DNA from: Saururus chinensis
Lineage: Eukaryota > Streptophyta > Magnoliopsida > Piperales > Saururaceae
Length of the DNA: 64,000 bases
Direction of reading: 5' to 3'
Assembly: GCA_035235625.1 (NCBI GenBank)
Contig: CP141143.1
Location: 6,678,501 to 6,742,500 of the forward strand
The position numbers and the translations under genes were made by a program. The notes under the pieces were generated by a model. The model ran no database searches. It saw nothing but the letters and a program-made list of their open reading frames with translations, and had not been told where the DNA came from. The first letter of the stretch is position 1. Each line of letters begins with the position of its first letter. Positions 1-64,000 of this stretch are shown in pieces.

Positions 1-1430
1 GATGATGAATTAACTTGGGCGTTCTAGCCCTTGTACGTCCTCTACAAATTAGTTTTTGTATGCCAAATATAAAATCTAAATAAAAAAATTGAAGTTTACC
101 TTTTTAATATGCAAATCCCTCAACACCTTCTTTAGATTGATGAAACACAACAATAAATCAACCCGATTAAGCTCCAAAATGACCCAACAATGGAGAATAG
201 TGTCATTCTTCTTTTCAGCCCGCCTAGAGCACCTTGGAGAAGGGATAGGAGGGGAGGCCAGCAACTTCTCCCATAGGAAGAGCAAGCAGAGAGAGAAGGG
301 GGTGGCAATGATTGGGAGAGAGGAGAGCCAAGGAGGGGGGCAGTCCTTACTTAGGTAATTAGGGCACTCTTCTCATTTTCCTCTCTTTTATATACCCCTT
401 CCCTAATCTTATTCTGAGTGGGCTTAAATTAGGCTATTGCTTAATGGGCTTCACTGCTTTATTCTATTTGGTTTTACTATAGGGTCTTACAAAACAGGAG
501 CGGGCTTTGACTCTCAGAGCCCGTGGAGGCCTAGACCCCATTCACATGGCCAAGCCCACGACAAGGTCAATCGCTCGCTAACCACGAGTCCCACCCTCAA
601 CACCTAATTCGCGCATTTAGGCCCTACAATGTGTAAATACTTACCTAAATGTATATCTAGGGTACGTGTGTAACATAAGCGGGTCCTATTCGAATTATGT
701 GTAACGATAGCACGTGTGGGGTCAACGCGACCGCCCCCACCACCCTTTGACCCCGTGGCCCATACTGGCTCACTTGAACCGTAACATCGTTGGACCAAAT
801 CGGGTCTGAGCCCATACCATAGTCCAACATCTTCTTAGTTGTATCTTAATTAATATTAAAAATTATAAGACATGTAGAAGAGATATTTATGTCACTTAAC
901 TGTATTTGTTTGTGGTCATTTAATTTATATTAGGTGAAACATAATATAATATGTTAGAAAGGTTATTCGTTACTCCGTCCTTTCTCAGTTCCCATACTTA
1001 AAATATTTTTACAATAGTTACAATTAACTTTTAGGTGGAGTAAGGGTTGCTCAACCTAATTATATGCCATAGAGGGTTACCACTTTTTTTATACCTGACC
1101 ATCAAAGGTATTACTGAAATTCCTTCATAATTAACTTCATCTATTTTCAGAATTCCTCTTTCAAAAATATTAGCGATTATGGGCAACTAAAGAGTTTGAG
1201 GCAATGCAAATGTGTTACATTCTTTTAAACAAAAGAAAAAAATTATTAAAAGAAAAAAGGTAAATTAAATTAAAAAAATTATTAAATCAAAATTACTTAT
1301 CATACTTGAAATTTGAGTTGCCTATTTGATGGAGAAGAAAAAGCTTATATTTAAAACTTTATTATTGAATCTTGAGAATGTGAGAGTTTAATTTAAAATT
1401 TTAATAAAAAAATAAAGTGGTTAAGAGCTC
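1..1430. other. Gene-free repeat-like flank
   Basis: No convincing gene is visible. Bases 360-830 are relatively GC-rich with a TATA-like stretch near 389, reminiscent of a decayed LTR or promoter remnant, but no paired terminal repeat or target duplication was found. From about 840 the DNA becomes AT-rich. The short open frames here have no recognisable domain. Confidence 0.4.
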
Positions 1431-2150
1431 ACTACAATAAAAAAAATATTAATGATACTTTTAAGTGTTGGTAATAATTATATAAGCATTACTAATGACT
1501 AGGTGTCGTGAATAAAAATGAAGTTGCTATTATTAATCAGCGACGCTTAAGATAAAGCGTAGCTAAATGTCTTCTATTAGCCGCATTTATTTTTACATTA
1601 TTAATTTTTTTGTAATAATTTATTAAATATTATTAATTAATAAATTATTATCGACACTTAAATTTAAATATCTCTAATAATTAGAGATGCTTAAGATCCG
1701 GGGCAGCGGGGGTGAAATAGATTCGAGGCGGCGAGGGGTAGATCGGATCCGAGGCGGCAAAGGAGAAATGAAACCAGGGCTGCAGGGGCAAAATATATAT
1801 ATAGGGCAACGGGGAGGGGGACTGGATCCAAGGTGACGGGTAAAATTGATAAAAAAGTGGTGGGGGCAAAATGGATCCGAAGCTGCGGGGAAAGGGCGAG
1901 GGCGCACGAGAAGTAGAGGTGGCTTGGGCGCACAAGTAGCGAGGGACAGCAGGTAGGGGTGGGAAGGGGAGACGGGCAGCAGGAGAGTTGATCGGGAAAA
2001 ATTTAATATGACTGCAAGGACGAAATTTTTTCATTACAAATAACAATCAATTGTGACGCTTCCTCTAAGCATTTATGAAGCTATCTTAAATGCATCGCAA
2101 GTATTTATATTTGTTATATTTTATTAAGTATCATTAAAAGTTTATATTCG
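1431..2150. mobile_element. Possible CACTA (En/Spm-like) transposon remnant
   Basis: The block begins with CACTACAATAAAA, the form expected of a CACTA-superfamily terminus. It is followed by variants of a short subterminal motif (gacgcttaa / gatgcttaa / gacacttaa) in both orientations near 1541, 1653, 1684 and 2053. Repeated short subterminal motifs are typical of this superfamily. The centre (1690-1990) is purine-rich and contains degenerate repeats around ggatccgaggcggc. No matching right terminus and no 3-bp target duplication were found, so this is a truncated or doubtful copy. Confidence 0.35.
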
Positions 2151-4588
2151 CGATATATATATAAATAATATAATAAAAAATTATCTATATATATCACAAA
2201 TATTATTATTTTAAAATACCCATCTCACTTCTCTCTCTTTTCTCTCCCTCCGCACTCATTCTTTCTCGTCCGCTCCTACTACATGTGATATCACTCATTG
2301 TTAAATATATAACATGCATTTAATATACCATGTATATTATTATAAAATTATAAGTTTAAATTCCCGTACCATGTCGTCTACATGAGTTCGATGGTGGGGT
2401 ACATAATGACGGCGACATCAGCATCAAGGACGAACTTGGCAGACCGGGGGCTGCCCCAGAGTGAAAAAAAAGTGGACTGTAGCCCAGGCAGAATGAGTTA
2501 ACGATTTTTTGTGGCCAGTCAAGAGCCTCCCAACGGACGACGGTGTACAAGGGGGCTTCCAGGAGCAGAGAAGTCCAAGAGGAGGCCTGAAAGACCTGAA
2601 GGGCACCGGGGACAATCATCCGACTGTGGAAAGCTTACAACCGACTATTAGAAGTCATAACGACTACAAACAGAGGTCAATGACAAAAGGGGATAAGGAA
2701 TTGGGTGTGGATAAGGGAGTGTAGAGGAGGAGGAGGGTGGTGGCGGCCGGATCGGCCTCTGGACATCACACAAGCATGTTGCCTCAGCTAGATTTGAAGA
2801 AAAGAAGAGTTTGGTGGAAGAACAATAAGAGGGCATGGGGCGGGTTGCCCGGGTCAGTAACGGGGCGGAGAAGAGGTGGCTAGATAGAGGCGTCGGTTCG
2901 GCCCTCCATTGTCTGGATCGTGCAGAGGAAGAAAAAGGTAGAGGGGCGAATGTGCAAAGGGAAGGTAGAAGCGTAGAAGGGGCAAAGCAAGATAGTGCCA
3001 GCAGGAGAGGGGGGGGGATCGCGGCTCACCTCGGCTGAAAATCGACTGGTGGCCCATTTTGGTTCTTTTTTTAATAAAGTTTTTTAAAAGCCCTCCCTAC
3101 GTTTGATACATCTAAATTTCGCACCGAAACTGCCTTTTTTCGTGCCAAGGCCTCATATTTTACGCCGATACCCTTTTTTCGCACTAAGTCCCTCTTTTAT
3201 CTACTTAAACCCCCTTTTACGTGTTGAACCTTTCGCCATTAATTAAGCCCTACACACAACTTTAGGTACACAAATTCCAAGATCAAGCGAGGATAATTAT
3301 ATAAATTTCATCCTACAAAAATATATAGATTATTAAAGTCCTCTTGAGCGGGAGGACCTCATTCTTTTCCCATCGACAAAGTCAAAAATTCCTACGCGTA
3401 TGCTAGTACCCTATTTTAATCCTTCATTGCCCCTTACCCTTAGTACAACTTTGCCCTTGAATTAATTAATACAATATTACAATCCTCTTCAGCTGAAGGT
3501 CCTTATTTTTTTCTTACCTAAAAAGCCATCTTGTCAAAAATCCCTTCTCACCAACTAGTGCCCCTTTTTGCCAATTTCTTACTCTATTCTTTTAAATAAA
3601 AAACTTACTTCTTATAACTAGATAGAGAAAGTAAGTAATACCGAACAATATCAAACTTTACTTTTTCTAATCCATTTACATGTTTTGAATACGTTTTTAG
3701 TATTAAAAAATAGAGTTAAAATATCAACTTCTTATTTAAACCCTTGATTACCATTTACCCTTAGCACAACTTTGTCCTTGACTAATTAATACTTCTTTTA
3801 TTCTAAATTAATATTTTTATTTAAAATTTTTTATTTTATATTAATAATTTTTTTCTTTTTTTAAAATAAAATTTAACTATTAAATAAAAAATAAAATATA
3901 TTTTTTTAATATAATTATTAATATAAAATAGAGAAAGGACAATAGACTTACTATAAAAAAAAGCTAATCAGCGGTCATCAGAGGGCGGGGAAGGACTTAC
4001 AACTAACTCGAGCACTAAATTTTTAATCAAAAAAATATTTTATAAACGGTATGATCTGACCAATGCATACGTCGAGGGCCAACGTTATAAACTTTAGTTT
4101 TCAAGTTTCTTTCACACCTCTTCTTTGGTGATGTGATACCGTCCAGTTGTTAGTCGAGCTTGTGGGTCATGAAAATTTGTCCTTTTTCCACTCTTCCGTC
4201 TTATCATCTTCGGAGCAAGTATTTGACGGAACAAAGCGACTTATTCCTCACGTCGGTTCACTGAACCTGCAGCAAGCAACTTTTTGTGCAGTAGGCACCT
4301 GCACCTCTAGGCTGCATTTACTACCCCATCACTACGGCATCCAACTGACCCCGGGTATCAATACGTGCTGCTCCAGTGGTCAACCACCATTCTGTCATCT
4401 TGTATCTCGAGGTGGCAGGAGATCCTCATTATGCGAAAAAAAATCTAAGAACGCGTTTATCTGTACGTTAGTTTTTTTTTACTACACCGTTTTCACTTTT
4501 CAGCTACTGCCTTAGTCAAAAATAATTGTTACCGCTTATTTTTTTAACTCTAGCAAATGTTGCATCTCCGCTTGTTGCAGCAAGCGTA
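2151..4588. other. Intergenic, no supported gene
   Basis: AT-rich sequence interrupted by a GC-rich purine-biased block (about 2390-3060) and a stretch of short homopyrimidine phrases (3060-3560). An open frame of 122 codons at 4147-4515 shows no family motif, no splice context and a low-complexity tail, so it is not called. I see no RNA gene or defined transposon ends. Confidence 0.4.
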
Positions 4589-4760
4589 GCGGTAGCCGCG
4601 GTTAAACTTTTTAACCGCAATCGAAGCTCTTGCCGTTGTCAGAGTTCTCCACGTGGTCATTATGGTGAACTACAGCCTAACGGTAGCCGCGGTTAAAAAT
4701 TTTAACCGCACCATAAGCTCTGGCCGTAGTCAGAGTTCTCCTCCACGTGGTCATTATGAG
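4589..4760. repeat. Two-copy tandem duplication with G-box
   Basis: Two adjacent copies of a ~92-bp unit (about 4589-4680 and 4681-4760). Each starts with cggtagccgcggttaaa, continues into an inverted tttaaccgc, and ends with cagagttctc followed by cacgtggtcattatg. Each copy therefore holds a small hairpin (AGCCGCGGTTAAA facing TTTAACCGC) and a CACGTG G-box core. The copies differ by several substitutions and a 3-base indel. Whether the G-boxes act on any gene is unknown; the nearest downstream gene is the broken glycosyltransferase 1.6 kb away. Confidence 0.7.
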
Positions 4761-6260
4761 CCGAGGTAAAAAATATTACGTTTATTTTTAAGATTGATAG
4801 TATATACATTATTATCCGTTTATGATAATGTACGCTAACGTATATATCCTCGATCTTGAAAAATTCTAACGCTTCACTGTCAGTGCATACCATAAAAAAC
4901 TCTTCCCCAGTTAAAGCAGGAGAGGTTAAGTGAAGCCAACGCGGGTCTATGCAAAAAATAAAATAAGTAAAATAAAAATTATATATTTAAGTACTTTAAA
5001 AAATTTATAAGAGATATATGAAGGTACAAAAAGACGCATTCATTAAAATTTAGAAAAGGTGATTATTTTTAAGTTAGATTCAATTCCTATTCTAATTTTT
5101 AATAAGTATATTTTTTATTTAGTTAGAATTAGATTAAATATTATCTCCTAATTTTATTAAAATTAGTTTAAATTTTATTCATATATTGTATACTTTATAG
5201 AAGATTAATAATTTTAAAATTAAAATTGACTTAATTATTTTATTTATTATTTAATTAATTTTATCTTTAATTTAGTTTGTACAACATCGGTCTATATCAC
5301 CGTGATCTTAAGAGACAGGTGGGTCGAAAAAAAAATTTACTTGCCTAGGAGCCGCTAAGCATCTGGCAGTACATAAACTCGAAAGCTTCTCAACAATTCG
5401 CTTATGACAAAAGACTAGAACGAAAAGAGCCATTACTCGGCCCACCTTGTCCGTTTTTGTCATAATAGAGACATCACGTAGATCCTATCAGCATATTCCA
5501 ACAAAAATTCCATAAGATCAGTATGAAATTCACACTTTCAATGTACTCCAATTTGGCTATATTGCATCATGTATTGAATCTCCACGCAATTCAATGGTTT
5601 GCTGATTCCACCTCCGTGACTATCTCCTAGAGCATGAAGTCTTCTTCCGCTGGCGGATTCCTGATGCATAGAGCACTACATTTGTGTTAATATTTATACA
5701 ATAAATATACCTAATAAAAAGTTTTAACGGAATTATAATTGATAGAAATAAGTCAGCTCAAAGTAAATTTTGTGTGAGGCTGACCTGTTTTATCCAACTG
5801 AACTAGAACTCATTTTTCATGGTAACTTTCTTTTGTGAATATCACTATCCATTAAAGCCCAATTTATCCCCATAAATTTGCGAGAGCTCATTTAGTAAAA
5901 AAGCGCTGATATACGTGGGGCCAAGCCGCCGCCTCCTAAATTACCACAAAAAAATAAGCCTCCTCCTACACGGCTACACCGAGTCCACTCGACGAAAGAA
6001 GGAAAGACCCTGATCAGAGTCAACTTCCAACCATAGGACAGAAATAAACAAGAAAAGGAAAGGTAAATCCTTACAGCCATAAGTAAGATTATAAAAAAAA
6101 AAAATTTAATTAATTTTCATTAGATTGTTTGACCAGTGAGCATGTAGAGAGAAGAACATGGAACCATTGGATCCAGTTCGATGTGGCGGCCTCCGTTGAT
6201 CACTTAGTCTTAGTTCGTTGGTCACTTAGCCTTGGTTCATGAAAAGTGGCTAGACAAGTT
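4761..6260. other. Intergenic, upstream of the glycosyltransferase locus
   Basis: AT-rich sequence without supported coding content (4920-5280 is extremely AT-rich). The last few hundred bases before the glycosyltransferase start would hold its original promoter. No specific element other than the TATA box is claimed. Confidence 0.4.
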
Positions 6261-6263
6261 CAT

Positions 6264-6270
6264 TATAAAA
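6264..6270 (+). promoter_or_regulatory. TATA box of the UGT pseudogene
   Basis: TATAAAA lies about 55 bases upstream of the ATG at 6325, a plausible spacing for a short 5' leader. The ATG context is gccATGGg, a strong plant start context. The promoter looks undamaged, so the truncated locus may still be transcribed into the Mutator-like insertion. Confidence 0.6.
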
Positions 6271-6489
6271 GGTCGTTCGTAGTGTGCAGTCCTCAACCCA
6301 AGATACGAATAAGCAGGGCCAGCCATGGGTTCTGAACACAAGCATCATGTCCTCATCTTCCCCTTCATGGCCAAGGGTCACTTAATCCCCTTGCTCGACC
6401 TGTCCAAGACCTTATGCAACAGAGGCCTGAAAGTAAGCATCATCACGACCCCATCCAATTCCCCTTTCATCCTCGACTCTATCTCCGGC

Positions 6490-6498
6490 CACCCAAAC
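6490..6498 (+). repeat. Left target-site duplication of the Mutator-like element
   Basis: CACCCAAAC at 6490-6498 recurs at 13817-13825 on the other side of the insertion. It encodes His-Pro-Asn of the glycosyltransferase, and joining the flanks restores SGHPNVHTLV in frame. A 9-bp duplication is diagnostic of Mutator-superfamily insertion. A tenth base (C before each copy) also matches. Confidence 0.9.
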
Positions 6499-6602
6499 CG
6501 CTTCGGATCGGCTGTGCAACACTCCCACCCGGGTGGGTGGGAGTGCCCAATAAAAAGTAGCCACGTCCTCTTTCTCTCATAATGTTAGTAAACCGGGTTT
6601 CT
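6499..6602 (+). repeat. Left terminal inverted repeat of the Mutator-like element
   Basis: Pairs with 13709-13816. The first 69 bases are strongly similar to the reverse complement of the right end. Bases 6519-6544 form a self-complementary hairpin, CACTCCCACCC facing GGGTGGGAGTG, which the right terminus also carries in a variant form. Confidence 0.8.
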
Positions 6603-6927
6603 ATACAGTTTTTGTTTAAACCAAAATGAAGAAATTTTGGTTTTCATTCTAACCCGTGGGTCTCTCCAGGGCTCCCCTCCTAATCTTCCTCCCCTAAATC
6701 GCCACCAAAATCCTCCTTCCCCCGGAGGAGGTGCTCTCATGCCACCATCGCCTGGGATAGATTCCACCTCTGCAATCTACAGTCTGCCGGAAGACTCGGA
6801 TCTCCTATCCATAGCCCCCCCTAATCGCTGGAGCTAGAGGAGGTGTCGGTGGTGGCTCTGACGCGTGCCCAAGAGAATAGTCCTCTTCCTCTCCTAAATC
6901 CCCATCTATGGCCCTTCTCTTCCCCTC

Positions 6928-8561
<1,634 letters not shown>

Positions 8562-8817
8562 TTTGGAGCAATATTGTATCAATATTGGAGCAATATTGCT
8601 ACAACGTTGGAGCAATATTGCTCCAACCTGAAAACAATATTGCTCCAGCGTTGGAGCAATATTGCTCCACTGTTGGTTGGAGCAAAATTGCAAAACTGTT
8701 GGTTGGAGCAATATTGTTCCAGTGTTGGAGCAACACTGTTGGAGAGCAATATTGCTCCACTGTTGGTTGGAGCAATATTGCTCCAGTGTTGGAGCAACAC
8801 TGTTGGAGCAATATTTC
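8562..8817. repeat. Palindromic AATATT minisatellite, array 1
   Basis: Irregular tandem array whose core is the perfect 16-bp palindrome GGAGCAATATTGCTCC, often extended to TTGGAGCAATATTGCTCCAA. Copies are spaced by short linkers such as cgttggag and ctgttggttggag. Being palindromic, it gives the same peptide motif (EQYCSN / GAILLQ) in several frames on both strands, which explains the overlapping open frames here. It is not a coding region. Array 2 (9804-10555) is the same family. Confidence 0.9.
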
Positions 8818-9803
8818 ACTCTTCAGTCTTTAAAGAACATTGTTAATACTTCTAACTTATGCAGTTCACCATTCCCAGTGGGAGGCATGCTATGTACCAT
8901 GTAGACCTCTTACAAAAGGCAGGAGTTACGCGTATCCTACGAGTTGCTGTTGCGGCAACAACAACTCCTATTGAAGGCAAAATATTTGCAAGGATAGTAC
9001 TTAGATACCTTGAGCACCAACAGATAGAACACCCAATCTAACATATGATGGAGAGGGTGCTCTGAACTCGATCATGCAATATTGGTGTGACATTCAATTT
9101 TGGTCTTGGCTTTTACTCCATCTATGCAGCTGCCAAGTACGCTGATCCCAATCTTTGAGCTTGGTCTTGGAAGCTGAAGTTCTAAATTTGTCTGGTTAGG
9201 AAATTAAGGTGGTTTTGGTTTGTTATAGTGATCAAATGAGATAATATTATTTTTATTTATATTGGATTGTAATTCTCGATGTATAAGTGCACAGGGCGAG
9301 TAACTGTTGAGGCAAGGACCAACAATTGTTCTGTTTGAGTCTTTTAGATCTGCTTGTATTCGTTGCCACATTGTGTGCTATTATCATGAATTGCTGATTT
9401 ATTTATATGTGATTAGCGATATAACTTTGTATCATGTTTTTGTCTAGGATGATTCTCTTTTTTCTTTCTTGGTTTCATGAATGTTTTGTGCTTCATGGTT
9501 ACAAAACTCTTGGATTGTTCCGTTCTGAAAAACTTATGGTCCTCATGGGGGATGTTGTCTAGGATATCCTTCATCAATGGGAATTGTGAATCATAAGAAA
9601 TTGACAGTGTATGTGTTAGCGCACATTAGCATAAATGATTGATAGCTCCTAATTGGTAGGACAAAAAATGCTTTCAATCCCAATATTGAGGGATGATCAT
9701 CTTTTGATTTGCTCAATTGAACCAAAGCTAGTCCTTTATGCTGATAAGATTTTGAAATGCGCCACCTTGCAATGAGCCCATAATGACCCCCCTATACTTT
9801 CAG
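8818..9803 (+). other. Non-repeat spacer between arrays, with a possible exon at 8863-9042
   Basis: Bases 8863-9042 follow a cag acceptor-like site and stay open to a TAA, reading FTIPSGRHAMYHVDLLQKAG and onward for about 60 codons with balanced composition. This could be a terminal exon captured from another gene, with 9043-9600 resembling its 3' untranslated region. I do not recognise the family. No other feature is seen up to 9803. Confidence 0.35.
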
Positions 9804-10555
9804 GTTGGAGCAATATTGCTCCAACAGTGTTGCAATATTGCTCCGAGGTTGGAGCAATATTGCTCCAACCAACAATTTTGCAATTTTGCTCCAACCAATA
9901 GTGGAGCAATATTGCTCCAACAGTGTAGCAATATTACTCCAACCTTAGAGCAATATTGTTTTCAGGTTGGAGCAATATTGCTATAAGGTTAGAGCAATAT
10001 TATTCGAACCTTGCAACAATATTGCTCCAAGACTTATATAAATTAAAGGCATCAAAATCATCGAACATTTCAGGTTCGAGTAATATTGCTCCAAGGTTGG
10101 AGCAATATTGCTCCAAGTTTGTCGCAATATTACTACATCTGCATAGTAATAATATTGCAAAGTTATAATAACATTAGAGCAATATTGCTGCAACGTTGGA
10201 TCAATATTGCTCTAACATTGGAGTAATATTGCTGTAATATTAGAGCGATATTACTGCAAGGTTAGAACAATATTATTCCAAACACCATGTTGATGAAATA
10301 TTACACCTTTAGTATAATAATATTGATGGAAGGTTGTAATAATAATACTCCAATAGTGTAGTAATATTGCTACAAGATTGGAGTAATATTGCTCCAACGT
10401 TAGAGCAATATTGCTCCAATGTTAGAGCAATATTGCTCCAATAGTAGCAATATTATTTCTACATGATTGGAGCAATATTGCTAAAATTATATAGCAATAT
10501 GGCTACAACCTTAGAGTAATATTGCCCTAACTCTGTAGCAATATTATTCAACCTA
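9804..10555. repeat. Palindromic AATATT minisatellite, array 2
   Basis: Longer and more diverged array of the 8562-8817 family. By eye it contains roughly 28 AATATT cores, most flanked by gagCAATATTGctc arms. It begins with clean copies (9804-9990) and becomes degenerate towards the right, with linkers such as ttagagc, gtagtaat and ggttg. Unit length is irregular (about 15-40 bp), which separates it from a regular satellite. Open frames on both strands are by-products of the repeat. Confidence 0.9.
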
Positions 10556-10602
10556 ACATCAAGTTTGGAAAATTAATAATAGTCAACGATACTTGCATCT
10601 AG

Positions 10603-10893
10603 CATATTTTTACAATTTTAATTGTTAAATTCATTGCATATTTTTACAATTTTAATTGTTAAATTCATTGCAATAAAATGGCAGTTCCTCGACATTTAAT
10701 CCGCTTGCAAATATTTTATCTCAAGGGTACTGTCAATTACACTCCCAAAACCTACACTTAGGCCCAATACTTATGACAAATATTTACAGTTAATTGTGAA
10801 ATTCAGCGCAATAAAATGACTGGTATATTTCATGTTCCTCAGCATTTAATCTACTTCTTATGTGCTATCCAAAGGGTTCTGTCAATGATACTC
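10603..10893. repeat. Nested duplications after the palindromic array
   Basis: A 34-35-bp unit (catatttttacaattttaa through ttcattg) is present twice in tandem at 10603-10671. A larger, diverged duplication of about 110 bp then relates 10640-10752 to 10784-10893: both contain caataaaatg, gttcctc(g/a)(a/g)catttaatc and gg(g/t)tctgtcaat-like phrases. No coding potential. Confidence 0.65.
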
Positions 10894-11202
10894 TCTGTGT
10901 ATGCAGACCTGCAATTAAACCAATATACTAGGGAAACTAAATATGACCCGTTGCTTAAAAATGAATGCTAGCTTCTACAGCAATATAGTCCGAGAATTCA
11001 TCAGAAGGCACAAAATGAAGAAAGCTTTATGGAATGATAACATCGTTATATTTCTTACATTGGACACTAAATGTGGTGCTTGAATATTAAGCCTCCATAC
11101 TTAGTTTTGTTTACAATTACAATCTTCAAGCAGGGAGCTAACTTTGAATCTGGAGTATGCAGCGTCTCCAAGCCATTGCCATTAGCTGATGATGACCTTG
11201 AG
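10894..11202. other. Element interior, nothing recognised
   Basis: No open frame or repeat of note. It could be the 3' untranslated region of the minus-strand fragment that ends at 11203. Confidence 0.3.
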
Positions 11203-11329
11203 CTACATGCGAATTAGCAAAATCTGGCGGGAACCAGCAACTATTACACCTGGATCATTTATCTCACTCTTGTATTCCATAAATTTGGCAGCATCTTCTA
11301 CCCAAACAACACAATGATGCCCATGTGGA
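11203..11329 (-). pseudogene. Exon-like terminal fragment of an unidentified gene, minus strand
   Basis: Read on the minus strand, a ttgcag acceptor is followed by 42 sense codons, PHGHHCVVWVEDAAKFMEYK then SEINDPGVIVAGSRQILLIRM, and a TAG stop at 11203. Length, composition and acceptor placement look like a real last exon. I do not recognise the protein. Other pieces with the same strand sense lie at about 11565-11640 (after a cag, VLTLVRNTSSHMIAYVEASVTV) and 13080-13270, so a captured minus-strand gene may run through the right half of the Mutator-like element. The joins between these pieces are not established. Confidence 0.45.
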
Positions 11330-13079
11330 CTGCAAATTTATATCAAACAAATGGCATTCAGGATACAATACAAATAATCATTATACAAAGATATACGGTC
11401 TCTTAGATTATCTTTTGGAAAACCTTTTTAATAATTCCACTTTACCGGTCAATTAGCCGAATACTATTCTTCAAACGAGCAAGCAACTTGGTCGATCAGA
11501 ACCAGCCTTGTCATGCCTCTGGCTCTCTGTAAGATACCCTTCTGCCTGCAAAATTCTCAAAATACCCTTCTGACAGTGACCGATGCTTCCACATAAGCAA
11601 TCATATGGGAGCTGGTGTTCCTAACAAGTGTCAATACCTGAGTTGGAAGGTTATACATTTTGGCTAATTCTTTGAAAAGAAAAACGGTTATTCCACTTGT
11701 TGCATAACGATGGTTTGCATTGTGCTTTATTACAATACCCTTTGCAACTGTGGCCGGTGGTGCTCTTCGTATTTATCCATATAGTTTGGATGGACACCAT
11801 GAGCCATGTCTGCAGAAACTGTTAGATAGAGTTTTATGGTTTAAGAACAAGAAATATACTAAGCCTACAGGATGTTATCCACAGGATAGTCCATGGTCTG
11901 GGCATCAAATTGATCACAAATATAATTTAAAAATGCAGGCCCCACATATCAAAGATTATGCATAAGCCCGAGGGGTTCGTCCTGGGGATTGAATAAAGTG
12001 TAGAATTACTTTTAAGAACAAAGTCATAGCTTATTTATTTCTGTTAAATAAACATTAAATCTGTCAATGAATATCAGCTCACAAGTAAAAGCACTATTAT
12101 GTTCAACTGTTATTCTGACAACAAGGTAGCAGATACTTTGCCACAGCTCCATTAATAAAATGTATTTTTACCATAACATTTCACGTGTTCAACACATGAC
12201 ACTCACCTTAGACTAGTAAAAATAGTATTAAATCATGCTTGGTAATGACTGCATTTATACCTATTCACTTGAATCTTTTTTAAAATTAGTCGCCTATTCA
12301 CTAACCTATGAACGTATTATCCAAAGGAAACTTACAAGTAAGTTACTTTGAGCATCAAAATGAATGCAAGTAAATACGTAGAATGCAGATTTGCAGTAAA
12401 AAAAAAGATAATGTTCTAGTGCTTCCAAAATCATTCTTTAATTGGATATGAACTTGAACTGCTGATATAATTTAGTAACCTAGAATCACGTGTTGTTGAT
12501 TGAAAATGGGTCCAAAGTAAGCTAGGTAATGGGCATATCATATTGCTCCCCAAAAATTCATTACTGCAGAGTATTGTGAATTGAGCATATTAAAATGATA
12601 TAGCTATGTATTAAACAACCAACATCCTTAAAAAGATAATGTAAACAGCCAATCACATAGCAGCTAGTAAAAAACAAGCTATAAAAAATAAAGTAAAAGC
12701 CAATAATTGATAGAAAATAAAGTAAAATAAGTGTGAAAGTATAGTACTTTCAAAGAAGGTGAGCTGTAAACTTCTGCAAATGGCCAACTTGAGCATCAAC
12801 CAATACTTCTTCAACCAAAAGAGCCTTTTTTTGTTCCAAATCACAAATTTCTCATGGCAAGCAAAATATTTTTATTCACTGCTACTTGATTCCCTCTCAC
12901 CATCATAAGATAATAATCATAAACCCATTCATCTTTCTTCTTACAATGAAACAACCTATTCTACTAACTCAAAATTAGTAAATCAACAAATAAACAATGC
13001 AGGGAGATAAAGTGATTTAATACAAAAGCATATGAGTATGGAATACCCAAAAATCAGCGTCGTACACTTTGGATTCACT
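11330..13079. other. Element interior with unassigned open frame at 11720-11965
   Basis: An 81-codon plus-strand frame at 11720-11965 ([20 protein letters not shown] onward) has non-biased composition but no recognised family and no clear splice sites. The rest is AT-rich and intron-like. If the minus-strand fragments belong to one gene, this region would hold its introns. Confidence 0.3.
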
Positions 13080-13270
13080 GTGAAGCACCTCGCAGGCGAG
13101 CTCCGGTGATTAGGGCGTTGTAAAAGGGGGATTCCTTCAGGCGGCGGAGGAGGAACCTCCTATTCGTCTCTCCCGAGGGCAGTGGCGTGAATAACCTGTT
13201 GAGGGCGATTAGGGCAGTGGAGCTCAGAAGTACAAGGGCTGCGGAAGAAATGGAACCCGATCCGGGTTGA
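13080..13270 (-). pseudogene. Exon-like fragment of an unidentified gene, minus strand
   Basis: On the minus strand this GC-rich block reads SSAALVLLSSTALIALNRLF, a hydrophobic anchor-like stretch, then TPLPSGETNRRFLLRRLKES and PFYNALITGARLR. A GAG/GTGCTT donor-like junction follows, or a stop shortly after. It looks like the first coding exon of a gene for a small membrane-anchored protein, possibly the one ending at 11203. The family is not recognised. A diverged copy of part of it lies at 13535-13650. Confidence 0.4.
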
Positions 13271-13650
13271 AGATCTCTCTGGATGACGGAACAGAGCAGC
13301 TTCCTTGAGCATTCTGTCTTATCTTTTCATCTCAACCCTCTCAGGCATCAGAGGAAGAAAGAAGGAACCGAGGAGAGACATTTGTGAATCGGCCATCTTT
13401 TTTGGTTTTGCCTTCGCTGCACCTTCACCGTGCCTTCTACTCAGCTGGGCTGAAATCAATCCGACCCCATCGATGACAAGACCACCTTCCACTGCTGGGT
13501 CACGGCGGTCTCCGACAGGAGCAAGCCTCTACGTCCGGAGGCGGGGGCGGAGGAACCTCCCTCTAGGGCGCAACAGCATGAGAGAGGGTTGTGGGCGATT
13601 AGGGTAGTGGAGCTCCAGAGGAAAACGATTAGGGCTGCGATAGAAACAGG
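13130..13650. repeat. Diverged direct duplication near the right end of the Mutator-like element
   Basis: Bases 13130-13245 and 13535-13650 are related direct copies. Both carry gg(a/c)ggaggaacctcc, then (t)gggcgattaggg(c/t)agtggagctc, then (a)gggctgcg. The copy nearer the terminus lacks the open frame seen at 13080-13270. This could be partial TIR growth, a second acquisition of the same fragment, or a gene-internal duplication. Confidence 0.65.
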
Positions 13651-13708
13651 GCGAGTGATATGGGTTAAAGAAGTCTGCCCGAAGTTAAACCAGGATTGTA
13701 TTTTAGAT

Positions 13709-13816
13709 TAGAGGAAAGCCCGGCTCAACTATACTAACCCCATGAGTGACGTAGCCGTGTCTTATTGGACACTCTCACCCATTCTGGTGAGAGTGCTCCA
13801 CAGCCGATCCGAAGCC
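13709..13816 (-). repeat. Right terminal inverted repeat of the Mutator-like element
   Basis: Inverted partner of 6499-6602. It carries CACTCTCACCC facing GGTGAGAGTG, a hairpin like that at the left end, and ends CCGAAGCC directly before the CACCCAAAC target duplication at 13817-13825. Confidence 0.8.
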
Positions 13817-14298
13817 CACCCAAACGTACACACACTGGTGCTCGAGTTCCCAAAAGTTGATGGCCTCCCTGCAGGCTGCGAGAGCACCGAATGTCTCCCA
13901 TCCATGGACCTCTACTTCACGTTTCTTCTCGCCACAAAGCAACTCCGCCAGACGTTCCAGAAGTTGCTGCAAAGCCTTTCCAACCATCAGGACCTCCCCA
14001 TCTGTGTCATCTCAGATTTCTTCTTTGGTTGGACGCTGGAGGTGTGCCGGGAACTTCATGTCCCCAGTTTGGTGTTCCACGGCATGGGTGGCGACATGCA
14101 AGTATCTTTGTCTCCATGCACCACACAAGCGTGTCAATTCCGGCGCTGGTGAAACCTTCACCGTGCTGGGGATCCCCCTGCAGCTGACCCTAGAGGACTT
14201 GCCAGACGCAATAAAAGTCTGGGATGATCCTTGCGACCCCTTCTGCCAATTCCTGATGGAGGCAGTAGAAGGAGATGTGAACAGTTGGGGGGTGCTGG

Positions 14299-14437
14299 CA
14301 GGGACGGAGCTAGGCCCCGCCCCCCCCACCCCCCCCCGAACTCATGAAAATTTTTATTATAACTATAATACATTAATAAATTTTTTTTATTTGTACAACA
14401 AGGTGGCCCCCCTAGTGTTTTTTTCCTACCTCCGTCC
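14299..14437. mobile_element. 139-bp hAT-like MITE in the UGT pseudogene
   Basis: Starts CAGGGACGGAGCTAGG and ends CTACCTCCGTCC, so GGACGGAG is inverted at both ends. The CAGGG(A/G)CGGAG start is characteristic of small hAT-derived MITEs. GTGCTGG flanks it on both sides (14292-14298 and 14438-14444); the eighth base differs and the right end lacks the terminal CTG. The 146 added bases shift the reading frame. Removing them restores SWGVLVNSFTGLE. The left part contains long C runs that could form structured DNA. Confidence 0.8.
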
Positions 14438-15187
14438 GTGCTGGTAAACAGCTTCACAGGGCTAGAAGCCGACTTTGTGGCTCCCTTGGAGTCGTTCTAT
14501 GAAGGAGAAGCCAAGGCATGGTGTGTTGGGCCACTCTGCTTGTACAACCATGAGGTGGAGAAATCAGACACAAAGACGTCGTCTCAGATGTGCATCAAAT
14601 GGTTAGATCAACACACAAAGGGAGCCCGGTCTGTCATCTATGCTTCATTCGGCACGCAGGTGCAATTGTCGCAGGCGCAGCTCGACGAAATTGGGCTCGG
14701 GCTGGAAATGTCAGGCCATCAGTTCGTGTGGGTGGTGAGGTCGGATGGTTGGGAGCCCCCGGAGGGACTGGAGGAGAGGCTGGTGAACGGGAGGGGCCTT
14801 ATAGTGAAGGGTTGGATCGATCAGCGAGCCATCCTAGCCCACGAGGCCACGGGCGGATTCCTCAGCCACTGTGGATGGAACTCAGTGCTGGAGAGCTTGT
14901 CAGCCGGGGTCCCACTGCTGGCCTGGCCTATGATAGCCGAGCAGACCTTGAATGCAAAGCTGGTGGTGGAGCTGCTCAAGGCCGGAGAGAGGATCCCCAA
15001 CGGCGGCGATGGAGCTGTGGTGGGCCGTGAAATCATCTGCAAGAAGATTAGGGACTTGATGGGAGGAGACAGAGGGAAGGTGGCTCAAGAACTCAGTCGT
15101 CTGGCCAAGCAGGCGGTGCATGACGGTGGTGCTTCCGACGCCTGTCTCACTCGTCTCATAGACGAGCTGGTTGCACCCGCAATGTAG

Positions 15188-16834
15188 CTCTATTATTATT
15201 TTTGAACGATAGAGAAAAAATATCTCTCTTTTTTTTTACATTATTACCCATGTTTCTTCGTTATTTTGCTTACTTCTCTTAATATATGAATTATACCTTT
15301 TCTCTAAAATAAATTGTCTAATTACTAAACTACCCCTATAAGCCTAAAGTACTATTTATAAATTATTATTTATAATCTATTTATGAGCTGTTATTTGTAA
15401 AATTATTAAATTGCCCCTATAAACCTAAAGTATTATTTATGAACTCTAATTTATATATAGGGTAAAATTACTAAACTTGAGGTTCAATTTGCATGAGACT
15501 TTAAATATCTATAGTGCAAATCTTGCACTATGCATGTGCACTAGTCATTTAAAAATGTAATAGAAGCAGCTGCCATCACTTTTGAGCGTGGTTGTGTTAA
15601 TATGCAGCTAACATATAAAGAGAATAAAATATTTAAAAAAAATCAAAGATGGACAACGTTGATAAGGAATAACAACTTATACATACACTTATCTTATTGA
15701 AGATGTTATCAAGGTAAGGGCTTTTATGGGTCGTGTACCAAACTACCAGAGAGACTAGTTGTATAGGATAAGTAGATGAACATAAAAAATAATATTTTAT
15801 TTTTATATCTTTAGAAGACTTGGATTTTAAATTCGTTATGATTTTTGTTGCAAAGTTTGGACATGTAATGTAGGATGTTATTTAAGTAGGTTTTATTATA
15901 AGGATTATAGATTTCATATACAATGTTTTCATTTAATAGATTTTGATTACAAATCTGTTGAAATGTTAGATGAATTTATTTTATTTATATGTAGTTCCAT
16001 ATTTTTTTCTAGTATCCATCATAAGGAACCAAACATAGAATTCTAGTTTCTCTTTGATTTTCTTAGTGCAACCAAAAAGTTAAAAGTTCACATGAATTCT
16101 GCATTCTCTTTCTTCTATTTCTCTTTTTCAGTCTCTTTCTCTTTCCTTTCCGTTTCTCTTTCTCATGCTTTCCAAACAAATCTTAAAGCTACGTGACAAA
16201 ACACTTCATGTCGCTGCGATTAATGGATCATTAGTCTCAACAGACAGGAACAGTCCTTCTCTTACTTGGTTGACATTCTTATTCTCATGGGCAACAACAT
16301 GGATGAATTAATTGCCTTGATATTCACTCACGGTTCTAAATTTTCAGTGAAGCACTAATGGCCTCTTATATCTTCTTGATATTAAACTCTTCCATACATC
16401 GTCATGTGGGTTCTTCCTCTCAATTTAAAGAATTCAAGGAAGCAATTGGCCCGAGCCAAAATGACTTGTAAAAGCTTTTCCATACCAATGGCAGCTAATA
16501 CGAAATTGCGTCTTGATCGTACAACATTTTCTTTGCGTGTATAGAATACAGATTAACTCTCTGATAATTGACCATTTCTCGTCCATCTCTTTCAAGATAT
16601 GCATGCTGCTAAAGTAACTTCGTATTAATGTTGTCAAAATAATTCTTCGATATCTACAAGATATACTAGGTGGTCTTCGAATCTGGCTAACGATTCATTT
16701 GAAGTATATGGGTTCTTGGATGCCGTCTGGGCTGGTTGTGCATTTACCAAGTAATCTACAAGTGAGTGCACAATTCTTGAAGCAAACTGTTCATAGCGGT
16801 GTTCGAAGAAACAAAATACAGTTGCATGGTCTAG
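15188..16834. other. Intergenic, no supported gene
   Basis: Downstream of the glycosyltransferase. AT-rich, with short repeated phrases (cctaaagta(c/t)tattta) near 15340-15470. No coding frame, RNA gene or transposon boundary is supported. Confidence 0.4.
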
Positions 16835-17729
16835 CAGTGTTTTAAAATTCGGACCGGCCCGGCCGGTTTGACGGGGTGCAATTGGGGCCGGTCAAAAATT
16901 CGGACCAAGTTGTCCGGTTTACCGGGCGAAATTAACTCTGGCGGGTCACGGTAATCCGGCCGGTCGAACTGGTAATCCCGACGACTGGGCCGATCCGGGT
17001 TTGAAAAAAAAATAGGAGAAGAGGGGAAGCTGAGGCTGAGTGGTTTCTCTGCCGTTGGAGTCAGGTGGGCTGCTGGGGAGGAGAGAAAGTGGAAAAGGAA
17101 AGGGAGAAGAAGGTTTGGCGAACTTGAATCGAAGAAGAAGAAAAAAACTGATTGAGAAGCCTTTCATGCTGGTCAAGGCCAGACTCTTGGAGTTGGGAAA
17201 GCATCCACCAGATCATCAAGAAGAAACCCACCAAACCAATAATTGCAACAAGTCCCCCTCGTCTGCTTCCTTCTCCAAATCCCACCCATCGGCTTCCTCT
17301 TACCCAAAGCATAAGCTTGCTTTAGCGACGTGGAATATCTTCCCATCCATCCAAAACTACCCAACAATTTCTAGCCCTCTTACATAAATATACTAAAAGC
17401 TAAAAAGGAAAAAGCAACAGTAGGCTAGCAGCAGAGAAGGGGATGAGAAAGAAGAGACAGAGAAAGAGCCTTTGAAGGAGGCGGCAGAGGATCAAGAGGA
17501 TGCAGGGTGGCCGGAGGCGTGGCGGGTCCACAGTGGGACGGAGAAAGAGGCAGATCACTCCATGCTCCACTGCGATCGAATCCTCTGTTGAGGCATTAGA
17601 GCTGGAGAGTTGCGGGAGGAGGAGTAATCATATCAACCGGACCAACCTGGGTTAACCCGGGGTTGAACCCAGTTGAACCGGCCCGGCCACTAATCCGGGT
17701 CAAAGGCCGGGCCGAGTATTAAAACACTG
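16835..17729. mobile_element. 895-bp non-autonomous hAT-like element
   Basis: Begins CAGTGTTTTAAAATTCGG and ends ...CGAGTATTAAAACACTG: the terminal 11 bases are perfectly inverted and similarity extends through a ggccggg-rich subterminal region. It is flanked by tggtctag (16827-16834) and cggtctag (17730-17737), an 8-bp duplication with one mismatch, as expected of hAT. The interior is purine-rich filler with no transposase. CAGTGTTTTAAAA-type termini are common in plant hAT MITEs. Confidence 0.85.
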
Positions 17730-17737
17730 CGGTCTAG

Positions 17738-19078
17738 TTTCAGGCCTGATACGGTGGTGCGAACAATGGCAGCTACACCGAGAAAAACGCTTCCCTGATG
17801 CTGCTGAACTGACATGGCCAAATAAAGAAGTGTAAAGGAGTACATGCCTTGTATGATCCAACTAAAGAAGAAAATCAATCAACCAAAGAAAATATCTGCC
17901 CGGAAGACTATGATTACCTGCGCAAGATATCAGTCATATGTCCTTTTCATGTTTATCTTTCTCTCTATGTAGGAACTTCAGAATGCTTATCAAGAATGTG
18001 AAATAAACTAGACATATTTCTGTCTAATCAGCAATTTGAAGAAGTTGGAGAAAAAGGGACTTCAATTCATAGTGCTCCTTGGTCAAGCCCAACAGGATAA
18101 TGAGAACTGCCAGTTATATTAGATAGGCATATTTCTTTCTGATCAGCAATTTGAAGACTTGGAGAAAAAGGGACTTCCATTCATAGTGCTCCTTGGTCCA
18201 GTTCAATAGGATAATGAGAACTGCCAGTTATAATAGAGACTTTTAAAATATAAAGGGAAGCCCATCATCAAGTGTGTGTTTAAGTAAAGTTAAATGGAAA
18301 GAAGTGCCGAAAACATTATGTTTAAAGATTACTCTTACACTAAAATAGTTGTATTTCCTAGCAGGCAAATTCTGAGGTGATGACTGACCAAATAAAAAAA
18401 GATAAATAATGTTCTTACAGCGAATAGATAAAAGTGAGCTATCAGCACCCATAAAAAACGGTTATGCTATCTTCGTCTGCACAAATAACGAACTTCTTTC
18501 TCAAAAACCCTTAGTGGCTATCTTCATCATCCCCTGCTAAGATTAATTGGTTGGCCAGTGCAAATCGCAATTATACCTTTTTAACAAGTTAGATGTAAGA
18601 AAAAAATCTGCAGTTGTCACATCTCAACTATTTGGAAAGCTTAAAAAGCGTTCTAACTAGTAGTGAATCGGAATTAATTTCAATTTTCAACAAACAGTTC
18701 ATTCAACTTAAGCTAGATTGGGTCCCAATGAGTAAATAAAGAGGGTGTGGTGTTCCTTTGAACTTCCTACAGACTAGAGATGCATGACGAAACCAGTGGA
18801 AAGAAAGCCAAAACTCTCACAACCTAAACAGAAAAAGTAGGAATGACCATGATTATTTCAACCCGACATTTTAAAGATTTCTTCCTTCTTCCATTTAAAC
18901 AAAGTAGTGATTTAAGTGAATCGGAGCAAATGGGAAGCAAAAGTACGAAGAAAAAATGGATGAAGTAAAGGAGAACAGGTTGCCAATTACTTGGACGACT
19001 ATGTACAAAAATGGGAGACTGATGCAGATCTAAATCTACAAACTCACATCATCATCGTCGGGCCCATCCAGTTGCAAA
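17738..19078. other. Intergenic, 3' flank of the ATL gene
   Basis: Contains the tandem duplication at 18009-18233 and otherwise anonymous AT-rich DNA. The final few hundred bases probably include the 3' untranslated region of the minus-strand ATL gene ending at 19079. A 62-codon minus frame at 17690-17878 is partly inside the hAT-like element and is not supported. Confidence 0.4.
18009..18233. repeat. Two-copy ~112-bp tandem duplication
   Basis: 18009-18120 and 18121-18233 are adjacent copies sharing catatttct, atcagcaatttgaag, ttggagaaaaagggactt, catagtgctccttggtc and ggataatgagaactgcc. They differ by scattered substitutions and a 3-base indel, so this is an older local duplication. No coding frame spans it. 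Confidence 0.85.
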
Positions 19079-19717
19079 TTACGCCGCGGCGGCACCGCTA
19101 CCACCGTCGCTATCATCCACAGCTTTGCGCTCCTCGCTAACGCCGGAGCGGCAGACCGGGCAAGCCGGCGCTCTGGACAGCCACCTATCGACGCACTGTG
19201 CGTGGAACACGTGACTGCAGCGGGGGAGGATTCGGCATCTCTCCCCGTCTCCGAACGCCTCCAGACAGACGGGGCAGTCCGTGGGATCCACGCTGGCGGA
19301 ATCGTCCGCGGCGAAGTCGAAGGCGGGAAGCTGCTGGAGGTCCTTCTGGGACAGCCCTGGGGCCATTGAGGGGAAAAAGAGAGACTCGGGGCCAGCGCGG
19401 AGGTGGTGAGACGCGGAGTGGCGGCGGCGACGGCGGAGGGCTCGGCCGGCGATGCAGATGTGGACGAGGACGAGGGCGGCGATGGCTACGAAGAGGAAGA
19501 AGAGGGAGATGGCGAGGGCCATCACGGAGGCCTGTAGGAGGAAGGAGAGGAGCCTGCTGTTGGGCTTGGCCGAGGGAGGCATCGGGATCGGGGACGGGCG
19601 GGCGGCGAGAGGAGGAGTGAGGTGGGGCGGACTCGAAGAGGCGGAAAACGGGTCATAGTCGAGACGACGGAAGCGGAATTCGTGGTTGTCATCCCGCTGC
19701 GGGGTGGAAACGGGCAT
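19079..19717 (-). CDS. ATL-type RING-H2 E3 ubiquitin ligase, 212 aa
   Basis: Single-exon, intact membrane-anchored ubiquitin ligase of the ATL family, which passes ubiquitin from E2 enzymes to substrates, often in defence or stress signalling. Residues 1-55 are a Pro/Ser-rich N-terminus. One transmembrane segment spans about 63-90, followed by a basic RRRRR stretch marking the cytosolic side. PGLSQKDLQQLP (about 120-131) is the GLD-like motif of the family. The RING-H2 ligands are C148, C151, C167, H169, H172, C175, C186 and C189, with the conserved Pro after the second-last block and W179 for E2 contact. A short acidic/Ala tail follows. The gene is GC-rich unlike its flanks. Length is normal. 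The ATL subtype cannot be assigned from sequence alone. Confidence 0.93.
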   Translation of the reverse strand: MPVSTPQRDDNHEFRFRRLDYDPFSASSSPPHLTPPLAARPSPIPMPPSAKPNSRLLSFLLQASVMALAISLFFLFVAIAALVLVHICIAGRALRRRRRHSASHHLRAGPESLFFPSMAPGLSQKDLQQLPAFDFAADDSASVDPTDCPVCLEAFGDGERCRILPRCSHVFHAQCVDRWLSRAPACPVCRSGVSEERKAVDDSDGGSGAAAA

Positions 19718-19822
19718 CCTCTCTGGAGCAGCCAGCCGGGGAAGGAGTTGATCCGGTGGGTATTGGGGAGGCAGAGGACAGTGGAGGTGCGTTTAGGGTA
19801 TGGCCACCGAAACGAATCCGCG

Positions 19823-19830
19823 TATTAATA
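19823..19830 (-). promoter_or_regulatory. TATA-like element of the 212-aa ATL gene
   Basis: TATTAATA read on the minus strand, about 105 bases upstream of the ATL start codon. Spacing suits a short leader, but the match to TATAWA is imperfect. Confidence 0.35.
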
Positions 19831-20097
19831 GAGGCGGCTCGGTCGTATAGCGGGTTTCCTTGGTTCGGTCCGAGAGACCCGCCAATAGATTGGGGGGCGA
19901 GCCAATTGGTTTGCGGATGGTCCTCTCTTCCTCCAAATGACCTGATGGATGGTGGACTGGGCGGCGTCCATTATTTCTTGAATTGGTTGGAGCCGATAGG
20001 CTTTGTGAGCTTTCCAATCTGCAACTTCGTATAGTGAAATCAGACGTGGCCTAACATTGTGTAACGAAAAGATACGTCAAGGTTTGGGATATATTTA

Positions 20098-20963
20098 GGG
20101 TCTATTTAGATTGATAGAAATGAGAAAAAAAAATAAATATATATAAAAGAGGAATTAAGAGATTTTTAAATATTTTTTATTATTTAATTTCATAAATAAT
20201 ATTAAAAATAATAATAATAATAATGGTGGTAGTGACAATGGTAATAGCGGTAGTTGTTATAGTAACAATGGTGATAGCTGTAATGGTTCTGGTAATAATA
20301 GTAGTAGTAGCAGTGATAGTGGTAGTAGTAGCAATGATAATAGCGGTGACAGTGGTAATAATAGCAGTGGTGGTAGTGGTGACGGTGGTGGTAGTTATGG
20401 TGGCGGTGGTTGTAATGATGGTAGCGGCGGTGGCAGTAGTCAATGGTGGTAACGGTGGTAGTGGTAATGGTGGTAGTGGCAATGGTGGTAGTGGTAGAAA
20501 TGGTGGTGGTGGTAGTAGCAGTGGTAATAGTTGTGATAGTGGCGGCGATGGTGATGGTGGCAATGGTGGTTATGGCAATAGTGGTAGTGGTGGCAGAGAT
20601 GGTAGTGGCGGTGACATCGATGGTAATAGAGGTAGTAGTGGTAGCTACAGCGGTGGCAGTGATGATAGTGGTGGTGACGGTGGTAACGGCTGCGATGACA
20701 ATGGTGACAACAGTGGCGATGACGGTAGTGGCGATAGCGGTAATGATAGTGGTAATAGTAGTAAGATATAAGTGTTTAGTACAATGATTTTCTCCCAAAA
20801 TCTATGAGTTGATGGGTAAAAAAAATTTGGCCTAAATTTTTATATATTTTTTTTTATTTTTTACTATAGTTTATCTTTCTCCGTTGTACCAAATAATAGA
20901 AACAGTGAGTTTTTAAGAAGATTCATTTCTTTTTCTCAGCTTTCTACTAATCTAAACAAACTC
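20098..20963. mobile_element. 866-bp Tourist-like element filled with trinucleotide satellite
   Basis: Left end GGGTCTATTTAGATTGATAG is the inverted counterpart of the right end; both give the g(a/g)gt(c/t)t(a/g)tttagatt(g/a)(a/g)tagaaa pattern and then gagaaa-rich DNA. TTA flanks both sides (20095-20097 and 20964-20966), as expected of PIF/Harbinger-derived Tourist elements. The arms carry gaattaagagatttttaa, and the core is the trinucleotide satellite at 20218-20770. A truncated relative lies at 49763-49967. Superfamily assignment rests on end sequence and the 3-bp TSD. Confidence 0.7.
20218..20770. repeat. Imperfect GGT/AGT/AAT trinucleotide satellite, ~550 bp
   Basis: A long run of triplets of the form (g/a)(g/a)t, mostly ggt and agt with interspersed aat, gcg and gac, starting with a clean (aat)n run. 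It translates in every frame into repetitive peptides (Val/Met/Ile-rich, Gly/Ser-rich or Thr/Ile-rich on the other strand). These are not proteins. Strong G/C strand asymmetry makes one strand G-rich. Confidence 0.9.
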
Positions 20964-20966
20964 TTA

Positions 20967-21575
20967 GGAGCTTTGTTAGGTCCATATGTTATAGTCTCTT
21001 TAGTATGTGCCCTTGCACATTTTGGCCGATGTATAATGCAATTGTTTTAATCGCCCACCCACCCTCATCAAACACCAACCGTTGGATGTTGATTCAATGA
21101 TTCACTATATATACCTTAATAATCCCTTTAATACCCCAATAATATAGGTTGTATATAGAAAAATAATATTTTTACATTAAAAATTTATAATAATAACTTA
21201 CATATAAAATTTATTTATAAAATAAGTATTTTCGTCGTGGAAATATTTTGCATATGTTATCGTGGGAGCTGAGAGTGTCAGCAAGTTTGGAGTAGTATTT
21301 GACAGGGAATCTAAGGAGGCATATGCAGCCACATATCCGAAATGCGAGGACCCACAAGACATGCAGTGTCGTGGTGAGGCCAACGTCCCCATCATCAGCG
21401 CCTCTGGTCTGGAGCCAGTCTCTGCAATTTCCAGTGGGCGGGCCGAAGGTGCCTCAACTTTTCTGACGGCCAATAGAAATGCCTGCCCTTCTCAATGAAT
21501 GATGACAAATGTACGCTTCACCAATGACCATCCTCCGGGCAAAAGTTTCCCTCCTATGTCCGAACAAAAGCTCCC
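20967..21575. other. Intergenic with a short unassigned open frame
   Basis: Bases 21262-21498 (plus) and 21198-21473 (minus) are open in overlapping frames and the sequence is more balanced than its surroundings, hinting at an old coding fragment. No family is recognisable in either frame, so no gene is called. Confidence 0.3.
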
Positions 21576-21584
21576 ACTTATTTT

Positions 21585-22531
21585 GAGTTGTAATCCTCTG
21601 GTGACGCTTCACCAGGGATGCCTCTGGTGAAGCTTCACCAGCCAACCACGTATAAATTTATCACGTGAGACCACGTAAAATTATATTGGATGATATTTAA
21701 AAAAACGGGCATTTGAAAAAATATCGTTTTTATAAATTTTTATTATGGGGCCCACATTAAAAAGAAAATGTTTCTTAAACTGATTCCATCCCGTGCCACT
21801 TTTGCAGCATCCTTTGGAATATAATTTTTTTTTTCTACCTCCATTAATGAGCTTTCTTTTCCCATCGGGCCATTTGGTTTAACTTTTATTAATAAATAAT
21901 AAATTTTTTATATTTTATAATTTATTAATTTATTTTATTTTTTTTGTTAAAATATATATTTTAATAGAATTCCTTGGAGCATCCGTCTAGATTGCACTGA
22001 CGCATCTATATTTTTTAAAAGGTTAAAACTTATACAATAATATAAAAATTATGTGAGTTAAAAGGGAAGATAACATGGAAGATATGACCAGGAATAAAAA
22101 AATTTCTTATCCGAGCATCTTGTATACGAACTACTTTATAGCATAAAACAAGAAACATCTGTTTTAAAACAAGCCTTGAAGTTTAATAAAAAATACAAAA
22201 TAAATTAAATTTAAAAGTATAAAAAGAAAAGAATATTATATTTTAACAAAAGTCAAACCAAATGGCGGGATAGTCAGAAAGAGAGCTTTAAGGGAGGCTG
22301 CACAAAAATTTTGTACAGATGGGAGGAGATGGGAGGCTGTAAAAATTTGGTACGGGACGACATTGGTTTAAGAAATTAGGTTTTCTTTTAATGCAGGCCC
22401 CACGATGACAAGTAACGGAAATGGCATTTTCTCACAAGCCCGTTTTCTCAAATGCTATCTAATATAATATCACGTGATAAGCTTGTACGTGGTCGGCTGG
22501 TGAAGCTTCACCAGGCAGGGGATTACAACTC
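21585..22531. mobile_element. 947-bp foldback Mutator-like element with long inverted arms
   Basis: Starts GAGTTGTAATCC and ends GGATTACAACTC. ACTTATTTT flanks it perfectly on both sides (21576-21584 and 22532-22540), a 9-bp Mutator-type duplication. The arms remain complementary for about 330-380 bp each (shared landmarks: CTGGTGAAGCTTCACCAG, CCACGTA, TATCACGTGA, CATTTGGTTT), leaving only a short AT-rich centre. No transposase. A transcript through it would fold into a long hairpin. Confidence 0.88.
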
Positions 22532-22540
22532 ACTTATTTT

Positions 22541-24682
22541 ACTTCACCCCGCGGATAAGATTGTACGTTTGCCCACCCAAACGAAAAACAACCCCCCAAT
22601 GTGTTTCCCATTTCCATGGTCAAATGCATGCTCTGAATCGACTGACCACCTCAGTAGTGGATTAATGAGTCCCACTGGTTCTAATAATTAATCTGGACTT
22701 CGCTGCCTTCATGGGTGAAGTTCCATTATATGTAGTATTTGGTTAGCCGCAAGGAGACAAAAACTTAATCCTCAGCCAGCTCAACTGAGATGATAGTAGA
22801 TTACCATAAGGTCGCATCCACTTAGGTATCCTAGGTTTCATGTTTTAGGTCAAAACGACAAACAGATATGAATATATTTCGTAGAAAATTTAGTATGAGA
22901 TTGGGCTTTCGCTGGGTGCATACACATCGCTTGTAAGCTTGGTATCGCAAGGAACGTGTAATAATAGAAACGAAGGGCCGGTCATTAAACCTGTTTTCGT
23001 TGAGTAATATTCTTTGGGTCTAATATTAATAGTTATATTTGAACTAATAATTTTCATTGAATGGTAAAATTTATATATAAAAAAAGGAAAAATAAATTTA
23101 TGATATTATTTTCAAGTATCAAATTACTTAAATTTAACAAAATAAATCTTTTAATATAAGATAAATTTTTATCAAATAAAACTATTAATTTAGCACCACA
23201 GGAGTATGTATCATGGGATTAAAATTTGACTGTATGCACAGCCCAAGCTCATGCAATGGTACGCAGTTACAAAACTAAGATTTATGTTAGTGGGGGAGAT
23301 AGAGGGAAAAAGGCGAATGATGAGTAATAAAAAAATAGATATAAACTTCCTCGCCCCCAGTTTCACATGGGAACAGTTTCAAGTAGAATTGAGCATGTTT
23401 GGGGATGGTTTGGACGCAATAAAATTTCTTAATTTGTTGTTGTTTTCTTATAGCACATCAACCATCCCCACTAACATTCTGGCCCTCCCATCCTTCTCGG
23501 CTCCATGGCCCCTACCTCCTCCTTCCCTCCCTGGCAATTGGCTTCTCCCTCCTCGACCCTCAGACCTCCTCCATCCCTCGGTCGGTCCACCCCAAAGCAG
23601 CTGCTACTTCTGATAACTTAAATCTTCATTTGCATTTAATCACTTGTGAATTTTTTAACTTTTGTTTATGTTTACTCCGTTGCATGTTAGCTGTACATCT
23701 AGGTATTATGTACTGGGAGAAATTTTAGTTGTTTTTGGGGCTTTTCCCATGGAAGGCAAACAATGCCTTCTTGGGACCAATTTACAATTTTAGATGGGGA
23801 GTTTGCTCTTATAGAAATAACTTTAATATGTAATTACAAATATAAATCTTGGCTGTAATCTTGAGAATAATTATACTCACAATATTTTTTATACCAAATG
23901 ACTAGAGTTTGAGTCATGTACAACATCTGGCCATGGCTTCACCGGCTAAGGACTGTTCAGATAATTGTAGTGAGTTTTTTAGATTGCAATTTGCTTGATA
24001 CTTCATGAAGTTGACATAGTATCATTTTTTTCAATATTGAATTAGGTCTGTTTAATATTATTTCGATTATGCTGAATTCCCCACTGACAACTATAGAAAA
24101 ATTCTGTGCTGAAGGTCTAAGATTTTTGCGTTTGATGTGTTAAAGTTAAAGTGAGTGATGAGCTTTTTCAATTTATATTTCGTAGGACATGATCAAGATA
24201 AGATTCTTTTAGTGGGTATAGTAATATTGCATGCACTGTCAAGAAAAATGGGTTAGGGCTTGGTTGGGAAGCACTTTAGCAGAGAAAGAGATTTACCCCT
24301 AGTATCAAATGTCACATCAAGGGGAGATTCCATTTCTCTTCCAATCCAAGTACTTTTCCTAAATCCTTATCGTCTCCCAAATAGGCCCTTATAGTAGTTG
24401 TCTGCGCCTATATTTTTGTATATCCCTAGACAATCTTTACATAGAGAAAGATAAGTTCCTTCTTCGCCAATTTTACATGCCAAATATGAGGAAGTAGTTT
24501 AGATCATCTTACTTGGTAGATACCCTCTAGGAAGAAACAACTTTCAATTATAAGGATTAACAGTGCATATCCTAGGACATCGTCTATGATGACCATAAAA
24601 TTTTTCCAATTATAATATAATAACATTAGTTTAATGATAGTATTTTTTTTAAAAAGGATGGGCAAAACCTATTAGTTTTCTA
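22541..24682. other. Intergenic; doubtful short open frame at 23505
   Basis: Mostly AT-rich. At 23460-23620 a pyrimidine-rich block holds ATG 23505 followed by MAPTSSFPPWQLASPSSTLR and about 18 more codons before a stop, resembling a chloroplast transit peptide. There is no clear splice donor and nothing recognisable follows. It may be a stranded first exon or chance. Confidence 0.3.
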
Positions 24683-26686
24683 TAGGGTTGTTAACGAGTT
24701 GAGACTAGCTAAGTATTAGGTTGCTCGACTTAAACTTGAATTGTTCAAGCATGGCTCAAAGCTCAAACATGCTCGAATCTTTTAGCTTGCATACGGCTTG
24801 AATTGGAAATTCAAAACTCGACTCTAGCACAAGTTCGAACTTCAATAGGTGAATCACAAGCTTGTTCTTGACCTAGGCTTAAACAAAAAAAATTAAAATT
24901 TATCTAAATTTACATCATATAAAGCATCTCACATATTAAGATGTTTTCGTTATTTTTAGTATTAAATAGTAAAAAAAAACCTTCAACAAGTATTACAACT
25001 GCACCTTGAACAATTAATTATAATAACAATGACAAATGAGTTTTAGATACATATGCTCCATGAAGACAACATTATTATCACCCTCTCTTTATATGCAAAT
25101 AATTGCTAAATAAGCTCTAAAATAGACAACCGCGGCCACATGGACAACATTACTATATACTTCCTCGTATCTTCATCTCAAAAATATATAAAAAACATAA
25201 ACCCAACATAAAAGAATTGTCCTTGAACTTTTTTTAAAATCTTTTATTATGTCAATGTGTAAAATTTGAAGGAAAAATTTAAGAAGCATCAAGTTGCATG
25301 CGGGACAATAAGCACCTAATGTGTGGCTTGCCATCTGATCAAGATATGATAGCACATATTAATGACGAGGTAGGTAGGCAGATCAACGTCGCATGCCCTG
25401 TAAGTATTATCAATCATGCAATTTTGCATTCAGCATACAAGCATGTGCACGCGTCGAGTGCATATAAATGGTATGTTTATCCTAAATATAATTTATTAAG
25501 TCTATTTGCATTGCCTTTTCTTGATTTCTCTTATTATATTTCTTTTTTTACATATATTTTTCATATTTATGTCTAGGTAGCTTAAATATTTATTTAAAAT
25601 TTTTTGTATAATTTTTATTTCAAATTATATGAAAAATATAAAGGATTCTTACTTATCTACATCTGACACATCAAGGATCATGTGCACCCAAAATAGTGTA
25701 CTTTTGAGTTGTCATATGACTCATATCTAGAGTTGCAACCAGGTCGGGCCATTATCAGCTGATCCTACCTAGACAAGCTTTCAAAAGTTTGGTCCTAACC
25801 TAGCCCTAAGGGGGTTCAAACTAGGCCATGAGCTTGTATTATTTTTTTTAAAAATAAATATATAATAAAAAAATTTATGACTATTAAGTACGGCCCCTAG
25901 TAGTTGAACTTATAGGGCATTATATAATAAACATTTGGCCTTTGGATGAGATCCTTCATAACCAAATATTGTAATTTTTCAAGTTAGAAATCTCTTAAAG
26001 TTTCTTAAAATATTCAACATGGACTCTTTCTCTTTCTATTATAAGCTTGAAAATATTAGTTTTTATACTTAGGTATGGGCCTAACGAGCCGTCGAATTTT
26101 TCGCCCCTAGTTGTGGCCCGACCCTATTTAAAGCAGGCTTAAAATTTAGCCCCTAACCCCCATTTTTACATGTTGGGTAGGGTAGGGCTAGCTCTTGAAA
26201 GTTACACCCCTCGTCATATCACAAGCACCATGAATGTTATTGTGAAGCTTTTCTACTAGTGTTATAACTAAGGACAACTTTGGTCATTTTTTTTGTCATT
26301 ACTTTAGAGTTTCACTCCCTAGATGCTAAGGATTTAAACTGCTTAGGAGGTATTAGAAAGTACTTAAATTCTATAATGACATTGTCGAAGAGAATTCTTC
26401 CCTTCTAATTCAAAATTTTTACTTTTTAATAATATACATCATATACAATATAAGTCAATACATATAAATTATACATCTATTATAATATAATAATATATAT
26501 TAACACATATATTATTTATGTATAATCTTATAATTATAGAGTTTGAATTCAAGCCGAACTTGAGGCCTCTACTAGTTGAGCTCAAGTCAAGCCAAGTAGG
26601 CATATATTCAAAGTCAATTCAAACCTATTTAAGTTTGAACCAAACAAAGCAGCTTGTCGAATAGGCTCGATTAGTTAACATCCATA
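24683..26686. mobile_element. ~2.0 kb non-autonomous TIR element, possibly hAT
   Basis: Left end TAGGGTTGTTAACGAGTTGAG is inverted at the right end (reverse complement TATGGATGTTAACTAATCGAG). Subterminal gctcgaactt/gcttgaattc-type motifs occur in both arms. Such TAGGG..TGTTAACGAGC elements are common in plants. The flanking 8-mers do not match convincingly, so the target duplication has decayed or the ends are slightly off. No transposase is present. A second, smaller TIR element is nested inside. Confidence 0.55.
25729..26214. mobile_element. ~490-bp nested TIR element
   Basis: Begins ctagagttgcaaccaggtcg and ends with the inverted form gttacacccctcg. Internal phrases about gggcc and tagccctaa also mirror each other. 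tcatat abuts both ends, compatible with a degraded 8-bp duplication. Lies wholly within the 24683-26686 element, so it inserted later. Confidence 0.5.
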
Positions 26687-27534
26687 ATTTTTATACTCCA
26701 TTTATCCCACATTAATAGCTCTATTTGGTAAAAAATGTTTGTTTTGTATTAATGGTTCAATTTTGTTCAATTTATGTGGCTCGATACTTAAAAAAAACTA
26801 TCATAAATTTATTTTAGTAGGGGCAATAAGATGCGTTCAAAAGAAAATTAATACAAAAGCCTAGCGACTAGAAGCGGTCATTCAAAAATATGGTGCCCTT
26901 TAAAAGCAAAAAAAAGCCCTATGGTTGATCGTCCAGTTCCTTTCCTTTCTCTCCTTTTTTGGTTTTTTAGTATTCATAGCTAAAGGTTTTTTTTAACATA
27001 ATATTAGTGATTTAGTATATTAGATTACAACATCAATTTCAAATTATAGCGTAAATTATTTAAAATTTCGTATAACTACAATTTTTTTAAAAATGTAGCC
27101 CAAAGTTGTTCGACATTTTGCAAGCCTGTTAGAAAAGTGATCAAAAAAATATTGTCTAAAACAAGTTATCGGAAAAAAACAATATCTAAGAACATTTTCA
27201 AGAGGGGACGCCAAATTCCTGTGATGTCCAACATAGACAAAATTGAAGTCCTCCAGCACTCCAATCTGGATGTTATTTTCAGGAAATGTGAAAATAGCAT
27301 CTCTCACTCTGGGACTGTAAAATTGAAGTCCCATGTTGGGAATGGTTACTTTTTAATATTTTTAATTATTAATTTTTAAAATTTTGAAGGTGCCATTTAA
27401 TTGGTCAAAATAGGCCTATATAAACTTTGTGTGGGGTTTATTTATGAAATCCAATTAAAACACGCAAATTTTTGAAGATGTTTTTGTTGTGAAAATATCA
27501 CTATCCTTTAAAGACCTAACAACTATGTTTGAAG
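26687..27534. other. Intergenic, nothing recognised
   Basis: AT-rich sequence. Overlapping open frames at 27056-27379 on both strands lack any family signature. Confidence 0.35.
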
Positions 27535-30500
27535 ACCTGATATTTTTAACGGTGACAACTAATTTGTAAGTGTTATGACCCAGATTTTTAAAAGCATTTT
27601 TAAGTAGCACGAACGGTAAGTAGTGAGAATTTTTTTTTCTTTAAATACAAAAGCAAACCATTCGATTAAATATCTAGGTCATGATAACTGGGGTTCACAA
27701 ATACGAATATCAAATCATATGATATTATTTAACGTCTGAAAATTCATAAAGACCAGCTCATCCATCTAAGTACAAGTCCATCGTCTGTTTAAAAATAAAT
27801 AATAAGTTGACTCTCATGCTTAAGGTACGCTTACATACCGGAGTTACAGAAACGTGGAAACCTCTTTTGCACGCCTGCCTTGGTCTCACTTGTCATCGCC
27901 TGGAGGATCTGCAACAAAGCAAACCAAACAACAACCACAACCACAATGGAGCATCTCCACCTACAGGAGAAGAGCTTCTAAAGGACAAAAGATTTTATTA
28001 ATATTTTTCAGATCGGGCCAACATCACCCGATGTTAGTTGCCTACGTACTCATCAGACAACATCTCCAATATTTCCAACAAGATCGGATCCAGACGTAGT
28101 TCTGCCTAGAAACTACTATATCCTACGAAGCGTAACATCTCATATGCAATGCTTAGATATTTTTAACCTATATTTTAGTAAGTCCTTTAATCGTTTCACT
28201 TGTCTAATTAACAAGCAATATCAAACATTGTTATTAATTATCTCACATCCCTTGTTCGATAATTAAAACTATCAAATCTGCAATTTAGAGATGACTCGCC
28301 CCTCGAGAAATCCCCAAACAAAGTACTCCAGCCTTGGAGTGGATTGCTTAACAGCAGCTTGACCCAAATCCCCAGGGCTCTCAATAGCCTGCCACGAATC
28401 TGGAGAAGAGGACCCCAACTGTGCTCTTGGACATAGATTGGCAAGAAACATAAGCCTTCCATGATGCTCATGTAACTCCGCTTTTCGTACGTACTAAATA
28501 GTCCTGGGAAGACCTGCGGGAGACCCGCGGTAAAGACCCTTAGGACAATACCCAAACCGTCGTGGCGATGAAGATGCATATTGCAATCTCCACCTTCCCA
28601 ACGCTGGGAGAAAATGTCTTATAAGACATTACTAATGTATCAATAGAAGCCTGAGGTCCTCATGACCATTGACTCCCCCAAACATCTAAAACTTAGACTA
28701 GATTATTTCTATCCAGTCAAGTAACCACTCAACCTTGTGGGTCCTCTTCACCTTATGAATCGGCCCACAAAATAGTTCATCCACTGAGCTATGACTCAGA
28801 GAACATCCCATAGCCACCATCGGTTCATTAACCAAGGTAAGATCTATGTCAGGGCCCCGTTCACTCCATGAACTGGTCCCAACCTTAAAGAAGGTATTTT
28901 AGTCATTATCTTTATTAGGTGTTCTCCCCTCAAACCAACAACAACCCATGCCTCTTGATTAATCTTCATTAATCTTAAATTACTGATATAACTTAAAACA
29001 TTAATATCAAAAGCATGCATCAGCATAAATAATCATGCAATCATACAAACATATAAATAATAAACAGAGGCCCATTGCATTCATTCGCAAGGCTGGGGCT
29101 CAGAGACTTCAAGCCCGATATGTAAATTAACATATTCCACGAGTGCCGTATATAATGCCCTAGTGGATTTTTGCGCTGTGTTACAGACACGTGCAATACA
29201 CTGCCCTAAACCCTGAGAATTAGGGCTTTCCATTGGTTTCCCATGACACTGTGACCTGTCAAGGTCTTCGTGTCACCTACTAGTCACACCCCTTCCTTTT
29301 GAAGTCATTTATAGGGTACCTTAACTCTTGATTTACTAGGTCATCTGTTTCATTAGAAACAGACATATTGCCCCTAAGGGCATTAGGGTAATTTTACCAC
29401 CTAAGGTATGATACCCTCCCTTGGGTCATTTTAGTCATTTTACTGCCCCTCTATTGATTTAAGTCATTGACCTCTCACAAGGCTCCACTCTCAGACCGAC
29501 TCATGCTTCTATTCACACGAATGTGGGTAGGTCCACCCTAAGGGGTACTTTTGTCATTTGGTTTAAGGCCTTAATGACATCCAATGGGTCCAAAATTAGG
29601 GTCAAGGGTACTACTTGACTTCATGGACTCTGTGCAATTTTCCTGGCATGTGACGGGTCGTGAACCCCTTCAACCGACCCAGGTTTTAACTAACGGTTTA
29701 CTATAAACCCTAAGGGTAAAAATGGTCAATTATTCACTCACTGGGATTTTTTTTCTCACTTAGCGGTTTGGTCTATAATTAGGTTACCCACTAAACTCTG
29801 AATGAGAATTTTCTCAAATTTTAGATCCACTCATAGGCCCATGAACCAGAGCCTTGAACTTGGGTAAGTTAATAGTATACGATAATTAAATAACGGGGGT
29901 AAAAAGGTCATTTCACAATCTCTGGGATTTTTCCTCGAGCTGAAACTCAGTCAGCATAGTCCCAAATCTCTCCAGGTATAATAGTAATTTTATACGATTT
30001 TTTTTACATTTGAAGCCCTCTGAACCGGACCCGGTTCTATCCCCCTTTTTCTTTTTCTTTTTTTTAAACCGACCCGGACCAGGTCGGTTTGGGTCGACGA
30101 CCCACAATGCGGGTCGTCTTCCCCGCGTCCTGCCAGAGGCATATTTGCCTCTGGCGGCGCCGCCCCTAGCCGCCACGGCGGGGTGGCGGGCTGGGCTCCA
30201 CAGGATTGCCGCTAAGCGGCGATTCCGTTGAGCCGGGGCCTGCGGCCTACCGGTGGCCGGCAGTGGGCCAATCGTCGGACCTGTTTTTTTTTTTTAAACT
30301 CTGGCGGTGGCGTCGCGACGGCAGCTGCCACGGCCAGCCGATGAGCCGGGCTTGACCGAATCGTCATCTTCCAGTGATCCCGGCTGCCCTGGTCCATCTT
30401 CCAGCCGGCGGCAGCGCCGCACCGCCCCAAGTTCATTTTTTTTATACTCTGCAACGAAACGGCAGCCTGCGCAGCGGCAACCGAAACTGTCGCCGCCAAG

Positions 30501-32770
30501 GCTGCCAGTGCCAGGGCCAATGCAGCCCGAGACACAACCGATTTGGCCGGAGCTAGGGCCATCGAGGTGAGAGGCCAGTACAGCCCCCGGCCCTCCGGCA
30601 GGTCCGGCCAACAGTTATACTACTATTCATATGAATAGTATTATGCAGAAATCGCTATTTTTGCATAAATCACTATTATTTTCATTCAAATCCGTTATTA
30701 AAATCCTTAATAATCAGAACTTGAAATCCTACCTCCGTAGCTGAGTTGACGTTGATCCACCGCTGCTGAAGTTTCGCCAGAAAATTCCCTCTGCCACTCC
30801 TCTTTCCTTTCCTCAAAAATCCCCATTCTCTACTCTGATCGGGCAAAAGACCCCCAAAAAAAGCCCTAATTAATTCTTTTTATAGGCATGGGATTAGGAG
30901 CCCTAATCCCATGAGAAATTAGGCCCCAAAAACTCAATTTCGAAATAGTAATTTATCGGGCCCACATTGCAACTTAAACGGACAGTTCATACGTTCAATT
31001 CGGGTAAACGGGTCCTGCATGATATATTCAACTTCAGACGGTCGTTTCTCCCTCGTTCGGACTCCGATTCGCGCATTCTTGGTGGCATTTTGAAGCTCTT
31101 TCTATCTACTTTCCATCCATATATATATCATCCACCAAATCTAAGCATAGATTAATTTATTCTAACGGAAATATTAAGGGGTCTAGTACCCTAATTTCTA
31201 CGTGTACGACTTCAGAAATTTAGAAAATTCCCAAACGTTATAGTAAGTGGTGCGTGATTTTCAATTATGACCTCCTACCTCCCCCCTTGGTAAATAGAAA
31301 TGCACAAGTCACCCTAGATTGAAGAAAGGAAACGCTCCTTCTCTATCGGCATCATCTTGTTTGAGGGCGTTCATCTCCACCAGGTACTTCGCTCTCTTCC
31401 ATCTCTTCTCTCATCCCCTCCAGTGCTGCCATCTCCTTCCTCCCCTTCGGTGTGGCCATCTATCGTCTTCCCTTCTTTATTTCCTCGCTGGCAACTAGAA
31501 CCGGCTGGCTGGATTCCTGGCGACCTAAAGCGGTGCAACTTGGCAGCCAGCTCTAGTGCCAGGAAAGGACAAAAGTCTGACTTCGGGGTTTGGTCGAGAG
31601 TTTCCCCTGTCCCTATCAAAAAACCGTCGCCATGGCCACTTGACGCCAGATCTAATTCTATCACTCATTTGATGCACATATCTATAATGTCAGTTCTTTG
31701 GCCCTTCAGCTCACATAATTGATAATCACTTACCCGATATTCTTAACAGTGACAACTAATTTGTAAGTGGTGCGTGTTTCAATTACGACATCCTACCTCC
31801 CCCTTTGGTAAATGGAAACGCACAAGTTGCCTTGGATTGAAGAAAGGAAACACTCCTTCTCCGCTGGTATCATCTTGTTCTAGTGCGTTCATCTCCACCA
31901 GGCGTCATCTTGTTCCAGTGCATTCATCTCCACCAGGTACTTCGCTCTCTTCCATCTCTTCTCTCCTTCATCCCCTCCGGTGCAGCCATCTCCTTCCTCC
32001 CCTCCGGCATGGCCATCTATCATCTCCCCTTCCCTATTTCCCTGCTAGCCACCAGAACTAGCTAGCTGGATTCCTGGTGACCAGAAGCGGTGCAGCTTGG
32101 CAACCAGTTCTGGTGCCAGGAAAGGACAAAAGTCTGACTTCGGGGTTTGGTCGAGGGCTTCCCCTATCCCTATTGAAAAACCATCGCCAAGGCCACTTTA
32201 CGTGACATCTAGTTCTATCACTCATTTTCAGCTCACATAATTGAAAATCATGCACCCGATACTCTTAACGGTGACAACTAATTTGTAAGTGGTGTGTGAT
32301 TTTAAATCACGACCTCCTACCTCCCCCTTTGGTAAATAGAAATTAACAAGTTGCCCTAGATTGAAGAAAGGAAACGCTCCTTCTCCGCTGGCGTCATCTT
32401 GTTTCAGGGCATTTATCTCCACCAGGTACTCCGCTCTCTTCCATCTCTTCTCTCCTTCATCCCCTCCAGCATAGCCATCTCCTTCCTCCCCTCCGGCGTG
32501 GCCATCTCTCATCTTCCCTTCCTTATTTCCCTGCTGGCCACCGGAATTGGCTGACTGGTTTCTTGGAGACCGAAAGTGGTGCAGCTTGGCAGCCAGCTCT
32601 GGTGCCAGGAAATGACAAAAGTCCGACTTCGGGGTTTGGTCGAGAGCTTCCCCTATCCCTATCCCTATCCTTATTGAAAAACCATCGCCATGGCTACTTG
32701 ATGCCAGATCTAGTTCTATAAGTCATTTGATGCACATTTTATAATGTCAGTTTTTTGGCCCTTCGGCTCA
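27535..32770. repeat. ~520-bp repeat in three tandem copies, first copy interrupted
   Basis: The unit starts gtaagtggtg(c/t)gtg and contains cctacctccc, gaagaaaggaaacgctcctt, catctccaccaggtact, ggcagccagctctggtgcca and gacttcggggtttggtcgag, ending cttaac(a/g)gtgacaactaattt. Copies start at 31243, 31763 and 32285 (spacing 520 and 522); the third fades near 32770. The left edge of copy 1 (cctgatatttttaacggtgacaactaattt) sits at 27535-27565, separated by the 27571-31242 insertion. Open frames inside the units are pyrimidine-rich and not conserved between copies, so coding is unlikely. Confidence 0.85.
27571..31242. mobile_element. 3.67 kb non-coding insertion, LTR-like
   Basis: Interrupts the first copy of the 520-bp repeat between aatttgtaag and gtaagtggtg. 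GTAAG is duplicated at 27566-27570 and 31243-31247, a 5-bp duplication as made by LTR-retrotransposon integrase. The insert starts TGTTATGACCCAG, like many plant LTRs, and ends ACGTTATA, perhaps a mutated ...ACA. No gag or pol frame and no internal LTR pair were seen. It may be a long solo LTR or a large non-coding derivative. A GC-rich block (30000-30600) has open frames without family signatures. Confidence 0.55.
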
Positions 32771-33519
32771 CATAACATCCACTCTCTTTTCTTTAGTCGC
32801 AGATGAAATTTCAAATAGTTCTGTGTCATGTTTCTGCTATTTTTCTGTACTTGGATCAAGTATAGATTGTTTCTTGTCACTCTTCGCTAATGACTTTTGC
32901 CACATGGAAGGAGAATTTATTTTTTTGTTTCATTGTTTGCATCATTAAATGTATGCACTTTATTAATTAATTTTCTACAATTTGGCACTATATTACTTGT
33001 TTCTTTTATTATTTTTCTATCCATGAGCGTACAAATGTTGTGGCCATGGCAAATCACAATATCATGTGTTCCTTTTTATAGAGCTTTGTGGCTCTACAAC
33101 TTTAATTTTGGAAAGTTGATGTTCATTTTCTTATCTCTTCATATTGGTCATTGTACTAGCTTATTGGTAGAGTTAATCAGTTTGGTACATCTCACATGGT
33201 TATATAACGAGGTTGTTTGCCTACTATTAACATCATTTCGTGTACCAAAAAAATCATTATTTCCAAATGACCTAGTATTGATCCCTAGGCTATTGCCCCC
33301 ATTGTTGATCATATTTTATGTCCTAATTGAATTATAGCACACATATATAGGAGTCCAATAGGGCAACATATGCATTCGCTACGTTACCAGAAAAAAAAAT
33401 AGAGTAAGTTGAGGATAAACAGAACAATTTTGTGCAACATTTTAAAACCAAAAGTGAATAATTTTTTAATAAAACATGTAAAATACTCATCTTTACAGTT
33501 ACATTATTGTCCAAAAAAT
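32771..33519. other. Intergenic, nothing recognised
   Basis: AT-rich. A 146-codon open frame at 32897-33337 is Phe/Leu/Ile-rich, as expected from T-rich DNA, and shows no domain. Confidence 0.4.
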
Positions 33520-33682
33520 GTTGGCTTAAAGCCGATCTAGCTTGTGTCGCGCTAGTTGGATATTTTGCTATGAGGGAGAGAAGTCCAGGGTCAAATCCTT
33601 GTGGGACAGTGTGTGAAGGGTGCATGAGTTATTACCTATCAAACCTCTTAATATCATAAGATAGACAAAAAAAAAATTTTTT
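33520..33682 (+). mobile_element. Possible tRNA-derived SINE
   Basis: Contains tagttggata, similar to a Pol III A box, and about 40 bases later gggtcaaatcc, close to a B box (GGTTCRANYCC). An unrelated body and an A-rich tail with a following T run end near 33682. The spacing and tail fit a SINE. No flanking duplication was confirmed. Confidence 0.4.
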
Positions 33683-33929
33683 TTTTTGGCCTTCATCTTT
33701 TACTTTCTATTCAGCAAGCTCTTAATTTGGTTTTTCTTCCCTTGTCAATCCTATGCATTTTGTTACTCCATTAAGTTTGTATTATCATTCTTAAAAAAGC
33801 CACCATGGAACATATTATTGTAATATTTTATTTTTAGTATTTAATTGTGTATAATAAATTAGCCTTTTTATGTTTAGGATTAAATTTTTTTTTATTATCT
33901 TTATTATGGTATGATGTGAGTAATTCTTA

Positions 33930-34379
33930 TATTTGGGCTTCATTATCTACAAAAAGGGAGATATTACTAGTGATATGGTACATAAGATTAGCGCAAGGCG
34001 AGTAAAATGGAGGGTAGCGTAAAGAGTTTTGTGTCATAGGTGAGTTCTAAAGAAACTTAAAGGTAAATTTTATAGGACCGCTATTAAGATCATAATATTT
34101 TATGGAGTAAAATAGTAGGCACCAAAGAAAAATTATATAGATAATCTAAATGTAGCTAAAAGGATGATACTTAAGTCAATATGTAAAATAATGAAGAAAG
34201 ATAAGATTAGAAATAAATATATACGTAAAAATTTAGAAGTAATACCTTTAGGGGAAAAATTAAGAAAGCATAAATTGTATTTGTATGAGCATGTATAAAG
34301 AAAACTAATAATTATCCTGATAAAAAGGTTAAAAGAGTTTTATGAAAATAATATAAAAAAAGGCCTAAAAAGAGGTTAG
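33930..34379 (+). pseudogene. LINE (non-LTR retrotransposon) reverse transcriptase remnant, 3' end
   Basis: One frame reads YLGFIIYKKGDITSDMVHKI then SARRVKWRVA, KKLKGKFYRTAI, KDKIRNKYIRKNLEV and IPLGEKLRKHKL. This matches the region after the reverse transcriptase catalytic core in plant LINEs (YLGS..., LKGKFYRTAIRPAMLYG, RNEYIR, EEKLRE). Several in-frame stops interrupt it, so it is dead. The upstream polymerase and endonuclease parts are absent: a typical 5'-truncated copy. Confidence 0.8.
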
Positions 34380-36901
34380 TAAATTTAGATATTAAAATAA
34401 AATTTAAAAATTTTAGAATTCTGCATTTAGTCTTTAGTCATTGATGATTTAAACAGTAATATTTATAATCTTGTGTTAGTGTATCAAGATTTAGAATGAT
34501 ATATATACAAAGTTAATTATTTTGCATTTTGAATAATAAATTGCAATCCGAACTTAGTAAAATATTATAAATTATATAATAACAGGAACTACAAACAGTG
34601 TTTATAACGCAAGTTTTGGATTTACCACCTCTCGAGCTGGTCTTGTGAAATCATGCTGGCTTTATCTTCTTCTCCTTCCCCTTTCACAGGAAAATGTTGT
34701 GGGCAAATGAAAGCCAACCGGAGGGGGAGATCTTCGCCGGAAGCTTGCATCTTTCCATACAAGCGAGCGCGGGCTTTGTCATCTTCCTCTTCTCCGATTC
34801 TAGGTACCTCTCATCCTCTCCTCTCCTCTCTTCTCTCTCCCTCCGCGATCCCCCTCTCGGCCATCCTGGCCCCTCTGTCCTCCGCCGTCCTCAGCTCGGC
34901 TGTCCTCGTCCCTCTGCTCTCCGCCATCCCCTGCTTGGCCCTCTCGCTCCTCTGCCCTCCATCACCCCCGCTCGGCCCTCTCAGCCCCTTTGCCCTCTGC
35001 GTCCCTCCTCTCTGTTCAACACTCTCTATTTTACCCTTTCGATTCCAATCTTAAGTTTTTCATGTCTTTCCTGCTTGGTTGCTCTGCTCATGGCCAATGT
35101 CTGCTTCATTTTTTTCTCCTCTCCCAGCTAATGGATGTTGTGGGTCATGGGAGCCTATTTGGTAGCCTCTATCACCACTTCCTCTCTTCTCTCTCCTGCT
35201 CCCTTCTCCTCTCTGTTTCCCCCCTTCTCATCTTATCTATGTTTTTTGTTTGTTTTTTTTTGATCCGATGCTCTTCTATTCAGTGAATGTTCATGCCATG
35301 TTTACCTTTATAGTGTAAACAACTAATGAAGTGCAACTTCTGTCTATGAATATATAGGTTCTAATTGTCGTTTAAGATATGGGCGTACCAATGTAAATTG
35401 GTTTTTAGCAATCTTCGTAGCTTTGCAGGTCCTACAAATTTTTATTTTTATTTATTTTGGGAAAGAATAATTCTTTGTTAGTGAAAGAATGACCTATGAC
35501 TGCTTGACATGTCTGGTGTTTGGATAGATATTCTCCTACTAACAAGGTTAATTCCTCTTTGCTTCTATTTCAAATCTCTTACAATTTGTTTGCTGTTTTC
35601 CTTTCCATTGGATAATTATGTCTAAACTCATACTCTCCCACTGATCAAGGCTAATCCCACTTTGCTATTGCTTGAAATTCACATATAGTATTTTCTCTAT
35701 GAGCATAAACGATTATGTTTATGCTTTGTTATATTTTAAGTTTTCCAAAAATTGCCTTTTTGGGTCCTGCAGCAATGTACATTACGCAAATTTTAATAAT
35801 GGAATAAACAGCTAGGTTTGTCATCCGTTGTGCTTTGATTGAATAATTGTTGTGATAGGATACATTTTGTGAGATAGATGAAAGGAGTTGCATCTTATTC
35901 CCTTGGGTGTAAAGGTTTGCCATCTTAGATTCAAGTCATCTGAAAAAAGAGATCTTGCAGGGCTATGGAATCTTGGTTTAGATCGGATAGCACCTGCTTC
36001 TAAGAATTGTGTTATATATTAATGTTGTTAGTAGTAGGAAATAGAAATGGAAGGATACCAAAGAGTCATGTAGACTAGGCTGTTGTTAATGGGGAGCTGA
36101 GTACACCAAAATTGAAAATTAAAGATCGTCTAGCAATCATGTCAGTGTCAGGAAAGTATAGAACATATGATTGAGATATTAAGTGGAGAGATAACGTGAT
36201 GGAGTTGATCCCATTAAGACACATTGTATACACTAAATTTGAAAATCAAAGATCATCTAGCGCCCATGTCAGAGCCAGTAAAATATAAAAGATATGACAT
36301 AGGTATTGAGTGGGGAGATAATATATAGAGTTGATCCTGTGAAGATACATTGAGTAGATCCATATTTTGTATATGTCGAACACTTCTTCATAAATACTAA
36401 GCTTTCTAATTGACAGTAGAACCTGCATTTTGGCAAGATCTCCATAATTTCATCTTACAAAAAGAACTTTGTTGTCTCTTCTCTGGTCTTCGCATGACTG
36501 ATTGGTGAAATAGATATTTTGCTGAAATAGTAATCCTTAATGGACATTAATTATTGCCATCAAATTTCCGTGCACGGATGTTAGCTTAATTCTGTGAGCT
36601 TGGTTGTATTTGCATAATTGTGTCTGCGTATCTACTTATTGAGTGCTATCTATTGCGAAAATCAAGCTTCTTTTGATATGAATGTTCACGGCTAATTATA
36701 CACATGGTCCAGTCACAAAAAGATATTGGTATATATGCCAATTGTAAAAAATGTTGGTGCATTTGGTATTTAAACAGGCATAATTATGGTAATGTGGTCA
36801 AGATCAAATTGCTTCCATCTTTTTTTTATGTAAATTAGTGGATTACCTATTTAAGGCGATTACGTGAAATAATTAGCAAAATGTGCCCATTGACTGAATA
36901 G
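34380..36901. other. Intergenic with C/T-rich low-complexity block
   Basis: Bases 34790-35040 are a pyrimidine-rich block with degenerate ~45-55-bp repeats around ctcggcc...ccgccatcc. Open frames at 34653-35286 come from this composition. It could be the old 5' region of the partial CHCH-type gene at 36902, but no first exon (MxRRSSGGR-type) was found. Bases 36090-36380 contain two diverged copies of an aaaatc(a)aagatc(g/a)tctagc block. Confidence 0.4.
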
Positions 36902-37434
36902 GTAGACCAGCCCCTCGTGCTCTTCCATGCCCAGCGCCTGTGCGCAACCCACCTCAACCAAGTACATTTTTCTCTAATGTTCTGTGGTCCAATCTGCACT
37001 GGTCAATTTCTCTCATATAATTTGTAATATATTCTGCACTGAAATGGCTGTGTAATTTGTTCATTTATTATTAATGTCCAATATTGATGCTTGAGCTTTT
37101 TTTATCATATGATTTTTTTGACAGCTTCACTTGCTCCTCCTTCTGCTCCTGCTCAGAGTGGAGGTGGATCTACAATCGGTGGAATCAATACTTCTATAGG
37201 CGATGGTCAGCACCATTTATTACCATGAAGAAGTATTTGATCTGATCTGTACTATGAATTTGTATGCTCTTCTTAATCGTTTTCTTCTTTTTAGGTATGA
37301 CATTTGGAACTGGAAGTGCAATAGCTTACAGGGTAGTAGATGCAATGTTGGGTCCTTGCACTATTCAACACAAAACTGTTGTTACTCAAGCTTCCAGTCC
37401 AGTCCTTCCCCTGCTTCCCCAACAACCAATGTGA
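36902..37434 (+). pseudogene. Partial CHCHD2/CHCHD10-like gene lacking the CHCH domain
   Basis: Three well-spliced exons: 36902-36961, 37125-37205 and 37295-37434, with GT-AG junctions and matching phases. They read RPAPRALPCPAPVRNPPQP, then SLAPPSAPAQSGGGSTIGG and INTSIGDGMTFGTGSAIAYR, then VVDAMLGPCTIQHKTVVTQA before a TGA. This matches the Pro/Ala-rich linker and Gly-rich hydrophobic segment (GMAFGTGSAVAHRAVDAVMGPRTIQHE) of plant CHCHD2/10-like mitochondrial intermembrane-space proteins. The family's C-terminal twin-Cys CHCH domain and the Arg-rich first exon were not found nearby. The last exon could instead end at AAT/gtgata, with the CHCH exon lost. Most likely a truncated gene copy. 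Confidence 0.7.
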
Positions 37435-38588
37435 TAACTTATTAATTTCCATCCTTCATTTTAGGCTAAAATGTTGTGTCTAAAATTTATATCAAATTTC
37501 ATACACAAAGCTTATGAGTAAAAGAATAGTTAATGCCATTGGAGCACTGTTTTCTTATCAACTTTCAAGCAAGAACAGTTATTGAGATATGCATGAATTT
37601 TAGATATGCCCTTGTTAGCATCTTAGACATTCTTTTGGTATGTAATCCACCCAATAAGATCAGAGATTTTAAACATGAGCATAAGTTAGGGGTCTTAGAG
37701 CATCATTGTATGCAACTTTTTTTATTAAAAAATTAATTTTATAATATAAGTATTTTTATTTTATGTGCTAATAAAATGTTTGCATTTACTATAGTAAATT
37801 ATGGACTAGTCACATTTGAAAATTATAGATAAACTTTTTTTGGGAGTTTATTATTTTGAAATCCGATAGCTCAAATCCGAGGAATCTAGCAATACAGGAT
37901 TTAGGCATCCAAATATTTTAAAATTTAGCATTTCAAATATAAGAGTTTGGATTATATTTTAAAATATCATATTTTAAATCTAGTATTTTAAAATCGAACT
38001 TTGATGGAATTAATAAGGAAAGATATGACTATCCTATCTCTTACAAAAGAGTTAGCATAAAATAAGCTAGAATGGAGACATAAGATCCTAAATTGTTGGA
38101 AAAAAGGCACTACTTGATTATGATTATGATTAGTGAGGTATTATCATTTACTTTTACTTATTTAACTAAGATTTGGGGAATAATATTTTATATCTTGTGT
38201 TTAAATAAAAATTGGATTCTATCATATATTCTATTACATATTCTGAAATCTTAGGATTTGGGTATGCATTTTGAAATTAAGCATATAAAATGCAGGATTT
38301 TGGTCTAAAATACAAAATGACTAACGCCTTCTCAGCGTTTATTTTGGTTTTTCCAGTGGGTTTAGGGATTCAAATTCAATAGCTCACTTTCCATCTCTTT
38401 AGCACAAATATTGGCATTTCCTGTCAAATAATCCCTCCCCCCGTCAAACTGAACCCAAACTCTGACATTGTGACAGAGGTTCGCTGTCCACCTGTGCCAT
38501 TCTCCTACCAATTGAAGGCCTCCTTTCAGGTGTTGAGGTCCCGTCCTGCTAGTGTTACAACATATAATTTTTAAGGACGCCAGATACG
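37435..38588. other. Spacer between the CHCH-type fragment and TAD3
   Basis: AT-rich. The section 37840-38340 has phrases such as aggattt and gaaatc/gattt in both orientations, suggesting a decayed MITE, without clear ends. The last part would contain the TAD3 promoter and leader; no TATA box is claimed. Confidence 0.4.
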
Positions 38589-40946
38589 ATGATGTGGGAG
38601 ATCCTCCACATTCCAGAAAGGCTAGAATCCGTAACCGAGCAAACAACTGGTAGTTTTCTTTTTCTTTTTGAGCTGACCTCCTTTTTCCTACTGTCTTCTT
38701 GTTTTAAGCTGCTTTTTGAATTGCTATTACTCCATCTTTGCTCTAGATGAAATTCGTATTTTTTTTGCTCGGTTAAATGAAGTTCATATTAGGCGGGATC
38801 TTAATGTGTTTTATTCGAAAAGTGTTCACTTTTGATGTTCAATTATAGTTGAATGTTGCATTTTTTTGGTTTAAATTTCCATTTGAGTGTATGATATTCT
38901 TTTTCTTTTTCTTCAGTGGATGTAATTGTTGCAGACATAGACCCTCAATCTGCCAACACTCTTGTAAGGTAAGCGGTTTTGCTCATTTTATGTTGTTAGT
39001 TGTTCATATGCAGTTAATGTTTTATCGTGTACAATAATCTGATGTTGATAAAAATGCCTTTATTGTTTCCCGTAGAAAGTTAAATCAAGCTGCACCCCTC
39101 AAAAACCTTCGTCATGTCAAGCGGGTGCGGAAGAAGATTGTAGAAGGTTATAATTATTTCCAAGTTAAAGTGCATTAATTTCTGATGTATAGTTCTTAAT
39201 AGTGTCGAAGTACATTAATGTTTAATATTAATCCAGTGGACATAGGATTTGTGATAATGTGATGGTATCAACAGTTGTGTGAGATTGAGCAATAAGAGAA
39301 CATTAAAGGTGCAAGTACTTTGGTTGGGAGTTGCACTCTTCTTTGTGCCATCATATTATATGAAATTGAGATTTTTTCTGGAAGTAATCTTTTTTAAAAA
39401 AAAAACCTTTTTCCTGAATAGTAGTACCTATATATTAATGTCTTTGATCGTGTATTTGTTCAATTTTTCTATCAGAATTGTCATTCTTAATTGAAATTGC
39501 TCTAGGAAATTTCTACAACTAGCTTAGTATAGATAGAACACATTTCTCACCTCTAACATCACATAAAATGTTCAAAGTAACTGCATATCAAAATGTAAAT
39601 GGAGCTAGGCCTGTTGATGGTTAGGGCTGTTAGGCTTACTAAAAATAATCCTATGACTGGGATATGCTCATCTGTAAGTGCTAGGAACAAAAATCCCTAC
39701 TAGATCTGGTAGGCATCATAACTTACTACTGGGAACTATACATAAATGCTGCATCCTATTGTGCTTTTTAGTACAATTGCATCACTTATGAAGACACTTC
39801 TGTCCAACGTTTTTCTTTTGGGGTACTTGAACCATTAGAGAACTTATGACCTAGCCCTCCAGGCTTCCCTATTAATTTTTCGACCGAGTTGTTTGAAATA
39901 ACTATTTTTTTATCTGCTCTTTTGTTCAAATTGTTTATTCACACGTCAAATGTTAGCAATGTATCAAAATATTATTTATGAATCTACCTTCATTAGAAAT
40001 GTGCTTCTGCTCGGGCAACTGAATTCACCTGAAACAAATGACTGTTAGTTTTTTTTAAATTGGTCATTACTGTTGTTATGACAGAGATGAATTATAGAAT
40101 ATAATGCGTTTCTTGACCTCGCATAATTGTGAATTGTTGATGATGCTGAACTTAATGAACTTTTTATTTATGTAGATATGATACATAAAACATGGCAATT
40201 CTTTGAATTCCATCATTTGTATATTTTGACAGCTGGGTCATTTGGCAGGAAAAGCTCAGCTATCAGTTATTTTGTGCCTTTCTCCAGAGGAAAATAAGGA
40301 GTTGAACATATTTTCAAAAGATGCAATTGAGCTGATAAAGGCATACGACTTACACCCCTACCACAAAAAAGTAGGTATTTTTCTCTCTGTCTGCCTGTCT
40401 TTTACACGTGCACGCACACACACAGCAGTTCTATATGTCTTCACACAAATGAGTCTGGGAAATAATATTTGGATGAAATGAACATAAACTGTACCCATTT
40501 AGATTAATATATTATTTACCTAGCTAAAAAAAGATTTAAGTATGGTTTATTGAGGTTTAATATGTCCATGTACTGGAGACATGTTGTAGAAACATTCTGG
40601 ACTAACACTTTACTTGACTTTAACACTTTTTGGTTTTGATTGAACTAAGATTGTTTCACTGATTTGCTCTTGCAGATAGTGATAGTTATCATTTAATCCT
40701 TATTTTCTGCGTATCTTGTCTTTTTCTTCAGTTATGTGAAGTGGATTTTCTTGTTTTCATGGATGTTTAAATTGCTTGCAGGTTGCAAAGTATGCTGCAA
40801 GATCAAAAGAGGAATGGGAGGAACAATGCAAGCTTTGGCCAACATCATATCATCCACCAACCTTGTAAATTCAATTTTACTTGGATTACTTTCCTTATGT
40901 TTCTATTCAAGGCCTCTCATTTTTCTTCATGTTTGTGCCTTTTTTG

Positions 40947-40984
<38 letters not shown>

Positions 40985-43008
40985 GCATTTGGAAGAAAGA
41001 GTATTCCTTTTTCAGCTCATAGTTTGCAGTGATTAGATAATAGCTTGAACTCTTTTTTGTAGTTATCTAGTATGCATTACTAATATAACTAGAGCACATC
41101 TTTGGGTTTCGCTATAAGCAGCTTAGGTAAAGGTATTGCTCCTGATTGTACTAGAGTGTTTTATATCAATGGGGGCCTTTCAAGCGTAGTATTCTTCATC
41201 ACTTGGCATTAATATTTGTCATTTATTATTTGTTCTCATTTTTGCATAATGCTGTCACAGTTTCTGCTTTATTTTGATTTACTTAATAAATGCATAGAGG
41301 TCTTTGATAATTGTCAAAATTTACTTTCCACGTGGGGTATATTATTCAGAATGATAAATTATGATTGATTATTTGATTGGCCGTGTAAATGGTAAAAATT
41401 ACGTAAAAAACATTTTCCTCATTGACCTGTTTTATGAATCTGTTTTTCTGTTTGCAATTTGCAGTAATGTCAGTGGGATTTCTGGTTTTAATGAAGAAGA
41501 GTCTCAGGCGGTATTTAACTTCATGAAGGTTGCAATTAACTTAGCAATGATTGATGTTAATAAGGTATTACGATAAAAAATGAGCCAGCTCAACTCCCGA
41601 TAGCACCCCACCCTTAGTTATTTGTATTGAGGCTATGCATTATAGGGCTTAAGTGTAATTTATGCTTTAAATTGTTACTTGTATATTTTTTAAGTATGTC
41701 TTATTTTCTATTAAAAGATGTGTTGTTTTATATTCTATTAAAAGATGTGTTTACTTATTTTCAGGTAATCAATGCAGCAGTCATAGTTGATCCTTCAAAC
41801 AAAGTGGTTATTAGTGCTGCCCATGATGATACACTTCTGTGGTCTAAAATGGAAAACAAGGGTGTAATAGAAAATGCCTGGAGTACCATGTTGGTAGATA
41901 TGGTCATCAACAACCCTTGTGCAGATGAGATGATACAAAATAGAAATTCCAAACTTGATGAACCATCTAAATTATGTTCTGGTGCTTCTTGTATGCATCC
42001 TTGGGGCTGGGCTACAGATCAATCAAATACTAAAAAGTTATTGCGGAAGCAGGGACTTAGTTATCAATGGCATCCTTTGCGACATGCTGCTTTAGTTGCA
42101 ATTGAATATGCTGCTGCCAGAGATAAGCGCTTGTTTCCCAATCTAAGCTCTCTAGAAAGTCTGTCTTCTTCAGGGGATCATTTTGTATCTTCTTTGATAA
42201 GCTCCTCAGCCAAAAGGCTGAAAACTAATATTAATGAAGTAAGCAGAAGTTTTAAAGCATATTTATCTAGTAAGTCATGTGTTAGGTATATGTTGGAATG
42301 GTGAATTTTTTTCTTAAATTTGGAGGGAACAACTACATTGTCATTGCCCCCCAAAAGCAACAAATATAACCCCTTGATATAAAGATATGTAGTAGTCGTT
42401 AGTTTTATAACCTTCCATATGGTGGTGTTTGGTGCCTTGGTGTGGCATTTGAAAGTCAATGGAAGACAAATATTATTCATTAAAAAGGCACTTGTTCTGG
42501 TCCTGATATTAGCACTCGTGGCATGTCATGATGTAATAGGGCAATGATGCAAGCACGGCAAAATCTCTTCCAAATGATCTTTCTGGAGCAATGGCACGGC
42601 CTTATCTTTGTACGGGTTTTGATATATACCTCGTTTGGGAACCCTGCACAATGTAAGTATGGAAGTATTTATTATGTAATCAAATTTTGAATGCTTTAAT
42701 ATTTTGTTCCCTCTTTTCTTTATCGAAAAAACTTTTTCCTTGTAGCTCCCCTGACATTATTAATTGCCATCTATTTTTCATGCTTTTCATAAAGTCTTTA
42801 TTTTATTTTTTATTGAAGGTGTGCAATGGCCCTTGTCCATCAAAGGATCGAGCGTATATTTTATGCCTTTCGCAACCCAAATGCTGGGGCATTGGGTAGT
42901 GTTCACAGATTGCAAGGAGAGAGAAGCTTAAATCATCACTATTCTGTTTTCAGAGTTGCAGTACCTGATGATGTAGTATTTAATACACCGGCAAATTGTT
43001 TTACTTGA
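38589..43008 (+). CDS. TAD3: tRNA-specific adenosine deaminase subunit TAD3 (ADAT3), 9 exons, 421 aa
   Basis: Partner of TAD2/ADAT2 in the heterodimer that converts A34 to inosine in anticodons. Exons: 38589-38649, 38917-38968, 39076-39146, 40249-40370, 40782-40864, 41465-41564, 41765-42238, 42540-42652, 42819-43008. All junctions are GT-AG and the phases join to one 422-codon frame. An in-frame TAA at 38565 fixes the start near ATG 38589. The N-terminus (MMWEILHIPE, then VDVIVADIDPQSANTLVRKL) binds tRNA in the family. The deaminase domain has RHAA at 269-272, with Ala where active deaminases have catalytic Glu, and zinc Cys 357 and 360 in WEPCTMC. FYAFRNPNAGALGSVHRLQG and SLNHHYSVF close the domain. 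The Glu loss is normal for TAD3, which is structural. It looks intact. Confidence 0.95.
40946..40985. repeat. (ATT)n microsatellite in TAD3 intron 5
   Basis: About twelve uninterrupted att units shortly after exon 5 of TAD3. Likely length-polymorphic. No effect on splicing is implied. Confidence 0.9.
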
Positions 43009-45620
43009 AAACATATTGAATTTTCCATTAAAAAAACATATTGAATTTATCTACTGGACTGAGCTACTTATTTTCTACCCCGATATTATGTGGCAAATAA
43101 TCTATACCATCATTTTAAAATTAACGGGTATAAATGATCCTTAAAAATTTCTTTTGAATTTTGTTTGTAATTAAGTCTTCCTGCATGAATGATAATTTTT
43201 TACCCCTACCTTCTTGGCTGTTTGAATGGTTTGTTGACGCGCAACAGCAGTAGCCAGTCTGGTAGGTTTTAGTTTTCAAGTCCAATCATTGTAGATAATA
43301 TTGTATTTTATTTTCTTGTTGAACTTTTATTCAACATTATTAAGAAGTTTTTTTATTTTATTATTTTTTATTTTTCGGTGTGCTGTTAGAGATGCCACCT
43401 TACTAATTTTACTCAGGACCTGCTTTACATGTAGCAACTTTTTACATAAAAAGGTCTAATGTATTGAAGTTTTTTACACAAGGAGTGATAAATATAGAAG
43501 CTTGCTACTGGTGCCTACTAATCGGCAAATATGAGGTGTACTGCTGTTTGTTGACTTCCAATCATGGTATATCTTACAAGAACTAATTAAGGATGCCACT
43601 GGGGTCGGGTAAATGGTAAACCCGACCCAACTTGTCCCTAATTGGTTAGGTTTAAAAATTAACCTGAATAGTGGGTTTGGGTTTTAGGTGATCTAACCTA
43701 ACGTGAATACAAATATAAATTTTATTTTTTATTTTTTAATATTATTTTTTTTAAAATTAAAAATTTATTTTTTTATTCTATTCGGGTCAAATGGGTCGGG
43801 TTTAGGGCATAGTTTTTTTATGTGGTATGACCCCGTGGCATCACTAGAACCAATGACAATATACCTTACAGGAGACTATGTAGTAAAAACAGGGAATTAG
43901 ATACATACATGTATGTGATTAAGTCAACGATATCTTGGTAATGTACTGGGGATAGATCATTTCCCAAGCGTCGCTAAATGCTAGTTCTATTTTGAACTGG
44001 AGGATGTTAGTGCTCTGCAAACTGGGCTTTTGGAGCCACCAGTTTCGGTGTATATTCGTCTTCTTGCTTTGAGGTGTAACCTGCGAAGTTCAAAGATTAC
44101 ATGTGAAACCCTACTGCTTGCGCCTGCTACTTGATCCCCCTGTTGACCACGTCGGTTGAGCAGCAGCCGGCTGCATGATGCCACATTTCATGTCATCGGG
44201 TTTAACTGCAATTTGCTGTTTCGTTTTTTTTGGGTCTACGAAGTAGCTTACTCAAGCATGTGCCTGTGGAAAGGGGAAATCATCTGGTTAGAGAGAAGGC
44301 TAGGGATGGGAGGGACTCACTCCAGGACTCTACCCCAATTCATAAGAACTTCACCAGGTGGGACAGGCCTACTGATGTGTAACATTTCCTTTTACAACCA
44401 TTTAAAGGTCAGAAAATTCTCAAGGGCATGGAGTTATATGTCTTTTTTTCACTGAACGATTCTGCCTCCATGGAATTTCTTTGAAGTTCGATTGAGTGGG
44501 AGCCTAATTTACTATGCGTAAACGTTAATAGCCCGTGTGACATGAAAGGCCGGCCTTGAAATCTAGAAGACTTACCAATCCCTTTTGGTGTTGAATACAC
44601 AATACAATCAAAATTCAACCTCTTGAATCTTGAGGGAGAAGATTCTAGTCCTTTTGACAGCTAGCCATGTGAAGAGCATAGCATTCCATTCCAGTTACTC
44701 CTGCAAGCCTGTTCTAAAAACTGAAAATACTACCAAGAGTCTCCCGACTGTGTTGCTTCAAACCCATGGCAAATAAATTTAGAATGGATCAACATTTTTT
44801 TTCATTCGCAGATTTCTATTGGTGCTTGGAAGGCATTTCGGATGAGAACGAAAGAGCATGGACCTACCTCAACTCCTCCTTGCGGCTCGAATCAATGCAC
44901 GCCTTTAAAAACAGGTCGCCATCTCCACCTTCTCTTGTCAGCCTTGTTCTCATATCTATGTCCGCAATAAAATAGCTGCAACAATCATATCTATCTCTAC
45001 AATAAAATAGTTGCAGCAATAACTTCAAAGCCTGTTCACCCACATTAGCTGCTCGCTTTTACCGGGCAAGTCATTGTTTAGGCTCAAGAAAAGTAAACAA
45101 CACAGCCCGGAAAAGCATTTGAATTTTGAAAGGAAATTGAGCATCTGCATCCACAGAGGGAAATACTTTCTATTATTTCCATGTTTGTACATCAACCAGA
45201 AACTGCATGACAATTTAACTACTACAGGTACATGATGAACGGGATGGACATTAACAATCTGAACTGAACAGTGGATAGCTATCCCATTGTATAGAGCTAC
45301 AGTGGAAAGTGAGCAGGTTGTATAGAGCTTCTTCTTAGAGTGATTTCATGAACACAAAATATATGTAGGGAAAAAGTTTACATGAGCTTGGGCTCACATG
45401 CCGGAGCTGATTCCTTACGAGCTGTCAGATTGAAATTTTACAGTGTATATTAGAGTGTAGTTGATGTATATTTTCGGTAATAAAGAACATCTCATATAAA
45501 TTTTTACCAGGAAAAATAAAAATACATAATTTAACGAGTACATTTCATTTTATATTTTTCTGCTATATTTTCCTGGTCTTTCTAGAGACAAAATTCAGAA
45601 AAGACTGACTACAGTAGAAT
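43009..45620. other. Intergenic between TAD3 and the 457-aa ATL gene
   Basis: Starts with the TAD3 3' untranslated region, contains a small TIR element (43590-43846), and ends with the 3' flank of the minus-strand ATL gene. Open frames here (for example 44156-44455) show no family features. Confidence 0.4.
43590..43846. mobile_element. ~257-bp TIR MITE
   Basis: Starts ggatgccactggggtcgggt and ends with the inverted gaccccgtggcatc. Inner gggtttgggtttta and ggtcgggttta phrases are also mirrored. Centre is A/T-rich. Flanking sequence gives no clear duplication. Similar gggtcggg-rich small elements are common in plants. Confidence 0.55.
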
Positions 45621-46994
45621 TTAAACAAGGGGCGTGGAAGTTGAATGAACCACCCTCTTCTGTCCCCACAGTAACCAATGCAAAGACATCCTCCCATACA
45701 GAGGCGGGTTTGTTTGAAGGTGCACGCTGTTGGATCGATTAGCTTCAGCATCCCGATGGCCATGATTCAGCCATCCTTCAATAACAGCTTCCGAGCAAAT
45801 CCTCCTGCTCGCATTAGCGCTACACTTCGATGCATCAGCTTCCATCATGCTGAACGGCCATTTCACAGACACGGATCGCTTCATCGAATCGCCTGTTGAA
45901 GCGTTCTCCTTCCCTCGAAGCCAGATTTTGGAAATTGAATAGCTCTCTCTTGTAACTGTCCCGATTTTAGCACAAGCACCACTGCTATTGTCCAAATTGA
46001 TCTCCTCCAATCCATTCATCCCTCTGATTGAAAGGCAGCCACATTCCGACATAGCTGGCCGATGTCCCGGTGTGATAGGAAGAGCAGTCTTTTTGTTCAC
46101 CTGTTTCTTGTTTGATGGTCTAATGGCTACTTGTAACAAAGAGCTGTTGTCAAAAACATATTCATAAGAACCCATTGACAAACATCTTCTTGCGTCCACA
46201 TTGCTGCTACTACTGGATCCTTCAGCTCTTGCCACACCATCAACATTCTTGAACTTCCCAAGCTTTACCGATACTACTTTGATTTCTGCATTGCCGGGGC
46301 TCATGTCCTTTTTCGCTGCGGTTTCGCTTGATTTTTGAGAAACTTCAGTAGGTGAACTTCCCAATTCTTCTTCTCCAAGAACATCTAATTGGGTAGAGCT
46401 AGCAACAGCCGCTTCTCTATCCGTCACAAGCTCTCTGGAGCTCTCACTGCCTGATTCCAGTACAAGTACAAGTGGGGAGGAATTGTTGTTTGGAGAGCAG
46501 TCAGGAAGCAAGCTCCCTCTGCAGAGAGGGCAGGTAGAATGTGACAAAAGCCATGTGTCTATACACTCAAGGTGGAAGGCGTGGCTGCATCTAGGAAGTA
46601 ACCTAAGCTTGTCATCTGGCTCAAACTCACAAAGACAAACCGCACAATCAAATGGGTTTTTGAGTCCGATAATGGCTTTGTAGAGGAAAACAGGAAGGGT
46701 GTCTATGAAGGACTTGTCGACCCCAGAGTCATGGAGATGGAACAACTGTTGCAACTGCCCCTGTAAATCAGTCACATTGCCTACGTCCTCTGCTTCTCTG
46801 GTAGGTGATCTAAGTAGACATTTAACAAGGAGGTGGAGCAAACCTGATACGAAGAAGATAACTGCTAGAATTATAATAATAAGCAAAATACTGGGGTTGA
46901 TCTTGCTATCTACATTGGAATCGGATAATGGCACTGGAGGTGGAGGAGCAAAATATAGTGTCGGTGGATTGGTTGCTAGAAGAGTTCGAAGCAT
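45621..46994 (-). CDS. ATL-type RING-H2 E3 ubiquitin ligase, 457 aa
   Basis: Single-exon intact member of the larger ATL subgroup (ATL13/ATL46/ATL47-like), a membrane ubiquitin ligase. Residues 1-33 are a short Pro-rich lumenal/extracellular part, 34-58 a transmembrane segment (INPSILLIIIILAVIFFVSG). A linker and the GLD-like motif (GVDKSFIDTLPVF, 91-103) follow. The RING-H2 ligands are C117, C120, C136, H138, H141, C144, C155 and C158, with W148 for E2 binding. The sequence GLKNPFDCAVCLCEFE is typical of this subgroup. The long Ser-rich C-terminal half (160-457) contains DARRCLSMGSYEYV and RSVSVKWPFSM, short blocks conserved in these ATLs. Length fits the subgroup. Which numbered ATL it matches needs a database search. 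Confidence 0.93.
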   Translation of the reverse strand: MLRTLLATNPPTLYFAPPPPVPLSDSNVDSKINPSILLIIIILAVIFFVSGLLHLLVKCLLRSPTREAEDVGNVTDLQGQLQQLFHLHDSGVDKSFIDTLPVFLYKAIIGLKNPFDCAVCLCEFEPDDKLRLLPRCSHAFHLECIDTWLLSHSTCPLCRGSLLPDCSPNNNSSPLVLVLESGSESSRELVTDREAAVASSTQLDVLGEEELGSSPTEVSQKSSETAAKKDMSPGNAEIKVVSVKLGKFKNVDGVARAEGSSSSSNVDARRCLSMGSYEYVFDNSSLLQVAIRPSNKKQVNKKTALPITPGHRPAMSECGCLSIRGMNGLEEINLDNSSGACAKIGTVTRESYSISKIWLRGKENASTGDSMKRSVSVKWPFSMMEADASKCSANASRRICSEAVIEGWLNHGHRDAEANRSNSVHLQTNPPLYGRMSLHWLLWGQKRVVHSTSTPLV

Positions 46995-47333
46995 TATTAG
47001 TTTGTCAAGGAGGAAGGAAAGTGAAAAGCAAATCTAACCAGAATTGTCGGCATCAATCTAGTTCACTACTCTCTGGAAGCCCATCTCGGAGACAATCTGA
47101 GGACGAAGGTAGATATCCTCACTTCAGCTATTTTCAAATCTGGATGACGAGGCTATGTAGATGATGATAAATAATCATTCTGTGGCTTATGTAATCGAAA
47201 AGACAGATTTTGAAATGAACAGAGAGCATGCTAAAACTGGGCAAGTCCTTCAGTAGGGAAGGCTCCAAACAGCAGTCTTAAATGAACGAATGGATGGACA
47301 ACCAGTGAGACAAAGACTTCTAAGTGCCCAGGC

Positions 47334-47342
47334 TATTTATAC
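47334..47342 (-). promoter_or_regulatory. TATA box of the 457-aa ATL gene
   Basis: TATAAATAG on the minus strand, about 340 bases upstream of the start codon. This would give a leader of roughly 300 bases, normal for this family. Confidence 0.5.
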
Positions 47343-47344
47343 AA

Positions 47345-49762
47345 TAATACTACTCAGTAAATAAATTTTGCCACTCTCCCGCCACTAAAAATTTGCTTAG
47401 AAGAGAAAAATTGAGAACACGAAGAAATAATAGTTCAATCTACCAGAGCTGAGAACATCAACTAATCAAATTAAAAATTCAGGGCCCTTGTTTGACTTTC
47501 CAAAACACTTTAAGGCTGGAGCACCCATGCGCGCCAAATAATGCATCCATGCCATAGCAGGTACGAGGACGTGAACATAAAGTAAGAGTCTAAGAGATGA
47601 GACCTCCGGCTTTTCATGGCTTTCTGGTCTCGTACTCAATGTTTTGGGGCACTTCTGGCGATCTCCATTCGGAGCAGAAGAGGGAAATAGAAAGATGGAG
47701 AGAGAGGCAATTTTCAGAGCCGAACTTTCTTTATTAATTTATTTCATATGGTTAGACTTTTATTTTTTATTTTTTTGCTGAAGCAATGTGGTTTGACATT
47801 TGACATTGAAAAGGATGGACATTTCATATTTTTATTGATCAAAGTAGCAGGGGGGAGTTCGTATCTAAGAGTAGGAAGCGTATGTCCTGCAACCTTTGAA
47901 TTGACTGCAGTTTTATGATTTTTTTCAGAATTTCATACCCCAGAGGACAGCATGGAAGGGGAAACAACAAGTAGGATCTTTCCCCCTTATTGGTGTGTCA
48001 CCGTGGCTCTCATCCGTGAAGGGATTCCATGCATGGCTTACCTGGAATGTACCGGTTTAGCCTCTTTAAGACTCAACCACGGATGGAAAGAGGAGCATAG
48101 CAAAATACTCTCTTTGCTCCATTTCAAGAGTCTAAATTGCAAAAAAAACTTTTGTCCCACAATAATTGTTTGAAATGGTATGGAAGTTTCTTAATTTAGT
48201 GAATCAAATTGCTTTGGTTATGCTGGATGGAGCAAAATTGTTAGTGGCTTAAGTGTGGATGGTGTAAGAAGGTTGACAAAGGAGGTCCTTAATTATCACC
48301 TATTATCTAATTTTAACTACTAAAATGGGAAGGGGGAAGGTTTTCGTCTTTTGAAAGTAAATATTGGTGTTTTGGACTGAATCGGCCTCTTAGATTTATA
48401 CGTTCTACTTGGTCAAAAGGAAAATTTGACAGGCTGTGTGACCTTGCTTCTACGAACAAAATGTTTTTTTAAAAGTGGGGATTGACTTGTGTCATTTGAT
48501 TCTCATAGATTCTGAATCAGAGCGTTGGGATGGTTTAGTTGGTAGGGTTTGGTTAGAACAGCTGTGGTGCTAAGTATATTAAATCCTGAATCAACGGTTT
48601 GAAGGTAGAAAACATATATTCTAGACCCGAATCCGTTAGGCTGCTCTTTACAAATTTATCATGAAAGCAATATGATAAGTGCTTGTGCCAAACTTTATGC
48701 AGAGTTCAACGCCCCTTGTGTTTTGTTGCTAGACCCACCGATGACAATTGCATACCAGCTTAAATTAGATGATTGGGTGCTGGGTCCATCCATATTATTT
48801 ATATATAATCCATTGCTCACTTGATGATTTAATAACTGGTCCAAATTAATTAATTTTCAAGATCCAATCAGGTAATGCTTAGGTAAGCATGACATATTGA
48901 CATCCCCTCATGATCCTGTAATACACAGATTGGGAGTGTAGAGTTATTTTTTGTGTTTTACGTGGATCTATCAATCAAACACAACTGACCCTACTTACCT
49001 ACCTGAACTACCACTGTCCCATTTGCGTAGCCCGCCGAGTCGCCAGAAATAGACTCCGGAGTTGTTCGTTGTTGCCTTAATTTGCATAGAAACGCTCGAT
49101 GCATACTTCAATTGTTTTGCCTTTAACCCGTGACTTTCCGAGCAATTAGAAATAACCTGCAAGGGTTGGTCGCTGCCTGCTTCTCTCAGTCTTAAATTAA
49201 TTATTTTATTTAAGAATAAAATTTATTTTATATTAATAATTTAATTTAATAAAAATTATTAATTTTTAAAATATAACTATTAACATAGGATAAAAAAGTA
49301 TGAAAATACCAAATACGCTTGCACCCTGTGTGCTGGCCGCACACTCACCGCTGTGGCTACACTGGGCCTTTGTAAAAGGGACGGAGAATAAAGTGGGATG
49401 TGCTCGAAGGATCTGTCTATCCTCATCACACATACACTGGCGTATATTATCATTAGCTTACTTACGTTGTTGATCACGAGGATCGCAGCTCCCCTAAAAT
49501 GGAAGTAAATCCCACCTTATATTTATTTACTCATAACCACATGGTGTACTGAATGATTTCTTCTTTATTGGTCGGTGCACGCCGTGGAACCTCGTGTGCG
49601 ATCCAAATGGTGAATGACGTCAGATCCCTCGTTCTTTTGGCCATTGGATCAGCTCATCCAGCCTATATGGGCCGCAATACATGGGCTTTGGTCAACCAAG
49701 ACAAACTTTGATATTCCTCGCTTATTTTTCTTTAGCAGATTCTTTTTTCATAAAATATATTA
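47345..49762. other. Intergenic, no supported gene
   Basis: Promoter region of the ATL gene followed by anonymous sequence. Near 48530-48600, tagttggtagggttt resembles a Pol III A box but the B box is poor, so no SINE is called. 49190-49280 is very AT-rich. Confidence 0.4.
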
Positions 49763-49967
49763 AGAGTATATTTAGATTGGTAAAAAATTTTAAAAAAAAG
49801 AGAAAAATAAAGTAAATCCAAATAAAAGAGAAATTAAGAGATTCTTAAAAAAATTTATTGTTTGGTTACAAAAATGATGTTAGAGAAAATTGAAGAGTTA
49901 AGGTGGTGGTAGCAGTCATGGTGGTGAGGATGACAGTGGTAGTAGAGGTAGCGGTAGTAGTGGTGGT
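49763..49967. mobile_element. Truncated second copy of the GGT-satellite Tourist-like element
   Basis: Begins agagtatatttagattggta after a TTA and continues with aaaagagaaattaagagatt and then ggtggtggtagcagt-type triplets, in the same order as 20098-20300. The copy stops abruptly at 49967 where different sequence (atcacgccccaacaccc) starts. The right arm is missing. Confidence 0.7.
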
Positions 49968-52900
49968 TATCACGCCCCAACACCCGCTAACCTAAGCCAT
50001 GCCTGGTCTAAGGGAAGGTTGGTGTGTGCGATGCGACAAAGTAATGTTTGATGCAGAAGACTTAACCTTTCATACAGGTAACTCATAATGAAGTAGCACA
50101 CCATAAACTTTGTACAAGAGAAAACGAGAAAGATAAAGGACTTCAAATAAGAATTAGTCCACATAATACCCATATACTTAGTGTCACCACCCGAGCTTTA
50201 AGTAGAGGCCAAATACCATTGGAGTGCACATAGCTCGAGCTGTGACAAGATAATAACATATTTTGCAAGAGATAAAAAATTTAATCTGAAACATGAATAA
50301 CTTTCTTACTAAATTTTTATTTAATCAAATAAAATGAGTTTCATCCAAGGGGTGTTCATCTGTAATTACAATAGCTACTAATGCTCAAAAGAAATCAAAC
50401 TAATCCTAATTCCCTTCGTTAACCTTGTGACTGTTAACTCTATCCTTTCTTGTCGTTCTTACGCATCCAAATCCTCAAATAAACCTACGTGCAAAATACG
50501 TCCGATAGAACGAACATTCCAAAAGTGAGTTAAAAGCTCAGTGGGTCTCAAATAGAACATACATTGAAATTTTAACAATCATCGTTCACACCACAACGAA
50601 TAATCAATCAATTTCCACAATAATACATTTAAACTTAATTGTTGAATATATTCATATGCATGCATCTCATTTAAACTTAACCAATAATCATTTAATACAT
50701 TTACATAATCACCATATGTACCGTATCTTATAACTCATAATCTACACAGCTTATTCCTTATACACCCAGAGAATTAGTTATATGATCCGTGATTTGCACA
50801 GATACGAATGCGCCGTGGGTGGTCATATGCGTGCACTCATAATGACCCATAAAACCGAGAGGGAATTGCCAAAGGCTGGGGTCCACCCTCATCCTTGCGT
50901 GACACATGAGTAGTCTTATTATCTTGAATCCTGAAATTGAGTCACCCAACCCAAACCTTAACTACCCTTGTCAACCAATCACTCTTTGGTGCGTTCTTAA
51001 TACTTAATCTACCAATTATGCAATGTACTCTTCTCACATACCCATAAGAGAGAAAACTAATCATATTTCATAAGCAATTTAAAGGCAAAACCAAAACCAT
51101 AATTTACTCAGTAATATAGCCATGCTTGCATATAGTTCAATCATATCAAAATGGAGTATAACGTGAATTGTAGAACACCATCTATCCTTTATAACTCACA
51201 TATATTAGATGCAAGTAAATTTATATCCTATATATAACTTGTGTCAGTTACATAAATAGTTCAGCCTTACAAAAACTTAAATAAGAGAATGAATTCATGT
51301 TGGTGCATGGCATAAAAATTTAATTCAGGTTCAATGATTCAAAAGCTTAAATACATCAACACACTAGCATAAATAGTACATATTCCTGTAGCAAAGCAAC
51401 AACATGTATAACACAATTCTATACAAACTATAACCATTCTCATGCATAAGTTTCTTAAATCCTTAATTTACATAAATAATCAGTCCATTGTGAGCACACA
51501 GATACTACCTGCTAGTAACTTACACCTGATATATAATTTGTAGCATTTTACATAATAATTCCCAATTCATTACTAACATTCAACTATTGGACAATATAAT
51601 GCATGTAACAACTCAAGACATGCGTTGCTTTAACAGTTAAAAGTTGGTATTGAAATATCATGGAACCGAATCAACTCAACAGTCATAATTAATTAAATCA
51701 ATCATAAGTCATGCTAAAACAAAGTATAAGGACTGCCCAAGTTGCATTACTTTAACCAGTACCTGGCTGATACATTATGATATATATATATATATATAGA
51801 TAGATATATACATCATACGGTCTCACAGCTCTATGCATAGTAGATGAAATTAACTTTAACCCATTCTATTTATATGACAGATATGCATCACTAAATCTAG
51901 AATTAAGAATTTAACTCACATATTGCATCTATACTTTAACCAGATCAATCATGCTAAAAACATAGTAATATTGTGCAAAATTGAATCGGAGTATTACATA
52001 TCAACGTTAGAAAACATACACTTAATCAAGGCATATCATACTTATGAGATTAAAATTCAAATGTAAACATGGTGTTAGAAATTCATTCACCACAATACAA
52101 TCACAGAACAAATCATGCCGAGAAGACAATTCATGATCTTAGGGGGACCTCACCTTAGCCTAATTCAAAGCACAAAACGTCCCAACTATTACTGTTCTTC
52201 TCAAATTTCAAAAGAAAACCACAACCAAACTCTAATTAGTGGTTGGAAATGTATAATTTACACAAGAGAAGGAAGAGGGTGTAATTTAGACAATTTCATG
52301 TGACCCCATTCACTGTGAACAGTGAATTTGAAATTGGGAAGAAGGGGATTATCCCAAATCAGAGAGAAGGGCGCTCTAAATCGTTGAAAAATACTACCTT
52401 TTTGTCTTCCCCTCTTTAGCCCGGTCCTCTCGCCGCCCAGATTCCCCCTTGTCGCCGCCGTCGAAGAAAGGGGTTATCCTAAATCAGAGAGAAGGGCGCT
52501 CTAAATTGTCGAAAAATCCTACCTTTTTGTCTTCCCCTCTTTAGCCCAGTCCTCTCACCGCCCAGATTCCCCCTTGTCGCCGCCGTCACACTCTCCAACT
52601 CGCTGCTCGTTAAACTAGGGAAAGGGGACTAATGGGGCGAGAGGGAAGGAGGACGTGAGATTTATAGAGAGGAGATGGGGAGAAATATGAAGGAGAAGGG
52701 GGGAGGAGAATCATGGAGGGGAAAAAAACAGGGATCATGGGGGAGGACTCGTAGGGGAGAAGGAGATCTTCTACTATTCTATTTGACGCTGGGGGAAGGA
52801 AGATCCCCGACTCTCCTAGAAACCTAACACCCGACGGGTCTGAGTTGAACTCAGACTCGAACTGGGTTCGGTTACTATCATTTTTTTAAAACAAACACAG

Positions 52901-53060
52901 GGTTACACTTAGTCCACTTAGCCCTCTCATGACTTAAGTAACATAACTAACATGACTCTGGGCCGATACCGGTAAGTAAAGTATAAAACATAGCAAAAAT
53001 AACATAAAACTCCACATAACAAGTAATATAAATGATCATAGAACACAACGTCTCTAGGCA
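49968..53060. mobile_element. Non-coding repeat block, possibly LTR-derived
   Basis: Abruptly replaces the satellite at 49967 with atcacgccccaacacccgct. A (t)atcacgcccc start followed by long AT-rich non-coding DNA resembles some plant LTRs and resembles 27571-31242 in composition. No gag/pol frame, paired LTR or target duplication was found, and the right edge is uncertain. Contains an (AT)n run at 51779-51815 and the duplication at 52338-52587. Confidence 0.3.
52338..52587. repeat. Two-copy 125-bp tandem duplication
   Basis: Copies at 52338-52462 and 52463-52587 are almost identical, sharing cagagagaagggcgctctaa, acctttttgtcttcccctct and cccttgtcgccgccgtc. Only a few substitutions separate them, so the duplication is recent compared with its surroundings. 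Confidence 0.9.
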
Positions 53061-54104
53061 TCCCCTGCTATGCAAGATCATCAATCACCCGCTCTTTATA
53101 AATTGAATCCTAACTACCTGCATATTACGCTATATAGCCCTAAAATAAAAACACACAAAAAAGAAGAGCGTGCAATATACGAAAGTGGTGACATGACAAA
53201 GAGGAGCATTATCTTTGTCTCATGTGTTTTAAATGTTGGAAACGTAATTTATCAAAAATATGTATTTTTTTTACAAAATATACCTACAAATAGGAAATAA
53301 TATTTATACTTCACTTTTTTACACCAAAAAGCCTTATCCTTTATTAATAAGAAATATAAAGATAAGATTCGTTCTTCCTAAGTGAAGTAGAAATATAAGT
53401 TTCCTTCCTAAGTGTGGTGGGGAGAACATGACAGAGAGAAGGTGTTTGGAGAAGTACGCACTTGAGCTGTGCAAAGCAATCTTTGTGCCCGCATACTAAT
53501 TTTCCCGTTTTGGCCTTTTTAACTCGGTTGATCGGAGTATTTTTTTGTCTCTGAACGAATATGCTTACTTTAGTCATTTGCTGCGTCATACGAAGTTTCT
53601 CTTCGTTTTTAATGGGCTTTGAGCCAAGCTTTGGCTTGGTCGAACTCTCAACCATAATTCATGTATCAATGTCCGCTTTTGTTGGGGGTGGTTGACGACG
53701 GAAAGCAGCCGTCTGGGCCGTTGTCTGCGATTCAATCAACTTGCAGGCTCTGTTCATCGAAATTTCTACGCGTTGCCCAACGGAGGCTTGGCTGTTGGCC
53801 ACAGATTGACAAATTTGTTGGAATGTTTGTAAGTGTACTTATGGATGGCGGTTTAGCTTCTACAGAGGTTGGAATCTGAATTTTAAGTTCTCTCCATGGA
53901 CAGAACCTCTCCTCGGGTACTCCATTTTCTTCGTCTAGATTCTTGTGTCGATGACAAGGGAATTGGGTTTCCTGTCCTCGTCAGGCGACACCCACGAGGA
54001 GAACGAAGACATTGATGTTTGCTTTGGAGGGAACATAAAGGAAAGGGGTCTGATCACGCTTGTTTGATTGGCCCCTTGTGCTGCTGTGTAAGCATTAAGC
54101 AGTC
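53061..54104. other. Upstream region of the XBAT32-like gene
   Basis: Bases 53660-54104 are more balanced in composition and probably contain the promoter and 5' leader. A 72-codon open frame at 53661-53879 could be a chance or upstream frame; it has no motif. 53344-53655 is open on the minus strand without family features. Confidence 0.4.
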
Positions 54105-57100
54105 ATGGGGCTCATCGGCGTGATGGGCTGGTCAATTGGCTGCTCGGCCACTGGGGAGCGCCTGGTGTCCGCGGCCAGGGACGGGGACCTTGAAGAAGCA
54201 AAGGCACTTTTGGAGTACAATCCTCACTTGGCTCGCTACTCTCCGTTCGGTGTTCGCAATTCTCCGCTCCACTACTCTGCAGTACATGGCCACTATGAGG
54301 TGAGTCTTACTTTCTGCCATGGCTTTTCCTTCAGTCTTTTTGTTATAGCGACAAATGTGAATACAAATTCAGCATTTTGAATGGGTTCTTGTTCCCTGAC
54401 TACAGATAGTTAATCTGTTGCTCGAGTGTGGTGTTGACATCAATGTCAGGAATAATCGTGGGCAGGTGATGTTAGTTGCGAGGCTGCTTTCTGCTGGGTC
54501 TTTTGTTTTTGGTCTTGTACAAACCAGAGAATTGTGATAATATGTGATTTTGCCAAACACAGACTGCTCTGATGTTAGCCTGCCAGTTTGGTCACTGGGA
54601 AACAGTTCAGACTCTCGTGATTTTTGGGGCAAACGTAAGACCTTCTGCTGTATTCTTCTCTTGTTTTTTATTTTTTTATCTTATCCGAACCTCTTTGCAA
54701 ATTAATCATGTAATTCAACCAAACTGATATTCGATGTCATTATCATTGATATTTGTTAATTGGGCTTTAGATCCACAAAGCAGACAAGCTCAATGGTGGT
54801 ACGGCTCTTCACTTTGCAGCAATTAATGGGCACTCTCGTTGCATACGCCTTCTGCTTGCTGATTATGTGCCTAGTATACAAAATATCGTAAATATTATAA
54901 GCAAGAGAGCAGGTCAAGAGGAATCGATCACGGGATTTGACAAGGGGTATATCATCTACTGCCCCCAGCATTTTCACAGTTCATATATATCTGGCCTAAA
55001 TCGCACTTGTATACTTGTTTTATCATAGGGCTCTGATGCGCACCATCAATAAAGCAGCTGATGGAGGCATCACTGCACTCCATATGGCGGCACTAAATGG
55101 GCACATTGAGAGTACTTTATTACTTTTGGATCTGGGAGCTTCGGTTTACTCTGTTACAGTCGATGATGGCAGCATAATTGATCTAATTGGTATTAAGTTC
55201 TTTATTCTGCTTTTTTTCTCTTTTAATGGTCATGGAACTATGATTGTTTATGTAGAGAGTATGCAATTTTTATGCTTTTGTTATACTCCTGGATCGATTA
55301 TGATTGTTCAAGGACAAGGTATGCCAACTTCATATAGGGATTTAACAACAGAACCTACAATTTAGAGACTTTTCTCTTTAATGGAGGTTTTCATTGAATT
55401 GTAGAAAAATTTATTGTGGAGTAATTAGCCATACAATTATAATCTTGACCAAGTCAAGTGTGGCGTTTAATTTTGTAATTCTCGAATACTACCAATAAAA
55501 ATAGTGATTGATGTCTCTATTGACTAGCATGTTTTTTTTCATATCAATTTGATGTTCCTTGGCAGGTGCAGGCAGCACACCCCTTCATTATGCCGCTTGT
55601 GGTGGAAATGCACAGTGCTGTCAAGTATGGTGCCTCAGTTTGTCTTACGAATAAATCATCTATTTTCATAACTTATCATAACCAATTCTGATTGATATGC
55701 GTGCATGTGAATAATAGCTTCTTATTGCCAGGGGTGCTCGTTTGACTGCCAAAAATGCAAATGGGTACGTTTATATTATACTCATTTAGATCTTAGATAC
55801 TCAAGTAATAATCTATTATTTTGAATTTTTTTATATACATAGAATGCCAAATAGGCTAAGTGGAAGCAATTGCTAGTTATAAAGTTCTCATGAGGAGCCC
55901 CAGTTTTATATTCTACTCATTTAGATCTTAGATAGTCAAGTAATAATCTATTATTTTGATTTTTTTTTAATATATGTATGGAATGTCAAATAGGCTAAGT
56001 GGAAGCAATTTCTAGTTATAAAGTTATCATGAGGAGCCCCAGTTCTGTAGTCACTTATGTATGCCGACCTAGAATTTTCTCATAGAACTTGTCGAAAGAG
56101 TCTTCTTTTTCTTTCAAATTAAGTGTTACAGAATTGAGAGAATTTTTAAAGGCTTGAGTAGAAAGGTTCTTTTTCTTAAAGAAATTTTTTTACTTGGTAA
56201 GTTGCTTACACGTAGTTATTGCCAACTGTTTGTGCTTTATTAGCGTTATTCACTGTAATGTACAGTTGGACTCCAGCAATTGTTGCTCGTTCATGGCATC
56301 GACATTGGCTTGAGGGAATCTTGAGTAAGCGACAAGCAGGTCTGCCGCGGCTTCTTCCTTCCCCATATCTCTCTCTGCCACTCATGAGTATTGTCAAAAT
56401 TGCAAGGTGAATTGCTCTCTCTCTAACCGCACATTATAAACGAATAAACTGAGCATTGGTTGGTTTTACATGATGATGCAGAAGTATTACAGTCATGGTT
56501 TGCAGTCTCAGATCTCGGTCTCGTCTCGGTACCCTAAAGAGATGAGATCTCGAAGAGATCTCGGAGATATCATGTAAAACAATTACAAGTGTTCAGGTCA
56601 TTGTAAAAAAATAGTTAACATATTTTTTGATGTGGGTATATGTTATTATTGACAAATATTAAACAATTGTAAACTTATGAGAATATAATAAAAATTATGT
56701 AGAGTAAGGAAAAATTATAATATTTATTGATGATGCAAAATGAGACAATAGAAATATTGTTTATGTAGAAAAATTAAAACCTATTTAGCTATAAGATCTA
56801 AGAATAAGTAAACCCAATGACATAAGACTAAGAATTAATTTAAGTAGAGCATTTAATAAAATACTAATTTTTCCTCTGTTTCACAATTTCCTATCCTTTA
56901 CGACTGTTGGATTGCTTAATCGGTCGTGACCCGTGATTGAAATCCTATGTAGCATGAGTAAACTCATCTTCCTCAATGAAAGCCAAAGGAGTCATGTTAA
57001 ATCCTTTATTTTGATTGGCTTCATTCCCTTTGAGAGTGTGTTTGCTACTATCATTTTCATCATAATCTCTTCCACAACTATTGTCTCCATCATCTGTAGC

Positions 57101-60100
57101 ACTATCATCATCAGACACTGGATCATCTACATGCATGTGAGATCCCTTGGTTATAGAAGATGATACAATTTCTTCTCTAAACCTTTTAACATCAATTCTA
57201 ACTTCTTTTGCTGCATCAGCAATCAAGGGATCAAGTTGTTTATCATCATGATCCATAGAGTCTGTTACTACCCACTCAGCATAAGGATTCTCTCTCTTAT
57301 CTAAATTTGCTTTAGCCACTAATTCAAAGTGGCCTAAGGGGTCATCCTCTTGTTTGTCACAATTTTTATAATTGTCTTCTATATCCTTTATCATCAACTT
57401 CATATTATAATGACAAAAGACCAATTTCTTCAACTTATTGTAGGACAATATATTCTTAGGCTTCGTGTGAATGAGGGCAAATGTGCTCAAATTTCTCTCA
57501 CATGGAGATGCAGATGCAGTTTGTGACAGTATACAAATAGCCAACTTGCTTAACGTAGGGCAATCAATCTCATACAATGACCATCATTCCCCTGAAAAAT
57601 AAAGAGAACAAAGTAATATCTTCATAGAGATGTATTAATCAATATATGGGTAAATTTTTTTATCTTCATGTTTAAGTTACTTGCCCACATTGTTTTTTTT
57701 TATTGAACGACACTTCTACTTCCAAATGTGCCACGTGCATCCCTAAACCTGACAATCTTTATATAAGTTGTTGTATGTCAATGATATTATATAAGAAAAT
57801 AAAGGATAAATTGTGTCTAATTAATATTTAGGTAATTACCTCACTGCCTATATTGCCTGCATCATCTAACATTGAAAACAACTTATCAAATACGTCATGC
57901 ACTGCCTTAATTAAATATGGTATGTGCCCAAGCTTTTTACTATGATAGTACTTAGGATTGAGGTAGTACGCTACATAAAAAATTGCATAATAATTAAGAT
58001 AAGTAACATATTTCCTAAAAGGAATAATTGTTAGAGAAGCTTACCGGCCTTGTAGATGGGTTCATCCATTGATCTTACCCACCTCTTATTAATAATTTTA
58101 TTAACCCATACATAAGACCTTGGAGATGAGATTTCAATGGCCATCTTCATCCTATCAATAGCCTCATAAACAGATCCCATCGTTGGAAATTTTTCAGTGT
58201 CCATGACTCGTAGATCCCATCGTTGGCTCCATGATCGCAATTGAATCCCTTACTTCTTCCCAAAATTTGTTATCAAGCACAATTTTCTCCACATCTGTAG
58301 CACATGAATGACTTTAAAGGTTAGAATCTAGCCACTGTTAACTTAAGAAGAATGATTGCAGTGCGTTCTTCTCCCTTTGCAAGCTCTCTAGTGCAATGAA
58401 GTTTGTTGCGAACCGTGTTGCCCCTGGACGAACTAAATCCCGACCACAAGCTTGTCGTATATGGTGAATAAGTTTGTCAAGGTTATATATAAATCTTGTC
58501 ACCATTCTTCCCTTTTTAACAGCATTTTCCACAAAGCCATATTTTGTGACTTCTTCAAACATGAGGTCTATACAATGAGCTGCACAAGGTGTCCAATATA
58601 ATGCATACCTCTGCATTAACATCTTGCCAGCTTTCTTATAATTGCTAGCATTGTCTGTGACAATCTGAACTACATTCTTTTTTCCAATTCTCTTAATTTG
58701 TTCTTCAATTAAGTTCATGATGTAGTAAGCATTCTTTTCCTTTCCCGAAGCATCAACTGAGTCTAAAAAATAAATTCTTCGGTTGCTATAAACCATGAAA
58801 TTGTTGATTGACATTTTTGTCGACCCCATCCATCCATCACACAAAATGGAGCATCCATATTCATTCCAAATAGGTTCCATATCCTTAATCCTCTTGTCTA
58901 TGTCTTTAACCTCTTTGTCTAAATATGTTCCCAATATATCTTTAGCAGTGGGAATACATACTTCTTTTCCAAGTGCTTGTGCTTCAGATATCATGTTTAG
59001 TAAATGAGGATCATATGCAACATGAGTAGGAATATAGTTAAAGATAAAAAAACTTAGAAATCATCCTACCAAGTCTTTCTCTCAAACCAGGTGAGACTAT
59101 ATCTGTAATGGTTTGTTGGTTTGACACACCAACTTTTCTCCTCTTTGCATGTGCTCCACTACTAGAACCACCTATGCCAGTTGATACAACCCTAGCTGCT
59201 TCAGGCTCATCCTCATCTGATGTGTCAATTTGAACCTCTGATTCATACCCAAGACGACCAATTTTTGCATGCATCTTTTCTTTTTTGTCTCTTGAATCAA
59301 GCATTTTTTTTCTTATTTTCCTCCTTGAGGCCTTTCAGTTCATTTTGCACATTCTTAGGACACTTTTTGCACCTTGCAACATCTTTACCACATATCAAAT
59401 GATCCTTCAATCTTGTCACTCCCCCAGCCTTCATAATTTTATCACAATAATTACATCTTGACCCCCTAACGCCCACTAGCATTCCATGCTCCCAACCCTT
59501 ATCTGTTGTCATAATTTTTGCATAAAACATACATAAAAATAATAAGCTATCTGCAAAAAAAATTATACTTGACATCCTCATCTAATAAAGTAATCAACAC
59601 CAAAGTTAGATAAGAGGTTCACATTTCATAAAATTAGTCTAAAAGCAAAAATGATGAATAAAGGAATAAAATATGGCAATTTAAATACTGAATACCTCAC
59701 AAGAAGAGTATGCACATAAAATAAGAAAATGAACTTTGCTTGTGGAGAAGCTATAGCATCCTAGAAAAAAAAATGCTAAAGCTTAAAATAGTCAGAGCAA
59801 TAAAGCTCTATCAAGTGTTAGATAATATCAACTTTGGCTGATCATTATTCCATCTTCACATACATAATTTCACATTTCAGAAAATTAGTCACCAATATTT
59901 GATACAAGGAAAAATGAATTTTTACCCATATAGACAATTTTCTGCAATCTGTGGAATATTCATGCTCCTGCCGCTCTCATCAAACTCTGGTAGCATCCTA
60001 GCAGAACTCAGGTAGCAACAACTTGTAACAAGATCTGGCCAAGTGAAGACAAAGGCTTTTTTGTTTAAAAAAATGGCCCTATCTAAAATAGCATGTTTAC

Positions 60101-63012
60101 TGATTTAGATCTTCTTTCATTTTTTCTTGATCTACAATGCCAGCAAACTACTAGCAGTTAATTTGACCTCCAGGCAGCATGGCTACTTATTTCAATTTTA
60201 TTTTTGTTTCTTTTCTTACTGCCAACATTCAACTTTGAAGGATGCCAGTGGATTGCCAATTGATGGCAGTGGAATCGACTACAAATTCAAATATAAACTA
60301 TTGGCTTGTGCTTTTATGGGCAATTCAGATTAGCTGCCGACAGTTGATCTGCCAGCAATTCATTCACTAACAGCTAATATGAACTACCAATGACAATCTG
60401 CATGTAGTTATATAATTAACATACAAATTTTATGCTAGTGCATATCTCCTCGAAGTCCTTTGTCATTAATCATAAAATTTTCTACTTAATTATTTATGTT
60501 ACTATATATTTGCATGCTGTTATGATTACTTAATATTAGTATTAATGCTTCTAGATGTTAAAATATGCTTCAATTCTCAAAATACATGTGAAACATCCTT
60601 TCCTAGGTTACTGATATCATTTTCTCCAATATCTGCAATATATTCAAGGTGAATGATATGAGACCAATATATGATATTGCGAACCATGGATGCAACATAC
60701 AGAAAATTCTTTCCATAGTTTTCTAACTTCAATGCTGCTGTCTAACTAAAATTTGGGTGATTAAAAACGAGTTCAAATTAAAATATAATGCTTAAAACCC
60801 CATTTATCATTGATCAAAATCATATTTGCAAATTTCATAAACACTACCTTTTTTTCTTGCTTTTTTTAAGGGTAAACCAACTCCACCGGCATTCAGAGAA
60901 AACTTTCTAATGATAAAATCAAAACCAGATAGGACGAAGTAATGAGTCTTATCCTTGAGATTAGAGGATGCAAATACAAGAAGTCACTAATCTTCTGTTA
61001 TGAGTTTTTTGAATCTTCACATACATGTTGCAAATACAAGAAGTCACTAATCTTTTGGTTGGCTTCAATTTTATTAATAAAGTTTTACATGTGTTTCCAG
61101 ATTTATTTCTGAACCATAGTTGCCTTTCCAGATTTAATGTTCTACCAAGTGCCAACGTCCAAAGCAATGGCTGAATAGAATTTGACCAGATATGCCTTGC
61201 ATTATTGCAATTACCCAGTGATTATTGTCAGAGTCTTCAATATTATTCTTATGAATATAAAGCACAAGCACCATTTTGAAAAATTAAATCATGTGAATAT
61301 GTCTCTAGAAGAAAAGCAAGAAAAATATCTGCCTGGGTAAGGATAATATTAGAAAAGCAGAGATCGAAGATTTCATATAATAGAAGCAAAAAGTAAAATT
61401 TCTTCATTTGGCTTTTCAAAATGAACTAAAGTAAAATTAATTCATTTAGAAAAAACAAATAGAAATACTAATGTGAGACATAAGGATTATATTTTTACAT
61501 TACCATGTAGAAGTTAGATTCGCTCATTTTTATGGTTGTTCAATCCTGACACTAACAAGTAAAGGTGTCTTCAGTTGTACTAAGCTAGTATCACAATCAT
61601 CAGTATGACAACTACCATATTCCAATTATATTTCCAGCTCTATCATATCATGATGTTAACATAGAGGATAGATCAATTGTCGCGTATAAATTTTATTTTT
61701 TATCAATTATTGGAGTTCTCAAGCCATAGGAAAAGACAAGGGGCAAGATATATCTCCGTTATATGGTCCTTTTTTTTAATCGTCTAACCCATGCTTAGCA
61801 TGCTTTTTCTATTAATTACATCATTGTTGTTTGTTGAAGCTTTTGCTAACTTCATTGGATACATACCAAGGACAAACATTGCTGGCTCATTCGTATCATT
61901 GCAAATGCTAACACAGTGCAGTTCTTCCTCTCTTTTTCAGAGAATGTGGATGGAGCAATTCTAGTTTACATTGGATACAACCACCATGCCTTGATACATG
62001 CGTTGTTTGCATGGAACAGACATGTTCCGTTGCTGCTGAAGGTATTCTCGATGGGAGATGAATGCCATACTGTATGCAGCGTTGTTTAGCACTTTCTGCA
62101 CACCGAAAAAATAGGCTTATGAATATTTTATAATCCTTTTATAATTTTCTTTGGCTAGAATAAGATTAAAAGCACATTATATAAAGAGGGAGGGGCTTTC
62201 CAATCCAACAAGAACTAACTACATCATACGCCATATTCGCTAACAGATCTGCACATCGATCACCTTCTCTATAAATCATGCAATTTACAAACCTGAGAGA
62301 AAGTATAACTTTGAAGTAACGAACAAGTTCCTTATATCCTGCAGTAAGAGAGATTAAAAGACAAGGGAATAGATGCATTTTAATTGTTAATACGGACTTT
62401 CGGGTATACGTTTTCTTGTATGCTTTGCTTTTGGCTGTGCTTTTTTATCCGTGACCTTTCATACAATTTTACTTTCATCTTCTATATTAGCACAAGAATA
62501 ATTCACGCATTGAATTTGCCTATTACGCAGGTTGCAGACACGAATTCTGCACGAGGTGTGCATTGTATCTATGCTCAACTAATAGTATATCAAGTGTCAA
62601 ACCGAGCCCTCCCGGCTCCATTGCCTGTCCTCTCTGTCGGAAAAGGATTGTATCTTTTGTAAAGCTCCCCAGCACGCTCCTACTCAAGGATTTATCAAGA
62701 ACACGCCCTGTGAACTCAAGCGCGGTATCGGAGTCAAGATTCTGTGGACCAGATTTGGAATGCATTGGCTCTCCCTTGGCCCCCAGACCCGTTAGTTTGG
62801 CAAGCTGCCGAAAGTTCCCGCTATTGAAGTTTAATGCTAGCCTTTGCAAGGGGGTTCCCCAGATAAACTCCTCGCTGATCCCTTGTAAGGGAGTTTGCCA
62901 GAGGGTTGGGAATGGGTTGACGAGGCGTTCGAGGACAACCATGGGATCAGTTTCTCACCAGGAAAGGCCACGTTTATCCTTTAGTGAATGCATGTCAAAT
63001 AGTGGCAGATAA
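54105..63012 (+). CDS. XBAT32: XBAT32-like ankyrin-repeat RING E3 ubiquitin ligase, 10 exons, 497 aa
   Basis: E3 ligase with ankyrin repeats for substrate binding; Arabidopsis XBAT32 degrades ACC synthases and affects ethylene and lateral roots. Exons: 54105-54299, 54406-54465, 54563-54634, 54771-54946, 55029-55189, 55566-55624, 55718-55764, 56266-56406, 61941-62041, 62531-63012. All junctions are GT-AG and phases join to one 498-codon frame. Ankyrin repeats fill about residues 45-270 ([73 protein letters not shown]). The C3HC4 RING has C324, C327, C339, H341, C344, C347, C370 and C373. The Ser-rich tail with [15 protein letters not shown] matches this subgroup, as does [15 protein letters not shown]. 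Intron 8 is 5,534 bp and holds a hAT transposon. All exons look intact. Confidence 0.93.
55770..56046. repeat. ~125-bp tandem duplication in intron 7 of the XBAT32-like gene
   Basis: Two adjacent copies share actcatttagatcttagata, caagtaataatctattattt, aaataggctaagtggaagca and catgaggagccccagtt. They differ by scattered changes and small A/T-run indels. Both lie wholly within the intron. Confidence 0.9.
56493..60690 (-). mobile_element. ~4.2 kb degenerate hAT transposon in intron 8
   Basis: Carries hAT transposase pieces on the minus strand, opposite to the host gene. Proposed ends are TCATGGTTTGCAGTCTCA on the left and, inverted, TCCATGGTTCGCAATATCA on the right. The left subterminal region is rich in gatctcgg/ctcgtctcgg repeats. 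Flanking 8-mers do not match, so boundaries are provisional. The size fits an originally autonomous hAT. Confidence 0.55.
56945..59581 (-). pseudogene. hAT-family transposase, fragmented
   Basis: Read on the minus strand, the pieces follow the usual hAT order. 59581-59297 holds a BED-type zinc finger ([20 protein letters not shown], then C). 59304-59038 is an acidic linker with [16 protein letters not shown]. 58994-58338 is the DUF659/catalytic part ([59 protein letters not shown]). 58240-58031 has [20 protein letters not shown]. 57577-56945 is the C-terminal dimerisation part ([40 protein letters not shown]). Pieces are in different frames separated by stops; some gaps may be introns, but the last block is displaced. 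The host gene can be spliced around it. Probably inactive. Confidence 0.85.
60691..61940. other. Remainder of XBAT32-like intron 8
   Basis: AT-rich intron sequence. It contains a short direct repeat of gcaaatacaagaagtcacta about 60 bases apart (60969 and 61030). It ends with a good tctttttcag acceptor at 61940. No gene is seen. Confidence 0.5.
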
Positions 63013-64000
63013 AATATCTATATCTTCTCTAATTATCACTGGCTTTCGTTTTCAATTTATGAGGGCATGTACGTAGATACTTTTTTATGAAATATATGTT
63101 TATAATACAAATGCAGGAAGGATTGAATTCGTTAGGACTGTCGACTCTACCAGAAATACCGTCAAGAATAATCAGCATTTCTTTTCAACAAATTTGGAAC
63201 ATACAAGAAACATAACCTCACTAAATTTGGACATGCACCAGTTAGAAAGGAAATATGATAGAAAGGAAATATGTCACCGAACCACCGTTACTAACTTTAA
63301 AATGTCACTAACCGTTGTTGACGGGTGTGTTAATCACTAAGCATAAGACCGACCCCAACTGAGATGGGTACCCAGCTCTAGGATTCGACCACGAGCAAGG
63401 TGTAGGATTTCCTGTTCTTTTTGTTATACTGCCCGCACATCTATCAACAAATGAAATGCGCCCTGAAGCAGTCCTTCCACTCGATTAGATTCATAAAGCG
63501 TAAGCTAGAACTTATTTTGTGAGACAAAGATTACATACAATATATCCAGACGGGATGGTTCAAAGTAAAAAGTAAAAGGGCCGTTTAGCACAACGATTAA
63601 CATATATAAGCTATACAAGAAATTAAGTGTAATACCTTGTGGGCTTGTCGGGTGTCCTACAAAGGAGGCCGAGGTCATCGCTGAACTCTTGCATTCTGGA
63701 TCAGCACCGTGCATTCAGCTTCACCGAGCATTGTGTCTCTATGTGAAGTATTTTTATAGAAAAAAAATACTAATAGTACTTCTTAAGTGTATAAAATAAA
63801 AGTAGTTTATATTAATTTTAAGCTCAAGAGGGATAGACAAAAGATAAGAAAATAAAAAAATAAATTATAAATAAAATTAAAAGAAGAAGAAATAACGGAA
63901 TAGAGAGCGGCCATAAAATAAGAAAAATATAAATTAAGCCTTGCAAGGTCAAGAAAATAAATAAAAAATAAAAAAAATAAAAAAAACAGAAAAAGCTCAG
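63013..64000. other. 3' flank of the XBAT32-like gene
   Basis: Includes the 3' untranslated region and then anonymous AT-rich DNA ending in an A/T-rich low-complexity tail. Open frames here are unsupported. Confidence 0.4.

Follow-up and report, generated by a model that had tools for sequence, protein, structure and literature searches.

The VANC proteins of Arabidopsis VANDAL Mutator-like elements (MULEs) bind short tandem motifs in the non-coding DNA of the element and remove silencing, and the copy number of these target repeats changes fast (PMC5735166, PMC10398659). VANDALs are non-TIR MULEs, i.e. they lack terminal inverted repeats (TIRs), and their motifs are YAGTATTAY and AGTTGTCC/AGTTGTAC; the string 'palindrom' is absent from the main text of PMC5735166, and TnpA is mentioned in PMC10398659. 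Ulp1 domains are present in some VANC-type genes (KIU, PMC13317346). Long TIRs with subterminal tandem repeats have been described for Muta1, Muta5 and other MULEs of Aedes aegypti (10 of 12 long-TIR families), in which the repeat number is variable in derivatives and the target duplication measures 8–9 bp (PMC5225508). In MuDR, two convergent genes are driven by promoters located in the TIRs (PMC3310237).

Here, two arrays of a palindromic repeat are described from Saururus chinensis, located in a window of 64,000 nucleotides (the whole stretch of DNA that was analysed) and previously remarked upon in an earlier note. The genome searched comprises 516,460,831 bases in 11 contigs (C1–C11); E0 denotes the window element, E1–E4 denote whole elements on contig C1, and L-numbers denote loci that were read.

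Like VANDAL, the family to which E0 belongs has tandem motif repeats in non-coding element DNA; unlike VANDAL, it has TIRs of up to 1.5 kb, a palindromic unit of 20 bp repeated in a 22-bp register and, embedded in many arrays, a TATA module. It resembles VANDAL in layout and is not a VANDAL, and its MULE features are a 9-bp duplication, terminal inverted repeats and, in E1, a MULE transposase. In Spm/En, a member of the CACTA superfamily, TnpA sites of 12 bp lie in subterminal arrays and an element-encoded protein activates the element; the present family is similar in outline, with arrayed sites and a proposed element-encoded activator, and differs in superfamily and site length. Plant subtelomeric satellites form long blocks near chromosome ends, and a relative of the present repeat likewise forms long blocks near contig ends that contain TTTAGGG runs, although its unit, unlike that of the usual subtelomeric satellites, is a 22-bp near-palindrome related to the transposon array. 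The arrays of E1–E4 and L036–L038 resemble those of Muta in that they lie in or abut long TIRs. The Muta repeats, in contrast to the 22-bp palindromic units, measure 9–15 bp and lie beside the terminus, and the available text of PMC5225508 mentions neither palindromic units nor an inner promoter module. As in MuDR, the TIRs, here with arrays, precede two convergent genes in many copies, and the tandem TIRs of E1 recall those of multi-TIR plant MULEs (PMC3310237); unlike in MuDR, the second gene is ULP1-like, and palindrome arrays are not described for MuDR and multi-TIR MULEs in the available text of that source.

The window element

The earlier note had placed the arrays inside a transposon, and the TIRs and the 9-bp target duplication CACCCAAAC found on both sides of a 7.3-kb MULE at 6499–13816 confirm this (Table 1). 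The two TIRs match at 54 of 68 positions counted from base 6500. E0 (6490–13825 with its duplications) splits a UDP-glycosyltransferase coding sequence, of which PF00201 is found in the frame at 14438–15187 and the 5' part was recognized by eye in the frame at 6313–6582. Inspection by eye of the open frames of E0 revealed no MULE transposase frame; E0 is a non-autonomous copy carrying a captured prolyl-tRNA synthetase fragment, for which Pfam gives no family at a useful score. Array 1 adjoins sequence that also flanks the central array of E2. The left TIR itself holds a further palindrome, CACTCCCACCCGGGTGGGTGGGAGTG, at 6520–6545, with variants in E1–E4 and L036. Elsewhere in the window, open frames on the minus strand at 56945–58994 encode DUF659 and a hAT dimerisation region and probably represent the remains of a hAT transposase, and two RING-H2 zinc-finger open frames lie on the minus strand at 19079–19717 and 45621–46994.

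Table 1. Features of the window element E0, in window coordinates
Feature	Position	Strand	Basis
Target-site duplication CACCCAAAC, left copy	6490..6498		sequence
Left terminal inverted repeat	6499..6567	+	79% over 68 bp vs right TIR
Captured prolyl-tRNA synthetase fragment	7205..7507 (stretches 7205-7357, 7448-7507)	+	E 7.7e-17 to PDB 1h4q
Array 1, 12 palindromic units, about half of intervals 22 bp	8563..8822		motif matches
Spacer, 92% to E2 and L021, there also beside arrays	8840..9623		alignment
Array 2, about 29 palindromic units, TATA module within	9805..10552		motif matches
TATA-bearing module CTTATATAAATTAAAGGCATCAAAATCAT inside array 2	10033..10061	+	motif match
Right terminal inverted repeat	13748..13816	-	alignment with left TIR
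Target-site duplication CACCCAAAC, right copy	13817..13825		sequence

The unit and its spacing

The unit of both window arrays is TTGGAGCAATATTGCTCCAA, a 20-bp palindrome set in a 22-bp register. Allowing up to 3 mismatches, the 16-mer GGAGCAATATTGCTCC has 26 matches in the window against 0.27 expected, all of them within 8565–8820 and 9807–10484, so that both arrays are present where the earlier note had located them. AATATT cores number 10 in array 1 (261 bp as cut) and 28 in array 2 (753 bp), the latter in agreement with the figure of roughly 28 given before. Two further statements of that note have to be revised. Its description of every unit as its own reverse complement is too strong, since the mean departure is 3.1–3.2 positions (among units with at most 7 of 20 mismatches) and only 7 units in the window contain the exact 16-mer. 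The spacing, which it had called irregular and unlike a normal minisatellite, is exactly 22 bp in 6 of 11 intervals of array 1 and 22 of 29 of array 2 (28 of 40 together), the rest ranging from 14 to 64 bp, and 22 bp is the commonest spacing in all 25 other arrays measured (20 at transposon-type loci and 5 at contig ends). According to the interval lists, spacings of 26 and 29 bp are off helical phase. The best self-match between the two window arrays is inverted (133 bp, 85%), which has little meaning for palindromic units. The window arrays are a minisatellite with a palindromic unit, regularly spaced with interruptions.

A large family of long-TIR elements

Across the genome, in the count proposed by the earlier note, the exact 16-mer occurs at 765 places, against none for the reversed control. 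Among the first 50 places listed, all on C1, six loci that have a family TIR end (E1–E4, L021 and L027) account for 30, the block with which the contig begins for 19, and L022, where a search for the family TIR found none, for 1. In L022, the arrays at 16–388 and 3161–4140 have a palindrome that is shifted (TGTAGC...GCTACA or GCTGCA).

Through their arrays, four whole elements were located on C1: E1 (17.6 kb), E2 (8.8 kb), E3 (14.7 kb) and E4 (14.4 kb). They share with the window element the terminus GCTTCGGATCGGCTGTG and 9-bp duplications; their inverted repeats measure 0.8–1.5 kb and are 91–98% identical, with arrays inside them or at their inner end and additional central arrays. Because elements found through arrays could bias this picture, three elements picked through the TIR alone were read, namely L036 (3.6 kb, 6 units), L037 (4.6 kb, 39 units) and L038 (5.2 kb, 29 units), and all three still carry arrays. 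TIR length ranges from 0.18 to 1.5 kb across E1–E4 and L036–L038, and the target-site duplication is an exact 9 bp in E0–E4 and L037 and matches at 8 of 9 positions in L036 (by eye).

The 17-base terminus occurs at 119 places genome-wide (control 0). The 100 of these that are listed form at least 32 plus/minus pairs 2.0–27.2 kb long, nine of which span 19.6–22.5 kb. The TATA-bearing module, as far as listed (100 of 263 places), lies inside 16 of the 32 pairs; of three looked at among the other 16, the one that was read has an array, and the 24-base repeat pattern matches within the other two. Every family member read carries the repeat, and the arrays are a standard component of this large long-TIR MULE family. 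In E1 (L018 with L019), a tandem TIR is apparent, in which element positions 667–1315 recur at 1775–2425 with 96% identity. Receptor-kinase-like fragments are present in E3 (L023 6728–6955, a Pfam hit) and E1 (L019 3000–3326, by eye).

The TATA-bearing module and the two genes

The module CTTATATAAATTAAAGGCATCAAAATCAT, 29 bp long, lies within TIR-type arrays or at their outer edge. It is found at 263 places genome-wide with at most 2 mismatches (control 0), and 17 whole copies were counted by eye in E0–E4, L021 and L027, shorter partial repeats being omitted (15 with 0–2 mismatches and two with 4). Within it, TATATAAA resembles a TATA box that reads away from the genes, while TATATAAG on the other strand also fits. 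Judged by its sequence, the module is a likely promoter, which many arrays surround or touch. None of the 75 listed arrays has modules on both strands, and their 17 neighbouring pairs are arranged as minus/plus in 16 cases (reading outward, toward the nearer element end) and as plus/plus in one. For the 68 arrays on C1–C10, an exact TIR end lies within 6 kb on the side pointed to in 34, on the wrong side only in 3, and none is listed in 31. The module is absent from the TIR-picked L036, L037 and L038 (searched with up to 6 of 29 mismatches) and from the central arrays of the elements examined.

The fullest copy read, E1, encodes a MULE transposase facing a ULP1-like gene. Its transposase pieces match MULE PF10551 (E 4.3e-22), SWIM (1.9e-4) and FAR1 (1.3e-4), the FAR1 piece lying below the Pfam cut-off (23.0 vs 28.1 bits). 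The ULP1-like piece, which converges on the transposase, matches PF02902 above the cut-off (E 4.7e-5), and the present elements thus hold a Ulp1-domain gene, as do ULP1-carrying (Kaonashi-like) MULEs. DUF1985 was not found in the exon pieces scanned, which cover part of each gene, and no VANC gene was identified among them. The right array of E1 ends about 80–110 bp before the first Met codons (candidate starts) of the transposase frame.

A 262-aa piece of the transposase gave 148 matches in the genome, merged to 138 loci. At 49 loci the identity is at least 58%, and at least 30 of these have a listed module within 30 kb. In at least 12, the listed module lies 1.33–3.71 kb upstream (11 within 2.01 kb), on the opposite strand in 12 of 12; in 15 of the other 18 it lies beyond the 3' side of the gene (4–21 kb) on the same strand, and in the remaining 3 it lies 5.5–20 kb upstream on the opposite strand. 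The ULP1 search gave 127 matches, merged to 119 loci. Among the 40 with at least 77% identity, at least 21 have a listed module 1.15–5.85 kb upstream (18 within 3.07–3.45 kb), on the opposite strand in 21 of 21, while the listed module is elsewhere in 4 and none is listed in 15; below 77%, a listed module accompanies 2 of 79 loci. A ULP1 locus converges on the transposase at 34 of the 49 loci of at least 58% identity, with none within 30 kb at 13 and another arrangement at 2. From these upstream positions and the convergence of the two genes it follows that each TIR array stands before a gene in many copies. Nine transposase loci of at least 58% identity have frames of 648–863 codons with no stop in the match.

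At transposase identities below 58%, none of 89 loci has a listed module within 30 kb (100 of 263 modules being listed). This makes the self-spreading palindrome proposed in the earlier note a weak idea for the transposon class; it may still apply to the contig-end blocks. At 21 of these 89 distant loci, a converging ULP1-like match lies within 30 kb and no module is listed. Sister families may carry different arrays.

Conservation within the units

In 298 units from transposon arrays, 65 pairs were changed on both sides, against 65.8 expected, and 40 of the double changes were complementary, against 38.1 (sd 5.4). In 897 satellite units, complementary double changes numbered 99, against 116.0 by chance. 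A maintained hairpin was therefore rejected, as paired changes are no more frequent than chance in either set. The conservation profile of the unit is nevertheless mirror-symmetric, with a rho of 0.79 for transposon arrays, 0.75 for one array alone and 0.88 for the satellite, and the ATAT core varies at 0.028 compared with 0.146 at six other A/T positions, being lower in 20 of 20 arrays of at least 8 units. Halves that are restrained alike without covariation point to sites for a dimeric protein and not to a maintained hairpin, and the unit accordingly has the appearance of a two-fold symmetric protein site. Part of the mirror profile is mutational, since C>T/G>A changes are in excess and G/C positions change faster (0.20 vs 0.09), and inversions within arrays would equalise the halves as well. 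Units and some arrays are copies of one another (the two TIR arrays of E1 are 99.7% identical), so that the 20 arrays are not independent.

A related satellite at contig ends

The initial 20 kb of C1 consist of a related 22-bp satellite, which also forms stretches in the initial 10 kb of C2, C4 and C5 and lies near GGAGCGATATTGCTCCACTAAT in C1, C2 and C4; it was not found in the first 10 kb of C3 and C6–C9. Near contig ends it spans up to about 97 kb. A satellite 24-mer has 204 exact places (control 0), and of the first 100, 96 lie no farther than about 180 kb from the end of a contig. The start of C1 accounts for 24 of them and that of C2 for 1, and 63 fall in the final 97 kb of C2 and 8 in the final 176 kb of C3. 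The other 4 are at C3:33.1 Mb. The C1 block contains a TTTAGGG run, and the C4 blocks are bordered by such runs; the contig ends that carry the satellite may differ from true chromosome ends. At the start of C4 (L030 1007–3880), a 2.8-kb sequence bounded by TTTAGGG and CCCTAAA runs lies inside the satellite, and in L016, at about 700 and 2580, the satellite flips orientation within the array (by eye).

The satellite shares with the transposon arrays the 22-bp period and 17 of 22 consensus positions (by eye), and differs from them in its linker, ACTAAT. The module has no match in the satellite loci L016, L017, L030 and L031, and the single match in L028, in a search allowing up to 9 of 29 mismatches, falls in A/T-rich sequence that is not part of the satellite; treating satellite and transposon arrays as one thing was dropped on these grounds. 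The proposal that the family picked up the chromosome-end satellite, which concerns origin and is compatible with other readings, agrees with the shared period and consensus and with abundance near contig ends. It is nonetheless very improbable given the different linker and the satellite stretches read without a module, and the reverse descent, from transposon to satellite, is equally possible. Literature searches with the unit and TIR strings returned nothing related, and those for a 22-bp palindromic subtelomeric repeat only general satellite material, which is no proof of absence from print.

Possible functions of the arrays

Among the ideas offered in the earlier note, a protein-binding site array fits best, in view of mirror-symmetric conservation without covariation and the repeated placement upstream of both genes. 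A transposition enhancer, also named there, is a conceivable role. By analogy with VANC targets, and from the sequence features described above, we favour the reading that the arrays are binding-site arrays for a regulator encoded by the family, many of them at TIR promoters; this tentative reading is given a probability of a little under one half (about 0.46). In the layout represented by E1, an outer TIR is followed by an array with its embedded TATA module, the transposase, the converging ULP1-like gene and a mirror-image array with its TIR. Each unit would be recognized by a dimeric DNA-binding protein that the family encodes, either the transposase or the ULP1-type protein, and dense binding along the array would bring this protein to the promoter, keeping the copy transcribed and unsilenced. 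Bound arrays would possibly also pair the ends for transposition, and unequal exchange or slippage would hold the number of sites high. Less weight has been placed on this reading, and more on a passive repeat, on account of the missing module in the three TIR-picked elements and of a FAR1 match below the cut-off.

A passive repeat would be a 22-bp palindromic unit that multiplied in an ancestral element, through slippage or unequal exchange, and has been passed on since then without serving any role. Its imperfect units, the mutation-like spectrum, the module-less arrays of three elements and the existence of a related contig-end satellite, whose stretches read have no module, are all in keeping with this, as are the indels between close copies. 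E3 and E4 are 98.6–98.8% identical over long flanks, and indels of 10, 22, 22, 53, 67 and 174 bp, several at or near multiples of 22 bp, distinguish their central arrays; the array with 200 bp of flank on each side is 96.7% identical and is hence not better conserved than the flanks. On the other hand, arrays are kept in 3 of 3 TIR-picked elements, even in one of 3.6 kb, the core is restrained beyond its base class in 20 of 20 arrays, and module-bearing arrays recur at like places, which makes passive carriage somewhat unlikely. The arrays might instead serve as a platform for recombination or template switching, where units pair either way and post-excision repair reverses direction within the array, so that one end is copied onto the other and long TIRs arise. 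TIR homology indeed stops at the array in E2, E3 and E4, in L036 the left 1.43 kb recurs inverted as the right TIR, whose junction with the array shows 3 bp of microhomology, and in L037 and L038 the array abuts the inner end of one TIR; from the homology boundaries and the L036 junction it follows that arrays are also break points, as a rival or a second role. This explanation is improbable, given that the E1 TIR continues about 285 bp past the array, that L037 and L038 have no array at the other TIR end, that L036 offers the one clear junction among those read, and that TIR-type arrays look inherited with the TIR, so that the boundary may be one of descent. The capacity of the units to form a cruciform or hairpin, asserted in the earlier note, is physically plausible: the RNA fold of array 2 has an energy of −324.8 kcal/mol, and 20 shuffled versions average −166.1 (z −24.8). 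Array transcripts that fold and feed silencing of the family are, however, a highly improbable explanation, as any palindrome array folds and complementary double changes stay at the chance level reported above.

An extension of the binding-site reading, itself distinctly improbable, is that the docking of the family's own dimeric protein on palindromic promoter arrays would constitute a second, independent anti-silencing system, and that this protein, whose site would also have filled chromosome-end satellites, could coat subtelomeres and act on the chromosome ends of the host.

Conclusions

The link between the transposon arrays and the contig-end satellite makes the origin of satellites from transposons, or the reverse, testable with a single repeat, while the embedded module provides an exact point for testing promoter use. 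The nine transposase frames of 648–863 codons supply candidate binding proteins for a simple assay. If the arrays are binding sites, the family would be a TIR-bearing counterpart to the VANDAL/VANC anti-silencing system.
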